Of a stretch of DNA of 64,000 nt, positions 1-64,000 are shown piece by piece. Each line of letters opens with the position of its first letter. Positions within the stretch are counted from its first letter, which is position 1. The stretch comes from Clostridiales bacterium. Its GTDB lineage: Bacteria > Bacillota > Clostridia > Oscillospirales > Oscillospiraceae. The stretch covers positions 1 to 64,000 of the forward strand of contig JAJUJI010000006.1 of assembly GCA_029265405.1 (NCBI GenBank), in the 5' to 3' direction. Below the pieces are notes generated by a model that saw nothing but the letters and a program-made list of their open reading frames with translations, had not been told where the DNA came from and did no database searches. The position numbers were made by a program, and so were the translations under genes.

Positions 1-1
1 G

Positions 2-307
2 AAGTCCCAGTCTCGTCTCAGGTGGATAAAAAAATGCGATCTGCTGATCATCGACGAGCTAGGCTACCTTCCGGTCAGCCGCGGAGAGGCCAATTTTTTC
101 TTCTCATTGATTTCCGAGCTTTATGAGTCGGCCTCAATTGTCATCACCTCAAACAAGGGCTTTGACGGCTGGGCTGAGCTTCTGGGAGACGCCGTCCTTG
201 CCACCGCTCTGCTGGACAGGCTCACTTACCGCTGCCAGATTCTCTGCTTTACAGACGAAAGCTACAGACTTGCGCATAGAAAACAAATCTTCAGCAATTC
301 ACTTTAG
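2..307 (+). CDS. istB: IstB-like ATPase of an IS21-family element, C-terminal part
   Basis: The reading frame is open from the left edge, so the N-terminus and Walker A lie outside the window. The visible 101 residues contain a Walker B-like LLIIDELGYLPV near the start and the family motif TSNKGFDGW, then DRLTYRC and an ESYRLAHRK tail. All are typical of IstB, the ATP-binding helper that works with the IstA transposase in IS21 transposition. The gene ends with TAG and is followed at once by terminal repeats of the element, so the right-hand end of the IS is here. Whether the element is intact cannot be judged. The internal TTG at 107 is not taken as the start because the conserved Walker B region is upstream of it. 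Confidence 0.85.
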   Translation, partial: KSQSRLRWIKKCDLLIIDELGYLPVSRGEANFFFSLISELYESASIVITSNKGFDGWAELLGDAVLATALLDRLTYRCQILCFTDESYRLAHRKQIFSNSL

Positions 308-308
308 T

Positions 309-357
309 GGTTGATTCCTATTTGCCATAACCGGTTGATTTCTGCTTGACGGTAACA
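309..357. repeat. Terminal direct repeats at the right end of the IS21-like element
   Basis: Two imperfect copies of a GGTTGATTnCTnnTTGnC unit lie at about 309-326 and 333-350, directly after the istB stop. The tract then ends in GGTAACA. Multiple short repeats near the tips are characteristic of IS21-family ends, where the transposase binds. The outer boundary near 357 is inferred from this pattern. The target duplication cannot be checked because the left end is outside the window. Confidence 0.6.
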
Positions 358-361
358 ATGA

Positions 362-396
362 AGTTGTTTACGTGGGTTCGAATCCCTCCAGCATTT
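362..396 (+). other. Possible tRNA 3' remnant beside the IS end
   Basis: A GTGGGTTCGAATCCC segment at 372-386 looks like the T-arm of a tRNA (loop TTCGAAT), and about ten bases that could be an acceptor strand follow. One pair of the five-pair stem is mismatched, no CCA is encoded, and the 5' part of a tRNA is absent because the IS end abuts it. The element may have landed in or near a tRNA gene, but a chance T-loop match is also possible. Confidence 0.25.
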
Positions 397-444
397 CAAG
401 AAGGCCCAATGTCATCTATGAAACTGAGGGACAAAAAAACGAGG

Positions 445-496
445 GTAAAAAACCCCCAAAAAGGCGGATGCCATGCGGCTTTGACCGCATGGCATC
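445..496 (-). terminator. Intrinsic terminator of the tRNA-Leu gene
   Basis: A perfect 12-bp inverted repeat (467-478 with 485-496, six-base loop) lies just downstream of the tRNA. On the minus strand it is followed by T-rich runs (TTTTT, then TTTTTT). It ends the tRNA transcript. Confidence 0.75.
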
Positions 497-514
497 TATA
501 TTCACCTAAATTGA

Positions 515-601
515 TGGTGCCGGTGGCGGGGGTCGAACCCGCACCCTGTCGCCAGGACTGGATTTTGAGTCCAGCACGTCTGCCAATTCCATCACACCGG
601 C
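515..601 (-). tRNA. tRNA-Leu (anticodon CAA)
   Basis: On the minus strand this 87-nt gene starts GCCGGTG and ends CACCGGC followed by A and an encoded CCA, giving a perfect seven-pair acceptor stem. The anticodon arm is CTGGA-CTCAAAA-TCCAG, so the anticodon is CAA, which reads UUG. A long variable arm and a GGTTCGACCCC T-arm fit a class II leucine tRNA. It has its own promoter just upstream and a terminator just downstream, so it is a single-gene unit. Confidence 0.95.
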
Positions 602-617
602 AAATTGCGCATTTCAT

Positions 618-646
618 ATGATACAATAGGCCGCGCTTTTTTTCAA
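618..646 (-). promoter_or_regulatory. Sigma-A-type promoter of tRNA-Leu
   Basis: On the minus strand TTGAAA (646-641) and TATCAT (623-618) are separated by 17 bases. The -10 box ends 17 bases before the tRNA 5' end, a normal distance for a tRNA promoter. Confidence 0.65.
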
Positions 647-750
647 GTATAAAGCTTTGAAATGTTTTGAAAAAAGCTACCCAGAAATAAAAATATGTGA
701 TAAAATATCATATTATGTATGGTATCATTTCAATCGGGAGGGGCGACGCT

Positions 751-2103
751 ATGCCGGGATGCGCAAAAAACAAGCCCTTGGCCGCTATTCTAGCCGCGGC
801 GGCCCTGCTGTTGTTTTCAAGCCTCTTCACGGGCTGTATGAGCAGAAATACCGCGGAGCTGCTGTGCCTGCCCCAGCTGCCCGAGGAGTATGTGGAGCTT
901 CAGAACGCGATAAACGAGGTCCTCAAAACCGGAGCCGTCTACTCCGCGCCGGCGTCGGGCTCACATAGGCAATCGTTGCAGCTTTGCGACTTGAACGGGG
1001 ACGGAACCGACGAGGCCCTGGCTTTTTTCAACATTCAGGGAGAAAGGCCCCTGAAAATATATGTCTATACTAAAAGCGGGGACAGCTATAATAAGGCCGC
1101 CGTCATCGAAGGTGACGGGACGGATATTGAGAGCGTAAGCTATGTCGATATGGACGGCGACGGGTGGATGGAGATCATAGTCGGGTGGCAAATGGGCTCG
1201 GACTTGCAGATGCTCAGCGTTTATTCGCTTAAAGGCTTCGTCGCCTCTTCGATAGCCACTACCGATTATACCGAGTATACCACCGCGAACCTTGACGGCG
1301 ACGATAAAACCGAGCTTTTTGTCGTCAGGCATGACGGCGAGGCGAAGGCGGGCGTGGTGGAGCTCTACTATATAAACGCCGACGGGGAAACCGAAAGCTC
1401 GCAGGCGCCGCTTTCAAACGGCATGGAGAAGATTTCAAAGCTTGTGACCGGAAAGCTCAGGGACGGGAGCAGCTCGCTGTTTGTAGAGGGCAGCTATGAG
1501 GAAAACGGGCTGGTTACGGATATTTTTGCGGCTCAAAACGGGGAGCTGAGGAACGCCACGCTTTCAAGCAGGACCGGATTGAGCGAAAGCACTGTAAGGC
1601 AGTATACGGTGTATTGCAGAGACGTGGACAACGACGGTATAATGGAAGTGCCCGTACCGCGCGTTCTGAACTCAAAAAGCGATACCGTGTACCGGGTTTT
1701 GGATTGGTACAGCTTCAACAAATGGGGGAGCAGAAGCCGCAAGCTGACGACATATCACAACTATTCCGACGGCTGGTATCTTGTCCTGCCCGACGCATGG
1801 GACGACATCATAACGATACGCAGGGAGGATACCGATGCCGGAGAAAGAGCGGTGGTGTTCTCCGTATGGAACGGCGCTGACAGGCCGGCGACAGACTTCC
1901 TTGTTATATATTCCATAAGGGGCGAAAACAGGGAAGGCATGGCATCCAAGGACGGACGGGTAGTCCTATACAAGAGCAACGAGGTCATCTACGCGGCCAA
2001 GATCCTGCTTTCGCGGGAGGAATGGAGCCTGGCGCCGGATATATCCTATATTAAAGAGCATTTTTCGTTGATTTATTCCGAATGGATTACTGGTTTGACA
2101 TGA
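751..2103 (+). CDS. Lipoprotein with FG-GAP/VCBS-like Asp-rich repeats
   Basis: The 450-residue protein begins with a lipoprotein signal peptide ending in the lipobox LFTGC, so it should be anchored to the outer face of the membrane. The rest holds repeated Ca-binding-like loops: DLNGDGTDEA, DMDGDGWMEI, NLDGDDKTEL and DVDNDGIMEV, as in FG-GAP/VCBS beta-propeller proteins. The ATG at 751 is chosen because GGGAGGGG lies 8 bases upstream; an in-frame ATG at 697 would add residues in front of the signal peptide. It sits 19 bp before a response-regulator gene and is probably cotranscribed with the two-component pair. It may therefore be a sensory partner or target of that pair, but this is inference. 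The ligand is unknown. Confidence 0.85.
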   Translation: MPGCAKNKPLAAILAAAALLLFSSLFTGCMSRNTAELLCLPQLPEEYVELQNAINEVLKTGAVYSAPASGSHRQSLQLCDLNGDGTDEALAFFNIQGERPLKIYVYTKSGDSYNKAAVIEGDGTDIESVSYVDMDGDGWMEIIVGWQMGSDLQMLSVYSLKGFVASSIATTDYTEYTTANLDGDDKTELFVVRHDGEAKAGVVELYYINADGETESSQAPLSNGMEKISKLVTGKLRDGSSSLFVEGSYEENGLVTDIFAAQNGELRNATLSSRTGLSESTVRQYTVYCRDVDNDGIMEVPVPRVLNSKSDTVYRVLDWYSFNKWGSRSRKLTTYHNYSDGWYLVLPDAWDDIITIRREDTDAGERAVVFSVWNGADRPATDFLVIYSIRGENREGMASKDGRVVLYKSNEVIYAAKILLSREEWSLAPDISYIKEHFSLIYSEWITGLT

Positions 2104-2122
2104 AGGGCGGGAGGCGGAGGCC

Positions 2123-2809
2123 GTGAAAAAAGTATTGGTGCTTGAAGACGAGTCCAGCATAAGGAGTTTTGTCGTCATAAATTTAAAGCGCTCCGGATAT
2201 GAGCCCATAGAGGCGGAAACCGGGGAGCAGGCGCTGGAGCAGATAAAAAAGCATCCCGACATCAAGGTGGCGCTGCTGGATATTATGCTTCCGGACATAG
2301 ACGGTTTTGAGGTCTGCCGGAGGATAAGGGCCAACAATTCAAAAATGGGAATTATCATGCTCACGGCCAGAACTCAGGAAATGGACAAGGTGACCGGCCT
2401 TATGACCGGGGCCGACGACTATGTAACAAAGCCCTTCTCGCCTACGGAGCTTACGGCGCGCATCGACGCCCTGTACAGGCGCATAGGCGGCGAAGAGGAG
2501 GAGGATACGGGCGAAATAGTGCGCGGCATTTTCAGGCTCAACACACGCAACCGCACGCTTGAGAAAAACGGCAGGAGGATTAAGCTGACCCAGGTCGAAT
2601 ATTCGATAATCAAGCTGTTTATGGACAGCCCCGGCAAGGCGCTGTCCAGAGAGGAGATCCTGGCCGCGGTTTGGGGCAAGGACTATATGGGAGAAGTGAA
2701 GATTGTGGACGTGAATATCAGGCGTCTGAGGATTAAAATCGAGGACGATCCCACCAACCCGGCATATATCACTACCGTCTGGGGCTACGGCTACAAATGG
2801 GGCTTCTGA
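2123..2809 (+). CDS. OmpR/PhoB-family response regulator
   Basis: The 228-residue protein has an N-terminal receiver domain with acidic residues in VLEDE, the phospho-acceptor Asp53 in LLDIMLPD, Thr81 in MLTAR and Lys103 in VTKPF. The C-terminal winged helix (about 130-228) ends in TTVWGYGYKW, as in PhoB-type DNA-binding domains. The start is GTG with a GGGAGGCGGAGG stretch upstream. It lies between the repeat lipoprotein and the sensor kinase, its likely phospho-donor, so the three form a probable operon. Target promoters cannot be told from sequence; an envelope-stress or PhoP-like role is possible. Confidence 0.95.
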   Translation: MKKVLVLEDESSIRSFVVINLKRSGYEPIEAETGEQALEQIKKHPDIKVALLDIMLPDIDGFEVCRRIRANNSKMGIIMLTARTQEMDKVTGLMTGADDYVTKPFSPTELTARIDALYRRIGGEEEEDTGEIVRGIFRLNTRNRTLEKNGRRIKLTQVEYSIIKLFMDSPGKALSREEILAAVWGKDYMGEVKIVDVNIRRLRIKIEDDPTNPAYITTVWGYGYKWGF

Positions 2810-2874
2810 TTTTGCGGCAGGCCGGCGGCAAGCCGCTTATTTCCTTTATTTGGTTTGGGGGTTTCTAATCGATC

Positions 2875-4305
2875 TTGAAGCTGCACGGAATGAAGCAAAA
2901 GTGGATGCTAAACAGCATGCTCATTGTCATATTAGTCGTTTTAATAGGCATAGGGGCGTTTTCGGCATCCATCAGCAGCTATTATTATAAAAGCATACAG
3001 GCCAGCCTTGAAACCAAGGCGAAAACGGCAACGGATTTTTTTGCCAACTACATTACAAAAACTTACGCCGAATATTATCAGAGCGCGTACAAATATACGG
3101 AGCTCTTCAATGAGCGCGACAGGCTTGAGCTTCAATTTATAAACGCCTCCGGCAGGATTGAAGTGTCCTCCTACGGGCTTGCGGCCGGCACCTCGCCCGG
3201 CACGCCCGATATAGCCAACGCGGTAAGGCTGAAGAAGGTTTCCTCCTGGATAGGGGAGAATCCTTCCACCGGAGAGCGCATCATAGCCGTATCCAGCCCA
3301 ATGGTTTATTCAAACGGTCAGGTGGTGGGAGTCATCCGCTATGTTTCCAGCCTCAGGCTGGTGGACAGGCAGGTTACCGTGAATGTGCTGATTGCCTCTG
3401 GGCTTGGCCTTCTCATTGTGCTGCTGACCTTTCTGATCAACCTGATTTTCATCCGCTCCATACTGGCGCCGGTGCGGGAGGTTACCGTAATGACACGGCA
3501 TATAGCCGACGGCGGCTACGGAGGCCAGATCGAAAACAAATACAGCGACGAGATAGGCGAAATGGTCGATTCCATAAACGAAATGTCCATGCAGATAAGC
3601 CGCTCGGAAAAAATGAAGGCCGAGTTCATATCCTCGGTTTCCCATGAGCTCAGGACCCCGCTTACCGCCATCACCGGCTGGGGCGAGACCCTCATGTACG
3701 ACGAGGGCTTGAGCGAGGATTCCCGCAGGGGGCTGGAAATAATACTTAAGGAAGCCAGAAGGCTTACGAACATGGTCGAAGAGCTGCTGGACTTTACGCG
3801 CATCGAGGACGGGCGCTTCACGGTGAATATAGAAAAGATGGATGTGGAGGCCGAGCTGGAGGAAGCCATTCTCGCCTACGGCGAGCTGCTCAAGCAGGAC
3901 GGAATAGAGCTCGAGTACGTTCGGCCTACGGATAAGATACCCATAATCCCGGGCGACCCGGAAAGGCTCAAGCAGGTGTTCCTGAATATACTCGACAATG
4001 CGGCAAAGCACGGAGGCTCAGGCAAGCGCATAGTGGTGTCGATAGGAACGGTAAAAAACTTCAACGATACCGGCAAGGATTATGTAAGGATAAGGATACG
4101 CGACTTTGGGCCAGGCATTCCTCCGGACGAGCTGCCCCATGTCAAGTACAAGTTTTACAAGGGCAGCTCCAAGGCCAGAGGCAGCGGCATAGGCCTTGCC
4201 GTATGCGACGAGATAGTAAGGCTGCATGGCGGAACGCTGAATATTGACAACGCCGCCGACGCCGGAGTCGTGGTCACAATCATGCTGCCGGCAGGCGGGG
4301 CATGA
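2875..4305 (+). CDS. Membrane sensor histidine kinase
   Basis: The 476-residue protein has a TM segment at about 12-33, an extracytoplasmic domain of about 130 residues, a second TM at about 169-193 and a HAMP region. The HisKA box SVSHELRTPLTA carries phospho-His257, and a HATPase domain has NILDNAAKHG (N375) and DFGPGIP. The architecture matches PhoR/ResE-type kinases. It follows its response regulator by 65 bp. TTG 2875 is taken as the start, with a GGGGG run about 13 bases upstream; an ATG at 2890 would remove only five residues and is nearly as likely. Confidence 0.93.
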   Translation: MKLHGMKQKWMLNSMLIVILVVLIGIGAFSASISSYYYKSIQASLETKAKTATDFFANYITKTYAEYYQSAYKYTELFNERDRLELQFINASGRIEVSSYGLAAGTSPGTPDIANAVRLKKVSSWIGENPSTGERIIAVSSPMVYSNGQVVGVIRYVSSLRLVDRQVTVNVLIASGLGLLIVLLTFLINLIFIRSILAPVREVTVMTRHIADGGYGGQIENKYSDEIGEMVDSINEMSMQISRSEKMKAEFISSVSHELRTPLTAITGWGETLMYDEGLSEDSRRGLEIILKEARRLTNMVEELLDFTRIEDGRFTVNIEKMDVEAELEEAILAYGELLKQDGIELEYVRPTDKIPIIPGDPERLKQVFLNILDNAAKHGGSGKRIVVSIGTVKNFNDTGKDYVRIRIRDFGPGIPPDELPHVKYKFYKGSSKARGSGIGLAVCDEIVRLHGGTLNIDNAADAGVVVTIMLPAGGA

Positions 4306-4382
4306 CGGGCCGCCGCGCAAAGGATGCGGCTCAGTTGCCGCAAGCCTCGCACGGCCGCAGCGGCCCGCAGAAAGGGATATGA

Positions 4383-5339
4383 ATGCAAACTAAAGGAAAA
4401 GCTCGAAACGGGTCCTGCTTTCGCACCACCATCGGCGGGCAGGCGCTGATTGAAGGCATATTGATGCGGGGGCCCTATAAGCAGGCGATAGTCGTGCGCG
4501 GGAGCGACGGACTTATTGTCAAGGAAGAGGAGATAAGGCCACTCAAGGAGAAGCGCCCCATTCTAGGCTGGCCGCTGATAAGGGGCGTGGCAGCCTTTAT
4601 CGTTTCGCTGTCGGCGGGCTTTAAAGCCCTCATGTACTCCGCAGAGCACGCCCCGGAGGAGTACCAGGGCGAGGAGAGCAAGCTTGACAGGTGGATAGAA
4701 AAGCATTTTGACGATAAAAAGGCTGAAAAGCTTATAATCGGGGTTGCAATGGCCATCGGCATAGCCCTGGCCGTGGGCCTTTTCATGCTTGCCCCCACGC
4801 TGCTTACCGGGCTTTTGGGAAAAGGGCTTCAATCGCGTTTTTTGAAAAATGTTCTGGAAGGCCTGATAAGGATAGCCATATTTGTGGCTTATATATGGCT
4901 GGTGTCGCGGACTAAGGACATACGCAGAGTGTTCCAGTATCACGGCGCCGAGCACAAGTCCATCCACTGCTATGAAAAGGGCCTTGAGCTGACGGTGGAG
5001 AACGTCCGCCTTCAGCCGAGGGAGCATCCGCGCTGCGGGACGAGCTTCCTCTTTGTCGTCATGATAGTCAGCCTGTTCGTGCTGATGGTGGTAAGCTGGT
5101 CAAACCCATTTTTAAGGATACTAATCAAGCTTTGTCTGATACCTGTGATAGTGGGTATAAGCTACGAAATAAACCGCTGGGCGGGCGGGCATGACAACAG
5201 GCTGTCCGCTATCCTTACGGCGCCGGGCAAGGCCATGCAGAAGCTGACGGTCTATGAGCCGGACGACGGCATGATAGAGGTGGCCATAGAGGCGCTCAAG
5301 CGCGTCATACCCGAGGAAAAGGGCGCGGACAAGTGGTGA
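4383..5339 (+). CDS. yqhQ: DUF1385 family membrane protein (YqhQ-like)
   Basis: The 318-residue protein begins with the family signature TIGGQALIEGILMRGP, and several hydrophobic segments lie near 118-142, 155-175 and 220-255. A His-rich YHGAEHKSIHCYE (about 184-196) and REHPRCGTSF look like metal-ligand or active-site positions. DUF1385 proteins are widespread in Firmicutes, often next to prmC, as here (6 bp gap), but their biochemical role is not established. AAAGGG lies 6 bases before the ATG. It opens the yqhQ-prmC-recA-recX-rimO operon. Confidence 0.9.
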   Translation: MQTKGKARNGSCFRTTIGGQALIEGILMRGPYKQAIVVRGSDGLIVKEEEIRPLKEKRPILGWPLIRGVAAFIVSLSAGFKALMYSAEHAPEEYQGEESKLDRWIEKHFDDKKAEKLIIGVAMAIGIALAVGLFMLAPTLLTGLLGKGLQSRFLKNVLEGLIRIAIFVAYIWLVSRTKDIRRVFQYHGAEHKSIHCYEKGLELTVENVRLQPREHPRCGTSFLFVVMIVSLFVLMVVSWSNPFLRILIKLCLIPVIVGISYEINRWAGGHDNRLSAILTAPGKAMQKLTVYEPDDGMIEVAIEALKRVIPEEKGADKW

Positions 5340-5345
5340 GCCGCA

Positions 5346-6212
5346 TTGAAAACATATAACGACATTTACATTGAGGCCGTTAAAGCGCTCAAGAGAGCGG
5401 GCGTCGGCCAATACGCGCTTGAGGCGCGCATCCTGCTGGCCTTCGCCGCCGGCAAGAGCCAGGAGGAATTTTTGAGGGATATCCGGCTGTATCCCGCCGG
5501 CGACTACGAGGAGAGAGTCCTCAGCCTGCTCGGACGCAGGCTGAAGGGCGAGCCCGTGGCGTATATCACCGGCGAATGGTTTTTTTACGGCCTTCCCATG
5601 CTGGTTGGCCCCAACGTGCTCATACCGCGCGCCGATACCGAAACCGTCGCGGAAACGGCAATAAAATATCTAAAGGGGCGCGCCGGAAATGGAGCCCGGG
5701 TTCTCGACCTCTGCTGCGGCAGCGGCTGCATAGGCCTCGCGATAGCGGCAAACGTCCCCGAGGCCAGGCTTATACTTGCCGATAAGGAGGAGCGGGCCCT
5801 GGCTGCGGCAAGGAGGAACGCGGGAATAAACGCGCTCAGCCGCCGTGTGAGCTGCGTTTTGGGCGACGCTCTTGAAAGGCCTCCCAAAGCGCTTGGCAGG
5901 TTCGACATGATAGCTTGCAATCCTCCCTATATACCGACGGGCGAGATAGAGGGGTTGGACGGCTCTGTCAGGGACTACGAGCCCCGCGAGGCGCTCGACG
6001 GCGGCGCGGACGGCCTCGACTTTTACAGGAGCGTGTGCTCCCTATGGAAGGAGGCTCTCAGCGAAGGCGGATATATGGTTTTCGAGTGCGGCTTTGGGCA
6101 AAGCGGCGAAGTCGCGCGGATAGGCGCCGCCGCGGGGCTTTCGCATTTGGAGACGGTGAAGGACACTAACGGAATCGACAGGGCCGTCGTTTTCCGCAAG
6201 ACCGCTGAATAA
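5346..6212 (+). CDS. prmC: Peptide chain release factor N5-glutamine methyltransferase
   Basis: PrmC methylates the Gln of the GGQ motif in release factors RF1 and RF2 using SAM, which speeds translation termination. The 288-residue length is normal. The N-terminal helical domain is followed by the SAM motif VLDLCCGSGCIG and the catalytic NPPY in ACNPPYIP, where the target Gln amide binds. The TTG start lies only 6 bp after yqhQ, with GGTGAG over the previous stop as a possible ribosome-binding site. prfA, the usual neighbour, is not here. Confidence 0.95.
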   Translation: MKTYNDIYIEAVKALKRAGVGQYALEARILLAFAAGKSQEEFLRDIRLYPAGDYEERVLSLLGRRLKGEPVAYITGEWFFYGLPMLVGPNVLIPRADTETVAETAIKYLKGRAGNGARVLDLCCGSGCIGLAIAANVPEARLILADKEERALAAARRNAGINALSRRVSCVLGDALERPPKALGRFDMIACNPPYIPTGEIEGLDGSVRDYEPREALDGGADGLDFYRSVCSLWKEALSEGGYMVFECGFGQSGEVARIGAAAGLSHLETVKDTNGIDRAVVFRKTAE

Positions 6213-6230
6213 AGATTTACGGAGGTTTTT

Positions 6231-7346
6231 ATGGCTGACAAGAAAAAACCGATAGAAGCTGCCGCTCCCGCAACGGACAAGAAAAAAGCGCTTGAAACGG
6301 CCATGGCCCAGATAGAAAAGGCCTACGGCAAGGGCTCCATCATGCGCCTGGGTGAGAATGCCAATATGAATGTGGAGGCCATCTCAACAGGCTCGCTTAC
6401 CCTTGATATCGCCCTTGGCATAGGGGGCGTTCCGAAGGGCAGAATAGTCGAGATATACGGGCCCGAATCCTCGGGCAAGACTACAATAGCGCTGCACATA
6501 CTGGCCTCGGCCCAAAAGGCGGGCGGGGAGGTGGCATTTGTGGACGCCGAGCACGCCCTGGACCCCAATTACGCGAGGGCTCTGGGCGTCAATATCGACA
6601 CGCTGCTAATATCCCAGCCGGACACGGGCGAGCAGGCCCTGGAAATCACCGAGGCGCTTGTGCGCTCGGGCGCCGTGGACGTCATAATAGTGGACTCGGT
6701 GGCGGCGCTGGTGCCCCGCGCCGAGATAGAGGCTGAAATGGGCGACTCGGTTGTGGGCATGCACGCAAGGCTGATGTCCCAGGCGCTGAGAAAGCTTGCC
6801 GGCTCCATTTCCAAAACAAACTGCATTGTGGTCTTTATTAATCAGCTCCGTGAAAAAATCGGCGTGACCTACGGCAACCCCGAAACTACCACCGGCGGCA
6901 GGGCGCTTAAGTTCTACGCCAGCGTGCGCCTTGACGTGCGCAAGGGGGAGGCCATACAGGTCGGGGGAGACAAGATAGGGAACCATACCAAGGTCAAGGT
7001 TACCAAAAACAAGGTGGCCCCGCCCTTCAAGGAAGCCGAGTTCGATATAATATTCGGCGAGGGCATATCGCGCGTCAGCGAGATAATAGAGCTGGGCCTG
7101 GCGCTGGGACTGATCGAAAAGGGCGGCTCGTGGTTTACCATCAGGGACCAGCGCATGCAGGGCAAGGACAATGTGAAGGCATACCTGAAGGCCAATCCCG
7201 AGGTCGCCGCCGAGCTTGAGGCGGAGATAATGCGCAATTCCGGAAAGCTTTTCAGGGGCTCGGCAAAGGATGACGCGTTCCTGAAAGGCGAGCCGGCCGC
7301 AGCGGGCAGGGCGGTCGCCATCGAGGCTGACGACTTTGAGGAATAG
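6231..7346 (+). CDS. recA: Recombinase RecA
   Basis: RecA forms filaments on ssDNA, catalyses strand exchange and triggers the SOS response. The 371-residue protein has Walker A GPESSGKT at about 77-84, the family-typical [14 protein letters not shown], loop L2 around [21 protein letters not shown], and an acidic tail ending EADDFEE. A Lys/Ala-rich N-terminal extension precedes the core. ACGGAGG lies 6 bases before the ATG. It follows prmC by 18 bp and precedes recX by 9 bp, so it is probably read within the operon. I saw no clear LexA box directly upstream. Confidence 0.99.
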
Positions 7347-7355
7347 GGCGGTCGG

Positions 7356-7982
7356 ATGAGGCTCGTTAAAATCGAGGCCGTGCCCGGAAAAAGAAACAGC
7401 TTTTCGCTGCTGTTCCAGGATGAAACCAGCCTTATCTGCGGCCTGGGAGAGATAGCGGACTTCGGCCTCGCCGCAGGAATGGAGCTGGAGCCGGACGAAT
7501 ACGGCAGGCTGAGCCGGGCCTGCGCCTATTACAGGACTAGGGAAAGGGCCGCGGCGCTGCTGTCCATGCGGGCGATGTCGTCGGGCGAGCTGAGGCAAAG
7601 GCTTGTCGAGAAAGGCTCGAGCGCGGAGGATGCGGAAAGGGCGGCTTGCTGGCTTGAGGAGCTGGGGCTTTTAAACGACGCGGAGTATGCCGCTGCCGTG
7701 GCGCGGCACTACTCCGAAAAAGGCTACGGAAAGGGCAGGATCAGGGACGAGCTGTACAGGCGCAAGGTGCCAAGGAGCCTGTGGGACGAAGCGCTGGAGT
7801 CTGTTGAGGCCTGCGGGGACAAGCTGGACGCCCTGATTGCAAGGCGGCTGGGCGGAAGGCCCATGGATGAAAAAGAAAAGCGGAGAACGGCTGACGCGCT
7901 GCGCCGCAGGGGCTTTTCATGGGACGAGATCAAAAGAGCGATAGGACGCTATCAAAACGAGGATGATTATACGGAGGACTGA
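7356..7982 (+). CDS. recX: RecA regulator RecX
   Basis: RecX caps or modulates RecA filaments. The 208-residue protein has three-helix repeats typical of the family: AALLSMRAMSSGELRQRL, then GLLNDAEYAAAVARHY, then KGRIRDELYRRKVP. It also has an N-terminal segment of about 60 residues, as in Firmicute RecX. The position 9 bp behind recA supports the call. AGGGCGG lies before the ATG. Confidence 0.93.
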   Translation: MRLVKIEAVPGKRNSFSLLFQDETSLICGLGEIADFGLAAGMELEPDEYGRLSRACAYYRTRERAAALLSMRAMSSGELRQRLVEKGSSAEDAERAACWLEELGLLNDAEYAAAVARHYSEKGYGKGRIRDELYRRKVPRSLWDEALESVEACGDKLDALIARRLGGRPMDEKEKRRTADALRRRGFSWDEIKRAIGRYQNEDDYTED

Positions 7983-7985
7983 TTG

Positions 7986-9308
7986 ATGTCCGGCAAAATA
8001 GGAATGGTTTCCTTGGGCTGCTCCAAAAACACCGTTAATTCGGAGCAGATGCTGTGGCTGCTGAAGGAAGCGGGTTATGAAATAACCGGGGAGCTCTCCG
8101 ACGTGGACACGCTGATAATAAACACCTGCGCCTTCATAGAGAGCGCAAAAACGGAGGCCATAGACAATATCCTTGAGTTTGCACGGCTGAAGGAAGAGGG
8201 CAGACTAAAAAAGATCATAGTTGCCGGCTGCCTGGCCCAGCGCTACGGCGGAGAGATACTCAAGGAGCTGCCGGAGGTGGACGGGATAGTCGGCTGCGGA
8301 AGCTTCAACCGCATAGCCGAGGCCGTCCGCGCGGCTGAAGGCGGCTCGGTTCCGGAACTTTTTGGGGACATCAACGCTCCCGTGGATGAAACCGAGCGCA
8401 TAATAACCTCGGGCCCCGGCTGGGCGTATATCAAGATAGCCGAGGGCTGCGACAACCGCTGCGCCTATTGCGTTATCCCGTCGATACGGGGAGGCTACAG
8501 GAGCCGGCCCATGGAAGCGATAATCCGCGAGGCGGAGTCTCTCGCCGCGTCGGGGGTCGGGGAGCTGATAGTGGTGGCGCAGGATATAACCAGGTACGGC
8601 ACGGATCTTTACGGGGAGAGAAGGCTGTCGAGGCTGGTTAGGGAGCTGGCCGGGATCGAGGGGATCAGATGGATAAGGCTGCACTATCTATACCCTGACA
8701 TGATAGACGGAGAGCTGATAAAAACCGTGGCGGAGGAGAAAAAGGTCGTCAAGTACCTTGACGTCCCCATTCAGCATATCAGCGACGCCGTTTTGAGAAA
8801 AATGAACCGCCGCGGAACCGGGGCCGAGATCCGGGCGCTTTTTGAAAGGCTGCGCCGTGAGATACCGGGCCTGGTCCTAAGAACCAGCATAATTGCCGGG
8901 CTTCCGGGCGAGGGTGAAGCGGAGTTTGAGGAGCTCTGCCAGTTCCTCAGGCAGGCGAAGATCGAGCGAGCGGGAGTGTTCACCTATTCGCCGGAGGAGG
9001 GCACTCCGGCGGCTGAAATGGAGAGGCCGGACGAGGAGACGGCCGCGCGCCGGAGCGAGATACTGACCGATATACAGTCGCGCGTCATGGACGAATTCAA
9101 TAAAAGGAGGATAGGCGGCATAACGGAGGTCATAGCCGAAGGCTACGACAGGCTGGCCGAATGCTGGTGCGGAAGAAGCTGGGCCGACTCTCCGGATGTG
9201 GACGGGAAGGTGTTTTTTACCGGGAAAAAAATCAGGGCCGGCGGGTTTTATAAGGTGCGCATAACCGATACGCTGGAAGGCGACCTTGTGGGAGAAACGG
9301 TCGAATAA
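7986..9308 (+). CDS. rimO: Ribosomal protein S12 methylthiotransferase RimO
   Basis: RimO is a radical-SAM enzyme with two 4Fe-4S clusters that adds a methylthio group to the conserved Asp of ribosomal protein S12. The 440-residue protein has the UPF0004 domain starting GMVSLGCSKNTVNSEQ, the radical-SAM triad CDNRCAYC at about 155-162, and a C-terminal TRAM domain. The opening VSLGCSKN favours RimO over MiaB. The start is ATG 7986, not the adjoining in-frame TTG 7983, because GGAGG sits 8 bases before the ATG. The gene begins 3 bp after recX. Confidence 0.95.
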   Translation: MSGKIGMVSLGCSKNTVNSEQMLWLLKEAGYEITGELSDVDTLIINTCAFIESAKTEAIDNILEFARLKEEGRLKKIIVAGCLAQRYGGEILKELPEVDGIVGCGSFNRIAEAVRAAEGGSVPELFGDINAPVDETERIITSGPGWAYIKIAEGCDNRCAYCVIPSIRGGYRSRPMEAIIREAESLAASGVGELIVVAQDITRYGTDLYGERRLSRLVRELAGIEGIRWIRLHYLYPDMIDGELIKTVAEEKKVVKYLDVPIQHISDAVLRKMNRRGTGAEIRALFERLRREIPGLVLRTSIIAGLPGEGEAEFEELCQFLRQAKIERAGVFTYSPEEGTPAAEMERPDEETAARRSEILTDIQSRVMDEFNKRRIGGITEVIAEGYDRLAECWCGRSWADSPDVDGKVFFTGKKIRAGGFYKVRITDTLEGDLVGETVE

Positions 9309-9370
9309 GAGCTTAAAATTGCTTGAAAACGGCTTAGGCCCCATGCGCACGGCTTGCCGAAGGAGAAAAA

Positions 9371-9412
9371 TAATACCGGGGTTTCGATGCCGAAACGCCG
9401 GTATTATTTTTT
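9371..9412 (+). terminator. Intrinsic terminator after rimO
   Basis: A long stem (AATACCGG at 9372 pairing with CCGGTATT ending near 9405, with inner GTTTCG/CGAAAC pairs) is followed by ATTTTTTG. It closes the yqhQ-rimO operon. Confidence 0.85.
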
Positions 9413-9473
9413 GTATGCGTCAAATAATAAGTTAGGGTAAACCGCATGAAAGCCGCTGCCGGAGGGTGGTTTA

Positions 9474-9920
9474 ATGTTCAGCGTAAAAATCGCGGAAGGG
9501 GAGAACAGGAAAACTCTTCCGTATATCAAAAACTGCTTGAAAAAAGCCTCGAGAGAGGGCTTGATAGACGCCGCTCTTTGCGCAGGCAAGAATGTGGATC
9601 TGCTGGTAGTGCCAAGAGGCGTTTCGGAAGTATCGGAAAACGCGGCCTGCATGCTTGTCGCCGGCGAGCCGAAAAAGAAGAAGGCCGCCCGCGAGATAAG
9701 GTGCGGCCTTTCCAGCCGCGATGCGCTCACGCTGTCGAGCATCAGCGGCAAAAGCGCCATGCTTGCACTCCAGACGGAAATATATACGCTGGAAGGGGAA
9801 CTGCTGGAGCGGCAGGAAATACCCGTCTCGCTGGAGGAGCCGGCCGAGCCGGAGGCGGTGCTTGCAGCCGCCGGGGCGCTGCTGCTTCTTGGCGCCGATC
9901 CGGAACGCCTCAAATTTTAA
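9474..9920 (+). CDS. Conserved-looking hypothetical protein
   Basis: The 148-residue protein is not recognised. It has no signal peptide or long hydrophobic segment until an Ala/Leu-rich stretch (AAAGALLLLGA) near the C-terminus. A basic EPKKKKAAREIRCG patch lies mid-protein, and the predicted mix is alpha/beta. Of three overlapping frames here, this one is chosen because GGAGGG precedes its ATG by about 8 bases. It is 52 bp upstream of the SSB-like gene and may be cotranscribed with it, which weakly suggests a nucleic-acid role. Confidence 0.7.
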   Translation: MFSVKIAEGENRKTLPYIKNCLKKASREGLIDAALCAGKNVDLLVVPRGVSEVSENAACMLVAGEPKKKKAAREIRCGLSSRDALTLSSISGKSAMLALQTEIYTLEGELLERQEIPVSLEEPAEPEAVLAAAGALLLLGADPERLKF

Positions 9921-9972
9921 TATCATAACGACCCTGATGGCCGAATAAACTCTACAAAGAGGTGATTCGGCT

Positions 9973-10578
9973 TTGGCTTGGCAGAACAACACTGCGGAGC
10001 TTTGCGGCCTGATTGGAGGCATGCCCGAGCTTTCGCATATCAGCAGGAATATGGAGTATTATTCGGTGCCTGTAATAACCGAAAGGCTGTCCGGCGCAAT
10101 GGACAGGGTGATGGTCATAGTCCCTTCCTCAATGCTGAAAAACCTGCCCGGACAGGGAGAAAGGGTATATATAAAAGGCGAGCTGCGCTCCTTCAACAAC
10201 AGGAGCGGCAGCGGCAACAGGCTGATGCTCTACATATACGCCCACGAGCTGTGCGACGGCGCAAAATATACTGAGGATATAAATCTGGTTAAGCTGACGG
10301 GCACGATCTGCAAGGAGCCCACCTGGAGGCGGACGCCTATGGGCAGGGAGATATGCGACCTTATGCTGGCCGTCAACAGGCGCTACGGCAGGGCCGATTA
10401 TCTGCCCTGCATAGCCTGGGGAAAAAACGCAGAGCTTGCCGGCGGCTGGGAGCAGGGGAGGACGGTCAGCCTGACAGGGCGCTTCCAAAGCAGGAAGTAT
10501 ATCAAGATTGAAGAAGGGATAGGCTTTGAGAAAACGGCCTACGAGGTTTCCGTCACTGAGTTTCTTGAGGCCGAGTGA
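9973..10578 (+). CDS. Single-stranded DNA-binding-like protein with two OB folds
   Basis: The 201-residue protein appears to hold two OB-fold modules. Residues about 1-95 cover GLIGGMPELSHI to VYIKGELRS. Residues about 100-200 carry a clear SSB-like pattern: LTGTICKEPTWRRTP, then DLMLAVNRRYGRADYLPCIAWG, then VSLTGRFQSRKY. Normal SSB is a single OB fold with an acidic tail; here the tail is only EFLEAE. It is probably an SSB paralogue or PriB-like factor rather than the housekeeping SSB. The start is TTG with AAAGAGGTG upstream. Its last 26 bases overlap the end of the convergent hslO gene. Confidence 0.8.
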   Translation: MAWQNNTAELCGLIGGMPELSHISRNMEYYSVPVITERLSGAMDRVMVIVPSSMLKNLPGQGERVYIKGELRSFNNRSGSGNRLMLYIYAHELCDGAKYTEDINLVKLTGTICKEPTWRRTPMGREICDLMLAVNRRYGRADYLPCIAWGKNAELAGGWEQGRTVSLTGRFQSRKYIKIEEGIGFEKTAYEVSVTEFLEAE

Positions 10579-11470
10579 GCTCCGCTGCCGCCTCGTCATG
10601 CAATTGTCCAAGCTCCTCCGCCGAAAAGACATAGCGCGTGTTGCAAAAGCGGCAGATGATCTCGGCCGCCTCGCCGCTGTCCCGCATTTCGGCCAGCTCG
10701 CCGGGTCCGAGGCTTATTAGAGCCCTTCTGTACTTTTCCCTGCCGCAGGAGCAAAGGTATCTCATCTCGGCCTCCTCGATCAGCTTAAACGGGAGAGAAC
10801 CGAAAACAAGCCCGGCTATCTCGGGCCCCTTCCTTCCCTCGGCTATGAGCTGGGAAAGAGAGCCCATGGCGTCCAGATTGGCCTGAAGCCGCTCAATCAG
10901 GGCCTCGTCCGCGCCAGGCATGAGCTGAAGGAAAAAGCCTCCCGCTCCGCTCACGGAGCCGTCCCGACCCACTCTTACGCCAAGCGCGCATACCGTCGGC
11001 GTCTGCTCGCTGACGGCGTAATAGTTGGTTATATCCTCGGCCACCTCGCCGCTTACCAGCTTTGAGTGGCCCACATACGGCTCGCCGAAGCCGTAGTCGC
11101 GCACGACGTACAGATCGCCGTTCCTGCCGATGACGCCGCCGACGTCAAGCTTGCCGAGGGCGTTCGGGGGGAGCTCCGCTGCCGGATTGTCGCAGCAGCC
11201 GCGCACGTTGCCGCCGCAGTCGGCTATGCAGACAAAGCCGCCTGCCGGACCGTCTCCCGCAAAGCGCAGGGTTATGCTTCCGCCGTCCGTTTTCATCATC
11301 TTCCCCATAATTGAAGCCGCCGTAAGGCAGCGGCCCAGGGCCGCCGTTACCGTCTTTGAGGGCCGGTGTATCTCGACCGCCTCCCGCACAATGCCGGTGG
11401 TCTCGGCGAAAATCAGGCGGACAAAGCCGTCCTCGGATAAAAAAGTGTTGAATATACCTTTATTTGACAT
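10553..11470 (-). CDS. hslO: Redox-regulated chaperone Hsp33
   Basis: Hsp33 is a cytosolic holdase switched on by oxidation, when its zinc-bound cysteines form disulfides. The 305-residue protein shows the N-terminal substrate domain (AETTGIVREAVEIHRPSKT), the GGNVRGCCDNP and GGVIGRNGDL loops, and the C-terminal zinc site CSCGREK plus CRFCNTRY. GGAG lies upstream of the ATG on the minus strand. It is divergent from tspO and convergent with the SSB-like gene. Confidence 0.96.
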   Translation of the reverse strand: MSNKGIFNTFLSEDGFVRLIFAETTGIVREAVEIHRPSKTVTAALGRCLTAASIMGKMMKTDGGSITLRFAGDGPAGGFVCIADCGGNVRGCCDNPAAELPPNALGKLDVGGVIGRNGDLYVVRDYGFGEPYVGHSKLVSGEVAEDITNYYAVSEQTPTVCALGVRVGRDGSVSGAGGFFLQLMPGADEALIERLQANLDAMGSLSQLIAEGRKGPEIAGLVFGSLPFKLIEEAEMRYLCSCGREKYRRALISLGPGELAEMRDSGEAAEIICRFCNTRYVFSAEELGQLHDEAAAELTRPQETQ

Positions 11471-11667
11471 TTAGCAATCTCCAAGCCCTTTGATATGGCG
11501 CCGCTTTTCATTAGACAGAATACATCACACGGACGCTTTCTTCAAGCGCTGCGGAATGCGGCAGCGGCGGACGGCATAAAATAGCGGTATGAAATATAAG
11601 AATTGTCCGCAGAGAGCTTTGGCTCGATACGGAAGCGGAATAAAAAACGGAAGGGAAGACATTAAGC

Positions 11668-12138
11668 ATGAAGGCGTCCAAATTGAAAGCTTATATAATC
11701 TTTATACTGGCCGCGCTGCTCGTAGGAGGCCTGGCCGGAGCGCTTGTCGGGGATTCCATGGCGGAATATGACGCCATGGGCAAGCCCGCCCTGTCTCCGC
11801 CGGCCTATGTATTTCCCGTTGCCTGGACGCTGCTGTACGTCCTGATGGGAGCGGGGGCCGCCATGGTTTACAATTCCGGCGCGCCTGATAGATGGAGGGC
11901 TCTGACGCTTTACGTGCTGCAGCTTGCGGCAAATTTTCTGTGGCCGCTCATATTCTTCGGCCTGGGGGCAAGGAGCTGGGCTTTTGCATGGCTGCTGCTG
12001 CTTTTCGCACTGGTCCTGGCTATGGCGCTTAGCTTTTGGAAGATATCCCGCAAGGCGGCGCTGCTGCAGATACCATATCTTGCATGGCTGCTGTTTGCGG
12101 GATACCTCAACCTGGCGACGCTTTTAATAGACCGTTAG
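11668..12138 (+). CDS. tspO: TspO/MBR family membrane protein
   Basis: TspO proteins are five-helix membrane proteins that bind porphyrins and benzodiazepine-like ligands. The 156-residue protein has five hydrophobic helices and family motifs KPALSPPAYVFPVAWTLLYV and QLAANFLWPLIFF. It therefore fits the usual length and layout. GGAAG lies upstream of the ATG. The last 15 bases overlap the convergent spoVAC end. A link to tetrapyrrole stress is known for some homologues but cannot be shown here. Confidence 0.92.
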   Translation: MKASKLKAYIIFILAALLVGGLAGALVGDSMAEYDAMGKPALSPPAYVFPVAWTLLYVLMGAGAAMVYNSGAPDRWRALTLYVLQLAANFLWPLIFFGLGARSWAFAWLLLLFALVLAMALSFWKISRKAALLQIPYLAWLLFAGYLNLATLLIDR

Positions 12139-12570
12139 CAGATAGTATACAACGCCGTATATAACCGACGCCGCAATGCCGAAGACCAGCACCGGTCCAG
12201 CAATCACGAACATTTTTGCGCTGGTTCCCGCGATAAAGCCCTCGGTTTTGAATTCCAGGGCGGGCGAGGCGATGGAGTTTGCAAAGCCGGTGATGGGCAC
12301 CAGGGTTCCGGCGCCGCCGAATTTGGCTATCCTGTCGTACAGGCCGACGCCGGTAAGAACCGCGCCGATCAAAACCAAAGAAACCGACGTGGCCGCCGAG
12401 GCCATATCCTTTTCCAGTCCATAGGCCTTGAACATATTCAGAAAGGCCTGTCCTACGGCGCAAACCAGGCCCCCCGTCAGAAACGATTTTGCCAGATCGC
12501 CCGCCATGGGCGATGCGGGCGAAAGCCGCTTTATATATTCGCGGTATTCCGCCTTTGTCATTGAAACCAT
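12124..12570 (-). CDS. spoVAC: Stage V sporulation protein AC
   Basis: SpoVAC is part of the SpoVA inner-forespore-membrane channel that moves dipicolinic acid during sporulation and germination. The 148-residue protein has the family features KSFLTGGLVCAVGQAF, GTLVPITGFANSIASPA and an EFKTEG loop between membrane helices. The start at 12570 is set by GGGAGGAA 9 bases upstream; the longer in-frame ORF to 12651 has no such site. The usual partners spoVAD and spoVAE are not adjacent, so here it stands alone. Confidence 0.93.
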   Translation of the reverse strand: MVSMTKAEYREYIKRLSPASPMAGDLAKSFLTGGLVCAVGQAFLNMFKAYGLEKDMASAATSVSLVLIGAVLTGVGLYDRIAKFGGAGTLVPITGFANSIASPALEFKTEGFIAGTSAKMFVIAGPVLVFGIAASVIYGVVYYLLTVY

Positions 12571-12637
12571 ATAAAAGTTCCTCCCGCGTGTATTATATAC
12601 ATTAAGGAGGAACATATAATTTGCTTTTTCATCCAGA

Positions 12638-13048
12638 TTATGATATGTCAACCAATACGTTGTTTATGCCGTTTTTCTCAAATTCCTCTATGTACTCGTC
12701 TATCCTCGTGGAAAGCTCCTTGTAGTTTTCGGAGTCTATTGGCGCAAAATCCATGTCGCGCCGAGCAAGCTCCTCGGCAAGTATGTCGAAAAACATCGAA
12801 TCCTCATAATTCATGATGGCCTCGTGGATGCCGCCCTCGGCATACTCCGAGGAAGGCACCACCTCGCCGTCTACTATCTCGAAAAGCGAGTACATTTTAT
12901 GCTTTATGCAATATGAAAATATTTTGGATTCAAGCTCGTCGTATTCCTTTATTCTGTTATCGCCGCGGGTCGAGTTCAATATCCAGTTACCAATATAAAC
13001 CATATCGAGCAAATGACGAAACTCCTTTTTTGTAAGCTCAATGTTCAT
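12638..13048 (-). CDS. Hypothetical protein, acidic, helical
   Basis: The 136-residue protein is not recognised. It is acidic and rich in predicted helix (DELESKIFSYCIKHKMYSLF; IDEYIEEFEKNG), with no signal peptide or membrane segment, so it should be cytosolic. ATG 13048 is chosen because AGGTGG lies about 8 bases upstream; the longer frame to 13120 lacks a site. It is upstream of spoVAC on the same strand, 67 bp away, so a sporulation-linked role is possible but only by position. Confidence 0.75.
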   Translation of the reverse strand: MNIELTKKEFRHLLDMVYIGNWILNSTRGDNRIKEYDELESKIFSYCIKHKMYSLFEIVDGEVVPSSEYAEGGIHEAIMNYEDSMFFDILAEELARRDMDFAPIDSENYKELSTRIDEYIEEFEKNGINNVLVDIS

Positions 13049-13085
13049 ACTGACACCACCTGAAAGGTAATTTTTCTCGCCGCTT

Positions 13086-13114
13086 ATTATATAATGAAGC
13101 CGCGGAAAATTCCA
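13086..13114 (-). promoter_or_regulatory. Possible promoter of the acidic hypothetical gene
   Basis: On the minus strand TATAAT (13091-13086) lies 17 bases after TGGAAT (13114-13109). The -10 box is perfect and the -35 box is weak. It lies 38 bp before the chosen start. The rest of the 281-bp gap between the divergent genes shows no other clear element. Confidence 0.4.
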
Positions 13115-13329
13115 CAACAAATTTTATGCAAAGATAATTTTACATATAAATGCTCTTGTGCAGGCGTCTCTTATGCTTTATTATATAAAGACCATAGGGA
13201 ATAGAGCAGAAACGGTGCTTAAAGTTCTTTCTCAAACGAAAATGTATATAAATCGTTGTTCTTTGGCTTTGGAAGCTGGCGGTTTCGTGCCCCCGGCGCG
13301 CCGGCGGGCTTCGGAAAGGAAAAGCATTT

Positions 13330-13752
13330 ATGAAGGATGTAATCATATCGATAACGGGAACCCAGACCGTAGAAAACGGGGACAGTGTTATAGAGCTTGT
13401 GACAGACGGAAAATACAGCTACAGCGAAAATGAAAGCCTCGTCATCTATGACGAAAGCAGCCTGACCGGCATGGAGGGGACTAAGACCACCTTCAAGATC
13501 GAAAAGGACGCCGTGACGCTGACCAGGGAGGGCTCCGTAAACAGCCAGATGATGTTCCAGAAAGGGAAAAAGCACTTTTTCCTTTACGATACGCCTTTTG
13601 GCGCCACGACCATGGGAGTGGACACTCAGAAGCTCAAAACCGATATGGGCGAGCACGGGGGTAAAATGGACATAGTTTATTCCGTAGACGTAGACAATAT
13701 AATACTCGGCAAAAACGTGTTCAGCATAAAAGTAAAGGAAGTGCAGGCTTGA
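13330..13752 (+). CDS. DUF1934 family protein (YwiB-like)
   Basis: The 140-residue protein matches the DUF1934 pattern of a small calycin-like beta-barrel: VIISITGTQTVENGDSVIE, then a SLVIYDESSLTGMEGTKTTF core and a C-terminal YSVDVDNIILGKN. The function is unknown. In Bacillus the homologue ywiB is next to argS, and here too the next gene is argS-like. GGAAAGG lies upstream of the ATG. It is 4 bp from the next gene, so the two are almost surely cotranscribed. Confidence 0.9.
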   Translation: MKDVIISITGTQTVENGDSVIELVTDGKYSYSENESLVIYDESSLTGMEGTKTTFKIEKDAVTLTREGSVNSQMMFQKGKKHFFLYDTPFGATTMGVDTQKLKTDMGEHGGKMDIVYSVDVDNIILGKNVFSIKVKEVQA

Positions 13753-13756
13753 AGAA

Positions 13757-15199
13757 ATGCTCCGTCCCGTAGAGGATACAGCGCGCTTGATTGAAAGGCT
13801 GGTCGGGGAGGCTTGCGCCGCTTTGGCCGCACGGGGCCTGCTTCCGCCGGACTTGGGCGCCGTGCGCGCCGCGCAGTTGGCGGGAAAGAGAGGGACGGGG
13901 GATTTTATATGCCGTTGCCGCCTTGCCTCCGCGACAGAGGCAGACGGGCTGCTGCCCGAGGCGGCAGCGGCGATATGCCGAGAGCTTCCGCTTCCGGACG
14001 GCGTGCTTTCCGGCGCTGAGCTCTCGGATGGCGGCGTTATCAATTTCCGGCTGTCGGACGCTTGGTTTGACCATGCGCTTGACGAAATAATAAAGCTCGG
14101 CGACGGCGGATGCGGCCTGACCGGGAACGGCGGAAGCGTACTTGCGGCCTTTGTCTGCGGCTCCGGTACGGGGACGCCGGAAGCTTTGCGCGGCGATGTT
14201 TTAACGGAAAATTTTGCCTCGGCTTGCCGATGCGCCGGCTTCAAGGCGGCCAGCGAACGCTTTGAGGACGATTTGGCTGCGCATGGCGGGGCGGCTGGCC
14301 GCCTCGCGGCGTCCTATGACCGCATTATTAAGGCTTCGGAGCTTGACGGAGGCTATATGGACGAAACGCTGGCCGCGCTGGAGGAGCGCGGCCTTGCCGT
14401 ATGGAAAAACGGAGCGGCGTTTTTGCCGGTCATGGAAGGCGGGGCGGGAGAAGCCCGCCTTCTGCGCGGCCCGAAGGGCGCATATTCCTCTTTTGCGCTG
14501 AAGCTTGCTTACCTGAGGCTTGCTCTCTCGGAAAAAGCCTTTGACAGGGTTGTTGTCGTCCTGAGCGGCGCGGGCGGAGGTGGAAAGGCCGAATGCCAAG
14601 CCTTGCGGCAAAGCCTGTCGGGGCTTGGCGCCGATGCCGATAGGCTTGAATTCATATTGTTAGGCGGCGTCCGCCTCATCGGGGCGGGCTCTGACGATAG
14701 CAGCCCGGAGGAGCTGCTTGAACTGTGCAGAAAAAGCCGCGCGGCGGCGGATTCGGTCAGATTCATGCTGGGGGCGCGGCCTGAAGCTCCGGCCGCGCTG
14801 GATATGGACTTGGCGGCCCGGAGCGACGCGGGCAATCCGGCCTACCGCATCCAATACGCCCACGCCCGGCTTTGCCGCATGCTCAAGGCGGCGGACCGGG
14901 CCGGGCAAGCTTCGGCGGAAGCGTCCCCCGCGAAACCGTACGCGGAAGACGAAAGGGAGCTGATAAAGAAGCTTGCGCTTTTTCCGGACAAAATAACTCG
15001 CGCGGCGAAGACCGCGAGACCTTTTATTATAAACCGCTATCTTTCGGAGCTGGCGGCTCTTTTTTACGAGGTTTACCGTGCCGGCAGGTTTACGGGGCCC
15101 GAGGGGGCGCTTTCGGCCTCCGGCATAAGGCTGGCCCGCGCCGTAAAAGCCGTTCTCGGCGCAGGACTCGGCTTGCTGGGCATGGAGGCTCCGGAATAA
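13757..15199 (+). CDS. Degenerate arginyl-tRNA synthetase-like protein
   Basis: The 480-residue protein keeps landmarks of ArgRS: an N-terminal segment ending in GVINFRLSDAWF (the family's N-terminal domain ends similarly), and NPAYRIQYAHARL at about 360-372 followed by a DALR-type anticodon-binding helical domain. ArgRS is usually about 550-580 residues. The HIGH-type signature expected after about residue 130 is replaced by CGSGTGTPEALRGD, with no His pair, and I see no KMSK-like loop. It is therefore probably catalytically inactive. It is unusually Ala/Gly-rich but has no frameshift or stop. It occupies the place next to DUF1934 where Bacillus has argS. Confidence 0.75.
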   Translation: MLRPVEDTARLIERLVGEACAALAARGLLPPDLGAVRAAQLAGKRGTGDFICRCRLASATEADGLLPEAAAAICRELPLPDGVLSGAELSDGGVINFRLSDAWFDHALDEIIKLGDGGCGLTGNGGSVLAAFVCGSGTGTPEALRGDVLTENFASACRCAGFKAASERFEDDLAAHGGAAGRLAASYDRIIKASELDGGYMDETLAALEERGLAVWKNGAAFLPVMEGGAGEARLLRGPKGAYSSFALKLAYLRLALSEKAFDRVVVVLSGAGGGGKAECQALRQSLSGLGADADRLEFILLGGVRLIGAGSDDSSPEELLELCRKSRAAADSVRFMLGARPEAPAALDMDLAARSDAGNPAYRIQYAHARLCRMLKAADRAGQASAEASPAKPYAEDERELIKKLALFPDKITRAAKTARPFIINRYLSELAALFYEVYRAGRFTGPEGALSASGIRLARAVKAVLGAGLGLLGMEAPE

Positions 15200-15200
15200 G

Positions 15201-15716
15201 TCAGGCTGAGCCAAACAGCAGCCTTACGGCCATTCCTGCGGCGATAAAGGCGGCGAGGTCCGCAACCAGCGCCGCCGGAACTGCGTAGCGGCTTTTTTTT
15301 ATCCCGGCGGCGCCCAGGTATACCGAAACCGTATAAAAAGTCGTTTCCGTGGATCCCGCCATTACGGCGGCAATCCTGCCTATCGTTGAGTCGGCCCCGT
15401 TTTGCTTGATGATATCGGTAGCGACCGCCAGAGCCCCGCTTCCGCTGAGGGGCCTGACGAGCAAAAGCGGCGCCGTTTCCGGAGGTATTCCCAAAGCTGC
15501 AAGGGCCGGCCTCAGGAGATCGGTAAGGATTTCAAGGGCGCCGGAGGCCCTGAACATGTATACCGCAGTAAGCATGGCCGCGACCGGCGGAAAAATCTTG
15601 TATATCACCTTTAAGCCGTCCTTGATTCCGTCCGTCAGGGCCGGGTACAGCTCGGTTTTCCGGCATAGGGCAAAGACGGCGGTGAAGGCTATTATGAGGG
15701 CGACAGCTCCGTTCAC
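15201..15716 (-). CDS. spmB: Spore maturation protein B
   Basis: SpmB works with SpmA in forespore core dehydration and heat resistance. The 171-residue membrane protein has the nucleoside-transporter-gate (Gate) fold features: FRASGALEILTDLLRP, the RPLSGSGALAV loop and GSTETTFYTVSVY. The GTG start at 15716 overlaps the spmA stop, so translation is coupled. The open frame upstream to 15911 is only a shadow inside spmA. Confidence 0.93.
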   Translation of the reverse strand: MNGAVALIIAFTAVFALCRKTELYPALTDGIKDGLKVIYKIFPPVAAMLTAVYMFRASGALEILTDLLRPALAALGIPPETAPLLLVRPLSGSGALAVATDIIKQNGADSTIGRIAAVMAGSTETTFYTVSVYLGAAGIKKSRYAVPAALVADLAAFIAAGMAVRLLFGSA

Positions 15717-16312
15717 GGCCGCTTGCAGGCTTTGCCGAGCCTGGCGAATATGTACGCCGCGGCAAGACCCGCCGAGACGGAGATCAGCGAGGTGAGCCAG
15801 ACTGCCGGAAGTATGTCGAAGGGCGCCTCGGCTCCCGCCGCCGCGCGGATGGCGCAGACAGTGGTGGGTATCAGCTGTATCGAGGCGCTGTTCAGCACCA
15901 CCAGCCGGCACAGCTCGTCTCCTGCGGAGCTTGAGCTTTTGCCGGTTAGATATTTAAGCCGTACGGCCGCGCGGATGCCGGCCGGCGTGGCCGCGTTTCC
16001 GAGCCCCAGGAGGTTTGCCGAAGCGTTCTGCGAGAGAGCCTCCAAGGCTTCCTCATCCTTTCCGGCCGACGGGAAAAGCAGGGTCAGCGCCGGCTTGAGG
16101 AGCTTTGACAAAAGAGAAGCGAGGCCGGAACGCCTCATGACCTCCATGACGCCCGACCAGAGGCAGACAGCGCCGCAAATGCCGAGGCAGAGCTCCAGGG
16201 AAGCCGAAGCCCCTTCGAGAGCCGCCGCGGAAACGATCCCGAGCCTTCCGCCAAGGCAGCCGAACGATACCGACGCCAGCACCAGGCAAGTCCATATCCA
16301 GCATAAAACCAT
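15713..16312 (-). CDS. spmA: Spore maturation protein A
   Basis: SpmA is the first gene of the spmAB pair needed for full spore dehydration. The 199-residue membrane protein shows the Gate-domain motif LWSGVMEVMRRSG, then NASANLLGLGNAATPAG and LVVLNSASIQLIP, all typical of the family. AGAGGTGAGA lies upstream of the ATG at 16312. A sporulation sigma promoter is expected in the 16313-16385 gap, but I could not fix one with normal spacing. Confidence 0.95.
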   Translation of the reverse strand: MVLCWIWTCLVLASVSFGCLGGRLGIVSAAALEGASASLELCLGICGAVCLWSGVMEVMRRSGLASLLSKLLKPALTLLFPSAGKDEEALEALSQNASANLLGLGNAATPAGIRAAVRLKYLTGKSSSSAGDELCRLVVLNSASIQLIPTTVCAIRAAAGAEAPFDILPAVWLTSLISVSAGLAAAYIFARLGKACKRP

Positions 16313-16385
16313 ATAAGATTCTCACCTCTATATATTAGTATTATGTGCTTAACGCCAATATGCATAAATTACCTGGCGGAAAGAC

Positions 16386-16414
16386 TTGACAAAAGTAATA
16401 TTCGTTGCTATAAT
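16386..16414 (+). promoter_or_regulatory. Sigma-A promoter of abrB-like gene
   Basis: A perfect TTGACA (16386-16391) and perfect TATAAT (16409-16414) are separated by 17 bases. The start codon lies 44 bp after the -10 box. This is the strongest consensus promoter in the window. Confidence 0.9.
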
Positions 16415-16458
16415 GTCGAAGCAAATCGATTTTGGATAATTATGGAAGGAGCGGAAAG

Positions 16459-16701
16459 ATGAAAACAACCGGCATAGTCAGGCAGATGGATAGTCTAGGA
16501 AGGATTGTTCTCCCCATAGAATTGAGAAGAACCCTTGACATCGCGCAAAAGGATTCTCTTGAGATATATGTTGAGGAAGACAGAATCGTACTTAAAAAAT
16601 ACGAGCCTACCTGCATATTCTGCGAGAACACCAAAGACATTATCGACTATAAGGGCAAAAACATATGCCCGAGCTGCCTGCAGGAGCTGAAAAAAGTCTA
16701 A
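16459..16701 (+). CDS. AbrB/SpoVT-family transition-state regulator with zinc-ribbon-like tail
   Basis: The 80-residue protein has the AbrB swapped-hairpin DNA-binding domain (GIVRQMDSLGRIVLPIELRR, then SLEIYVEEDRIVLKKY). A C-terminal part follows with two CxxC pairs, CIFC and CPSC, likely binding one metal ion. AbrB homologues in clostridia often carry such a tail; Bacillus AbrB does not. AbrB-type proteins repress stationary-phase and sporulation genes. The start at 16459 follows AAGGAG; the in-frame ATG at 16432 has no site. Confidence 0.93.
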   Translation: MKTTGIVRQMDSLGRIVLPIELRRTLDIAQKDSLEIYVEEDRIVLKKYEPTCIFCENTKDIIDYKGKNICPSCLQELKKV

Positions 16702-16761
16702 GCAAAAGCTTTTTTCGCAAGCGGAACCCGGTATATGCAAATCCTGCTTTTTGACTAACAT

Positions 16762-16797
16762 AAAGAGGGAGGCTTCAGCCGAAGCCTCCCTCTTTAT
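16762..16797. terminator. Bidirectional terminator between abrB-like and DUF3810 genes
   Basis: AAAGAGGGAGGCTT pairs with AAGCCTCCCTCTTT, leaving a seven-base loop. The A-run before and T-run after make it work on both strands. It overlaps the last codons of the convergent DUF3810 gene. Confidence 0.85.
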
Positions 16798-17848
16798 GCC
16801 ATGCGATCAAAAGATCCACTACAGCCCCGTAGCTTTCTACCCCCAGCTCCTGTCCGTTCCCCTTAAGGAAGGAGTCGTATATTTTTTCCGTGACCTCGGC
16901 GGCTTTCGTTTCATATTTTGCCCAGTATTCGTCGTTGGCCCGTATGTCTCTTCTGACATTCGCGGGGAGAGCGTTCCACAGCTCGCGCCAAAGCGCTTCG
17001 CCGCGGCGCCGCAGGGCGGAGGACAGGTTAAGATAGCCCAGCAGCCAGCCGGAATACTCGTAATCCGGCAGCCCGCTCTCGGTGCAGGCAAGTATGGCGA
17101 CAAAGTTGGCCTCCTGCTCGGAGGCGACGCCGCGCTGGTGCGCCATCTCGTGAGCCGCAGTAACCGGTATCATGCAGGAGGGTATGTCGGCGTTGATATT
17201 GGCTTCGCCCGTAAAGGGAAAGTAGAAGCCGGTGTAGTTGAGCCTGCTCATAAGACGCGAAAGCAGCAGCGGCTTTGGGCGGGTATCCTCCGCTGCAAGA
17301 AAGGGGAATAACCTTTCCGCGCCCTGGTATACGGACTCGCTTTCGTCAAGAAGCCTGTCGAGTGCGGCGTTGAAAAGCCCGGCATCGTCCCGGTCTACGA
17401 CGGCGCCGCTTAGGGCAAGCTTATCGGCAAACAGCTTAGCCGTTGAATAAAGCTCATCCACGCCGGAGGGGGCCGGCCTTATGCCGCTTTTGTCCGCGAA
17501 GCCCTCGGCGTGGTAAGAAGCGTTTAAAAGGATGCAGAGCAAAAAATAGAGCGTAAGCAGGGCCGCCGCTGCGGCGGCCAGGCGCCGGAGAAGGGCATGC
17601 AGGCGGCGCTTGGCTTTTGCTACGGCCGCTATGCTTGAACAAACGAAAACGACTGCCGCAATGAGAGCGGCTATGAGCGTTATTTCGGCCACTGAAAAGG
17701 GAAAGGCGGAGCATAAGCGGCAGATGAAGCGCTTTACAGCAAGAGCGGCATCCGCTATTGCGGTCATTGCGGCCTTATTGGGCGTCAGAAGATGAAACGC
17801 TAAAATAAAGAGGCACATGGCGCTTGAATAAACAATGCTTTTTTTCAT
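16775..17848 (-). CDS. DUF3810 family membrane protein, metalloprotease-like
   Basis: The 357-residue protein has an N-terminal signal/TM helix and two further hydrophobic segments in the first 120 residues. A large domain then carries HEMAHQRGVASEQEANF, an HExxH motif followed by a downstream Glu that could be a third zinc ligand. DUF3810 proteins are thought to be membrane zinc peptidases, but substrates are unknown. The start at 17848 has GGGAGG 12 bases upstream; the frame extends to 17926 without a better site. It lies between abrB-like and a SleB-like hydrolase, so a cell-wall or spore role is possible. Confidence 0.85.
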   Translation of the reverse strand: MKKSIVYSSAMCLFILAFHLLTPNKAAMTAIADAALAVKRFICRLCSAFPFSVAEITLIAALIAAVVFVCSSIAAVAKAKRRLHALLRRLAAAAAALLTLYFLLCILLNASYHAEGFADKSGIRPAPSGVDELYSTAKLFADKLALSGAVVDRDDAGLFNAALDRLLDESESVYQGAERLFPFLAAEDTRPKPLLLSRLMSRLNYTGFYFPFTGEANINADIPSCMIPVTAAHEMAHQRGVASEQEANFVAILACTESGLPDYEYSGWLLGYLNLSSALRRRGEALWRELWNALPANVRRDIRANDEYWAKYETKAAEVTEKIYDSFLKGNGQELGVESYGAVVDLLIAWHKEGGFG

Positions 17849-17945
17849 ATGCAATTTTGCCTCCCTCGCAGTCATTGCCGGAGCGATTATAGCATATGGT
17901 AATACGGCAAGTATATATTGTTGCATAGCCGCCAGAAAAATCCTG

Positions 17946-17981
17946 TTGCCATTTAGTCATCATTATGTTACAATATGTAAC
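17946..17981 (+). promoter_or_regulatory. Candidate promoter with overlapping palindrome, upstream of the SleB-like gene
   Basis: TTGCCA (17946-17951) and TACAAT (17969-17974) are 17 bases apart. A palindrome GTTACA-ATA-TGTAAC (17967-17981) covers the -10 box and could be a repressor site. The gene starts about 200 bp further on. The rest of the 339-bp gap (17849-18187) is AT-rich and holds two TAACCGAAT copies 26 bases apart, and nothing else I can name. Confidence 0.4.
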
Positions 17982-18187
17982 ACTTACGGCGGTCTGGCAG
18001 CTAATAGTAATTGAATGATAACAATTGTAACCGAATAGTTTCAATTGCGCCTAACCGAATGAAGCGTTACGGATAAATTTGTATTGAAGCGCAAATAATA
18101 AGCGCCGCGGTATTAAAGGACGGTTATGCGGCAATAATTACTCACTGAAAAGACCGCTGCATAAAATTCATTTGAATGGAGAAAAGG

Positions 18188-19051
18188 ATGAAATTGAACC
18201 GGAAGAAAGGCGTCAGAGCAGGACTGCTGTCTTTTATAGCAGCCGTCATAACGGCCGTTTCGCTTCTCTCGTTTCCGGGCAGGGCAACTTTTTTGGCGGC
18301 CGCGCCGGTGACCGTCATCTTCAACGGGAAAAGCGGCGCGACCGCAGTCGCAAGCCTACTGGACAGCACGGCCTATGTGCCGCTGCGGGCCTTCTGCGCC
18401 GCCATGGACGAAACGGCGGCCATAAGCTGGGACGAAAGGACAAGGACGGCCAGCGTAAGGGCGGACGGCTTAAGCTTGAGCGTAACCGTAGGCGAAAAAT
18501 ATCTCGTTGCAAACGGCAGATATCTTTATCTTGAAAAGCCCTGCTATATCGCCGGCGGGGCGGCAATGGTGCCTGTCAGAGTGCTGGCCAAGGCCTTCGG
18601 AGCGTCGGTGAGCTGGAACGGCGAATTATGCCAGGTGTCAGTGACAAAGTGCGGCGGCGCCATAGAAAGCGGAGACACATGGTATGACAAGGAGGATCTG
18701 TACTGGCTGTCCAGGATCATAAGCGCCGAAGCCAGAGGCGAGAGCCTCGAAGGCCAGATAGCGGTAGGAAACGTGGTTCTCAATAGGGTCAAATCCTCTT
18801 TATGGCCGAATACGGTGAAGGAGGTCATATTCGACAGGAGATGCGGAGTCCAGTTTACGCCGGCGGCAAACGGAGCGATCTACAATGAACCGACAAAGAA
18901 CTCGGTCATAGCCGCAAAGCTTGCCCTGGACGGGGCCCAGGTAGCGGGAGGCAGTCTGTACTTTCTCAACGAGGCCAGGGCGACAAGCCGCTGGATTGTA
19001 AACAATTGCTCATATGTTATAAAAATAGGCTCCCATAGCTTTTACATGTGA
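18188..19051 (+). CDS. Secreted SleB-type cell wall hydrolase with copper-amine-oxidase-N-like domain
   Basis: The 287-residue protein has a signal peptide (to about residue 35). A copper amine oxidase N-like domain follows, with paired VPLRAFCAAMD and VPVRVLAKAFGA repeats common in clostridial surface proteins. The C-terminal Hydrolase_2/SleB domain starts LYWLSRIISAEARGESLEGQ, with the catalytic-type Glu in SAEA. SleB-type enzymes degrade cortex peptidoglycan during germination; this one could act on spores or vegetative wall. ATG 18188 is taken because GGAG lies 6 bases upstream; ATG 18176 overlaps that site. Confidence 0.92.
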   Translation: MKLNRKKGVRAGLLSFIAAVITAVSLLSFPGRATFLAAAPVTVIFNGKSGATAVASLLDSTAYVPLRAFCAAMDETAAISWDERTRTASVRADGLSLSVTVGEKYLVANGRYLYLEKPCYIAGGAAMVPVRVLAKAFGASVSWNGELCQVSVTKCGGAIESGDTWYDKEDLYWLSRIISAEARGESLEGQIAVGNVVLNRVKSSLWPNTVKEVIFDRRCGVQFTPAANGAIYNEPTKNSVIAAKLALDGAQVAGGSLYFLNEARATSRWIVNNCSYVIKIGSHSFYM

Positions 19052-19059
19052 GAGAAAGC

Positions 19060-19097
19060 AAAAAAGGCCGCGCCCTCCAAGGGCGCGGCCTTTTTTG
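19060..19097. terminator. Intrinsic terminator after the SleB-like gene
   Basis: AAAAAAGGCCGCGCCCT pairs with AGGGCGCGGCCTTTTTT around a short CCA loop. It works on both strands. Confidence 0.9.
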
Positions 19098-19140
19098 CCA
19101 TGTGAAAAGCGGCTGCCGCCTGGTTTTGTGTCCCGAGGTC

Positions 19141-19169
19141 TTGACAAAAGCGAAAGCACCTGTTATGAT
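19141..19169 (+). promoter_or_regulatory. Sigma-A promoter of the sodium:solute symporter gene
   Basis: TTGACA (19141-19146) and TATGAT (19164-19169) are 17 bases apart. The gene starts 63 bp after the -10 box. Confidence 0.75.
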
Positions 19170-19232
19170 TCTACTGTTCAGGGATATAAAGATTTAAATT
19201 AATGAAGATAGCATAGGAGGTTGGCTGCTGGC

Positions 19233-20741
19233 ATGTTTTTCAAAATATTTTTGCTTTTCGTATTTATCGCAATCATGATAGCCATAGGGCTCTACAGCCG
19301 GAAGAAGGCGATGAACGTCAACGACTTCGTCTTGGGAGGGCGGAACGTGGGGCCCTGGCTGACTGCCTTTTCCTACGGCACCACGTATTTTTCGGCTGTT
19401 ATTTTCGTCGGGTACGCGGGGCAGTTCGGCTGGAAATTCGGACTGGCCTCGACCTGGATAGGCTTGGGCAACGCCTTTTTGGGCAGCCTTCTTCCGTGGC
19501 TCATCCTTGGGCGGCGCACAAGGATAATGACTAACCACCTGAAAAGCGCCACCATGCCGGATTTTTTTGAAAAACGCTACAATTCCAGGGGTCTGAAGCT
19601 GGCGGCCTCGGCCATAATATTCATTTTTCTCATACCCTATACGGCCTCGCTTTACAACGGCCTGTCGCGCGTTTTCGGGATGGCCTTCAACGTGGACTAT
19701 TCCATATGCATAATCGTTATGGCCGTGCTTACGGGAGCGTACGTAATACTTGGCGGCTACATAGCCACGGCTTTGAACGACTTTGTGCAGGGCCTGATAA
19801 TGATCGCCGGGATTATAGCCGTTATTTTCACCGTTTTGAGGGGGCAGGGCGGCTTTGCGGAGGCCTTCGGTGCTCTTTCCAAGGTTCAGGACGCGGCGGT
19901 AAGCTCCCAGCCGGGCGCTTTCACCTCGCTGTTCGGACCGAGCCCCGTTTCGCTGCTTTGGGTCATCCTGCTGACCTCGTGCGGCACCTGGGGGCTCCCG
20001 CAGATGGTGCATAAGTTCTACGCCATAAAGGACGAACGCTCCATCGCAAAGGGGGCGACGGTTTCGACCATCTTTGCAATTATCATAGCTGGAGGCTGCT
20101 ACTTCATCGGCGGCTTCGGAAGACTGTTCGACGCGCCCGAGCTGCGCAACGAGGCCGGAGCGGTAATATATGACAGGATAGTTCCCAAAATGCTTTCCAG
20201 CATGCCGGACGCCCTGATAGGGCTTGTGGTGATCCTGGTGCTGTCGGCCTCCATGTCCACGCTATCGTCGCTGGTGCTTACCTCAAGCTCAACATTGACG
20301 CTGGACTTCATCAAGGGCGCCTTCGCAAAGCGGATGAGCGAGAAAAGGCAGATGCTGGTCATGCGCTCGCTGATAGTGTTCTTCATTGCCGTATCGGCGT
20401 TACTGGCCCTGATACAGTATAAGTCGGCGGTTACCTTCATAGCTCAGCTTATGGGCATTTCCTGGGGAGCTCTGGCCGGGTCCTTCCTCGCGCCCTTCCT
20501 CTATGGGCTTTATTGGAAGGGCGCCTCAAAGGCCGGCGTATACGCCAGCTTTATAACGGGCGTGGGTATAACTGTTTCTAACCTGCTTATTGGCTATATA
20601 AAGTCGCCTATAACAGCGGGGGTAATAGCCATGGGTGCGGGCCTTGTGGCGGTGCCGCTGGTATCGATGCTGACGGCGAAGCCCAGTGAAAAAAGCGTAA
20701 AGGAAGCCTTCGCCTGCTATGACGCTATGCCTACGGCATAA
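19233..20741 (+). CDS. Sodium:solute symporter family protein
   Basis: The 502-residue membrane protein has about 13 hydrophobic helices and SSS-family landmarks: DFVLGGRNVGPWLTAFSYG near the N-terminus, YVILGGYIATALNDFVQG mid-protein and STLSSLVLTSSSTL on the Na2-site helix. Members import sugars, amino acids, pantothenate or carboxylates with Na+. The substrate cannot be fixed. ATG 19233 follows AGGAGG by 12 bases; the TTG at 19221 abuts that site and is unlikely. It is a single-gene unit with its own promoter. Confidence 0.92.
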   Translation: MFFKIFLLFVFIAIMIAIGLYSRKKAMNVNDFVLGGRNVGPWLTAFSYGTTYFSAVIFVGYAGQFGWKFGLASTWIGLGNAFLGSLLPWLILGRRTRIMTNHLKSATMPDFFEKRYNSRGLKLAASAIIFIFLIPYTASLYNGLSRVFGMAFNVDYSICIIVMAVLTGAYVILGGYIATALNDFVQGLIMIAGIIAVIFTVLRGQGGFAEAFGALSKVQDAAVSSQPGAFTSLFGPSPVSLLWVILLTSCGTWGLPQMVHKFYAIKDERSIAKGATVSTIFAIIIAGGCYFIGGFGRLFDAPELRNEAGAVIYDRIVPKMLSSMPDALIGLVVILVLSASMSTLSSLVLTSSSTLTLDFIKGAFAKRMSEKRQMLVMRSLIVFFIAVSALLALIQYKSAVTFIAQLMGISWGALAGSFLAPFLYGLYWKGASKAGVYASFITGVGITVSNLLIGYIKSPITAGVIAMGAGLVAVPLVSMLTAKPSEKSVKEAFACYDAMPTA

Positions 20742-20762
20742 GGGCGGCAGGCGCAATAATAG

Positions 20763-20793
20763 AGGCGGCGGGGCGCGATGCCCCGCCGCTGTT
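20763..20793. terminator. Hairpin between the symporter gene and pnp
   Basis: GGCGGCGGGGC pairs with GCCCCGCCGC around a short GCGAT loop. It lies between two convergent genes and probably ends both transcripts, although the T-run (TGTTT) is short. Confidence 0.6.
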
Positions 20794-20804
20794 TCGCATA
20801 ATTT

Positions 20805-22934
20805 TCAGTCCTTAAAGCCCTGCTTTTCCCTCTCTTTTATTGCGTCCTTGCGCGACAGGTTCAGCCTGCCCCTTTCGTCCACGCCCAGGAACTTGACCCA
20901 GGTCATGTCGCCGACGTTGAGCACGTCCTCAACCTTTTCGGTCCTCTTGAACTCAAGATCCTTGATGTGGACCATGCCCTCCTTGCCCGGAACCAGCTCC
21001 ACAAAGGCGCCTATGGGTATTATGCGGGTGACTTTGCCGTAATATAACGCTCCGACTTCCGGCTCAAACACGATGTTTTCTATCATGCGCTTGGCGGCGA
21101 GGCAGGCTTCCATATCCACGGCGGATATGAATATGCTGCCGTCCTCCTCCACATCGACCTTGGCGCCTGATTCGGCGACGATCTTCTGTATGACCTTCCC
21201 GCCGCTGCCGATGACCTCACGTATCTTCTCGACGTCTATCTTGATGGTGAGCATCTTGGGCGCGTAGGGGGAAAGCTCCTTTCTCGGTTCGGCAATGCAG
21301 GGAAGCATGACCTCGTCGAGTATCTGTATTCTGGCCTCTCTTGTAATTTCAAGAGCGGATTTTATTATCGGATAGGTAAGCCCGTCGTTTTTAAGGTCCA
21401 TCTGTATGGCGGTGATGCCCTTCTTGGTGCCGGCCACCTTGAAATCCATCTCGCCGTGGAAGTCCTCCACGCCCTGGATGTCTATGAAGGTGGTCCAGCG
21501 GTCCCCGTCGGTTATAAGGCCGCAGGAGATGCCGGCCACGGGCGCGGATATCGGGACGCCGGCGTCCATCAGGGCGAGCGTGGAGCCGCATACGGAGCCC
21601 TGGGAGGTGGAGCCGTTGGAGGACAGCACCTCTGAAACAAGGCGTATGGTATAGGGGAAATCGTCTACGGAGGGTATGACAGGTTCGAGAGCCTTTTCGG
21701 CCAGCGCGCCGTGGCCTATTTCGCGGCGGCTGGAGCTCCTTGAGCCCTTGGCCTCGCCTGTGGAGAAGCCGGGAAAATTGTAGTGGTGCATGAAGCGCTT
21801 GCCCTCCTCCTCCCATATGGTGTCGAGCTTCTGCTCGGCGGCGAGGGTATCCAGAGTGGCTATGGTCAGCACCTGGGTCTGGCCTCTTGTGAACAGGCCG
21901 GAGCCGTGCACGCGGGGAATGACACCCACCTCGGCCGCAAGCGGGCGGATCTGGTTCATCGCGCGCCCGTCCACGCGCTTGCCGTCAAGCAGCCAGTGCT
22001 TGACAACGTGCTTTTGGAGGCGGTAGAAGCACTCCTCCATGTATTGCTCCATGTTGGGGTACTTTTCAAGAAGCTCCTCGTTCATCCGCGTGTGCAGCGC
22101 GTTTATCCTCTCCTCGCGGACGTTCTTGTCGTCCGTATCCATGCAGAACTCAACGTCCTTGAGGTATCTCTCCAGCAGCTCGGCGTAAAGCTCGTTGTCA
22201 AAATTGGCCTGGGCGTAGCTGAATTTCGGCTTGCCTATTTCTTCGACCATACGGTTGATAAGGGCTATTACGGGCTTTACTGTTTCATGGGCCTTGATAA
22301 TGCCCTCGTACATGATATCGTCGGGCACCTCCTTGGCCGCGGCCTCAATCATGACTATTTTTTCCATGGTGGCCGCCACGGTCACGGCCATCTGGGAGAC
22401 CTTGCGCTGCTCCGAGGTCGGGTTGAAAAGGTAGTTTTCCCCGTCCCAGCCCAGAACGACGCCGCCGAGAGGCCCGTTCCAGGGAACGTCGGATATCGCG
22501 GTGGCCGCGCTGGCGCCAAGCATGGCGGTTATCTCGGGCGAGCAGTCGGGGTCTACGGACAGGACCGTGCAGGTGACAACCACGTCGTTCCTGAGGTCGG
22601 AGGGGAACAGGGGGCGCATGGGCCTGTCGATCAGGCGGGAGGCAAGTATGCCCTTCTCGGACGGGCGGCCTTCCCTGCGCAGGAAGCCCCCCGGAATGCG
22701 GCCTACGGAGTACAGCTTTTCCTCGAAATCCACGTTGAGGGGGAAGTAATCCACTCCGTCCTTGGGCCTCGGGGAAGCAGTCACGCAGGCCAAAACGGTG
22801 GTGTCGCCGTATTTTGTCAGTACGGCGGCGTTGCAAAGCTCGGCAAGCTTGCCGGTTTCAAAGGTGAGGGTGCGGCCGGCAAAATCGATGGAATACTTTT
22901 TCTCGTTTGGGAATTCTCTTCTGGTGATGATCAT
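20805..22934 (-). CDS. pnp: Polyribonucleotide nucleotidyltransferase (PNPase)
   Basis: PNPase degrades RNA 3' to 5' by phosphorolysis and is a central part of the degradosome. The 709-residue protein has both RNase PH domains (RIPGGFLRREGRPSEKG; VLSSNGSTSQGSVCGSTLA), the helical linker, a KH domain with GSGGKVIQKI and a C-terminal S1 domain. The start at 22934 has AAAGGA 6 bases upstream; the in-frame extension to 23009 lacks a site. It lies behind rpsO, the conserved rpsO-pnp order. Confidence 0.98.
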   Translation of the reverse strand: MIITRREFPNEKKYSIDFAGRTLTFETGKLAELCNAAVLTKYGDTTVLACVTASPRPKDGVDYFPLNVDFEEKLYSVGRIPGGFLRREGRPSEKGILASRLIDRPMRPLFPSDLRNDVVVTCTVLSVDPDCSPEITAMLGASAATAISDVPWNGPLGGVVLGWDGENYLFNPTSEQRKVSQMAVTVAATMEKIVMIEAAAKEVPDDIMYEGIIKAHETVKPVIALINRMVEEIGKPKFSYAQANFDNELYAELLERYLKDVEFCMDTDDKNVREERINALHTRMNEELLEKYPNMEQYMEECFYRLQKHVVKHWLLDGKRVDGRAMNQIRPLAAEVGVIPRVHGSGLFTRGQTQVLTIATLDTLAAEQKLDTIWEEEGKRFMHHYNFPGFSTGEAKGSRSSSRREIGHGALAEKALEPVIPSVDDFPYTIRLVSEVLSSNGSTSQGSVCGSTLALMDAGVPISAPVAGISCGLITDGDRWTTFIDIQGVEDFHGEMDFKVAGTKKGITAIQMDLKNDGLTYPIIKSALEITREARIQILDEVMLPCIAEPRKELSPYAPKMLTIKIDVEKIREVIGSGGKVIQKIVAESGAKVDVEEDGSIFISAVDMEACLAAKRMIENIVFEPEVGALYYGKVTRIIPIGAFVELVPGKEGMVHIKDLEFKRTEKVEDVLNVGDMTWVKFLGVDERGRLNLSRKDAIKEREKQGFKD

Positions 22935-23080
22935 TTTTGTCCTTTCCACGGAGAGGGCGGGTTTTTGCCCGCAGTCTTTAACACTTGAAAAAACTCTGAC
23001 GCATGTCAAAAGCGGCGTCAGGGCTTTTTCAACTGCTAAAGACCTTGTCTTCTCCGTTCTGATGATTATTATCGTTTTAA

Positions 23081-23117
23081 GGGCCGCTCCGTCACGGTAA
23101 AAAAGACAGAACGGCCC
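23081..23117 (-). promoter_or_regulatory. Stem-loop between rpsO and pnp
   Basis: GGGCCGCTCCG (23081-23091) pairs with CAGAACGGCCC (23107-23117), allowing two G-U pairs, around a 15-base loop. There is no U-run after it, so it is more likely a processing or partial-termination element than a full terminator. In E. coli an RNase III hairpin at this junction controls pnp. Confidence 0.5.
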
Positions 23118-23125
23118 CTAACAAC

Positions 23126-23392
23126 TTACTTTCTGATGCCCAGCTTGTTTATGCAGGCTCTGTAGCGCTCGATGTCCTTCTTGGCAAGATAGTCCAGCAG
23201 GTTCCTGCGCTTGCCTATCATCTTGAACAGGCCGCGGCGGGAATGATTGTCCTTGATGTGGGTCTTTAGATGCTCGGTAAGGATGTTGATGCGCTCGGTG
23301 AGTATGGCTATCTGCACCTCTGGGGAGCCGGTGTCCTTCTCATGGACGCGGTTGCTTTCGATAACGGCGGTTTTCTGTTCCTTCTGGAGCAT
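23126..23392 (-). CDS. rpsO: 30S ribosomal protein S15
   Basis: S15 binds 16S rRNA early in 30S assembly. The 88-residue protein has the standard length and motifs: [20 protein letters not shown], then [20 protein letters not shown], then [14 protein letters not shown] 23392 gives exactly the family length; the frame upstream to 23587 is leader, not coding. Its leader (about 135 nt from the predicted start site) could hold the S15 autoregulatory structure seen in many bacteria, but I could not prove a fold. Confidence 0.98.
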
Positions 23393-23532
23393 GGCAAATG
23401 CAATTCCTTTCCTTTTGCTCCGCCCAACGGGCCGGGTAATGGAGGGAAAGGGGCTTATCCCAAAACTCAGCCGGGGGCGTTTTTGCAATAATTTTGAATT
23501 TAATTGAATATGCTTAGTTTCATAAGCAAGGT

Positions 23533-23561
23533 ATTTTACCATACCGCTTTCAGGTTGTAAA
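23533..23561 (-). promoter_or_regulatory. Promoter of the rpsO-pnp unit
   Basis: On the minus strand TTTACA (23561-23556) and TAAAAT (23538-23533) are 17 bases apart. It sits in the 313-bp gap 23393-23705, which holds this leader and the divergent ymdB promoter. Confidence 0.6.
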
Positions 23562-23607
23562 TAGCATTTATCCGGCTTTATCGGCAATCATAAATAAAAA
23601 TTGCGTG

Positions 23608-23637
23608 TTGCGCCGAGGCGCTTAAAAATGGTATAAC
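23608..23637 (+). promoter_or_regulatory. Possible promoter of the ymdB-like gene
   Basis: TTGCGC (23608-23613) and TATAAC (23632-23637) are 18 bases apart, 68 bp before the start codon. Confidence 0.4.
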
Positions 23638-23705
23638 ATAGACGGCAATCCGCGCCGCATATAAGCGGCTTCGGAGCTGGCCTGACAAGCGAAAGGAGCG
23701 GACGG

Positions 23706-24482
23706 ATGCCTTTTAGAGTGCTTGCCGTTGGCGATATAGTATCAAAAAGCGGCATCGATATTTTTACCCGCCGGATAAGGAGCCTTAAAAGGCTCAAGGG
23801 CATAGACTTCACCGTCGTCAACGGGGAGAACGCCGCCGGACTCGGCATAACCGCCGCGCAGGCCGAGGCGCTGCTGGACGCGGGTGCCGACGTGATAACG
23901 CTTGGAAACCATACCTTCAACCGGGCCGATATTTCCGCTTTTCTCGACGGCTGCCGGTATATATTGAGGCCGGCCAATTTTGCCCCCCAGGTCCCGGGGC
24001 GCGGCTGGGGGCTTTATGACTCGGGCTTCGGCAAGCTTCTCGTGGTCAACCTCATAGGGCGCTGCGGAATGGAATTCGGGCCGGACAACCCTTTTCTGGA
24101 GATCGACAGGATACTGAGGTCGGAAAAAGCCCGCTTTACGCTGGTGGATTTCCACGCGGAGGCGACGTCGGAAAAAATAGCCATGTCATTCCATCTGGAC
24201 GGGCGCGTTTCTGCCCTGTGGGGTACGCATACGCACGTGCAGACTGCCGACGCTACAGTTTGCCCCAAAGGAACGGGTTATATTACCGATTTGGGCATGA
24301 CGGGCGCAAAAATGTCGGTCCTGGGCGTCAAGCCGGAGGCCTCCGTTTCAATGTTTCTGGGCAATCCCCGCCAGCGCTTCGAGGCGGAGGAGGGGCCCGC
24401 AAAAATGGAGTGCGCCGTTTTTGAGCTGGACGAGAAAACGGGACTGTGCAGCGGCGTGGAGCCGCTGAGGATAGAGGACTGA
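23706..24482 (+). CDS. ymdB: YmdB-family metallophosphoesterase (2',3'-cyclic nucleotide phosphodiesterase)
   Basis: YmdB homologues are di-iron phosphodiesterases that hydrolyse 2',3'-cyclic nucleotides and affect RNA levels, biofilm and motility in Bacillus. The 258-residue protein has the metal-ligand motifs: GDIV (Asp10), VVNGENA (Glu41, Asn42), TLGNHTF (Asn68), DFHAEATSEK and WGTHTHVQTAD. AAAGGAG lies upstream of the ATG. It precedes an SbcD/SbcC-like pair by 43 bp and may be cotranscribed. Confidence 0.93.
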   Translation: MPFRVLAVGDIVSKSGIDIFTRRIRSLKRLKGIDFTVVNGENAAGLGITAAQAEALLDAGADVITLGNHTFNRADISAFLDGCRYILRPANFAPQVPGRGWGLYDSGFGKLLVVNLIGRCGMEFGPDNPFLEIDRILRSEKARFTLVDFHAEATSEKIAMSFHLDGRVSALWGTHTHVQTADATVCPKGTGYITDLGMTGAKMSVLGVKPEASVSMFLGNPRQRFEAEEGPAKMECAVFELDEKTGLCSGVEPLRIED

Positions 24483-24525
24483 ATTAAGGCGTAATGTTAA
24501 AAGTATACCGGAAGGGAAGAACGGC

Positions 24526-25611
24526 ATGATCAAAATTTTGCACGCGGCGGATTTTCACTTGGACTCGCCCTTCGCCGCCCTGCCGGAGGACAAGGCGGCC
24601 GCGAGGAGGCGCGAGCAGAGGGAGCTGCTGACGCTCCTTGCCGACAGGGCGGCCGGAGCGGACCTTGTGCTCCTGTCCGGCGATCTGTTCGACAGCGGCA
24701 GGGCCTACGTGGAAACGGCGGAGGCGCTGGCCGAATTTTTCGGCAAAATCAAGGCCAGGATTTTCATCTCGCCGGGAAACCACGATTTCTATGCCCCTAA
24801 AAGCCCTTACGCGCATATGAGGCTGGGCGAAAACGTGCATGTTTTCACCTCTCCCCAGCCCTACGGGGTAGAGGTGGAGGAGCTGGGCTGCGTCGTATGG
24901 GGCGCGGCCTTCACCTCGGAACGGGCCGAGCCGCCGCTGCGCGGCTTCAAGGTGCACGACAGCGGAAAAATCAACATAATGACGCTCCACGGCGACACCT
25001 CTTTTCCGGACAGCCCCTACGGGTACATAAGCCGGGCGGATATTGAGGAGAGCGGGCTGGACTATCTGGCCCTGGGCCATATCCATTCCTTCGGCGGCGT
25101 GCAGAGGGCGGGGAAAACCTATTGGGCATATCCCGGCTGCACCTTGGGCAGAGGCTTCGACGAAACGGGAGAAAAGGGGATAATAACCGGCGCGGTCGGA
25201 AAAGGGCGCTGCGAGCTTGAGTTCCGCCCGCTCGGAGGCAGAAGGTACGGGCTTGTTTCGATAGACCTGAGCGGCGCGGCGGACGCTGCGGAAGCGGTGC
25301 TTGCGGCGCTGCCGGGAGGGACGGAGAGGGACGTGTACCGGATCGTCCTGACGGGTCGAAGGAGCGAAAGGCCTAAGCTCGACGAGCTCCGCGCCGCCAT
25401 TTGCGGCAGGTTCGATTATGTGGAGCTGCTGGACGAAACCAGGCCTGGCGCAGACGTCTGGGCGGCGGCTGGCGAGGATACTCTGAAAGGTAATTTTCTC
25501 AGGATACTGAAAAGCAGGTACGACGCGGCAAAAGGGGAGGAAGAGAGAAAGGAAATCATGCTTGCCGCCCGCTTCGGCCTTGCCGCTCTTGAGTACAGGG
25601 AGGAAATTTGA
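24526..25611 (+). CDS. SbcD/YhaO-like metallophosphoesterase (DNA repair exonuclease family)
   Basis: The 361-residue protein has a calcineurin-like core with HAADFHLDSPF at the N-terminus, LSGDLFDSG, SPGNHDFYAP, LHGDTSF and LGHIHSFGG. These are the Mre11/SbcD metal motifs. A C-terminal domain of about 130 residues follows, as in SbcD/YhaO. It should form a complex with the ATPase encoded 3 bp downstream, cutting DNA ends or hairpins. GGAAGGGAAG lies upstream of the ATG. Confidence 0.9.
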   Translation: MIKILHAADFHLDSPFAALPEDKAAARRREQRELLTLLADRAAGADLVLLSGDLFDSGRAYVETAEALAEFFGKIKARIFISPGNHDFYAPKSPYAHMRLGENVHVFTSPQPYGVEVEELGCVVWGAAFTSERAEPPLRGFKVHDSGKINIMTLHGDTSFPDSPYGYISRADIEESGLDYLALGHIHSFGGVQRAGKTYWAYPGCTLGRGFDETGEKGIITGAVGKGRCELEFRPLGGRRYGLVSIDLSGAADAAEAVLAALPGGTERDVYRIVLTGRRSERPKLDELRAAICGRFDYVELLDETRPGADVWAAAGEDTLKGNFLRILKSRYDAAKGEEERKEIMLAARFGLAALEYREEI

Positions 25612-25614
25612 CCT

Positions 25615-27678
25615 ATGGTTATACGAAAGCTGAAGGCCTCCTTCGGCAAGCTGCAGGGAGACGAGCTTATTCTCGGCGAAGGCCTGAACATCATAGAGGC
25701 GCCAAATGAAGCGGGCAAATCCACCTGGAGCCATTTCATCCGAGCCATGCTTTACGGAGTGAACACCTCCGAGAGAAGCAAAAACGGCTTTATTCCGGAC
25801 AAAACGCGCTTCAGGCCCTGGGGCGGCCTGCCTATGCAGGGAACTATGGAAATACTCTGGCACGGAAAGGAGCTTACGCTGACCAGGGCGGCCGTCGGAG
25901 GCGACAAGCCAATGGGCGGCTGTATAGTCACATACACGGGAACCGGCGAGAGGGTGCCGGAGCTTATGGGAAAAAACACGGGAGAGCTGCTGCTGGGCGT
26001 TACGGAGCCTGTTTTCAGGCGCAGCGCGTTTATAGCCGGCTCCGAGATGCCTGTGGACAAGGATACGGAGCTTGAAAAGAAAATAACGGCGCTCGTTACC
26101 TCCGGAGAGGAAGACTGCTCGTATACCGACGCCGACGACAGGCTTCGCCGCTGGCAGAGGAAACGGCGCTTCCGCTCGGACGGGAGACTGCCGGAGGCGG
26201 AGAAGCGCCTGGAGGAGGTCAGGCGGGCTCTTGCCGCCATAGAGACGGAGAGCTCGCGGCTGGCCGAGCTGAGAGAAAAGATAAAAAAGCTGGAAACGCA
26301 GAAGGAGCTTTTGGAGCTTGAGCTGAGAAGGCACGACAGGGACGAAAGGGCGGAGCGGCAAAAAAAGCTGGCCGAGGCTGAACTGGCGCTTTCGGAGGCG
26401 AAAAAGCGCGCGGCGGAACTGGAAAAGGAAACCGAGGGCTTGACGGAACAGGATGTCAGGGCGCTGGAGTCCGAAAACTCGAAGCTTGAGATACTCAAAA
26501 AGGCTTATGAAGAAGCCTCGGAGGAAAAGAAGAAAGCCGAACGGGAGCTCGGAGAACTGCCCGAGAGGGCGGGCGCGGGGCCGGGCGGCAGGGGCGCGGC
26601 GGCGCTGATTTGCTTTGTTTTGGCCTTGGCCTGCTGCGCGGTTGCGGCGGCGCTGAGGCTTTGGCCGGCGCTCCTGCCCGCGGCGGCCCTTGCGGCGGCC
26701 GGAGCGGTTCTGACGGCTTTAAGAGCGAGGGAAGCGTCCAAAGCCAAAGCGGAGCTTGCCGGCGCCAGAGAGCTTGCCGCATACAAGCTCAGGTCCGCCT
26801 CGGAGCGGAGCGCGGCGGCTCTGGAGGAGCTTAGGCTGGCCGAGGAAAGGCTGGACGGGCTTATGAAGCGCCTGCGCGCCGCGGAAGGGGAAACGCCCGA
26901 AGCGGCGGCAGGGCGCGTTTCGGAGGCGCTGGAGCGTCTGCGCGCCTGCAGGGCCGAGGCCTCGGCGGCCGCGGAAAAGGCCGAGCTTTTAAGAGCCGTG
27001 GTTTCGGGCGAAATCGACGAAATCGAAGGCGAAACCAGGCTCTCAAGAGCCGAGGCCGAGGCCTATATGAGGCAGACGCTGTCCGAGCTTGAGAAAGCCG
27101 TCCGGGAGCTTGACAGGGGCGAGGGAGGCTACGGCCGCCTGGGAGATCCCCTGCTGCTTTCCACGGAGGAGAAGAGGCTGGAGGAGGAAATTGCGCGGCT
27201 TGAAACGGAGTACAGGGCCCTCGATATGGCCATATACGCTATGAGGGACGCCAACAGCAGGCTCCAGGCCCTGTTTTCGCCCATAATAAGCAAGGAAGCC
27301 GGACGGCTTATGTCAAGAATGACCTCCGGCGCGTATAAGGGCGTCTATTTCGACCGGGAAATGCGCTTTTCCGCCGCGAGAACCGAGGATGTGGCTTCAT
27401 ATGAGCTGGAATACCTCAGCGACGGGACAAAAAACCAGCTTTATCTTGCCGTGCGCCTGGCCCTCTGCCGCCTGGCCCTGCCGAAGCCGCCGGAGGGCGA
27501 GCCCTGCTTCATACTGCTTGACGGGGCGCTGGACAGCTTTGACGACGAAAGGGCCGAGCAGGCAATCAGGCTGCTCAAGGAGCTGGCCGAGGAAAGGCAG
27601 ATTCTGCTTTTTACCTGCCATAGCCGCGAGAAAAGGATAGCGGAGGAAATCGGAGCCCTTCAGCGCCCGTGCCGATAA
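25615..27678 (+). CDS. SbcC/YhaN-like AAA ATPase with coiled coils and an inserted membrane hairpin
   Basis: The 687-residue protein has Walker A APNEAGKSTWS near residue 30 and long Glu/Lys-rich coiled coils at about 190-320 and 385-530. An ABC-type signature LSDGTKNQLYLAVRLAL and Walker B FILLDGALDSF are near the C-terminus. Between the coils, about residues 325-370, lie two Ala/Leu-rich hydrophobic helices where SbcC/Rad50 would have a zinc hook. This layout matches YhaN rather than SbcC. It is shorter than Bacillus YhaN (about 960). GGGAGG lies near the previous stop. It pairs with the SbcD-like nuclease and would hold it at the membrane. Confidence 0.88.
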   Translation: MVIRKLKASFGKLQGDELILGEGLNIIEAPNEAGKSTWSHFIRAMLYGVNTSERSKNGFIPDKTRFRPWGGLPMQGTMEILWHGKELTLTRAAVGGDKPMGGCIVTYTGTGERVPELMGKNTGELLLGVTEPVFRRSAFIAGSEMPVDKDTELEKKITALVTSGEEDCSYTDADDRLRRWQRKRRFRSDGRLPEAEKRLEEVRRALAAIETESSRLAELREKIKKLETQKELLELELRRHDRDERAERQKKLAEAELALSEAKKRAAELEKETEGLTEQDVRALESENSKLEILKKAYEEASEEKKKAERELGELPERAGAGPGGRGAAALICFVLALACCAVAAALRLWPALLPAAALAAAGAVLTALRAREASKAKAELAGARELAAYKLRSASERSAAALEELRLAEERLDGLMKRLRAAEGETPEAAAGRVSEALERLRACRAEASAAAEKAELLRAVVSGEIDEIEGETRLSRAEAEAYMRQTLSELEKAVRELDRGEGGYGRLGDPLLLSTEEKRLEEEIARLETEYRALDMAIYAMRDANSRLQALFSPIISKEAGRLMSRMTSGAYKGVYFDREMRFSAARTEDVASYELEYLSDGTKNQLYLAVRLALCRLALPKPPEGEPCFILLDGALDSFDDERAEQAIRLLKELAEERQILLFTCHSREKRIAEEIGALQRPCR

Positions 27679-27731
27679 GCCCCGTGGGCTCGGGGAGCCT
27701 TGACGGATCAAGGGCCGATATGAGTTGCCGC

Positions 27732-27768
27732 CGCGCCGCAGCTCCTGCGGCGCGATTTCGCGTCTTTT
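27732..27768 (+). terminator. Probable terminator after the SbcCD-like pair
   Basis: A perfect 10-bp stem (CGCGCCGCAG at 27732-27741 with CTGCGGCGCG at 27745-27754), three-base loop, is followed by ATTTCGCGTCTTTT. The T-run is delayed, so termination may be partial. Confidence 0.45.
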
Positions 27769-27869
27769 CAGCCTTCGGCTGGAAAGGCGCCGCCGGAGCT
27801 TTTCGCCCGGCTTGATATAATGCCGGCTCGGTGGTATGCTATTGCCGTAGGCAGAAGGAGGCGGCCGCA

Positions 27870-28508
27870 TTGCTTGAGGAGATAGAGAGGATAGTCGAAT
27901 ACGGCATATTAAAGGATATAGAGGAGGCCGTTCGCGGCGCTCTGGAGGAGGGCATCACTGCGACGGCTGTGCTTGACACCATGATAAACGCCCTTGTCAA
28001 GGTGGGCGAGAGATACCAGCGCAAGGAGATATTCGTGCCCGATATGCTGATATCGGCGATGACCATGCAGCGCGGCGTCGGTATCCTCAAGCCCTTTTTT
28101 GCGGCGGAAGGCGGGAGCAGGTACGGAAAATACATCATCGGCACCGTTCGGGGGGATCTTCACGACATAGGCAAAAACCTTGTGTCCATGATGGTGTCCG
28201 CCGCAGGCTTCGAGGTCATAGATTTGGGCGTAGACGTGCCGCCGGAAAAATTCATAGAGGCTATTAAGGAAAATCCGGATTGCCGGGTCGTGGGCATTTC
28301 GGCTCTGCTGACGACCACCCTCGAGGCTATGCGGAAAACCGTTCAGGCGATAACCGAGGCCGGGCTCCGAAGCCGGGTGAAAATAATGGTTGGGGGAACG
28401 CCGGTTACCCAGGCCTTTGCCGAGAAGATCGGGGCCGACGCATATACCCCAAACGCCGCCGAGGCGGCGCTTAAGGCAAGGGAGCTTGCGGGACAACGCG
28501 AAGATTAA
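27870..28508 (+). CDS. Corrinoid (B12-binding) methyltransferase protein
   Basis: The 212-residue protein has the helical cap domain (EEAVRGALEEGITATAVLD; KEIFVPDMLISAMTMQRG). A B12-binding Rossmann domain follows with DLHDIGKNLV, the DxHxxG motif whose His ligates cobalt, and VVGISALLTTT plus MVGGTPV. It matches MtbC/MttC/MtgC-type corrinoid proteins, which carry a methyl group between two methyltransferases. The start is TTG 27870, with AAGGAGG about 8 bases upstream. No methyltransferase is immediately adjacent; the nearest candidate is the MtaA-like gene at 33423-34418. Confidence 0.93.
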   Translation: MLEEIERIVEYGILKDIEEAVRGALEEGITATAVLDTMINALVKVGERYQRKEIFVPDMLISAMTMQRGVGILKPFFAAEGGSRYGKYIIGTVRGDLHDIGKNLVSMMVSAAGFEVIDLGVDVPPEKFIEAIKENPDCRVVGISALLTTTLEAMRKTVQAITEAGLRSRVKIMVGGTPVTQAFAEKIGADAYTPNAAEAALKARELAGQRED

Positions 28509-28518
28509 CGCTATAAAA

Positions 28519-28592
28519 GGGCGCCCCCTTAGGTGCGCCCGCTTGATAAGGCGCTCGGCCGAAAAGCATCTGTGGGCGTTTCGGCCGAGCGC
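28519..28592. terminator. Two stem-loops between the convergent corrinoid and flavoprotein genes
   Basis: GGGCGC...GCGCCC at 28519-28540 forms one hairpin. A perfect 14-bp stem (28551-28564 with 28579-28592) forms a second. Neither has a strong T-run, but their place between convergent genes suggests a shared transcript end. Confidence 0.55.
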
Positions 28593-28595
28593 TGC

Positions 28596-30548
28596 TCATA
28601 TGTTTTTCGCGCAGGCGTCCGCCATCGAGGTGGCCTGCATTATGTTTTTCGGCGCGGAGCAGTCGCCTATCGCGTAGAACTCGGGAGCGCACAGGCTCAG
28701 GGCGAAGGCTTCCTCGCGTAGCGGGGCCTGGCCCACGGCGTAGACGACCGTTTCGGCCTCATAAAGCTCCAGGCGTTCCTCTCGTTCGGCGGCGACGCCG
28801 GCGGGGCCTATCTCCAACGCGCGCGCGCCCAGGGCCAGCCCTATGCCGTATTTTGCTATTTCCACGTTCAAGGCAAGCTGGTGCAGCACGTTTCCGCCGC
28901 TGTTGAGCTGAGGGAGCAGCTCGACGATGGTGACCCGGCGGCCCAGCGAGGCCAGATAGATGGCAAGCTCCGTGCCCACGAGACCGCCTCCGAGTACGGC
29001 TATGCTGCGCCCGAGCCTTTCCGGGCAGGAGGCGGCTAGCCTGTAGGCCTCCTCCGCGCCGAGAACGCCTGCCCCGTCTATGCCGGGTATTGCGGGCTTG
29101 ACCGGGCGCGCGCCGAGAGCGGCTATTATGGCGTCAGGCGATAATGAAAAAGCTAGCTCCGGCGTCGCCGCCGTGTTCAGGCGCACGTCTATGCCGGCCC
29201 GTTCTATTTGCCTGATTTGATAAGCGATATAGGCCTTGATCTTGGATTTAAAGGGGACGTCCTCCTCACAGCTTAGGACTCCGCCGAGCCTGCCGGTCTT
29301 TTCGCAAAGTATGACCCTGTGGCCCCTTTCCGCGCAGGTCAGGGCCGCCTGCATGCCGCCGACGCCGCCGCCGGCGACAAGCACCGTTTTTCTTTCCATG
29401 GGCGGGTTGATATAGCGGTTTTCAAGCTCTCTGCCTATGACCGGGTTGACCGCGCAATATATCTGCCCGTTGGTTATGAGGTTGCTGAAGCAGGCCAGGC
29501 AGCGCAGGCAGGGGCGTATATCCTCGGCTTTGCCCGCGCGCGCTTTTCTGGGCAGCTCCGGGTCGGCCAGCAGGGCGCGCGCCATTTCTATCACGTCGGC
29601 CTTGCCGGAGGCTATTATCTCGTTGAGCAGCTCCGGGTCGCAGTGGGCGCCGACGGTGGCGACCGGCACCGAAACATGGGGCTTGATCGCCTCGGCGTAT
29701 TTCAGGTTGCAGGAGTCGGGCGAAAAAATACTGGGATGGGTGACGCAAAACACCTCTGGCCGCTCATGGTGACCGGCGGAAACGTGGAGCAGGTCGCAGT
29801 GCCCGTCCAGCATTTTGGCGATGGCTATGCCCTCGTCAAGATCGTAGCCCAAAGGCGTCGCCTCCGAGCCGCTTATGCGCACCTCTATCGGAAAGCCGGG
29901 GCCCACCTTTTTGCGTATCGCGTCAAGCACGGCTATGGGCATGCGGCAACGGTTTTCAAGGCTGCCTCCCCATTTGTCGCGCCGGGTGTTGACCTTGGAG
30001 GATAAAAACTGGCCAAGGCACCAGCCGTGGCCCATATGGACTGTCACCATGCCGAAGCCGCAGGACTTGACGAAGGCCGCCGCGTCGGCAAAGCGGGCAA
30101 TGGTATGCTCTATCAGCTCCTCCGGCATCTCGAAATGCTCGTTGCCGTTTGAGTCCGCGCCGTCCACGGGTCCGTAGACCCTGCCGCCCCTGAGCCTAGT
30201 GGCGTTTGCGTACATGCCCGCATGCGTGAGCTCTGCGGAGGCAATCGCCCCGTGCCGCGCCACGGCGCCCGAAAGCAGGTTGAGCGCGCGGTGGTTTGTC
30301 AAATCGTCCAGATGTATCATATGCTCGCCGAATAGGCCGTTGACGGAGTCAACCGCGCAGTCCCCCACGCATACGGAGGCCGCGCCGCCCCGGGCCTTCT
30401 CCTCGTAGAAGGCGGCGTATTCAAAGGTCGGGCGGTTGTGCGAGTCCAGGCTCCTGCCCGATATGGGCGAGGCAAACAGACGGTTTCGGAACCAGACGTT
30501 TCCCAGCCTTATCGGCTCAAATAAAAACGGATACTTGCATTTGTACAT
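28596..30548 (-). CDS. Old-yellow-enzyme-type NADH:flavin/FAD/4Fe-4S oxidoreductase
   Basis: The 650-residue protein has an N-terminal FMN TIM barrel (residues about 1-350; GHGWCLGQFLSSKVNTRRD), a cluster motif Cx2Cx2Cx11C in CLRCLACF and QIYC, and two dinucleotide-binding parts (VLVAGGGVGGMQAAL; IAVLGGGLVGTELA). This is the layout of 2,4-dienoyl-CoA reductase, trimethylamine dehydrogenase and bile-acid BaiCD/H enzymes, which reduce C=C bonds or oxidise amines. The substrate is unknown. GGAG lies 11 bases before the ATG. It is divergent from a solute-binding lipoprotein gene and may share a control region with it. Confidence 0.92.
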   Translation of the reverse strand: MYKCKYPFLFEPIRLGNVWFRNRLFASPISGRSLDSHNRPTFEYAAFYEEKARGGAASVCVGDCAVDSVNGLFGEHMIHLDDLTNHRALNLLSGAVARHGAIASAELTHAGMYANATRLRGGRVYGPVDGADSNGNEHFEMPEELIEHTIARFADAAAFVKSCGFGMVTVHMGHGWCLGQFLSSKVNTRRDKWGGSLENRCRMPIAVLDAIRKKVGPGFPIEVRISGSEATPLGYDLDEGIAIAKMLDGHCDLLHVSAGHHERPEVFCVTHPSIFSPDSCNLKYAEAIKPHVSVPVATVGAHCDPELLNEIIASGKADVIEMARALLADPELPRKARAGKAEDIRPCLRCLACFSNLITNGQIYCAVNPVIGRELENRYINPPMERKTVLVAGGGVGGMQAALTCAERGHRVILCEKTGRLGGVLSCEEDVPFKSKIKAYIAYQIRQIERAGIDVRLNTAATPELAFSLSPDAIIAALGARPVKPAIPGIDGAGVLGAEEAYRLAASCPERLGRSIAVLGGGLVGTELAIYLASLGRRVTIVELLPQLNSGGNVLHQLALNVEIAKYGIGLALGARALEIGPAGVAAEREERLELYEAETVVYAVGQAPLREEAFALSLCAPEFYAIGDCSAPKNIMQATSMADACAKNI

Positions 30549-30632
30549 TATGGCAACAGCTCCTCCACATGATTTTAAGTTGCATCCGACCTTTTGTCAA
30601 GCCGGGCCGCTCCCGCTCTGCGAAAGGGGCCA

Positions 30633-30688
30633 ATTATTGCAATAATATTAATAAGACGTTGACTTTTGGCTTCGCCTGATAGTATAAT
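30633..30688 (+). promoter_or_regulatory. Promoter and palindrome upstream of the first solute-binding protein
   Basis: TTGACT (30659-30664) and TATAAT (30683-30688) are 18 bases apart. A perfect 14-bp palindrome ATTATTGCAATAAT (30633-30646) lies just upstream and could bind a regulator of either divergent gene. Confidence 0.6.
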
Positions 30689-30767
30689 ACCTATTATTAA
30701 TGGAAGGAGGGTAATCCGAAGCGGCCCGGCCGGCCCGGCTTTGGCGGGGTTCGCATAGGAAAAAGCC

Positions 30768-32528
30768 ATGCTCATGAAACGAAAAACAGCGCTTATTTTA
30801 ACACTGCTGCTTGTCGCGGCCCTGTTTTCCGGCTGCGGAGGAGCGAAAAACGCCGGCGGAAGCGAAGGGGGAGCCGCTCAGACGCCCGCGCCGACGGAAA
30901 CTCCCGCGGCCGAAACAGCCGCTCAGGAGGAGTCGCCGTATCACTTTGCCGCAGGCAAGTTTAAAAAGGACGCCAACGGCTTTGCCGCGGAAAAATACGA
31001 CTACGAGCTTCCTCTCACCACAACGGACGAGACTCTGCAATACTGGACGACCATATATACGCCCGAGTACCTGACCACAGACTACAACGAGTCGCCCTTC
31101 CCCATGGAGGTGGAAAAGAAGACCGGCGTCAAGGTGGAATACCAGATTGTCAGTCCCTCCACCAGAGGCGAAAATTTCTCCGTCCTGCTGGCCTCCGACG
31201 AGCTGCCCGACATTATGAGCCAGGCCAGCTACTTCTATCAGGGAATTTTCAAGGACGCCATACTTGAAGAAAAGTATTTTGTGAACCTCTACGACTACAG
31301 GGACTACATGCCCAACTACATGTATGAGGTGCTCAGAAGCACAGACGACGTGGGCCTGCAGAAGGCGGTTTTTCTGGACGACACTACGATAGGCTCCTTC
31401 TATTGCCTGAGGGACGACAAGTATCCCGGCAACCTGCTCTTTATACGCGGAGACTGGCTGAAAAAGTGCGGGATAAACAGGGACGACATAGTCACCTGGG
31501 ACGACACCTACAACATGCTTAAGGCCTTCCAGAGCCAGATTCCGACGGCGACGCATCCGACCCTGCTGTTCAGCAACCTGGACGGAGGCTTCAACCACTG
31601 GACCTGCTTTGACACCATTTCGGGAGTCGGGCAGTACGGACTCACCGTCATGGTGGACGCAAACGGCAAGGTGTATGCCGGCAACACCACTTACCGCGAC
31701 AGGAATTATATGACCGAGATTAACAAGTGGTACAGCGAGGGCCTGTTCGATCCCGACTGGACCTCCTTCACCAGCATGGCGGTGGACGGCTTCCGCCAGC
31801 GCTGGCTTGCCGACCAGTTCGGCTATCTGGCGCTGGCCGTTTCCGACGTGGTGGGCGAGCAGCAGATACTTGACGACCCGGACGCCGTTTGGATGCCGGT
31901 GGTGGATCCCGTACTCAAGGAGGGCGACAAGATCCATATAGGCACGAGGCTCAGCCGCGTCTACTACGGCAGCGCCTGCGTCAGCACAAAGTGCGAGAAC
32001 ATAGAGCTTGCCATAACCTGGCTCGACTGGCGCTACAGCCCCACGGGCTCGGAGGTGATGAGCTGGGGCGCCGAGGGCTACGCCTGGGAGTATGACGACA
32101 AGGGCGAAAAGGTGGTAAGCGACTTCATCTACAACAATCCGGAGAAGCAGTACAACGTTACGATGCTGGCCCTCTGCTACGCCAACAACACGATAGCCGA
32201 CCCAGGCCTGGATATAGTTTATACTCATTATAAGTACCCGGGCGGCGAGCAGGTTATAAATTGCTACGACTATTTCAAGGCCAACAACAACAACGACGAG
32301 GCCTATCTCTGGCCCGCCGGGCTGACGCTGACTGCCGAGCAGATGGCCGCGGCCAACAGCCTCTCCGGCGACTTGATGACGTACATAACCGAAAATTATC
32401 TCGCGTTTGTGGACGGCTCCAAGCCTCTGTCCGAGTGGGACTCCTATGAGAAGGGGCTTGCCGACATAGGCCTTGCCGATTTCCTGGCGATTTACCAGGA
32501 GGCCTACGACGCCTACAAGGCCGGCTGA
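30768..32528 (+). CDS. Extracellular solute-binding lipoprotein (paralogue 1)
   Basis: The 586-residue protein has a lipoprotein signal peptide with lipobox LFSGC, an Ala/Pro/Thr-rich linker, then a large binding domain of the LipO/YtcQ type. Segments such as CENIELAITWLDWRYSP and YLAFVDGSKPLSEWDSY are shared with the proteins at 50346-52124 and 57037-58803, so the three are paralogues. Homologues usually feed oligosaccharide ABC importers, yet no permease or ATPase gene is next to it. AGGAAAAAG lies before the ATG. It stands alone between its own promoter and terminator. Confidence 0.92.
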   Translation: MLMKRKTALILTLLLVAALFSGCGGAKNAGGSEGGAAQTPAPTETPAAETAAQEESPYHFAAGKFKKDANGFAAEKYDYELPLTTTDETLQYWTTIYTPEYLTTDYNESPFPMEVEKKTGVKVEYQIVSPSTRGENFSVLLASDELPDIMSQASYFYQGIFKDAILEEKYFVNLYDYRDYMPNYMYEVLRSTDDVGLQKAVFLDDTTIGSFYCLRDDKYPGNLLFIRGDWLKKCGINRDDIVTWDDTYNMLKAFQSQIPTATHPTLLFSNLDGGFNHWTCFDTISGVGQYGLTVMVDANGKVYAGNTTYRDRNYMTEINKWYSEGLFDPDWTSFTSMAVDGFRQRWLADQFGYLALAVSDVVGEQQILDDPDAVWMPVVDPVLKEGDKIHIGTRLSRVYYGSACVSTKCENIELAITWLDWRYSPTGSEVMSWGAEGYAWEYDDKGEKVVSDFIYNNPEKQYNVTMLALCYANNTIADPGLDIVYTHYKYPGGEQVINCYDYFKANNNNDEAYLWPAGLTLTAEQMAAANSLSGDLMTYITENYLAFVDGSKPLSEWDSYEKGLADIGLADFLAIYQEAYDAYKAG

Positions 32529-32544
32529 CAAAAGGCAAAAGGCA

Positions 32545-32577
32545 TGCGGCTCCCGGAAATACCGGGGGCCGCTTTTT
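32545..32577 (+). terminator. Intrinsic terminator after solute-binding protein 1
   Basis: GCGGCTCCCGG pairs with CCGGGGGCCGC around AAATA, followed by TTTTT. Confidence 0.85.
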
Positions 32578-32738
32578 GCCGTAAATACACGCACCGCTTT
32601 TTAATAGCTTTTTAATCAAGGTTTATTGCTATTATACTTTAATCGCCGGCTGCGGCGTATTACAATACGGGCAAGATAAGCCGCAGCCGCCGGAGCGCGG
32701 CATGCGTATCGATATATATCCGGAAGGAAGGGGACAAT

Positions 32739-33371
32739 ATGAAGGACAACGCGCGTATAAAATACGAGGCCTATGAATTGTTCAGAAGCAACTACTGGTA
32801 CTGCGTCGGGGTTGTTTTCGTGGCCGTTGCGATATGCGCGCTCTGCTCCGCCCTGGGGGCGAGGCGCGGGGCCGAGGCCTTTTCCGGCCTGCTGGGCCTG
32901 GTTGTGACGGGGCCTGTTGCGGTGGGGGTAAGTAGTTTTTTCCTGAGGCTACACCGCTATGGCGAGGCGGATATGAACCTGCTGTTTACCAAGGGCTTCG
33001 GTGAAAATCTGGGCAGGCACATCGGCGCGTATCTGCTGGCTGCGCTGTATACGGTGCTCTGGAGCCTTCTGTTTGTCATACCCGGCATAGTCAAGGCCCT
33101 TTCCTATTCCATGACTCCCTTCGTGCTCGCCGACAGGCCGGAGCTGACGGCAACGGAGGCCGTAAGGGAGTCGTCGAGGCTGATGTACGGGAAAAAGGGC
33201 AAGCTGTTCTGCCTGCTGCTGCGCTTTTTGGGCTGGGGTCTGCTCTCGGCAATGACCGGAGGCATATTGTACGTCTTTTATGTCGGGCCCTGGATGAAAG
33301 CGGCTCTGGCCGGCTTCTACGAGGATCTGCTCGCGGGAGACGGAGCCGGATACGAAGGCTGGACTCGCTGA
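32739..33371 (+). CDS. DUF975 family membrane protein
   Basis: The 210-residue protein has four or five hydrophobic helices and the family pattern: an N-terminal ARIKYEAYELFRSNYW, GPVAVGVSSFFLRL, and a central LFVIPGIVKALSYSMTPFVL. DUF975 proteins are common in Firmicutes and their function is not known. AAGGAAGGGG lies before the ATG. It has its own terminator and no evident operon partner. Confidence 0.88.
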   Translation: MKDNARIKYEAYELFRSNYWYCVGVVFVAVAICALCSALGARRGAEAFSGLLGLVVTGPVAVGVSSFFLRLHRYGEADMNLLFTKGFGENLGRHIGAYLLAALYTVLWSLLFVIPGIVKALSYSMTPFVLADRPELTATEAVRESSRLMYGKKGKLFCLLLRFLGWGLLSAMTGGILYVFYVGPWMKAALAGFYEDLLAGDGAGYEGWTR

Positions 33372-33377
33372 ACAAGA

Positions 33378-33417
33378 AGCGGCGCGGCGCCAAAAATCAA
33401 GTTTTGGCGCCGCTTTT
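33378..33417. terminator. Terminator between DUF975 and the MtaA-like gene
   Basis: GCGGCGCCAAAA pairs with TTTTGGCGCCGC, followed by TTTTTG. It serves both convergent genes. Confidence 0.85.
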
Positions 33418-33422
33418 TGCTG

Positions 33423-34418
33423 TCAGCCGGCTTTTTTGTAGTAGTCCCTTACGGTTGAATAGTAATAGTCCCTTATTATGTCCATTTTATGCCTTACCCG
33501 CGGGTCGTCGGGTTTGCCGCCGACCATGGGCATGTAGACAAAGCCGCCGCCGGGGGCAAAGGTGGAGACGTATTTCTCCAGCGCCTCTCTCAGCGTGTCG
33601 TCCGGCACATCAGGGCTGCCGAGCGGGCCCTGATTGTCCCAGCAGCCGGCAAGGGCCAGCCTTCCGGCGTATTTTTTCTTGATAAGCGGCAGGTTGTTGA
33701 CGGTTTGCGCCGGGTTCCACCCGCGTATGCCCAGCTCCAGCCAGTCGTCTATGAAGTCCTCGCAGCGGCCGCAGTCGTGCCGCTCTATAAGCATTCCGTT
33801 TTCAAGAGCCAGGTCGCAGTGCTTCTTGTGCAGCGGCTTGAAGAATTCCCTGTACATTTCCGGAGAGAAGAAGGGGCTTTTTAGCGCCGAGTCGTCGTCC
33901 ATGAGATTGTAGATGTCAGGCTTGCAATACTGTATCTGACGCTTCATCACCTCTAGATAAAATTCGGAAACGTATTCAAGCAGGGCCTTGACCTCCTCCG
34001 GCTCCTCGTAGAGGGATATAAGCGCGCCCTCGAAGCCCATGAAGCTGACCAGGGTCAGGAAATAGTCGCCGCCGTGGACGCTGAGGGTCTTGTTTTCCCT
34101 ATCCTTGCCCTCCAGCGCCTTCTTGTAATACGCCTCCCAGTCCCGGCCTGAAAGGTCGGGATTTTTTATTACGTCTCGCCATTTTGTTATATCGCGCAGT
34201 ATGACCTTGCCGGGCGTTGGCAGCGCGCCCCAATTGATTTCCCTGCTGCCTATGTATTCAACCCCGTATACTGTGACAACCGGCCCGTTTGGCGCCATGA
34301 CGGGAGCCAGCAGCTCGTCGGCTATCATTTCGTTTGCCGGTTCAATATAGGACGGGACGAATTCAGGGATCTCCCCCCTGAGCATGCGCAGATAGTTTTC
34401 CTTTGGAGTCAGGCCCAT
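33423..34418 (-). CDS. Uroporphyrinogen decarboxylase (URO-D)/MtaA-family methyltransferase
   Basis: The 331-residue protein has the URO-D fold pattern. Its IERHDCGRC contains an HxCG motif, which in MtaA/MtbA/CmuA-type enzymes supplies zinc ligands for activating a thiol methyl acceptor; true HemE lacks it. An Asp-rich NLMDDDSALKSPFF and a C-terminal GGGFVYMPMVGG are also present. It is therefore likely a corrinoid-dependent methyltransferase, not a heme enzyme. ATG 34418 is preferred over ATG 34427 because AAAGG lies 9 bases before the former and touches the latter. The acceptor is unknown; homocysteine is a candidate because of the next operon. Confidence 0.88.
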   Translation of the reverse strand: MGLTPKENYLRMLRGEIPEFVPSYIEPANEMIADELLAPVMAPNGPVVTVYGVEYIGSREINWGALPTPGKVILRDITKWRDVIKNPDLSGRDWEAYYKKALEGKDRENKTLSVHGGDYFLTLVSFMGFEGALISLYEEPEEVKALLEYVSEFYLEVMKRQIQYCKPDIYNLMDDDSALKSPFFSPEMYREFFKPLHKKHCDLALENGMLIERHDCGRCEDFIDDWLELGIRGWNPAQTVNNLPLIKKKYAGRLALAGCWDNQGPLGSPDVPDDTLREALEKYVSTFAPGGGFVYMPMVGGKPDDPRVRHKMDIIRDYYYSTVRDYYKKAG

Positions 34419-34489
34419 TTGCAACATCCTTTCAATCCGCGTTTATAGCTGTTAATCTTATATTAATATATTATGCACAAAACGCCGGA

Positions 34490-34531
34490 TAAAACAAGAC
34501 GGCGGCGCCGTCTTTTTGACGGCGCCGCCGC
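34490..34531 (-). terminator. Terminator of the COG1900 operon
   Basis: GGCGGCGCCGTC pairs perfectly with GACGGCGCCGCC. On the minus strand it is followed by GTCTTGTTTT. Confidence 0.75.
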
Positions 34532-34551
34532 AAGCAAGCGTTTGCCGGCTG

Positions 34552-35298
34552 TCAAGGCTCCACGAGTCTCAGTTCGATGCCGCCCTTGACGCCCAGCCTG
34601 TCTCCTATTATCACGAGCGCGCCGGAAACGCCGCGTATTCCCAGGGCCGCGTCCAGCGCGGGCTCTATGTCCTCCGCCGTCCGCACCAGGTTGCCGAGAA
34701 AGGTGGCGGCGGCGTCGGCAAGGGCGCAGTCCGCGGCGACGATCAGAGCCGCGTCTGCCTTGCCGAAGCTGACGGAGTGGCCGACGGTGCCGGAGGAGGT
34801 GCAGATGCCCAGGCCGTCCTTCGGCAGCACGGCCACGGCAAGCCTGCCGCCAAGGGGGCTGCTTCCGGCGTGTACGGCGACCAGCCGCTCGCGGGAGGAG
34901 CGAAGGAACACGTCGCCCCCGTTTTCTACTATCACCTCGTCGGATTGCGGCAGCAGGGCGCGGCCCACGTATTCGGCTATGGCGCCCGCCACGGCCGCCA
35001 TGGGGCCGACGGAGGCCGCCTCTCCCGCCCTAAGCATGGCGGAAACCAGCTCCGTTTCCGTGCCGTGGGGCTTGATGGGCTCAAAGGAGACGGCAAAGCG
35101 GGGCCTTGCAGCAATGGCGGCCTTGATTTCGGCCCGGGCCTTCAGCACGGCGGCCAGAGCCTCCTTTTGCAGAAAGCGCCTTGCGCCTATGTGCAGGTCC
35201 GTTTCCCCGGCGCTTACCCGGAAATAGACGAGGTCCCCGGCCCTGTGCAGCGCCCTGTAAGCCCTGTCGGCGTAGGGGTCGAATATCCCGTCCTTCAT
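34552..35298 (-). CDS. UPF0280 (COG2122) ApbE-like protein, likely sulfide assimilation/homocysteine factor
   Basis: The 248-residue protein has the UPF0280 pattern: DPYADRAYRALHRAGDLVYF near the start, then AVAGAIAEYVGRALL, VIVENGGDVFLRS, and a final TSSGTVGHSVSFGKADAAL, which resembles ApbE-type FMN transferase folds. In Methanosarcina a COG2122 protein is needed for efficient sulfide use in homocysteine formation. Here it is the last gene of a three-gene operon with the other two parts, 33 bp behind the NIL-ferredoxin. The upstream site (AAGG) is weak, suggesting coupling to the gene before. Confidence 0.88.
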   Translation of the reverse strand: MKDGIFDPYADRAYRALHRAGDLVYFRVSAGETDLHIGARRFLQKEALAAVLKARAEIKAAIAARPRFAVSFEPIKPHGTETELVSAMLRAGEAASVGPMAAVAGAIAEYVGRALLPQSDEVIVENGGDVFLRSSRERLVAVHAGSSPLGGRLAVAVLPKDGLGICTSSGTVGHSVSFGKADAALIVAADCALADAAATFLGNLVRTAEDIEPALDAALGIRGVSGALVIIGDRLGVKGGIELRLVEP

Positions 35299-35331
35299 GG
35301 CCTTGCCGCCCGGAGCGAGCCGCCCGCTTCC

Positions 35332-35760
35332 TCAGGACTCATTTCCGTTGTATATGTCCACCCGAACCGCGCCGGTGGGGCAGGCCTTTACGCACATCTC
35401 GCATACAACGCAGCTTTCGTTGTTGAAGCTGAGTTCAGCGGTAACCGGATCAAGGGTGAGGGCCTTGTGAAGGCAGACGGCGGTGCAGGCCCCGCAATGC
35501 ACGCAGGAGGCGTCGTTCCAAACTATGGCCTTGGATAGTATTTTGACCCTGACGTTGCGCTCCGCGGCGTAGGCCAGGGCGCGCTCTATGTCCTCGGCCT
35601 CCCCCGTCAGGTCCATTATCATCCTGCCGCCCCTTCCGGGCATAATGTCGGCCTGCAAAATGGAGAATACGAGGCCGAACTTGGTGGCGAAAAGGTGGAC
35701 GAAGGGCTTTTCCGTGTCCGTCGTGTTGAATTGGAGCCTCACCTTCACCGATTTTTGCAT
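35332..35760 (-). CDS. NIL domain-ferredoxin fusion
   Basis: The 142-residue protein has an N-terminal NIL-type ligand-binding domain (about 1-75; VKVRLQFNTTDTEKPFVHLF) like that of MetN methionine importers. A two-cluster 4Fe-4S ferredoxin follows, with CVHCGACTAVCLHKA and CVVCEMCVKACPTGA. This NIL-Fer form is the known partner of COG1900 proteins in anaerobic homocysteine synthesis, probably supplying electrons or sensing a sulfur amino acid. ATG 35760 follows AAGGAAGGA; an upstream in-frame ATG at 35781 lacks a site. It is 57 bp behind the COG1900 gene. Confidence 0.93.
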   Translation of the reverse strand: MQKSVKVRLQFNTTDTEKPFVHLFATKFGLVFSILQADIMPGRGGRMIMDLTGEAEDIERALAYAAERNVRVKILSKAIVWNDASCVHCGACTAVCLHKALTLDPVTAELSFNNESCVVCEMCVKACPTGAVRVDIYNGNES

Positions 35761-35817
35761 TGCGGCTGTCCTTCCTTTCAATCGTTTTGATGCCGAGGGC
35801 TTCGCGGCCCGCCTTTG

Positions 35818-36969
35818 CTATCTTTCAAGCAGGGGCTTCTTCACCGTGTCAAGCTGGAGCCTGGCGGACGGCTCGGTCAAAAGGAAAACGCCGCTTTGGA
35901 CTCTCGCCTTCAGCACCGCCGCGATCTCCCTGGCCTTCTTTAAGCTGGACAGAGGAGCCGTCGGCACCTTCTTCCCGTTTAGCTCTATCTCGCCGCTCCT
36001 AAGCTCGGCATAGCTGACCTTTTCCCTGAGAACGGGGCGCTTGCGCAGGGGAACGGAATAGTCGTATACCTCGGTATACAGCTCGTCGTTGGGGCGGGCA
36101 AGCTGGGCCAGCAGGTCCTCGTCAAGCACCGGGAAGGGTATGCCGATGCCGACAAAAAGGGAAACTCCGTATTTATATATGCGCGCGGCCCTGATATAGT
36201 CCGTGCTCATCTTTTTCATATCTCCTATGAGGGCAAGGGTCGCCCCGCCGAAGGAGCTCGTTCCGTCGGAATACTCCGTGCGCGAGGGGAAGCACTGCGT
36301 GCCCTCCCAGACCACGTAGCCCTCGGCCCCGCCAAGAAATACGCGGGTGCCTATGCCTATCGTGCGCAGCTCCGGGTCCTTCAGCAGGGGGCTGAGCTCG
36401 CCTGAGGTGGCATAGGTCGCGTTGGCGCAGCGGGGAAGAAGCGTGCCCATGTAGGTGTGAAGCACCCTCTCGGAGCTGTTGGAGGCGCAGGAATAGTTCT
36501 GGTAGGCGTTGCGCGGGTTGAACATGAAGCACTGGTTCATGTCCTCAAGGCGCACCGCCGTATCCAGCTCCCGGCGGGGATAGCAGTCCGTCCCGTATGA
36601 GCGGGCGGAAAGGCGTATATCCTTACCGGCTATAAGGTCCTCGATGACGTGGGCGCCGCCGTACTCCATGCCCCGTGTGGAGCTGAGCTCCGTTGCGCCT
36701 ATGTAGCAGTCCACTGCGGCTATGCCCGCGTATGCTGGCACGTCGTTGAGAGTCACTCCAGACATTCGGATGAGGGGTTCTCCGTGGCCGAAGTTGAGGA
36801 AAGCGCCGCTGGAGCACATGGGGCTGAAGGTGCCCGTGGTGACCACGTCCACCCGCCTGGCGGTTTCCCTGACGCCGTGGGTTTTGGCCATCTCTATGAC
36901 CTCCTCGGCCGTCAGAACCACGGCTTTTCCCTCTTTGATTTTTTCGTTGATTTCGCTTACGGTTTTCAA
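35818..36969 (-). CDS. COG1900/DUF39 homocysteine biosynthesis protein
   Basis: In methanogens this protein replaces a homocysteine residue-forming sulfhydrylase: it helps convert aspartate semialdehyde and sulfide to homocysteine. The 383-residue protein has VVTTGTFSPMCSSGAFLNFG with Cys52 and YGTDCYPRRE with Cys129. From memory, two essential cysteines in the Methanosarcina protein have the same spacing. Other landmarks are YQNYSCASNSSER and GGAEGYVVWEGTQCFP. The start is TTG 36969 with GGAGGGG 7 bases upstream. It leads the operon with the NIL-ferredoxin and COG2122 genes under its own promoter. Confidence 0.92.
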   Translation of the reverse strand: MKTVSEINEKIKEGKAVVLTAEEVIEMAKTHGVRETARRVDVVTTGTFSPMCSSGAFLNFGHGEPLIRMSGVTLNDVPAYAGIAAVDCYIGATELSSTRGMEYGGAHVIEDLIAGKDIRLSARSYGTDCYPRRELDTAVRLEDMNQCFMFNPRNAYQNYSCASNSSERVLHTYMGTLLPRCANATYATSGELSPLLKDPELRTIGIGTRVFLGGAEGYVVWEGTQCFPSRTEYSDGTSSFGGATLALIGDMKKMSTDYIRAARIYKYGVSLFVGIGIPFPVLDEDLLAQLARPNDELYTEVYDYSVPLRKRPVLREKVSYAELRSGEIELNGKKVPTAPLSSLKKAREIAAVLKARVQSGVFLLTEPSARLQLDTVKKPLLER

Positions 36970-37022
36970 GAACAGACCCCTCCGTCATTCAAATATGCCT
37001 GGCAATAGCTGCAACTTATAAT

Positions 37023-37050
37023 ACTATACGCCTCGATATGCGCATGTCAA
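37023..37050 (-). promoter_or_regulatory. Promoter of the COG1900 operon
   Basis: On the minus strand TTGACA (37050-37045) and TATAGT (37028-37023) are 16 bases apart, about 53 bp before the TTG start. I see no S-box or T-box of normal length between them. Confidence 0.7.
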
Positions 37051-37128
37051 CTGTGGGAGCTTGTATTTTATAAAAAAAGTAATATAATAATGCCGCGTAT
37101 GCTTTCGCGTTTGAGAAAGGGCTTTGCA

Positions 37129-37602
37129 ATGAGAAAGGAAGCAGGGGAACTTCTGGGGCTGATGCTGCGCCGCGATATCGGGGGGCTGCTCATCAGGCCG
37201 ACAACCAACAGGCTGCTGCAATTTATTAGAGCCGCCTTCGTGGGCGGAACGGCGTTTGCGGCCGACGCGGGCCTGCTGTGGGCCGCCGCGGCCCTGGGCC
37301 TGCACTACCTGCTTGCGGCGGTGATAGGGTTCATAGCGGGAGTGACGGTGAATTATATACTGTCGAAGCTGCTGGTATTTAAAAGCAACGCGGCCAGAGT
37401 AGGCAAGGCCATGGAAATATTTGTGTATGTGCTGGTCAGCGCGGTGGGCCTCGGCCTTACAGAGCTGTTCATGGCCTTTTTTACGGAAAGGATGGGCCTG
37501 CACTACATGCTGTCAAAGGTGGTTTCGGCCCTGCTGGTGTTCGTTTGGAATTATTGCAGCCGCCGCGTTATAATTTATAGAGAAAAAAAGCCTGACTGTT
37601 AG
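37129..37602 (+). CDS. GtrA-like family membrane protein
   Basis: The 157-residue protein has four hydrophobic helices and the GtrA pattern: LLQFIRAAFVGGTAFAADAG, then AAVIGFIAGVTVNYILSKLL with the conserved Asn, and a C-terminal VVSALLVFVWNYCSRR. GtrA proteins are thought to flip or help move lipid-linked sugars. ATG 37129 has AAAGGG 8 bases upstream; ATGs at 37090 and 37099 have no site. It lies between divergent COG1900 and the purine operon and seems independent of both. Confidence 0.88.
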   Translation: MRKEAGELLGLMLRRDIGGLLIRPTTNRLLQFIRAAFVGGTAFAADAGLLWAAAALGLHYLLAAVIGFIAGVTVNYILSKLLVFKSNAARVGKAMEIFVYVLVSAVGLGLTELFMAFFTERMGLHYMLSKVVSALLVFVWNYCSRRVIIYREKKPDC

Positions 37603-37665
37603 AGCTGATAATAAGAGCGGCCTTAGGGACGGCAACACTGTATAAGCTGCCGGGGCCGCCGCGCC

Positions 37666-37694
37666 TTGACAAGGGGCCCGGCCGTTGCTAAAAT
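37666..37694 (+). promoter_or_regulatory. Promoter of the purine operon leader
   Basis: Perfect TTGACA (37666-37671) and TAAAAT (37689-37694) are 17 bases apart. The first gene, purE, starts 342 bp further on, leaving a leader of roughly 335 nt. Confidence 0.7.
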
Positions 37695-37699
37695 GATTG

Positions 37700-37832
37700 C
37701 GGCGGAGCTTTAATCCGGTACCGAGATGCCGGCAAGACGGGCAAAAAAATATGGCGGCGGCGCGGCGGAGCGGCGCCCGCGCTCGGTTTTGTTTTTAGTC
37801 TTGCGGTTTTCGGCTGGCGGCAAGACTTTTAT
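37700..37832 (+). promoter_or_regulatory. Candidate attenuator, proximal part of purine operon leader
   Basis: AGTCTTGC (37797-37804) can pair with GCAAGACT (37820-37827), which is followed by TTTTAT: a terminator-like stem. The same bases can instead pair with an upstream copy, GCAAGAC (37732-37738), giving a mutually exclusive fold. The upstream copy lies beside a hairpin CCGG-TACCGAGATG-CCGG preceded by CTTTAA, which resembles a PyrR-binding loop but differs at two core positions. The effector is unknown. Confidence 0.45.
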
Positions 37833-37920
37833 CGTTTGAAGGGCGGTGTTTGGCGTTGAGCTTATTCTTCCCCGTTTCATGCGCTGCGGAGCCACGCCGC
37901 CGCGTTTTCAAAAATAAGGC

Positions 37921-37982
37921 GTGAGCGCCGAATAACCCCGGCTCACGGGCGCAGTCCGCCCGTCCAAGCCGGTTTTTTATTA
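37921..37982 (+). terminator. Terminator/antiterminator pair just before purE
   Basis: CCGGCT (37938-37943) pairs with AGCCGG (37967-37972), enclosing a GGGCG/CGCCC stem, followed by TTTTTT: an intrinsic terminator. GTGAGC (37921-37926) can pair with GCTCAC (37941-37946) and would break the terminator stem. This terminator lies between the only promoter I see and purE, so it probably attenuates the operon. Confidence 0.6.
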
Positions 37983-38036
37983 TATGCCGCGCTGGGGGCT
38001 TGGACTGTGCGCGGCGGCGGAGAAGGGGAGAATGAT

Positions 38037-38531
38037 ATGAAGAAGGTAGCCGTCATAATGGGAAGCGACAGCGACGCGGCCCAGGTCGGAAAAGCGGTAG
38101 ACACCCTGAAGGAGTTCGGCGTACCCGTTGAGGCGCACGTCTACTCCGCGCACAGGACGCCGGAGGAGGCCAGGCGCTTCGCGGCGCAGGCCAGGGAAAA
38201 CGGCTTCGGCGTCATCATAGCGGCGGCGGGCATGGCCGCGCATCTTGCGGGGGCTATCGCCGCCAACACCACCTTGCCTGTGATAGGCATACCCATAAAA
38301 TCGGGCGCGCTGGACGGGATCGACGCGCTTTTGTCGACCGTGCAGATGCCCTCGGGCGTGCCGGTGGCCACGGTGGCCATAGACGGCGCGGTAAACGCCG
38401 CCCTGCTCGCCGTGCAGATACTTGCGGTGTCGGACGAGGGCCTTGCGGAGAAGCTCAGGGAGCGCAAGGAGAGCGCCGCCGAAAAGGCAAGGAGCGCCGA
38501 CCGCAGGATAGCCGAGCAATTCAATAAATAA
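38037..38531 (+). CDS. purE: N5-carboxyaminoimidazole ribonucleotide mutase
   Basis: PurE (class I) converts N5-CAIR to CAIR in purine synthesis. The 164-residue protein has VIMGSDSD at the phosphate site, [10 protein letters not shown] with the catalytic His, [15 protein letters not shown], and [23 protein letters not shown] 38037 follows AAGGGGAG; the in-frame ATG at 38007 is not supported. purK is not adjacent. It is the first gene of the purE-M-N-AICARFT-D-L operon. Confidence 0.97.
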
Positions 38532-38552
38532 CTTTGGATGGGAGTGGTCTGT

Positions 38553-39560
38553 ATGGCCGTCTCTAGATCGGACAGCTACGCGGCGGCGGGCGTGGATATT
38601 ACCGCCGGCTACAGGGCGGTGGAGCTGATGCGCGCCCACGTGGCCAGAACTATGACGCCCGGAGCCCTGACGGACATAGGCGGCTTCGGCGGCCTGTTCG
38701 AGCTGGACTTGACCGGAATGGCGAGGCCCGTTTTGGTCAGCGGGACAGACGGGGTCGGCACGAAGCTGAAGCTGGCCTTTTTGCAGGACAGGCACGACAC
38801 GGTGGGCATAGACTGCGTGGCCATGTGCGTTAACGACGTAATATGCTGCGGGGCCCGGCCCCTTTTTTTCCTGGACTATATAGCCTGCGGCAAAAACGTG
38901 CCCGAGCGCATAGCCTCAATAGTCGCCGGCGTTGCCGAGGGCTGCGTGCAGGCAGGCTGCGCGCTGGTCGGCGGCGAAACGGCGGAGATGCCGGGCTTTT
39001 ACCCGGAGGACGAGTATGACCTTGCGGGCTTTGCCGTCGGCGCGGTGGACAAGTCCAGGATACTGGACAAGAGCGCCGTCGTCCCCGGCGACCTTATGAT
39101 AGCCCTGCCCTCCTCCGGAGTCCATTCCAACGGCTTTTCGCTGGTGAGGAGGGTTTTTTCCGAGGAGGAGCTGAAGGGCGAGCTGGGGGCCAGGCTGCTG
39201 ACGCCGACAAAAATATACGTAAAGCCCGTCATGGCGCTGCTTGACTCCGTAAGGGTCAAATCCATTTCCCACATAACCGGCGGCGGCTTCTACGAGAACA
39301 TACCCAGGGCCCTGCCTGAGGGCGCGGGCGTGAGGATAGAAAAGGCCGCGATAAGAACGCCGGAAATATTCGGCCTCATCGCCTCGGCCGGAAAAATACC
39401 GGAGAGGGACATGTTCAACACCTTCAACATGGGCGTTGGCCTTTGCCTGACGGTGGCGAGGGAGGAGGCCGACAGGGCCCTTGCGGTATTGAAGGAAAGC
39501 GGCGAGGAGGCCTATATCCTCGGCGAGATTACCTCAAGCGGGGAAGTGGAGATATGCTGA
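38553..39560 (+). CDS. purM: Phosphoribosylformylglycinamidine cyclo-ligase
   Basis: PurM closes the imidazole ring to form AIR with ATP. The 335-residue protein has the family start [30 protein letters not shown], the ATP-site [15 protein letters not shown], and [18 protein letters not shown] 38553 is preferred because GGGAG lies 9 bases upstream; ATG 38538 (five codons more) contains that site. Its stop overlaps the purN start. Confidence 0.97.
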
Positions 39561-40159
39561 AGGTCCGTATAGCGGTTCTGGTTTCCGGCGGCGGAACGAA
39601 CCTTCAGGCGCTAATAGACGCGGAAAGGGCGGGAGAGCTCAAAAGCGGCGAGCTTGCCCTTGTCGTGTCGTCGCGCTGCGGCGCCTTCGCGCTGCAAAGG
39701 GCCGAGGCCGCCGGCATCCCCGCGTTCTTTGCCGCCAAGGAAGGCTTTGAGGAAAAGCTGTCGGAGCTTCTGGCGGAATACGGGATAGAGCTGATAATAC
39801 TGGCCGGCTTTCTGCGCGTTTTAAGCCCGGAGTTTACCGCCAAGTGGCCGAAACGGATAATAAACGTGCACCCCTCGCTCATACCCTCCTTTTGCGGGCC
39901 GGGCTGCTACGGCCTGAGGGTGCACGAGGAGGTTCTCAGGCGAGGAGTTAAGATAACCGGAGCTACGGTGCATTACGCCGACGAGGTCGTGGACGGCGGC
40001 GAGATAATATCGCAGAAGGCGGTAAGGGTCTATAAGGGCGATACGCCCGAGACGCTGCAGCGCCGCGTAATGGAGCGGGCCGAATGGAAGCTGCTGCCCA
40101 GGGCGGCGGAGCTGGTGTCAAAAAAGCTGCTTAAGGAGCGGTCACGGCAAGGAGCATGA
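39554..40159 (+). CDS. purN: Phosphoribosylglycinamide formyltransferase
   Basis: PurN formylates GAR using 10-formyl-tetrahydrofolate. The 201-residue protein has VLVSGGGTNLQALID, the catalytic region INVHPSLIPSF with Asn and His, and TGATVHYADEVVDGGEII with the catalytic Asp. The ATG overlaps the purM stop by seven bases and follows GGAAGTGGAG. An insertion FCGPGCYGLRVHEE replaces the more usual FxGxxAHEQ, a minor variant. Confidence 0.96.
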   Translation: MLKVRIAVLVSGGGTNLQALIDAERAGELKSGELALVVSSRCGAFALQRAEAAGIPAFFAAKEGFEEKLSELLAEYGIELIILAGFLRVLSPEFTAKWPKRIINVHPSLIPSFCGPGCYGLRVHEEVLRRGVKITGATVHYADEVVDGGEIISQKAVRVYKGDTPETLQRRVMERAEWKLLPRAAELVSKKLLKERSRQGA

Positions 40160-40189
40160 GCGCGAGAGAAACTTATCGAGGTGGTCTGA

Positions 40190-41311
40190 ATGAAAGAGTT
40201 TGAGCTTAAATACGGCTGCAACCCAAACCAGAAGCCCGCAAGAATCTACATGGAGGACGGCGGCAGCCTTCCGGTGGAAATACTGGGCGGCCGGCCCGGC
40301 TATATAAATTTTCTGGACGCTCTCAACGGCTGGCAGCTTGTCAGGGAGCTGGACGAGGCGCTGGGCCTGCCGGCTGCCGCCTCCTTCAAGCACGTAAGCC
40401 CCAGCTCCGCGGCCATAGGGCTGCCTCTGGGCGAGGCGCTCAAAAGGGCCTGCTTTGTGGACGATATAGACGGGCTGGACGATTCGCCCCTGGCCTGCGC
40501 CTACGCAAGGGCCAGAGGGACAGACCGCATGTCCTCCTTCGGGGACTGGGTGGCGCTCTCCCGGCCCTGCGACGAGGTGACGGCGAGAATAATAAGGCGC
40601 GAGGTATCCGACGGGGTCATAGCGCCCGGCTACTCGCCCAAGGCGCTTGAGATATTGAAGGGCAAGAAGAAGGGCGGCTACAACGTAGTCAGGATAGATC
40701 CCTGCTACGAGCCGGCGCCGCTGGAGAAAAAGCAGGTGTTCGGCGTCACCTTCCAGCAAGGGAGGAATGACGTGAAGATAGGCCCGGAGCTTTTTAAAAA
40801 CATAGTGACGAAAAACCGGGAGCTTCCGCCGGAGGCGGCGAGGGACCTGACGGTTTCGCTGATAACGCTGAAATATACCCAGTCCAACTCGGTCTGCTAC
40901 GCACTGGACGGGCAGGCCATAGGCGTGGGAGCGGGGCAGCAGTCGCGCATACACTGCACCAGGCTGGCCGGGGACAAGGCGGACAAATGGCTGCTCAGGC
41001 AGAGCGACCTGCTTCTTGGCCTGTCCTTCCCAAAGGATATGGGCAGGGCCGACAGGGACAACGCCATAGACGTCTACATCGACGAAATGCCCAAGGAGAA
41101 AAAGCGCGAATATCTTGATAAAATAAAAGGAGTTGCCCTGGGGAGCGACGCTTTCTTCCCCTTCGGGGACAATATAGAGCGCGCGAGGCTCAGCGGCGTG
41201 TCCTATGTGGCGGAGCCTGGCGGCTCCGTGCGGGACGACGCCGTGATCGAGGCCTGCGACAAATACGGGATTGTGATGGCCTTTACCGGCGTGCGGCTGT
41301 TCCATCACTGA
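40190..41311 (+). CDS. Stand-alone AICAR transformylase (PurH C-terminal type)
   Basis: This enzyme formylates AICAR to FAICAR. The 373-residue protein carries only the transformylase part of PurH: ASFKHVSPSSAAIG with the catalytic Lys-His, LKYTQSNSVCYA and GVGAGQQSRIHC. The IMP cyclohydrolase domain of normal bifunctional PurH (about 510 residues) is absent. A separate cyclohydrolase must then exist elsewhere, since none is in this window. GAGGTGG lies before the ATG. It sits between purN and purD as purH normally does. Confidence 0.93.
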   Translation: MKEFELKYGCNPNQKPARIYMEDGGSLPVEILGGRPGYINFLDALNGWQLVRELDEALGLPAAASFKHVSPSSAAIGLPLGEALKRACFVDDIDGLDDSPLACAYARARGTDRMSSFGDWVALSRPCDEVTARIIRREVSDGVIAPGYSPKALEILKGKKKGGYNVVRIDPCYEPAPLEKKQVFGVTFQQGRNDVKIGPELFKNIVTKNRELPPEAARDLTVSLITLKYTQSNSVCYALDGQAIGVGAGQQSRIHCTRLAGDKADKWLLRQSDLLLGLSFPKDMGRADRDNAIDVYIDEMPKEKKREYLDKIKGVALGSDAFFPFGDNIERARLSGVSYVAEPGGSVRDDAVIEACDKYGIVMAFTGVRLFHH

Positions 41312-41322
41312 GGGAGGGCTTT

Positions 41323-42600
41323 ATGAAGGTAATGGTTGTCGGCGGAGGCGGCAGGGAACACGCGATAATTAAGGCCCTGAAGAAAAACCCCGCCATTGAA
41401 AAGCTTTACGTCCTGCCCGGCAACGGCGGCATGGCCGCCGACGCCGAATGTGTGGACATAGGGGCCAAGGACATCGAAAAGCAGGTGGACTTCGCCCTGA
41501 AAAACCGGATAGGCTACGCCGTGGTGGCGCCGGACGACCCGCTGGTGCTAGGCGCGGTGGACGCGCTGGAGGCTGCGGGCATACCCTGCTTCGGGCCGAA
41601 CAGGGCCGCCGCCCTTATAGAGGGCAGCAAGGCCTTCGCCAAGGGCCTTATGAAAAAGTACGGAATACCCACGGCGGCCTACGAGGTGTTCGACGACAAG
41701 GAGAAGGCCCTTGCCTATATCGACGGGCAAAAGCCTCCCATAGTCGTTAAGGCCGACGGGCTGGCGCTGGGCAAGGGAGTCGTTATAGCGGGCAGCAGGG
41801 AGGAGGCCAAAAGGGCCGTCGTTTCCATGATGGAGGAGCGCAGGTTCGGCGACAGCGGCCTGAGGGTGGTCATAGAGGAATTTCTCGAGGGGCCGGAGGT
41901 GACGGTGCTGTCGTTCACGGACGGGAAAACGATAGTGCCGATGGTGTCCTCAATGGACCATAAGCGCGCCCTGGACAACGACGAGGGACCCAATACCGGC
42001 GGCATGGGTGTGATTGCGCCGAATCCCTTTTATACCCCCGAGATTGCCGCCAGGTGCATGAGCGAAATATTTCTGCCCACGGTCCGTGCCATGAACGCCG
42101 AGGGGCGCAGGTTCAAGGGCTGCCTGTATTTCGGTCTCATGCTGACAGAAAAGGGGCCGAGGGTGATAGAATACAACTGCCGCTTCGGGGACCCCGAAGC
42201 CCAGGCGGTGCTGGCGCTGCTTGAAAGCGATTTGTTTGATATCATGAGAGCCGTGACGGAGGAAAGGCTGTCCGAGGCGGAGGTCAGGTTTTCCGGCGGA
42301 GCCTCCTGCTGCGTCGTGGTGGCTTCACAGGGATATCCGGAGAAGTACGAAACCGGCTATGAGATAGCGCTGCCGGACGAGCCGGGCGAAGGCGTTGATA
42401 TATACGTCGCCGGGGCCAGGCTTGATAACGGGAGGCTGCTCACCTCCGGAGGCAGGGTTTTGGGCGTCACGGCCGCGGCGGGAAGCCTCGGCGAGGCCGT
42501 TGAAAAGGCCTACCGCGCGGCGGAAAAGGTGCGCTTTGAAAACGCCCGCTACCGGAAGGATATAGGGAAAAGGGCGCTGGAAGCCGCGCGCCGGGAATGA
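41323..42600 (+). CDS. purD: Phosphoribosylamine-glycine ligase
   Basis: PurD joins glycine to phosphoribosylamine with ATP. The 425-residue protein is an ATP-grasp enzyme: MKVMVVGGGGREHAI at the start, GPNRAAALIEGSKAFAKGLM, VVKADGLALGKGVVIA in the ATP lid, and GFGDPEAQ-like NCRFGDPEAQAVL at the metal site. GAGGGAGG lies before the ATG, 11 bp after the previous stop. Confidence 0.97.
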   Translation: MKVMVVGGGGREHAIIKALKKNPAIEKLYVLPGNGGMAADAECVDIGAKDIEKQVDFALKNRIGYAVVAPDDPLVLGAVDALEAAGIPCFGPNRAAALIEGSKAFAKGLMKKYGIPTAAYEVFDDKEKALAYIDGQKPPIVVKADGLALGKGVVIAGSREEAKRAVVSMMEERRFGDSGLRVVIEEFLEGPEVTVLSFTDGKTIVPMVSSMDHKRALDNDEGPNTGGMGVIAPNPFYTPEIAARCMSEIFLPTVRAMNAEGRRFKGCLYFGLMLTEKGPRVIEYNCRFGDPEAQAVLALLESDLFDIMRAVTEERLSEAEVRFSGGASCCVVVASQGYPEKYETGYEIALPDEPGEGVDIYVAGARLDNGRLLTSGGRVLGVTAAAGSLGEAVEKAYRAAEKVRFENARYRKDIGKRALEAARRE

Positions 42601-42655
42601 CGATCGCGCCGGAGGGAGGGCGGCTCCCGCCGGCGCGGCTTTTAGGATGGTTTGA

Positions 42656-45600
42656 ATGGTTTACAGAGTTTACGTCGAGAAGAAAAAGGAGCTGGCCGTC
42701 GAGGCGGAGGCCCTGAAAAACGACATCAGGAGCTTCCTAATGATAGACGGCCTCGAGGAGCTGCGCCTTGTCAACCGCTACGACGTGGAGGGCATAGACA
42801 GGGAGCTGTTCGATTATTGCGTAAGGACCGTCTTTTCCGAGCCCCAGACGGACCGTGTCCACTATAGCCTGGATGACTTTGCTGGCGCGAGGCTGATCGC
42901 CGTGGAATACCTGCCCGGCCAGTATGACCAGAGGGCGGATTCGGCGGCTCAGTGCGTCCAGATAATATCACAGGACAGGCGCCCTGAGGTGAGGACGGCA
43001 AGGATATACGCCCTGTACGGCAGGCTTGGCGAGGCGGACATAGAGGCCGTAAAGAAATATCTCATAAACCCAGTGGAGAGCAGGGAGGCGGAGCTGGGCG
43101 AGCTTGAAACTCTGAAGGCCGAGTATCCGGTACCGGAAGGCGTTCCGGTGCTGAAGGGCTTCAGGGAGCTGGACAGGGTAGGCCTTGAAAGGCTCGTTTC
43201 CGAATACGGCCTTGCCATGGACGTTGACGACGCGGCGCTCTGCGCGGAGTATTTCAGAAGGGAAGGGCGCGACCCCACGATGACGGAGCTGCGCCTGCTG
43301 GATACCTACTGGTCGGACCACTGCCGGCACACCACCTTCAACACCGTAATTGACGGCGTGGAGTTTGAGGAGCCGCTGCTCAGGGAGGCTTACGGGGAGT
43401 ATCTGGCCATGAGGGAGAGGCTGGGCATTAAAAAGCCGATAACCCTTATGGACATAGCCACCATAGGCGCGAAATATCTCAAGGCGCAGGGCGGTCTGGA
43501 CAAGCTTGACGAATCCGACGAGGTCAACGCCTGTACGGTTAAAATCAAGGCGGAGATAGACGGCGAGGAGCAGGACTGGCTTCTGCTCTTCAAAAACGAA
43601 ACCCACAACCACCCCACGGAGATAGAGCCCTTCGGCGGCGCCGCCACCTGCATAGGCGGCGCGATACGAGACCCCCTAAGCGGCAGGAGCTATGTCTATG
43701 CCGTGATGCGCCTTACCGGAGCGGCAAATCCTTTGCGCCCCGTTTCGGAGACGCTGAAGGGCAAGCTGCCCCAGAGGAAGATAGTGACCAGCGCGGCGGC
43801 GGGCTACAGCTCCTACGGCAACCAGATAGGGCTGGCCACCGGCATAGTGGACGAGCTGTACCACGAGGGCTACGCCGCGAAGCATATGGAAATAGGGGCA
43901 GTCATAGGAGCTGCGCCCCGGAAAAACGTCAGGCGCGAAAAGCCCGCGCCGGGCGACGTCGTGCTGCTGCTGGGCGGCAGGACGGGAAGGGACGGCATAG
44001 GCGGGGCCACGGGCTCCTCCAAATCCCATACGCTCGGCTCGCTGGAAAGCTGCGGTGCGGAGGTGCAAAAGGGCAACGCCCCGGAGGAGCGGAAGCTTCA
44101 GCGCCTTTTCAGGAACGCCGAGGCGGCGCGAATAATAAAAAAATGCAACGATTTCGGGGCGGGCGGGGTATCCGTAGCCGTCGGCGAGCTTGCCGACGGG
44201 CTGCGGATAAACCTGGACGCGGTCACGAAGAAATACGAGGGTCTGGACGGGACCGAGCTTGCCATAAGCGAGTCGCAGGAGCGCATGGCCGTGGTGGTGG
44301 CGAGGGAGGACGCGGAGCGCTTCATGGCCCTGGCCGAGAGCGAGAACCTCGAGGCCTCCGTTATAGCCGAAATAACCGGGGAGCCGCGCCTTGTGATGCT
44401 CTGGCGCGGCGAAAAAATAGTCGATATAGCGCGCGCCTTCCTCGACACCAACGGCGCCGAGAAGCATATTGCCATAGCTCCCGCAGCTCCGCTGCCATAC
44501 GGAAAAAAGCCGCCGGAGAGCTTCCGGGCGGCCTATATGGAGCTGGCGGGCGACCTCAACGTCTGCTCGAAGCGGGGGCTGGGCGAGCGCTTCGACTCCA
44601 CGGTAGGCGCAGGGACCGTTTTGATGCCCTTCGGAGGAAAATATCAGAAAACGCCCATACAGGCCATGGTCCATAAGCTGCCGGTGGAGAGGGGAGAAAC
44701 GGAAACCTGCTCCTACATGGCCTGGGGCTGCAATCCCTTCATTCTGGAAAAGAGCCCCTACCACGGAGCGCGGCTGGCGGTGATAGAGTCCGTCTCAAAG
44801 CTGGTGGCGGCGGGAGCGGAATTTAAGGACGTATATTTGAGCCTTCAGGAATATTTTGAAAAGCCGGGGAAGGATCCGAGGCGGTGGGGCAAGCCCTTCG
44901 CTGCGCTGCTGGGCGCGCTTAAGGCCCAGACGGAGCTGGGCGCGGCCGCTATAGGCGGCAAGGACTCGATGAGCGGCAGCTTTGAAAATCTGGACGTGCC
45001 GCCGACGCTGGTTTCATTCGCGGTAACGGTCGGCCGGGCGGGGGAGGCCGTTTCGCCGGAATTCAAAAAGCCGGGCAGCCCCGTGGTTTGGCTGAGGCCG
45101 GAATACGACGCCTGGGGCGTCCCGGAGGCGGAATCTCTTAAAAGGATCTTCCGGGAGGTAAACGCGCTGACGAGGAGCGGCAGGGCGCTGGCGGCCTATA
45201 CCCCCGGCTTCGGCGGCGCGGCCGAGGCGGTAATGAAAATGTGCCTCGGCAACGGCCTCGGCTTTGAGTTTGAAAGCGGGGCGGCTTTGGACGAGCTGTT
45301 CGGCTGCAGCTACGGCTCCTTCATACTGGAGCTTGATGGAGAGGACTGCTCCGGCTGGTTCAGGCTGGGCAGGGTAAGCGAAAAGCCGGCGCTTGTCTGC
45401 GGGGCGGAGACCGTCACCATGGCGGAGCTTTCTGAGGCGTACGAGGGGAAGCTGGAGCCGGTTTATCCGCGCAGAGCCGGGGCCGCGGAAGCGGCGCCGC
45501 CTCCGGCGCCCAGCTTTTTCGCTTCTTCGCGGGTCAGGCCCGCTGTCAGGTCGGCAAGGCCGCGCGCGCTCATTCCCGCCTTCCCCGGAACAAACTGCGA

Positions 45601-46354
45601 ATATGACACCGCCGCGGCCTTCGAGAGGGCCGGGGCGGAGGCGGAAATCTTCGTCGTCAGGAACCTGACGCCGCAGGCCATCCGGGAGTCCGCGGAGGCC
45701 TTTGCCGAAAAGCTTCTAAACGCGCAGATACTAATGCTGCCCGGCGGCTTTTCGGCGGGCGACGAGCCCGACGGCTCGGGCAAGTTCATCACGGCCTTCA
45801 TGCGCAGCCCGAGGGTAAGGGAGGCCGTTTCCGACCTGCTGGAGAGGCGGCTGGGCCTCGCCTGCGGGATATGCAACGGCTTTCAAGCGCTGATAAAGCT
45901 GGGCCTCGTGCCCTTCGGCAGGATAATCGAGGCGGACGAGAGCTGCCCCACGCTGACCTATAATACCATAGGCAGGCACCAGTCGAGGATAGCGCGGGTA
46001 AGGGTCGCCTCCAACAAGTCGCCCTGGCTGATGAAGACGGAGCCCGGGCAGGTCTACGCCGTGCCCGTGTCGCACGGAGAGGGCCGCTTCGTCGCCAAAG
46101 GGGGCCTGCTGCGCGAGCTTATAGAAAACGGCCAGATAGCCACCCAATACTGCGACCTCGGCGGCAGGCCCTCCGGCGATATAGAGCACAACCCCAACGG
46201 CTCGGCGTGCGCGGTGGAAGGCCTCACCTCGCCCGACGGGCGCGTGCTTGGAAAAATGGGGCACTCCGAGCGCTGGAGGCCCGGCCTTATGAAAAACGTG
46301 GAGGGCGATTATGACATGAGGCTGTTTGAGTCGGCCGTAGAGTATTACAGGTGA
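42656..46354 (+). CDS. purL: Phosphoribosylformylglycinamidine synthase, single-chain form
   Basis: PurL makes FGAM from FGAR and glutamine. This 1232-residue chain is the large form with both parts: two PurM-like halves (DTYWSDHCRHTTFN; FKNETHNHPTEIEPFGGAAT; GAGGVSVAVGELADG) and a C-terminal glutaminase with nucleophile Cys1073 in ACGICNGFQ and the His motif PVSHGEGRF. Most Firmicutes use three proteins (PurS-PurQ-PurL); the fused form is known in proteobacteria and many clostridia. It closes the operon and is followed by a terminator. purC, purF and purB are not in the window. Confidence 0.97.
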   Translation: MVYRVYVEKKKELAVEAEALKNDIRSFLMIDGLEELRLVNRYDVEGIDRELFDYCVRTVFSEPQTDRVHYSLDDFAGARLIAVEYLPGQYDQRADSAAQCVQIISQDRRPEVRTARIYALYGRLGEADIEAVKKYLINPVESREAELGELETLKAEYPVPEGVPVLKGFRELDRVGLERLVSEYGLAMDVDDAALCAEYFRREGRDPTMTELRLLDTYWSDHCRHTTFNTVIDGVEFEEPLLREAYGEYLAMRERLGIKKPITLMDIATIGAKYLKAQGGLDKLDESDEVNACTVKIKAEIDGEEQDWLLLFKNETHNHPTEIEPFGGAATCIGGAIRDPLSGRSYVYAVMRLTGAANPLRPVSETLKGKLPQRKIVTSAAAGYSSYGNQIGLATGIVDELYHEGYAAKHMEIGAVIGAAPRKNVRREKPAPGDVVLLLGGRTGRDGIGGATGSSKSHTLGSLESCGAEVQKGNAPEERKLQRLFRNAEAARIIKKCNDFGAGGVSVAVGELADGLRINLDAVTKKYEGLDGTELAISESQERMAVVVAREDAERFMALAESENLEASVIAEITGEPRLVMLWRGEKIVDIARAFLDTNGAEKHIAIAPAAPLPYGKKPPESFRAAYMELAGDLNVCSKRGLGERFDSTVGAGTVLMPFGGKYQKTPIQAMVHKLPVERGETETCSYMAWGCNPFILEKSPYHGARLAVIESVSKLVAAGAEFKDVYLSLQEYFEKPGKDPRRWGKPFAALLGALKAQTELGAAAIGGKDSMSGSFENLDVPPTLVSFAVTVGRAGEAVSPEFKKPGSPVVWLRPEYDAWGVPEAESLKRIFREVNALTRSGRALAAYTPGFGGAAEAVMKMCLGNGLGFEFESGAALDELFGCSYGSFILELDGEDCSGWFRLGRVSEKPALVCGAETVTMAELSEAYEGKLEPVYPRRAGAAEAAPPPAPSFFASSRVRPAVRSARPRALIPAFPGTNCEYDTAAAFERAGAEAEIFVVRNLTPQAIRESAEAFAEKLLNAQILMLPGGFSAGDEPDGSGKFITAFMRSPRVREAVSDLLERRLGLACGICNGFQALIKLGLVPFGRIIEADESCPTLTYNTIGRHQSRIARVRVASNKSPWLMKTEPGQVYAVPVSHGEGRFVAKGGLLRELIENGQIATQYCDLGGRPSGDIEHNPNGSACAVEGLTSPDGRVLGKMGHSERWRPGLMKNVEGDYDMRLFESAVEYYR

Positions 46355-46370
46355 AGCGAAAAATGGATAA

Positions 46371-46404
46371 AAAGCGTCCCCCGGGATACCCCGGGGGACG
46401 TTTA
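46371..46404 (+). terminator. Terminator of the purine operon
   Basis: CGTCCCCCGGG pairs with CCCGGGGGACG around ATAC, followed by TTT. It lies between convergent purL and the SLH protein gene. Confidence 0.8.
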
Positions 46405-46429
46405 CGCGGAGTCGGTTCTTAGCTAGGGT

Positions 46430-49102
46430 TTATTTTGAAATGCTGTTGATGTAGATGGTGGTGGTCGTTGCGGAGGAGTTGCCGGAGCCGAGAGTGCTGA
46501 GGTAGTAGTCGTAGCGGTATGACCAGAAGCTTACCCTTACGGTGTAGCCGTCATTTACATAATCGGCTATCTGATCAAGCGTCGTGAGGTTGTAGCCGGT
46601 GAAGTCGATTATGGCGGCGTCGGCAGCCTTAAGGTCTGTCACGGAAGCGGTGGTTATCATGCCGTTGTAGATGCCGGTGATCGCCTCGCAGTTGACGACG
46701 ACGTTATCATCGCTCGTTCCGTCATACGCGGTAAGCGTGTAGTAGCCGTCCGCATCTATTTCGTAGCTGTAGAAGCCGGGCTGCAGATAGATGCCATAGA
46801 AGGCTATAGATGCGGGGAGCTCGGTCATCTTGAAGGTCTTGAGGTAATCCTTGTCGAGGAAAGCGGCGAGATAGAGATCCGTGCCGCCGTCGCTGTTGAT
46901 GGCCGAATGGTCTATATAGGAGCTGCGGTAGGTCTTGGAGTCATATCCGGAGGAGTAGATATAGCTCGTTCCGGCCGTGGAAGCCGCCTTGCCGACAATA
47001 AAGACTTTGCTTACGCTGTAGTTGGTCGTTCCGGTGGTGATAAGCTCGGGATAGAAGTAAACCGTATAGGTGTAGCTGGAAGAGGGCTTCGTAGTCGTGG
47101 TCGTAACGGTTACGTTGTTGTTCGAGCCGATGTTGACGTAAATGTAGGTCACGTCGGTGTCGAGGAAGTAGCTTGCGCCGGAAATGCTTTCGCCTATCCT
47201 GTAGTTGCTGGTAAGCTTCTGAGTGGCGGTCTGCACGCCCGTATTGGAGAGCACGGCAACGGTTTTCTTGCTGTAATAGGTGCTGTCCGTCGAGGTCTTG
47301 AAGGTGTAGAGCTTGTTGACCGTTACGGCGGAGGCGTCGGTGGGTACTCCGCTGCTTATCGTGCCGCCGAGGCTGGTGTAGGTCGTGGGGGTAATGAGAT
47401 ACTCGGCGACGGCGCCCGTCTCGTCAACGCACTTGGCGTAGTAGCTGTAGCTGCCGGTTGAGCCGGAGGGATTGGTGTAGTAGATGTAGGCGACAAAGGC
47501 CAGATCGACGTTTGCGGCTTCAACCTCCGTGACCAGGGCGTACTGTCCCTTATAGTCAAGATAGAGGTCGTATGTGCCGCCGACCTTGACGGTGTCGCTG
47601 GTCAGCTTGGAAGAGAAGCTCTTAAGGTAAGTGCCGTTGATGGTGTTGAACAGGTCGTTGCCGTAGGTGCTTACGTATACGTTTTCGACCTTGGTGCACT
47701 TGGTAAGAGTGTAGACGTTGCCGGACTTGACGACGCTGACATAGTCGCCCTTGGCGATGCCGTCATACTCATTGACCACGTCGGAGGCTGAATTGTTGGA
47801 CAGCTCGCCCGTATACGAAAGCGTAATGGACTCGGAGCCGGAGGTGGTCGTTATTTTGGTGACCTTTTCAACGGTATAGCTGGACGCCTTATAGCCTATG
47901 ACGACGCCGGAGTCGTCCAGTATGAAGGAGCCGGTGAGGGTCAGGTTGGTTTCAGCCGGGATATTGTCGGCCAGATCGGCTATATAGGCCTTTGTGTAGG
48001 TATTGGTAATGTTGTAGCCGTATGTGCCGGAGCTGTTCTCGGTTGTGGCTGTAACGTTGACGTTGTTCAGCCAGTAGGTGAAGCCGTTCGCGGGGGTCTT
48101 GTCGGCACTATATGAAGCGATGCTCATTTTGGCTCCGCCGAGGTTGTTGTAAATCGTTTTCCAAGCTACAAAGAAGACCGAGATCTCCTTGCTCAGATCC
48201 TGGACGGAGTATACATTGTAATACTTGTTGCCGTCGTCGTCCTTCTTCTGGGTGCTGTTGTAGTAGACGGTCACCTTGTGGCCTATGAGGCTGTCGGGCG
48301 CGCTGAAATTGAGGTTGATTGTGTAGGCCGTGGAGCCGCTCATGTAGGTGAGCTGCGTATAGGCCTCGCCGCCGGTCTTGTTGGCGACTATTACTCCGTC
48401 GACCTCGCTGTAATTGTACTTGGTGGCAGCATAGGTAGTCGAGCTGGTGTCCTTGTAGGAGTAGCCGTCGTCCGAGGAATAGGCGACGAGGGCTACTTTG
48501 GTCATGGCGTTGAACACGTACAGGGCGGCTTCCTCGCGGGTCGCGGCCGCGTCATAGTCGGCGGCTTCGGAATCTTCGTATACTCCGAGGTCAATGGCCA
48601 GGTTGAATACGTTGACGTCCCAGCCGATGCCGGTGAACTCGTCGGCCTTGCCGTAGCCGCAGGCGGCCAGCAGCATCTTGGCCAGCTGGGTGGCGGTGAC
48701 GCTGTCGTTGGGGCCGAACTTGCCGTTGCCGTAGCCGCTGATGATGCCCTTGCTGGCCAGGTAGTAGACGTACTTGGCGGACCAGTCGGTAGCCTTGACG
48801 TCGTCGAACATGGCCTTGGCGGGCAGCTTCTCGGCGGCGTCCTTGCCGAGCATCATGTAGGCGATCATCTTGGCCGCCTGGGCGCGGGTCACGTTACCGG
48901 CGGGGTTGAAATCGAACTTTCCGTCGCCGTCGTCGTCCGAGCCGGCGAGGATGCCCATTCCAGACATAACCTCAACAGCCGTAGAATAGCTGGGGTTGAT
49001 GCTGGAGGCATCGTTGAAGGCGGCGCCCGCGCCGATTGTGCACAAGCCGAAGATCATGGCGAATGCGAGCACAAGGGCGAGGGACTTCTTGATGTTCTTC
49101 AT
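46430..49102 (-). CDS. SLH-domain surface (S-layer-type) protein
   Basis: The 890-residue protein has a signal peptide ending near ALA/AGA and three SLH repeats in the first 205 residues: NVTRAQAAKMIAYMML, then WSAKYVYYLASKGIISGYGN and DSVTATQLAKMLLAACGYG, then a third with TREEAALYVFNAMT. SLH repeats bind pyruvylated wall polymer. The rest is a Ser/Thr/Tyr/Gly-rich beta-type region with no recognised domain, unlike the Ala/Glu-rich neighbours. An AAGGAGGAAAAAC site precedes the ATG, one of the strongest in the window, fitting an abundant protein. Its length and make-up suit an S-layer subunit. Confidence 0.9.
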   Translation of the reverse strand: MKNIKKSLALVLAFAMIFGLCTIGAGAAFNDASSINPSYSTAVEVMSGMGILAGSDDDGDGKFDFNPAGNVTRAQAAKMIAYMMLGKDAAEKLPAKAMFDDVKATDWSAKYVYYLASKGIISGYGNGKFGPNDSVTATQLAKMLLAACGYGKADEFTGIGWDVNVFNLAIDLGVYEDSEAADYDAAATREEAALYVFNAMTKVALVAYSSDDGYSYKDTSSTTYAATKYNYSEVDGVIVANKTGGEAYTQLTYMSGSTAYTINLNFSAPDSLIGHKVTVYYNSTQKKDDDGNKYYNVYSVQDLSKEISVFFVAWKTIYNNLGGAKMSIASYSADKTPANGFTYWLNNVNVTATTENSSGTYGYNITNTYTKAYIADLADNIPAETNLTLTGSFILDDSGVVIGYKASSYTVEKVTKITTTSGSESITLSYTGELSNNSASDVVNEYDGIAKGDYVSVVKSGNVYTLTKCTKVENVYVSTYGNDLFNTINGTYLKSFSSKLTSDTVKVGGTYDLYLDYKGQYALVTEVEAANVDLAFVAYIYYTNPSGSTGSYSYYAKCVDETGAVAEYLITPTTYTSLGGTISSGVPTDASAVTVNKLYTFKTSTDSTYYSKKTVAVLSNTGVQTATQKLTSNYRIGESISGASYFLDTDVTYIYVNIGSNNNVTVTTTTTKPSSSYTYTVYFYPELITTGTTNYSVSKVFIVGKAASTAGTSYIYSSGYDSKTYRSSYIDHSAINSDGGTDLYLAAFLDKDYLKTFKMTELPASIAFYGIYLQPGFYSYEIDADGYYTLTAYDGTSDDNVVVNCEAITGIYNGMITTASVTDLKAADAAIIDFTGYNLTTLDQIADYVNDGYTVRVSFWSYRYDYYLSTLGSGNSSATTTTIYINSISK

Positions 49103-49359
49103 GTTTTTCCTCCTTTGAAATTTTAGTTACCCGAACATGAGGCGGGTGCTTGTATAATGATGCGCGGGCGGGGCCTGCGCCGTCATCCTTGAGGGGGCGG
49201 CGGAACCCGCCCCGCAGTGGAGCTGAATCCCGCCGCTTATGAGAAACCCGAAGGGCCCCTGCCGGAGCGGCTGTGCGCCGCCGCGGCATTCTCATGGGAG
49301 CCGCCGGGAGTCCTTGCGGGAAAAAGGCGCGGCGAGCGCCGCCATCAGTCTACGCGGGA

Positions 49360-49388
49360 ATTATAGCGCGGCTTATTCTGGAATTCAA
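49360..49388 (-). promoter_or_regulatory. Candidate promoter of the SLH protein gene
   Basis: On the minus strand TTGAAT (49388-49383) and TATAAT (49365-49360) are 17 bases apart. The gene starts about 250 bp downstream, so the 333-bp gap (49103-49435) would mostly be a long leader, as known for several S-layer genes. I saw nothing else in the gap. Confidence 0.55.
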
Positions 49389-49435
49389 CCCATATTAAGG
49401 AATTGTAACGCAAATGTAATAAGGCAAAAAGCGCC

Positions 49436-50092
49436 TCAAAGCATCTCGAAGTCGCTTTTGGGATGGCCGCAGACCGGGCATTTCCACGTTTCCGGAAGCT
49501 GCTCGAAGGGCGTCTGTCCGTCGTAGACATAGCCGCAAATTTTGCAGACCCATTTTGTTTTTTTCTCCGCGGCCTGCCTGCCCGGCACGATTCCCGTTTC
49601 CTTGAAGGCCTTGAAGGCCTCCAGGGTCTTGGCTTTCATGGAAGCCTGATAATCTCCGTAGATCAGCGGCTCTCCCTCGCCCAGCCAGGCGTCAGTCACC
49701 TCGCAGAAGAAGGCGGTGTGCGTCGAAAGCTCCTTTTGGTCAGTCACCCTGCAGCGGAAGTACGCCGCGGCCTTATCGAGGACGGGGAGGCCGCCGGCGA
49801 GCCTGTGCTCAACGTTGGCCCATTTGTCGGCGTCCCTCCCGGACTGGAAGCCGAAGTTGCCGATTACAAAGGGCTCCACGTCGCGGCCCAGGACGGATAC
49901 GGTGAACTCGCCCGTCTGCTTTATGGCCGCGTTTGTCTGGTTGGCCTGTATGCTGCAAAGGATCACCGTGGGAACAGGGGAACTGGTGGACTGGATGAAG
50001 GCGTCCACGACGCAGCCGGCAAGCTTCCCGTCAAGCTTGGAGCCAACGACATAAAGTCCGTAGGAAATCTTGTATAAAGCTTTTGTCTCCAT
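49436..50092 (-). CDS. Flavin reductase-rubredoxin fusion (high-molecular-weight rubredoxin)
   Basis: The 218-residue protein has an N-terminal FMN-binding flavin reductase domain ([36 protein letters not shown]). A C-terminal rubredoxin follows, with [12 protein letters not shown] and [16 protein letters not shown], giving the four Fe ligands. Such Hrb proteins pass electrons to flavodiiron oxidases or peroxidases in oxygen protection of anaerobes. GGAGGTG lies before the ATG. It stands alone with its own promoter. Confidence 0.94.
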
Positions 50093-50141
50093 TGCGCACC
50101 TCCGCTAAACTTTTCTTTTATAAGCAATATTTTCATCTATA

Positions 50142-50170
50142 AATTTAATTGGAAAACATATGCCGGTCAA
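50142..50170 (-). promoter_or_regulatory. Promoter of the flavin reductase-rubredoxin gene
   Basis: On the minus strand TTGACC (50170-50165) and TAAATT (50147-50142) are 17 bases apart, in an AT-rich stretch about 50 bp before the gene. Confidence 0.55.
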
Positions 50171-50345
50171 GAAAAAAGCGGCAAATGACATTAAAATGAA
50201 ATAAAGACAAAAGACGACCGTTATATATCGCAACCTGCATTCTTTTTATTGAAATTATTCCCATTTGCGCGTGCTCTCAGCCGGCCTCGCGGCTTCCCGC
50301 GAGCAACCGCCAGCGTTAGGGCTCATGTCGAAGCAAAGCAAAAAC

Positions 50346-52124
50346 TCAGCCGTAGTATTGCATGAAGTTGTCGTAAGCCTCCTGATAAATCCTGCGGCAA
50401 TCGCTAAGACCCATTTGATTTATTGTGTCAATGTAGCTGTCCCACTCGCTCATGCTCCGGTCTCCCGTGACAAAGGGAATATAGTTCTCGGCTATATATG
50501 TCACCAGGTCGGCGCTGACGGCACTAAGCTCCTCTTGCTGCTCATCGGTAAACGCGACGGAAGACGGGAAATCATATTCGCCCTTGTAGTCCGGTTCAGT
50601 CCAGAATTCAGTAATCTTAAGCAGCTCACGGCCCTGCGGATAGCAGTAATCCCTCCTCTGATCATGGAGACCGCCGTCGCTGAGACGGTCCATTGCATAG
50701 AGGCAGGTGGCGAAAATGGCTCCCTGTTCAAAGTTCAGCACAAAATCCGTCAGCTCGATTTCGCCGTTTTCATTATAATTCCAAACGGTACCCTCGCAGC
50801 CGTAAGAGCAGAAGAAAGAGCCTTCGGGGCTGTATGTCCAGTCGCAAAAGGTAATCAGAAGGGGTATATTTTCGCATTTGGCGCTGATGCCCCAGCTGCC
50901 GAAGGTCGCCCTGGCCAGCTTTTGGCCAAACTTAAGCTTCTGGTCCGCGGTCTTCCTTATTCTGGGGAGAGCTACATAATCGCAGTTTGGATCTTTAACC
51001 TGAGCCTGGAAGCCCTTAATGCCGCTGGCAGACGCATAGAATATGCCAAAAACGCTGTTATAAACGTTGGTCATGTATGCGTCGGTCGCATACGCGAAGC
51101 TGCTGAAATTCCTGTCGACAAGGTTTTCGCCGTACCATTTGGCAAGAAGGGCGGTGGCGTCCCGGTCGTCGTTGGTTGTAAGGCAGAACTGAACGGAGCC
51201 GTCCGGCATGACCTTCGGCGTCGGCAGGCCCGAGGAGGTGACGACAAGGTTGGTGTTGAAGCCCGCAAACAGCCAGCCGGAGCCCGGCTCGACAGACTGA
51301 TACAATGGGAGCGCCATAGGCTTATCAAGCTGCGTTTTAAACGCCGTAAGCGCGGCGTACAGGTCGTCATAGGTTATGATTTTATTCGGGTCTATGCCGA
51401 CGCTTCTGCACCAGTCGCCTCTAATGAATACGCCCATATTGGGAAACGGATAGGCCTCGATAAGCGGCATGAACGCGGACTTGCCCTGCAAGCCCCCGTT
51501 GACCCGCGCCGTAAGGTCGATATCGTTGTACTCCACCACGAGGCGGCGGTAATTCGGCGTGTAATCAAAGTAATCGCAGATATTGATTAGGTATCCGTCG
51601 TCGATGATTTTAGCCTCGGAATCCGAGTAGTAGGAGGCTATGCCGACAGAAAGGTCGTCCAGCGCGTCGGATGCCAAAAGCACGGCCAGATTTTCCACTC
51701 TGTTGGCATAGGCGACGATGTCCCATTCGAAATTTATTCCGCTTTTAATTTTTAGCTCCTGGTAATAGTCTATTCCGTCAAACCCGTCTTCGGGCAGATA
51801 TTCAGGCGACCATGTGCCCGTCCATACCGTCATGACCTCGCCGGTGGTCGACAGGGGCAGGGGATAGGTATAAAAGTCGGTAGGATAACCGTTTTCGTCG
51901 AGCTCATACTTGCCGAGAGCAAAATTGTAAGGTGAAGCCTCTGACGGCGCCGCCGTTTCGCTCGGGGCCGGCTCGTTTCCTTGGATGTTTGCGCCCGTAT
52001 CCGCTCCAGTACCGTCCTTTGCCGGGGCGTTGCCGCCTGCTCCTGTGTTCGCTTTGCTTCCGCAGCCTGCAAATAACGTGATGATAAGCATAAGCGCGGA
52101 AATCAGGGCCGCTTTCCTTTTCAT
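50346..52124 (-). CDS. Extracellular solute-binding lipoprotein (paralogue 2)
   Basis: The 592-residue protein has a lipoprotein signal peptide with lipobox LFAGC and a low-complexity linker. A LipO/YtcQ-type domain follows, with YPLPLSTTGEVMTVW near the start and NIPLLITFCDWTYSPEG later, matching the proteins at 30768-32528 and 57037-58803. ATG 52124 follows AAGGAGG; an upstream in-frame ATG at 52151 has no site. No ABC permease is near. It seems to be a single-gene unit. Confidence 0.92.
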   Translation of the reverse strand: MKRKAALISALMLIITLFAGCGSKANTGAGGNAPAKDGTGADTGANIQGNEPAPSETAAPSEASPYNFALGKYELDENGYPTDFYTYPLPLSTTGEVMTVWTGTWSPEYLPEDGFDGIDYYQELKIKSGINFEWDIVAYANRVENLAVLLASDALDDLSVGIASYYSDSEAKIIDDGYLINICDYFDYTPNYRRLVVEYNDIDLTARVNGGLQGKSAFMPLIEAYPFPNMGVFIRGDWCRSVGIDPNKIITYDDLYAALTAFKTQLDKPMALPLYQSVEPGSGWLFAGFNTNLVVTSSGLPTPKVMPDGSVQFCLTTNDDRDATALLAKWYGENLVDRNFSSFAYATDAYMTNVYNSVFGIFYASASGIKGFQAQVKDPNCDYVALPRIRKTADQKLKFGQKLARATFGSWGISAKCENIPLLITFCDWTYSPEGSFFCSYGCEGTVWNYNENGEIELTDFVLNFEQGAIFATCLYAMDRLSDGGLHDQRRDYCYPQGRELLKITEFWTEPDYKGEYDFPSSVAFTDEQQEELSAVSADLVTYIAENYIPFVTGDRSMSEWDSYIDTINQMGLSDCRRIYQEAYDNFMQYYG

Positions 52125-52167
52125 AATTTTTCCTCCTTCATAAAAATGCAATATAATAGTAATATAT

Positions 52168-52196
52168 TATTTATTGCACCGTAATTGTTATGTCAA
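52168..52196 (-). promoter_or_regulatory. Promoter of solute-binding protein 2
   Basis: On the minus strand TTGACA (52196-52191) and TAAATA (52173-52168) are 17 bases apart. TGCAATA and TATTGCA arms at 52147 and 52178 flank the -10 region and could form an operator. Confidence 0.6.
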
Positions 52197-52366
52197 TATA
52201 TTCATATACATTTTGCCTAATTTTGGAATTATGAATAGTTGAACGGCTCCGTTTTAGGTACATATGCGATATGGCATGGCGCATGCTATATTTGACGGCA
52301 TTGTTGGGGCAATGCGCATCAATAAAATGAAAGCGCTGGATTTGCGGCTCGGCGCGTTGTTTCGCA

Positions 52367-52395
52367 TTGCGGCGGGGGCGCGCTTATGGTATAGT
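52367..52395 (+). promoter_or_regulatory. Promoter of the GT39-like gene
   Basis: TTGCGG (52367-52372) and TATAGT (52390-52395) are 17 bases apart, 25 bp before the start codon. Confidence 0.55.
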
Positions 52396-52419
52396 TGGCG
52401 CATGGAGCGGGACGGATAA

Positions 52420-53970
52420 ATGGACAGGCTGCGCGCATGGGCGCTGAAAAACGATATAAAGGCGGCCGCGGCGCTTATTTTATTGGGGGCCGCGCTGAGG
52501 CTTTTATTCATAGGCGCCTTTCCTCCCGGCCTGAACCAGGACGAGGCGTCGGCGGGATACGAGGCCTGGTCGCTCCTCAACTACGGAATGGACAGGAACG
52601 GCTGCCCCTGGCCCGTGCTTTTCGTCTCCTGGGGCAGCGGGCAGAACGCGCTGTATTCCTATCTGTCCATACCCTTTATCGCGCTGCTGGGCCTCAACGA
52701 GGCATCGCTGCGGCTTCCGATGGCACTGACGGGCAGCCTTGCGCTGCTTGTGTTCTGGCTTATGGCAAGACGGGCGCGCGGAAGAGCCTTCGCGCTTTGG
52801 GCGCTGCTTCTGCTCGCCGTTAATCCCTGGCATGTTTTGGCCTCGCGCTGGGCGCTCGAGAGCAATCTTCTGCCCTTCATGCTGCTGCTGGGCACGTATT
52901 TCCTTACGCTGGCGGAGGAAAGGCCGCCCATGCTGCTCGCTTCGGCGGCGGCGTTCGCCCTGGCGCTCTACGCCTACGGAGCGGCCTTTATTTTCCTGCC
53001 CTTTTATCTGGCGGCAGCCAGCGCCGTTTTGCTGCGCCGCAAAGCGGTCGGACTTCGCTGGTATTTTGCCGCCCTGGCGATATTTCTCCTTATAGCCTTT
53101 CCCATAGCCTTATGCGATGCGCGCAACGCGCTGGGCCTTGGGCAGACAAGCATATTAGGGCTGACCCTGCCGAAGCTGACTGAAACAAGGCAAAGCGCCG
53201 TGACGGTTTTCGGCGGCGGCGGAGCAGGGAGGGCGCTTCGAAATTTACTGAGCTTTATGGCCGTGCTTGCCGCACAGAGCGACGGGCTGCCGTGGAACAG
53301 CGCCGGGCCCTTCGGCCTGCTTTACGGGCCGCTCGGCATGGCGGCCGTCCTGCTTGGCCTTGCCTGCCGCATGCGGGCGCTGCTTAAAAAGGAAGCCGGC
53401 AAAGGCGAAATTTATATCCTGCTGGCTCTTCCGTCCTTCCTTGCCGCCTCATTTTTCATAGATCCTAACGTAAACAGGATGAACATGGCCTTTCTTCCGC
53501 TGATATGGCTTCAGGCGGAGGGGGCCTATGCGGCCGCGAGGCTGTCCGGCTTTCTGCGTACCGCCTTGGCCGCTGCTGTGCTGCTTGCGGGAGCTGCGTT
53601 TACGAGATACTACTTTACCGCTTACGCTGAAGCCGTAGCGCCCTGCTTCCACGAGGGCTTGGGCGAGGCCCTGGCATTTGCCGAAGCTTATGCGGAGGAC
53701 GAACCGGATTTGGACGCGATATGGGTGACCGACAAAGTTAACATGCCGTATATCTATGTCCTTTTTAATATGGAATACCCGACAAGGGATTTTATCGATT
53801 CGGTAGAGTATGTCAATCCCGATGGCGCTTTCCGCCGGGCGAGCTCCTTTGGCAGATTCAGCTTCGGAGGCGAGCCTCCGGAAAACGCGCTGTGCATATT
53901 TGAGGCCTCCGACGCCGAAGCTATGGACGCCCTTGGAATATTCGGAGGCTACGCGGTTGTCAAAAGATAG
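52420..53970 (+). CDS. GT39/ArnT-like membrane glycosyltransferase
   Basis: The 516-residue protein has about 10-12 hydrophobic helices and, after the first, the motif FPPGLNQDEASAGYEAW, whose acidic pair is the expected catalytic/metal site in the first outer loop of GT39/GT83 (PMT/ArnT-type) enzymes. These move a sugar from a lipid-linked donor to protein or lipid on the outer face. GGAGCGGGA precedes the ATG. The C-terminal part (from about 410) is soluble and acidic. The acceptor is unknown; the surface protein nearby is one thought. Confidence 0.82.
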   Translation: MDRLRAWALKNDIKAAAALILLGAALRLLFIGAFPPGLNQDEASAGYEAWSLLNYGMDRNGCPWPVLFVSWGSGQNALYSYLSIPFIALLGLNEASLRLPMALTGSLALLVFWLMARRARGRAFALWALLLLAVNPWHVLASRWALESNLLPFMLLLGTYFLTLAEERPPMLLASAAAFALALYAYGAAFIFLPFYLAAASAVLLRRKAVGLRWYFAALAIFLLIAFPIALCDARNALGLGQTSILGLTLPKLTETRQSAVTVFGGGGAGRALRNLLSFMAVLAAQSDGLPWNSAGPFGLLYGPLGMAAVLLGLACRMRALLKKEAGKGEIYILLALPSFLAASFFIDPNVNRMNMAFLPLIWLQAEGAYAAARLSGFLRTALAAAVLLAGAAFTRYYFTAYAEAVAPCFHEGLGEALAFAEAYAEDEPDLDAIWVTDKVNMPYIYVLFNMEYPTRDFIDSVEYVNPDGAFRRASSFGRFSFGGEPPENALCIFEASDAEAMDALGIFGGYAVVKR

Positions 53971-54008
53971 GCTTGCGGTTATAATGAATGGTCGAGGTGA
54001 ACGAAAGA

Positions 54009-54878
54009 TTGTCAAATGAAATAAAGGACCTGCGCCTTGCGGTGCTGATAGACGCGGACAACGCCCCTCGGGACAGCCTGAAGGCCATAATGGCCGAGGC
54101 GGCGATATACGGTACGCCGACGATTAAAAGGATATACGGCGACTGGACATCCCCTAATATAGGAGGCTGGAAGGCCGCCCTGCTGGAAAACGCCGTTACG
54201 CCCATACAGCAGTACAGCTATACCACCGGCAAAAATTCAACCGACTCGGCCATGATTATTGACGCGATGGACATCCTGTACGGCGGAAAGGTGGACGGCT
54301 TTTGCATCGTGTCCAGCGACAGCGATTTTACAAGGCTTGCCCTGCGTCTTAGGGAGGCCGGGATGAAGGTGATAGGCATGGGCGAAAAGAAAACGCCGGC
54401 CCCCTTCATAGCGGCCTGCGACAAGTTCATATATATAGAAGTGATAAGGGCCGCGTACGGACCCGAGGCGGCCGAAAAGACGGAGCAGAGCCCGAAGCAT
54501 GCGCAAAGCCCGAAGCAGCCGGCCGCAAAGCAGCCCAGGCAGCAGGCAAAGAGGCCCCAGCCCGCCCCGAACGCAAGCCAAAGGCCGAAAGCCGACGCGC
54601 AGGCCGAGCCGGAGGCTCAGTCCTCGGGACGGGTGCCGGAATCCGTCATCAAGCTAATAGCCGACTCGGTTGCCGATATCGCCGACGAGGACGGCTTTGC
54701 CTTCATGGGAGAGCTTGGAAACCTGCTTCTTAAGAAGCAGCCGGATTTCGACCCGCGCAACTTCGGCTTCAGGAAGCTGACCACCCTTATACGGTCCATA
54801 GGGCGGTTTGAAATAGACGTCCGCCAAACGGGCGACGCAAACATCAAGCATATATATTTAAGGGATAAGGAGAGCTGA
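54009..54878 (+). CDS. NYN-domain ribonuclease with C-terminal OST-HTH/LOTUS domain
   Basis: The 289-residue protein has an N-terminal NYN (PIN-like) domain with LAVLIDADNAPRD near residues 10-22, GKNSTDSAMIIDAMDIL, and FCIVSSDSDFTRLALRLRE, giving the acidic metal site. A Gln/Pro/Lys-rich linker (about 160-200) leads to an OST-HTH/LOTUS RNA-binding domain. It should be an RNA-binding nuclease of the LabA/DUF88 type. TTG 54009 is taken because GAGGTGA lies 8 bases upstream; ATG 53988 has no site and would overlap it. Its stop overlaps the next ATG. Confidence 0.88.
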   Translation: MSNEIKDLRLAVLIDADNAPRDSLKAIMAEAAIYGTPTIKRIYGDWTSPNIGGWKAALLENAVTPIQQYSYTTGKNSTDSAMIIDAMDILYGGKVDGFCIVSSDSDFTRLALRLREAGMKVIGMGEKKTPAPFIAACDKFIYIEVIRAAYGPEAAEKTEQSPKHAQSPKQPAAKQPRQQAKRPQPAPNASQRPKADAQAEPEAQSSGRVPESVIKLIADSVADIADEDGFAFMGELGNLLLKKQPDFDPRNFGFRKLTTLIRSIGRFEIDVRQTGDANIKHIYLRDKES

Positions 54879-55723
54879 TGCCGAGGAAGCTTGTTGGAAT
54901 CGCGGCGGCAATACTCCTGGCCACGGTTCTCCTTTCGCTGTATATAAGCAACTACCGCTTAAAGCTGAGCCGGTATTCGGTGTCGTCCCCGGATATCCCC
55001 GCATCCTTCGACGGGTTCAGGATAGCGCAGATATCCGATCTGCACGGGAGGAGTCTGAATAAGAAAATACTGAAGGCCATAAAGGAGGCGGAGCCTCATA
55101 TAATCGTCGCCACGGGCGACCTTCTGGACGACGAAGCCCAGTGGTCCTCGGTTGCGGAGCTTTTAAGGGAAATGGTCAAGCGCGCTCCCGTTTATTATGT
55201 GACCGGCAATCACGAATGGGCGCATTTCGATACGGAGGAGCTGCTGGACAGGATAGAGGCCTGCGGCGTGACCGTGCTGAGAAACGAATACGCCGTGCTG
55301 AAGGTGGGCGTTGATAGGATAATACTGGCCGGCATAGACGATCCGAACGGGTACGCGGATATGAAAACGCCGTCGGAGCTTGCCGCGGAAATCCGCGATG
55401 CCGAGGGCGCGGCCTTTTCAATACTGCTTTCCCACCGGCCCGACGGCTTTGAGGAATACGCCGGACTGGGCTTCGATTTGATATTGAGCGGCCACGTGCA
55501 CGGGGGACTGGTGAGGCTGCCCGTCATTGGCGGCCTGTTCAGTCCCGGAATGGAGCTGCTTCCGAAATACTCCGGCGGTATCTACTGCTTTACATACAAA
55601 GATACGGAGGGCTGTGACAGAACCGGCCGCCTCGTCGTTTCAAGAGGCCTTTCAGGCGCCGTCGGCATACCCAGGCTCTTCAACAGTCTGGATGTCCCGC
55701 TTGTCACACTGAGAAAAAAATAA
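54878..55723 (+). CDS. YkuE-like membrane-anchored metallophosphoesterase
   Basis: The 281-residue protein has an N-terminal TM helix (about 5-24) and a calcineurin-like domain with ISDLHGRSL, VATGDLLDD, VTGNHEWAH, LLSHRPDGF and GHVHGG. YkuE and LpxH-like relatives hydrolyse phosphoesters of lipids or wall precursors outside the membrane. It is coupled to the NYN gene by an ATGA overlap. Whether the two work together is not known. Confidence 0.92.
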   Translation: MPRKLVGIAAAILLATVLLSLYISNYRLKLSRYSVSSPDIPASFDGFRIAQISDLHGRSLNKKILKAIKEAEPHIIVATGDLLDDEAQWSSVAELLREMVKRAPVYYVTGNHEWAHFDTEELLDRIEACGVTVLRNEYAVLKVGVDRIILAGIDDPNGYADMKTPSELAAEIRDAEGAAFSILLSHRPDGFEEYAGLGFDLILSGHVHGGLVRLPVIGGLFSPGMELLPKYSGGIYCFTYKDTEGCDRTGRLVVSRGLSGAVGIPRLFNSLDVPLVTLRKK

Positions 55724-55730
55724 ATCGCAG

Positions 55731-55770
55731 ACGCCTCCCTCGGCCTATGCTGCCGAGGGGGGCGTTTTAT
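55731..55770 (+). terminator. Terminator after the NYN-phosphoesterase operon
   Basis: ACGCCTCCCTCGG pairs with CCGAGGGGGGCGT around a short loop, followed by TTTAT. Confidence 0.8.
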
Positions 55771-55833
55771 ATGCTCCCGCAGCTCCCCTGGCATGGGTAT
55801 AGTCTAAATACGGCGCATATTTGCCTTTACACA

Positions 55834-55861
55834 TTGCTTTAAGGCGCAGGCCTGATATAAT
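55834..55861 (+). promoter_or_regulatory. Promoter of the LacI-type regulator gene
   Basis: TTGCTT (55834-55839) and TATAAT (55856-55861) are 16 bases apart, 25 bp before the GTG start. Confidence 0.5.
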
Positions 55862-55886
55862 TGAATAAAAAACGAGGGGAATAGAT

Positions 55887-56903
55887 GTGACTATATACGA
55901 TATAGCCAGGAAGGCGGGCGTGTCGCCCAGCACAGTTTCCAGGGTGCTGAACGAAAAGCCGGGCATAAGCCGCCAAACCAGGGAGCGTATAAAAGGCCTG
56001 TTGGAGGCGTGCGGCTATGAGCCGAATTATGCTGCCAGAGGGCTGTCGGAGCGGTCCTCCAAGACGATAGGGCTTCTTATAGCCGACATTCGCCTTGCCT
56101 ATTATTCGACGGGTATTCAAATCATCTCCGAAGGAATGGCAAGGCGCGGGTATTGCTGCATCATTTTAAATACCGGCGTCGATGAGGCGAGCAGGGCGGA
56201 ATACATCAGAATCATCCGCCGCAGGCAGGTGGAGGGCGCCATACTTATCGGCTGCGCCTACCAAAACGACAGCGTGGAGGCCGCCATAGCCAAGTACATG
56301 CCGGACACTCCGGTCTTTATCGTCAACGGCTGCCTCGGCCTCGACAATGTGTACGGCGTCCTGTCCGATGAAAGGAGCGGCTCGGAAAAATGCGCCGCCT
56401 TGCTTCTCAAGCAGGGCTGCTCCCGTTTCGCCTTTGTATCCGGCACCGCCACCATAAGCTCTTCCTCCAAGCTGGAGGGATTCCGAGAGGGCCTGGCCAA
56501 GGGAGGAATAACCGAGCTCGGCGTTTACAGGTGCAGGGACGACCATTTTGACCCTTATTATGTAACCCAGCGGCTTATAAAGGAGCGTCCGGATACTGAT
56601 GCGATTTATTATTCCTCGGACTGCTTTGCCGCGCCCGGCGTAAGGGCGCTTCTGGACGGCGGCAGGCGCATACCCGAGGAGATAAAAGTGATAGGCGGCG
56701 ACGATTCAATTTTTGCCTACATATCAAATCCGAAAATAACGACGCTCGACAGCAAAATCGACGAGCTGTGCCGTCTTGCCTGCGCCAATCTGGCCGACCT
56801 GCTGGACGGGAAGCCCGTTCCGAAGCGGATTGTTATCCCGACGGACATAATAGAGCGGGAAACGACCGGCCCTATTCGCCCTATGCAATGGCCATATCTA
56901 TGA
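55887..56903 (+). CDS. LacI-family transcriptional regulator
   Basis: The 338-residue protein has the N-terminal helix-turn-helix and hinge (TIYDIARKAGVSPSTVSRVL; YEPNYAARGL) and a periplasmic-binding-type ligand domain (IGLLIADIRLAYYSTGIQII; FAFVSGTATISSSS; VIGGDDSIFAYI). Such proteins bind a sugar and leave their operator. The start is GTG with GAGGGG 8 bases upstream. A large inverted repeat of LacI type lies 77 bp downstream, at the promoter of the third solute-binding gene, its likely target. Confidence 0.94.
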   Translation: MTIYDIARKAGVSPSTVSRVLNEKPGISRQTRERIKGLLEACGYEPNYAARGLSERSSKTIGLLIADIRLAYYSTGIQIISEGMARRGYCCIILNTGVDEASRAEYIRIIRRRQVEGAILIGCAYQNDSVEAAIAKYMPDTPVFIVNGCLGLDNVYGVLSDERSGSEKCAALLLKQGCSRFAFVSGTATISSSSKLEGFREGLAKGGITELGVYRCRDDHFDPYYVTQRLIKERPDTDAIYYSSDCFAAPGVRALLDGGRRIPEEIKVIGGDDSIFAYISNPKITTLDSKIDELCRLACANLADLLDGKPVPKRIVIPTDIIERETTGPIRPMQWPYL

Positions 56904-56955
56904 CCGAATTTTTATGGAAAGTTGTTAAAAGACACGGTTTTAACTCCGCTGTATA

Positions 56956-57021
56956 TTGACTTTTGCTTAAAATTATGTTAATACTTGTGCAACCGGTTGG
57001 CGCAACCGGTTGCACAAGTAT
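56956..57021 (+). promoter_or_regulatory. LacI-type operator over the promoter of solute-binding protein 3
   Basis: Arms of about 19 bases (ATACTTGTGCAACCGGTTG at 56981-56999 and its mirror ending at 57021) form a near-perfect inverted repeat. Each arm itself contains a palindromic CAACCGGTTG core, the usual LacI-family half-site pair. The repeat covers the -10 box (TAATAC 56979-56984, with TTGACT at 56956-56961). Binding would block transcription. Confidence 0.85.
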
Positions 57022-57036
57022 TGCTAGGAGGTAACT

Positions 57037-58803
57037 ATGAAAAGAGCATTGGCTTTTGTTTTCGCAGCTGCGCTTATCCTTGCGCTGTTCTCCGGCTGCG
57101 GAGGAAAAAACAGCTCGGGCGGCGGCACGAACGCCGGAAACGCGGGCGGCGGCGCGTCTGTGCAAAACACCTCGCAGCCTGAGGGCGGTAAAGAGGCTCA
57201 GGCCGAGGAGAATTCTCCCTACAAGCTGGCAAAGGGCAAGTTTAAAGCCGATGAAAACGGCTTTGCAACCGAAAAATACGAATACCCGCTGCCCCTTTCC
57301 ACTACGGACGAGGTGCTGACCTTTTGGACCACCTGCTGGATGCCCTCGCTGCTCCCGGAGGGAGGCTACGGCGCCATGGAGCTGCCTAAGGAGGACGAAA
57401 AGCTCACCGGCGTTCATATTGAATACAGCACGGTAACGGGCGAAACTCGGGCGGAAAACTTTGCGGCCCTTCTTGCGGCCGACGATCTTTGCGATCTAAT
57501 GGCCAGCGGAATGTATTTCTATAATGGCACGGTGCGCGAGGCCATATATGATGAGGGATATTTCGTAAACATTTACGACTACAGAGATTATGCGCCGAAC
57601 TATTTCTATGAGGCGGTCAATAAGAATCCCGACGACAAAACGACGCGCGCCGGGGTGTTTTATGATCCGACCACGGTTTACGCTTTCTTCGCCATGGGGA
57701 CGGAGCCCGTTATACAGCTCGGAAGCACCATTAGGGCCGACTGGCTGGACGAGCTCGGCATCAAGAGGGACGATATAGTAACCTTCGACGATTTTGAGGA
57801 CGTGCTGTATCAGTTCAAGGTGGCGTACAATTCGCCCGGTCCCTGGGGTATGCTGAACGTTGTGGACATGAGCGGCTCATATACGCTCAACGCCTTCGAC
57901 ACCGAGCCCTATGTCAACAGCAGCAAGCTCAGCCCAATATACCAGATCAACGGCAAGGCCACTATGGCGAACATAGGCGCAAACGACCTTGAGCTTGTAA
58001 AATTCCTCAACGACTGCTACGGCAAAGGCCTCATTCATCCCGACTGGCAGAGCAAGGCCACAAACGGCGATTACAAGGTCAACCGCACGAACAACGAGAT
58101 AGGCTATGTGGCCACCAATCCCACGGGCACCGCCGAATATGCCTCGGAAAGCTCGGATCCGGACTGCTACTGGCTGCCCCTGCATAAGCTCCTTCGCACC
58201 GAGGGGCAAACGATACATGTGGGCGCGCAGATATCCAGGCTGACCTACGGCCACACCTGCATAAGCGCGTCCTGCGAGAATATACCCCTGGCGGTCACCT
58301 GGTGCGACTGGCGCTACAGCGACGCCGGCAGCTTCCTCTACAGCTACGGAGTGCAGGGCGTGACCTGGGACTATGACGAAAACGGAAAAGTCAGGCTTTC
58401 GGAGTTTGTCACCAACAACCCCGCCGGCGTCGGCATGGACTGGGTGATGATAGTCTATACCCTCAACCAGCTCACAGAGGGAGGCCTTGAGGACGTAAAC
58501 AGGAAATACGCTTACAAGGGCGCGGAGGAGCTTGCAAAAATGAACGCCTATTGGAGCGATTTCAAGTATGACGGCGCATACGAGTGGCCAGCGGACCTGA
58601 AGCTTACCGACGAGCAGTCCAACGAGGTATCGGCCCTGTCTGGCGATGTCGCCACATACATAGCGGAAAATTACGTGGGCTTTATCGACGGCTCCGTACC
58701 CCTGAGCACCTGGGACAGCTATGTATCGCAGGCCATGTCGGCGGGCGCCGAAAGGATCCTTGCCATATATCAGGAGGCTTTGGATAAATACAACGCCGCG
58801 TAA
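57037..58803 (+). CDS. Extracellular solute-binding lipoprotein (paralogue 3)
   Basis: The 588-residue protein has a lipoprotein signal peptide with lipobox LFSGC, a Gly/Asn-rich linker, then the same LipO/YtcQ-type domain as the two other copies; its opening KLAKGKFKADENGFATEKY is close to that of paralogue 1. CENIPLAVTWCDWRYSDAG lies near residue 410. AGGAGG lies before the ATG. It is directly under the operator described above, so probably induced by a sugar or sugar acid. Again no permease is adjacent. Confidence 0.94.
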   Translation: MKRALAFVFAAALILALFSGCGGKNSSGGGTNAGNAGGGASVQNTSQPEGGKEAQAEENSPYKLAKGKFKADENGFATEKYEYPLPLSTTDEVLTFWTTCWMPSLLPEGGYGAMELPKEDEKLTGVHIEYSTVTGETRAENFAALLAADDLCDLMASGMYFYNGTVREAIYDEGYFVNIYDYRDYAPNYFYEAVNKNPDDKTTRAGVFYDPTTVYAFFAMGTEPVIQLGSTIRADWLDELGIKRDDIVTFDDFEDVLYQFKVAYNSPGPWGMLNVVDMSGSYTLNAFDTEPYVNSSKLSPIYQINGKATMANIGANDLELVKFLNDCYGKGLIHPDWQSKATNGDYKVNRTNNEIGYVATNPTGTAEYASESSDPDCYWLPLHKLLRTEGQTIHVGAQISRLTYGHTCISASCENIPLAVTWCDWRYSDAGSFLYSYGVQGVTWDYDENGKVRLSEFVTNNPAGVGMDWVMIVYTLNQLTEGGLEDVNRKYAYKGAEELAKMNAYWSDFKYDGAYEWPADLKLTDEQSNEVSALSGDVATYIAENYVGFIDGSVPLSTWDSYVSQAMSAGAERILAIYQEALDKYNAA

Positions 58804-58815
58804 AAGAATGAAGAC

Positions 58816-58862
58816 AAGGCTCTTCCTCTTTCTATGGAAGGGAGAAGAGCCTTCTTTTTTTC
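58816..58862 (+). terminator. Terminator after solute-binding protein 3
   Basis: AAGGCTCTTC pairs with GAAGAGCCTT around an 18-base loop with partial pairing, followed by a run of seven T. Confidence 0.85.
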
Positions 58863-58946
58863 CTTAGCCGAAGCTTTGCTGCTTTAATTTCACAGCGTGA
58901 TAAGCTATAATAAAAATAGATTATTTTTGTGGGAGGATGACGCGAG

Positions 58947-59438
58947 ATGACGAAAGAGGAGATACTAGACCTGGTCGGCAGGACAGCCAGGGAGGCTCAA
59001 ATAAGGGACGACGTGTGCTCAAGGAGCCTCCTCGTCGGCCTGAAGGCATATTTCGACTTCATACCCGACGAGCTGATAAAGGCCTCGCTCTCGCTCTGCG
59101 GCGGAGCGGGCGCCAGCAGCGGGAGCTGCGGCACCTATACCTGCGGCCTTCTTGCCATAGGGCTGAAATACAACGCGCCTCTGGACGAGGAGCTGAAGAA
59201 TCCGGAGCTGCAAGGCGCGGGGGTGTCCAAGTTCATGGAATACAGGGACAGGTACCTGAAGGAGATGGGAACGACGCTTTGCCCCGAATTTCAAAAAAAA
59301 GTGTTCGGCCGCACTTATATTTTTACAAATCCGGCCGATTGCGAGGAGTATTGGAAGGTTGCCGACCACAATGTCAAGTGCGCGGACGTGGTGGAAAAGG
59401 CGGCCAGGCTTACCGCCGAGATGCTGCTGGAAGACTGA
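58947..59438 (+). CDS. C_GCAxxG_C_C family redox protein
   Basis: The 163-residue protein has the family signature around SLCGGAGASSGSCGTYTC plus further Cys residues (Cys24, TLCPEF, DCEEYW, VKCADV). The family is thought to be redox-active or metal-binding, and its members often sit beside anaerobic catabolic genes. GGGAGGATG lies before the ATG. It is 32 bp upstream of the first enolase-superfamily gene and probably cotranscribed with it. Confidence 0.88.
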   Translation: MTKEEILDLVGRTAREAQIRDDVCSRSLLVGLKAYFDFIPDELIKASLSLCGGAGASSGSCGTYTCGLLAIGLKYNAPLDEELKNPELQGAGVSKFMEYRDRYLKEMGTTLCPEFQKKVFGRTYIFTNPADCEEYWKVADHNVKCADVVEKAARLTAEMLLED

Positions 59439-59470
59439 GCGCATATTTAATGGGAGACTGAAGCGGCATA

Positions 59471-60661
59471 ATGAAAATTACAAAAATAGAGGCGTTTCAA
59501 TTCAGGTGCGACGTGGCCATACCGAACAAGCCGGTCGGCTGCCGCATATATACGGACGAAGGGCTTTACGGCGACGGCGAGGGCTCCATGTCCTACGGGA
59601 CCGGCTCGGAAGGAGCCTTCGGCATGATAGAAGCCCTTTCCCGCCTGGTGCTCGGCATGGATCCGCTGGACAACGAGGTCATTTGGGACAAGCTGCACAG
59701 GAGCACCTTCTGGGGCCAGAACGGGGGGCCGGCCGTATTTTCGGGCATAAGCGCCATCGACACCGCTCTCTGGGATATTAAGGGGAAGTATTTCGGCGTT
59801 CCCCTTTACAGGCTGCTCGGAGGCAAGCAGCGCCAGGAGCTGCGCTGCTACGCAAGCCAGCTCCAGCACGGGTTCAGGGGGTACCACGATTTCGCTTACG
59901 ACACCGAAAAATACCGGGAGGTGTCCAAGTACGCGGTAAGCCTCGGCTACGACGCGATAAAAATTGACTTTCTCACCTTCGACCGCGACCCCTCGAAGCG
60001 CCTGACCAACGAGCATAGGAGGGGTCCCATGAGCCCCTATTACATCCAGCTTGCGGAGGAGCGGGTGGCTGCAGTCAGGGAGGCGGTGGGCCCAAACGTG
60101 GATATAATCATTGAAAACCATTCGAATCTCGACGCGCTCTCGGCCGTCCAGTTCGGAAGGGCAGCCGAAAAATACAACATATTCTTTTTTGAAGAGCCGA
60201 ACACGCCTTCGCCCAAAACCGCCAAATATATTAAGGAGAACATGAACATTCCTATTGCAAACGGGGAGCGAATTTATTCAAGGTGGCAGTATCTGCCCTA
60301 TTTTGAGGACATGTCCATACAGGTTGCCCAGCCGGACCTGACAAGCTGCGGAGGCGTTACGGAAGGGAAGAAGATTTGCGACATGGCCCATACATATGAT
60401 ATAGCTGTGCAGCTCCACGTATGCGGCACGCCCCTGTCCACGGCGCTATCCCTCCATCTGGAATCCTGCATACCGAACTTTTTGATACACGAGCAGCACT
60501 GCGTATGCCTGCACCAGTATATTAAGGACCTTTGTGTACACGACTATCAGCCTGTAAACGGCAGATTTGCGACTCCCGAGCTGCCCGGCATCGGCAACGA
60601 ATGGTCGGAAAAGGCCATGGCGGAGGCCCTGCGCAGGGTTGAGATCAAGGCGGGCGCATAG
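59471..60661 (+). CDS. Mandelate racemase/muconate lactonizing enzyme family protein (copy 1)
   Basis: The 396-residue protein is an enolase-superfamily enzyme. The capping domain runs to about residue 120. The barrel has YDAIKIDF, metal ligands in DIIIENHS, FFEEPNTPSP and NGERIYSRW, and LHVCGTPLST with a candidate base His. This resembles sugar-acid dehydratases of the ManD/GlcD type. The substrate is not determined. Copy 2 follows, with long identical stretches. TGGGAG precedes the ATG by about 14 bases. Confidence 0.9.
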   Translation: MKITKIEAFQFRCDVAIPNKPVGCRIYTDEGLYGDGEGSMSYGTGSEGAFGMIEALSRLVLGMDPLDNEVIWDKLHRSTFWGQNGGPAVFSGISAIDTALWDIKGKYFGVPLYRLLGGKQRQELRCYASQLQHGFRGYHDFAYDTEKYREVSKYAVSLGYDAIKIDFLTFDRDPSKRLTNEHRRGPMSPYYIQLAEERVAAVREAVGPNVDIIIENHSNLDALSAVQFGRAAEKYNIFFFEEPNTPSPKTAKYIKENMNIPIANGERIYSRWQYLPYFEDMSIQVAQPDLTSCGGVTEGKKICDMAHTYDIAVQLHVCGTPLSTALSLHLESCIPNFLIHEQHCVCLHQYIKDLCVHDYQPVNGRFATPELPGIGNEWSEKAMAEALRRVEIKAGA

Positions 60662-60723
60662 ACAGCGGGCGGCCTCGGCAAATTTGCCGCCGGCTGCCGC
60701 GCGCCTGAAAGGACAGATTGCAT

Positions 60724-61911
60724 TTGAAAATTATAAAAGCGGATTTGTTTATGTTTGATTTGGGCAGAGCCATACCAAACAGGCCGGTTGCGGTTAGGCT
60801 GCATACGGACGAAGGAATATACGGCGACGGGGAGGCTTCCCTATCCTACGGCAAGGGCGCTGAAGGCGCTTACGGAATGCTGGAGAGCTTTCTCCCGCTT
60901 GTGCTCGGCATGAACCCGCTTGCCCACGAGGTCATCTGGGACAAGCTGCACAAGACAACCTTCTGGGGCCAGAGCGGAGGCCCGGCGGTTTATTCGGCCA
61001 TCAGCGCGATAGACGTCGCCCTTTGGGATATAAAGGGAAAGCATTATAATGCGCCCCTATTCGAGCTTCTGGGCGGAAAGCACAGGGACAGCCTCCGCTG
61101 CTACGCCAGCCAGCTACAGCTCGGCTGGGGGGAAGGGTTCGAGCTTGGATATGCCGATGACGATTACGCAAGGGCGGCCAAACGCGCCGTCGCCGACGGC
61201 TACGATGCGGTCAAAATTGATTTCATGTCGCAAAACGACGCGCCGGGCAAGCCCATGACCTACGAGCAGCGCAAGGGCCTGCTGCCGCCGAAGACGGTGC
61301 GCATGGCCGAAAACAGGGTGGCGGCCGTGCGCGAGGCCGTGGGGCCCGATGTGGACATAATCGTGGAAAACCACTCGCAGCTTGACGCGCTGTCGGCAGT
61401 ACAGATAGCGGAGGCCGTGGAGAAATACAACATTTTATTTTTTGAGGAGCCGAACACCCCCTCTCCCAAGACCGCCAGATTCCTGCGCGACCGCATAAGG
61501 ATACCGATAGCCAACGGCGAGAGGATTTTCGGAAGGTGGCAGTACGCCCCTTACTTTGAGGACATGTCAATACAGGTGGCCCAACCTGATCTAACAAGCT
61601 GCGGCGGCCTGACCGAAGGGAAGAAAATCTGCGACATGGCACATACCTACGACATAGGCATTCAAGCCCATGTCTGCGGGACGCCGCTGTCTACGGCGCT
61701 GTCGCTGCATCTGGAGTCCTCGATACCGAACTTTGTGATTCACGAGCATCACGTGCTCAACCTTCAAAAAAACGTGAGGGAACTTTGCATACGCGACTAC
61801 CAGCCTATAAACGGAAGATACGCCATACCTGAGCTGCCCGGCATCGGCAACGAGTGGTCGGAAAAGGCCATGTCCGAGGCTTCGAGAAAAAGGACCTTCG
61901 TTTTGAATTAA
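60724..61911 (+). CDS. Mandelate racemase/muconate lactonizing enzyme family protein (copy 2)
   Basis: The 395-residue paralogue of copy 1 keeps all catalytic landmarks: YDAVKIDF, DIIVENHSQ, FFEEPNTPSP, NGERIFGRW and AHVCGTPLST. It differs mainly in the loop after the conserved CYASQLQ and in the C-terminal tail. TTG 60724 is chosen because AAAGGA lies 10 bases upstream and the protein then starts MKIIKADLF, matching MKITKIEAF of copy 1; the TTG at 60718 is too close. The pair may act on epimeric sugar acids or as a heteromer. Both are guesses. Confidence 0.9.
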   Translation: MKIIKADLFMFDLGRAIPNRPVAVRLHTDEGIYGDGEASLSYGKGAEGAYGMLESFLPLVLGMNPLAHEVIWDKLHKTTFWGQSGGPAVYSAISAIDVALWDIKGKHYNAPLFELLGGKHRDSLRCYASQLQLGWGEGFELGYADDDYARAAKRAVADGYDAVKIDFMSQNDAPGKPMTYEQRKGLLPPKTVRMAENRVAAVREAVGPDVDIIVENHSQLDALSAVQIAEAVEKYNILFFEEPNTPSPKTARFLRDRIRIPIANGERIFGRWQYAPYFEDMSIQVAQPDLTSCGGLTEGKKICDMAHTYDIGIQAHVCGTPLSTALSLHLESSIPNFVIHEHHVLNLQKNVRELCIRDYQPINGRYAIPELPGIGNEWSEKAMSEASRKRTFVLN

Positions 61912-61958
61912 TACGAGCTTTAGCGCGAAGCTAGAGCCGCCTGAAAGGACCGATTTGA

Positions 61959-62768
61959 ATGGACATCAAAACCGTCAACCAATACGGCAGGGACCTTGAG
62001 AGCATGATGAAGCTCGAAACTCATCCGATAGCTCTCAAATGGTATGAAAGGCTTGAGGACGTACCTAAGGAGGCGGTGGTTCCCAAGCGCGACCTGGGCA
62101 AGCACATGGCCCTGTGCCAGGCCTTTTCATACGCGCGCATGAAGGGCATGACCGTGGCCATGACCAAGCGGGACCACTGGTGCTGGAACCCACTGGTGGG
62201 CTTCGGGCAGGTGGACTGCGAGCCCGGCCACCCGGCCTTTGAGGAGATAGTGAAATTCATAGGCATCTCCGATCCGCAAAAGGCCCGTGAATTTTTCGCC
62301 GGCTTTCCGCGCCTCCCCAGAGGAAAATACAGCGCCGTCGTCGTGGCGCCGCTGGCTTCGGCTTCGTTTATGCCGGACGTCGTCGTCATATATGCCGATA
62401 CGGCCCAGACGAACCATATGATACGCTGCATTAAGGGAGCCATAGGCGGCTGCTTTACCAGCGTGTTCGACGGAATAGACTCCTGCATCTACTGCACGGT
62501 TCCCTCCTTCCTCCTTAACGAATACCGCGTGACCTTCCCCGATCCGGGCGACCGTGAAAGGGCGCGGGCCGGAGACGACGAAGCCATACTTACCGTACCG
62601 GGAGCCAGGCTGGAGGAGTTTATCGGCGCGGTCAGGGCCTCCGACAGGTTTATGGGCTACGGCCGCAGAATGTTTGAGTTCAACCTGGATTTTGCCAGGC
62701 CGCCCTTCTACAACAAGCTGTTCGAGCTCTGGGACCTGGACAAGGGCGAGGAATGGAAGACGCCTTAA
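61959..62768 (+). CDS. DUF169 family protein
   Basis: The 269-residue protein matches DUF169: THPIALKWYERLEDVP near the start, ALCQAFSYAR and CYAD-like VVVIYADTAQTNHM, then CIKGAIGGCFTSVFDGIDSC and VPGARLEEF. Several Cys residues may bind a metal or cluster. The function of the family is unknown; it appears in anaerobes near catabolic and respiratory genes. AAAGGA lies before the ATG in a block almost identical to that before copy 2 (CCTGAAAGGACnGATT). It ends the operon. Confidence 0.87.
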   Translation: MDIKTVNQYGRDLESMMKLETHPIALKWYERLEDVPKEAVVPKRDLGKHMALCQAFSYARMKGMTVAMTKRDHWCWNPLVGFGQVDCEPGHPAFEEIVKFIGISDPQKAREFFAGFPRLPRGKYSAVVVAPLASASFMPDVVVIYADTAQTNHMIRCIKGAIGGCFTSVFDGIDSCIYCTVPSFLLNEYRVTFPDPGDRERARAGDDEAILTVPGARLEEFIGAVRASDRFMGYGRRMFEFNLDFARPPFYNKLFELWDLDKGEEWKTP

Positions 62769-62812
62769 ATTGGTCCTATAAGGCCGCCGTTGCGCTATAA
62801 GCTCGAAGCAAT

Positions 62813-62868
62813 AATCAGGGTCTGAAAGGCTCATAAGTGTCGATCATGAGCTTTCAGACCCTGATTTT
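62813..62868. terminator. Long bidirectional terminator after the DUF169 gene
   Basis: AATCAGGGTCTGAAAGGCTCAT pairs with ATGAGCTTTCAGACCCTGATT almost perfectly over 21 bp, followed by TTTCC. A T-rich context on both sides allows two-way use with the convergent cupin gene. Confidence 0.85.
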
Positions 62869-62976
62869 CCGCGGCTGAAAAACGGCCTGCTTCTGCCGCA
62901 GCCCTTGGCCGGCTGAAGCAAAAGCCGTTTCCCGAGCCGCTCTTGACAGCTTAAGTGCGGCTTTCGCTCCGTCTGC

Positions 62977-63471
62977 TTACGCGTCCTCAGGCTCGACGCC
63001 TGCGTTGTTAAGAGCCTGGTATGCGGGACGTCTGGTACTGGCTATCGTATCCGGACGAACGGAAGCTTCCTGGGTAATGCTGGCGTCAACGAAAATAAAC
63101 GGCTTTCCCACGCGCTTGATGTCCAGAGGACAGTGCTTAACGCCCTTGGGAACGAAGATGTAGCAGGGATAATTAATATGCAGCACCTCGTCGCCCATGG
63201 TGAATTCTATGTCGGCATCAAAATCGGAGAAATCCTCGGCTCCGATAAGGTATATCCATTGGTCGAAGGGGTGAACGTGCGTCGGGCTGCCGAGCACATC
63301 GGGGGCTGTAATGTGCGCAAAGCCCATGGACAGGGCGGACTCCTTAATTTCCATCGGCCCCCCGCCTGTAACCATAGGCTTGGTAATGGTCTTGTGAATC
63401 GAGCGCCAGGGCTTCAGCTCGAATACGTTTTCTTCCCTTTTCAGATTTTTGATTATGGGCATGTCTGCCAT
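62977..63471 (-). CDS. Cupin-domain protein
   Basis: The 164-residue protein has a single cupin barrel with motif 1 THVHPFDQWIYLIG (His pair plus a likely Glu/Gln ligand) and motif 2 near IFVPKGVKHCPLDI. It may be a metal-dependent isomerase, lyase or sugar-acid sensor; the substrate is unknown. AGGAGGAG lies before the ATG. It is convergent to the DUF169 operon and transcribed with, or after, the ferredoxin gene. Confidence 0.87.
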   Translation of the reverse strand: MADMPIIKNLKREENVFELKPWRSIHKTITKPMVTGGGPMEIKESALSMGFAHITAPDVLGSPTHVHPFDQWIYLIGAEDFSDFDADIEFTMGDEVLHINYPCYIFVPKGVKHCPLDIKRVGKPFIFVDASITQEASVRPDTIASTRRPAYQALNNAGVEPEDA

Positions 63472-63720
63472 AATTTTCTCCTCCTCAAATCAATTTTAAC
63501 TTCCTGCGCTTCAGCAGGCAGCTAATAGAGCGCTATGCAAAGCGGAAGCGCAATTGCGAAGGGTTAATAATGCCGCATGAACGGGCTGTATGATAAATGC
63601 CGCATGAGAACACGCCAAGCGAAAGGGGCCGCAGCGGAATGGAATGCGCTGCAGGCCCCTTTAGGCAAGACGCTCGCAAACGGTTCCGCTCCATTCCCGC
63701 CGCCGGCAAAGAGGCTTAAA
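63472..63720. other. Intergenic region with hairpin and short direct repeats
   Basis: A stem AAAGGGGCC/GGCCCCTTT with inner CAGCG/CGCTG (63622-63662) lies mid-gap and could end the ferredoxin transcript. Two exact AATGCCGCATGA copies lie at 63569-63580 and 63596-63607, 27 bases apart; their role is unknown. I see no gene here. Confidence 0.5.
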
Positions 63721-64000
63721 CTACAGTTGAGCCGCCATACCGCTTTCCTTGTCCCTCCAGCGGGGTTTCAGCGGCAGCGGCCAGTTGAATTTAATCGCTC
63801 CCGGAGTAGGACAATCGCAGACGCAGCAGCCGCAGTACCAGCATTCCTCCGCATGCAGGATGATGGGCGGCGCTCCCTTCTTCGGATTAGGTATGAAAAC
63901 ATCTATCGGGCATGTCTCTACGCACTTGTTGCAACCCTTGCAGACGTTGGGATCAAATATCACCGGCATGCTCGGGGTTTGAACGTTGGGAATCGCATAT
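63721..64000 (-). CDS. Two-cluster 4Fe-4S ferredoxin-type protein, 5' end beyond the window
   Basis: The visible part has VCKGCNKCVETCPIDVF and CWYCGCCVCDCPTPGA, ligands for two 4Fe-4S clusters, then a basic and proline-rich tail. The frame stays open to the right edge (TPSMPVIFDPN), and the ATG at 63969 has no Shine-Dalgarno site, so the true start is probably outside. Similar ferredoxins are electron-transfer subunits of FAD-dependent fumarate- or APS-reductase-like enzymes encoded upstream. That partner is not visible. Confidence 0.85.
   Translation of the reverse strand, partial: YAIPNVQTPSMPVIFDPNVCKGCNKCVETCPIDVFIPNPKKGAPPIILHAEECWYCGCCVCDCPTPGAIKFNWPLPLKPRWRDKESGMAAQL

Follow-up and report, generated by a model that had tools for sequence, protein, structure and literature searches.

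A route that forms homocysteine directly from aspartate semialdehyde and sulfide has been described before, in methanogens and in sulfate reducers. In Methanosarcina acetivorans it is associated with MA1821/MA1822 and MA1715; as stated in PMC12068725, MA1821 depends on Cys54 but can do without Cys131, and PMC5764234 describes a persulfide carried on a conserved cysteine of this protein. According to PMC12068725, methionine and SAM presumably exert feedback through the NIL and CBS domains. The same three families, there called DUF39, NIL-ferredoxin and COG2122, have been described in bacteria, namely in Desulfovibrio and, as DET0921:DET0919, in Dehalococcoides; D. vulgaris needs them for methionine, since mutants in these families are rescued by it (PMC5764234). 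In addition, predicted COG1900 and COG2122 proteins have been tied to gut taxa that include a Ruminococcaceae group (PMC10811106). On the trio in Oscillospiraceae, the literature search, in which subscription journals were thinly covered, returned no title.

The window analysed here, a stretch of 64,000 nucleotides from a Clostridiales bacterium, likewise encodes a COG1900a protein with two conserved cysteines (HcyS), a NIL-ferredoxin and a COG2122 protein, adjacent and on one strand (Table 1). A sequence-only reading of this DNA had identified the three genes correctly, had described them as fused into one unit, and had concluded that the organism can skip O-acetylhomoserine-based methionine synthesis. 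The genes are in fact separate, the listed ORFs being spaced by 36 and 33 nt, and they form one cluster, whereas those of D. vulgaris have far-apart locus numbers as given in PMC5764234. It is very probable that the operon is a direct homocysteine route which works beside a complete O-acetylhomoserine pathway and does not replace it.

Table 1. Features of the trio locus (positions in the window)
Feature	Positions	Strand	Description
Trio operon	36969-34552	minus	HcyS, then NIL-ferredoxin, then COG2122; from ORF listing and profile searches
hcyS / COG1900 (PF01837, HcyBio)	35818..36969	-	383 aa, TTG start, Cys52 and Cys129, without CBS domain
NIL-domain ferredoxin	35332..35781	-	149-aa ORF from first TTG, two 4Fe-4S motifs
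COG2122 / UPF0280 protein	34552..35298	-	248 aa, conserved Cys166
Promoter-like site TTGACA-16-TATAGT	37023..37050	-	53 nt from hcyS start codon
Intrinsic-terminator-like hairpin	34499..34531	-	14 pairs, T-rich tail

HcyS matches the full-length PF01837 model (1-349 of 349) with 483.4 bits against a cut-off of 26.2, and the domain search of this protein returned PF01837 only, with neither a CBS domain nor an inserted ferredoxin domain. The methanogen subunit, as published, has a C-terminal CBS domain, whereas the 383-aa window protein ends without one; because this domain is absent, SAM control through it is not expected here. In an alignment of the window protein with the best 80 of 118 relatives, the two cysteines that the sequence-only reading had singled out, Cys52 and Cys129, are cysteine in 81 of 81 rows, and the remaining five vary. 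They probably correspond to Cys54 and Cys131 of MA1821, a match made from the numbering given in PMC12068725 and from the Methanosarcinaceae rows of the alignment, MA1821 itself lying outside it. The predicted structure is confident (pLDDT 92.8). With an E limit of 0.001, a Foldseek search of the model against the PDB was empty, and in a second structural comparison, with 997 chains, no Z reached 5 (highest 3.6); these missing matches are not evidence of a new fold. The sole PDB sequence match, 4pux_A, has an E of 0.12 and was not counted as a relative.

Two relatives stand out by their HcyS frames. In an Aminicenantes bin (L084:6001-7341) the protein ends in a ferredoxin-like extension at the place which the CBS domain occupies in archaeal HcyS, and is possibly a natural HcyS-ferredoxin fusion. 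At L044:1-1080 the hcyS frame breaks after 164 aa and the tblastn match goes on, which points to a gene that is broken or to an error in sequencing.

The ferredoxin joins a NIL domain (52.6 bits), resembling the C-terminal domain of the methionine transporter MetN, to its cluster motifs. In ORF numbering the cluster cysteines are Cys93, 96, 99, 103 and Cys124, 127, 130, 134, each of them present in 64-65 of 67 rows, with gaps in the rest. As the ATG at 35760 (142 aa) follows GGAAGG and coincides with the beginning of related proteins, it is a likelier start than the first TTG. The third protein scores 270.6 bits with the COG2122 family model NF003323 (7-248 of 250), 0.4 under the cut-off of 271; it is related to PDB chain 2o34_A (E 6.1e-36), and its Cys166 occurs in 50 of 51 rows, the other being a gap.

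Because of family membership, the invariant cysteines and the conserved gene neighbourhood, the assignment to the sulfide-to-homocysteine pathway, already made in the sequence-only reading, is well supported. For the chemistry, electron donor and regulation we infer, by analogy with the described systems, the following scheme. HcyS, being of the COG1900a type, would take up sulfur, which Cys52 would probably carry as a persulfide, and would transfer it to the aldehyde carbon of aspartate semialdehyde, after which two electrons from the NIL-ferredoxin would reduce a thioaldehyde-like intermediate to homocysteine. The HcyS with a ferredoxin-like extension in L084 fits such direct electron delivery. 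COG2122 would aid the delivery of sulfide sulfur to HcyS, and the NIL domain would probably sense methionine. Overall, aspartate semialdehyde, sulfide and electrons would yield homocysteine.

If the operon replaced the classical pathway, homocysteine would arise by the direct route only, and a complete trio with both cysteines present agrees with this idea. However, the same assembly (2.48 Mb, 98.8% complete, with one PF01837 gene) encodes homoserine dehydrogenase, an acetyl-type MetA and MetY, all above cut-off and without internal stops. MetA, on contig C9, scores 500.5 bits with the acetyl-type model NF047918 (cut-off 460.5) and 460.3 bits with the succinyl-type model (cut-off 495), and its position 111 is Glu, which we take to be the acetyl-CoA-type residue. 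MetY (TIGR01326, 634.7 bits, cut-off 495.1) lies on the same contig, separated from MetA by CysK and an Rrf2 regulator, and homoserine dehydrogenase (374.7 bits, cut-off 205) lies on contig C10. The genome search for metA/metX and metY that the sequence-only reading had proposed thus recovered MetA and MetY; MetX gave no match at E 1e-20 in this genome, where MetA serves as the acyltransferase. Judged from the gene content, the O-acetylhomoserine route is complete, in the sense of Hom, MetA and MetY; aspartate kinase and aspartate semialdehyde dehydrogenase, needed by both routes, are outside this count, and the latter is assumed to be present. Threonine would account for homoserine dehydrogenase alone, and not for MetA and MetY, so that replacement of the classical pathway is very unlikely.

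With MetA and MetY present, methionine synthesis in this organism can be explained without the operon, which is probably functional but additional. A full classical pathway together with loss of activity of the COG1900 cysteines had been named beforehand as what would speak against the skipping of O-acetylhomoserine: the pathway is there at the gene level, and the cysteines are retained. Such coexistence with MetA/MetY also sets the window route apart from that of M. acetivorans, and for D. vulgaris the account in PMC5764234 is of no well-characterized classical pathway found, in contrast to the complete one of this genome.

Two further observations concern the same genome. A 282-aa single-domain homocysteine S-methyltransferase-like protein (G000:C8:13837-14643, L113) is the only PF02574 match and falls below all NCBIfam cut-offs shown; the methionine synthase of this organism may be split or unusual. 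The organism had also been called spore-forming; Spo0A is present (258.6 bits, cut-off 200), which speaks for the potential only.

Coexistence of the two routes was followed in 40 hcyS genomes, consisting of the genomes of 39 of the best 80 loci (all bacterial) and the window's own. An acyltransferase and MetY occur together in 19 of them: MetA and MetY are over cut-off in 14 (in G304, MetA is in two pieces on two contigs), and 5 have MetY over cut-off with 440-470 bits for MetX, whose cut-off of 500 bits is strict, as 0 of 14 control genomes pass it and 7 have a match. MetA without a full MetY is seen in two genomes, one of which (G301) has a short MetY end piece only. In the other 19, neither combination was found, absences that are soft because the bins may be incomplete; G308 and G316, among them, encode a different MetY-superfamily protein. 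The complete-pair state changes at least 10 times among 39 rows on the HcyS gene tree, and the complete classical pair is therefore patchy over the tree.

The two nearest genomes, G295 and G296, have both routes. In the third nearest, the metagenome bin G297 (L016), no MetA, MetX or full MetY was found; these genes may simply be unassembled, and their lack is as expected if HcyS can suffice there. As a separate observation, six loci from syntrophic or deltaproteobacterial bins (L055, L060, L062, L064, L065 and L068) have HcyS with no NIL-ferredoxin or COG2122 found in the 6 kb downstream; for three such bins the genome was examined, and MetY together with a MetX-like gene is present in G329 and G330, and G331 has neither.

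Since a classical pathway complete at the gene level already covers methionine, the trio could be imagined to make another small thiol from another aldehyde, comparable to methanogenesis marker 16 (MMP16) for coenzyme M, and COG1900 does have a branch with a different product (PMC12068725). HcyS is of the same superfamily as MMP16/ComF (COG1900d), but its 122.8 bits with the MMP16 model TIGR03287 are far below the cut-off of 363.95, it has no inserted ferredoxin domain, and its conserved cysteines are those of COG1900a and differ from those published for MMP16/ComF. Furthermore, the NIL domain resembles that of MetN, and the 21 of 40 hcyS genomes without a complete classical pair fit homocysteine as the product. 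A different thiol is consequently an improbable product, and homocysteine remains the preferred one.

To place the operon among its relatives, genome contigs were scanned, and from the 118 HcyS relatives recovered the best 80 were taken as loci; partners were sought by tblastn with the window proteins at E 1e-3, a search by which distant partners may be missed. All three genes occur in 50 of these best 80 of 118 loci, always in the same order and on one strand, and the 50 include L084, where the ferredoxin match is inside the HcyS frame. HcyS with NIL-ferredoxin and without COG2122 accounts for 16 of the 80, and no partner was found near HcyS in 14, of which 5 have less than 1.4 kb of downstream DNA and 8 have 6 kb. 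According to the record labels, the trio is found in Clostridia, Atribacterota and methanogens. Together with the published cases of Desulfovibrio and Dehalococcoides (PMC5764234), these counts mean that the trio is not new in bacteria.

In the window's own order, PF01837 is present in 1 of 295 sampled genomes and MetA (PF04204) in 255 of 295, and the single occurrence of PF01837 may point to a gain in this lineage. On the HcyS tree the window groups with L014 and L015 (100/98) and then with L016 (100/99 for the four), all three being bins labelled Oscillospiraceae or Ruminococcaceae. L015 is from sheep rumen and L016 from goat cecum; the RUG label of L014 presumably stands for rumen. Protein identity between the window and L014/L015 is 78% for HcyS and 62-73% for neighbours, and that with the nearest relatives is 59-62% for MetA and 64% for MetY; for the ten remaining proteins of the metA stretch, four stretches taken from the nearest relatives gave no match. 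The G+C content of the operon is 62.3%, compared with 57.2% (sd 3.0%) in stretches of equal length (2418 nt) from the window, 121 of 124 of which are lower. Composition speaks neither for nor against a foreign origin, as the metA-metY stretch (L013, 60.7%) and the loci of the nearest relatives (64.0, 65.3 and 55.8%) span similar values.

The rarity of PF01837 in the order would also suit a recent, little-used and unexpressed acquisition. Against this, each of the three frames is uninterrupted across the whole length of its family, and sites of the GGAGGGG and GGAAGG type precede the starts of hcyS (the TTG) and of the ferredoxin. A promoter-like site upstream and a terminator-like hairpin downstream frame the operon, as the sequence-only reading had noticed. 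Scans for such sites are little proof by themselves because these also arise by chance: the 4.5 kb covered gave 7 promoter-like sites, with 1.7 (sd 1.4) expected, and 10 terminator-like sites, with 6.1 (sd 2.5) expected. The promoter-like site before hcyS is one of the two best in the scan, and TTGACA-17-TACGAT stands upstream of hcyS in both L014 and L015; L016 has TATAAT with a poorer first hexamer. Gene order up to the flavoenzyme downstream is partly common with L014 and L015 at 62-78% identity, which speaks for long retention. A recent and silent acquisition is thus most improbable.

The gene next upstream of the operon has the opposite orientation, and the URO-D-like gene downstream lies past the terminator-like hairpin. 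The three genes are predicted to share a single transcript. As for RNA control, only tRNA was above threshold among known RNA families in the window, the metA-metY stretch and related loci (12 sources), and a riboswitch or other known RNA element was rejected for the operon.

Other genes of the window deserve mention. A URO-D/MtaA-like methyltransferase gene (33423-34427) and a gene for an MtgC/MtbC-like corrinoid protein (27831-28508) are within 10 kb of the operon, both below NCBIfam cut-offs; they may represent a methyl-transfer system, which possibly feeds methionine synthesis. Positions 28596-30548 encode a 650-aa flavoenzyme of the old-yellow-enzyme type. In L014 its orthologue (73%) directly follows the trio, and L015 has, behind its trio, an orthologue of the URO-D-like gene (73%), which begins about 40 nt after COG2122, and then one of the flavoenzyme (71%); none of the remaining loci among the best 80 of 118 showed either orthologue. 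A stand-alone AICAR formyltransferase (40190-41311; NF005492, 613.9 bits, cut-off 415) is without the IMP cyclohydrolase part of PurH, and its neighbours may be purE, purM and purN.

The point of interest is the coexistence of the trio with MetA/MetY, and why both are kept is a modest question. It is conceivable, albeit rather doubtful, that a group of Clostridia, several of them gut-derived, has two independent sulfide-to-homocysteine routes per cell, one an acetyl-CoA-consuming PLP route and the other ferredoxin-driven with direct methionine feedback through the NIL domain, switched by sulfide level or redox state, the trio having maybe drifted to another thiol. In general, a COG1900 trio in a bacterium does not imply that the classical pathway is missing, as 19 of the 40 hcyS genomes seem to have both; when methionine auxotrophy is predicted or communities are modelled, the two routes should be handled separately and as frequently redundant. 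A comparison of the nearest relatives, of which two have both routes and the third gave no classical pair, could show when each route is used.
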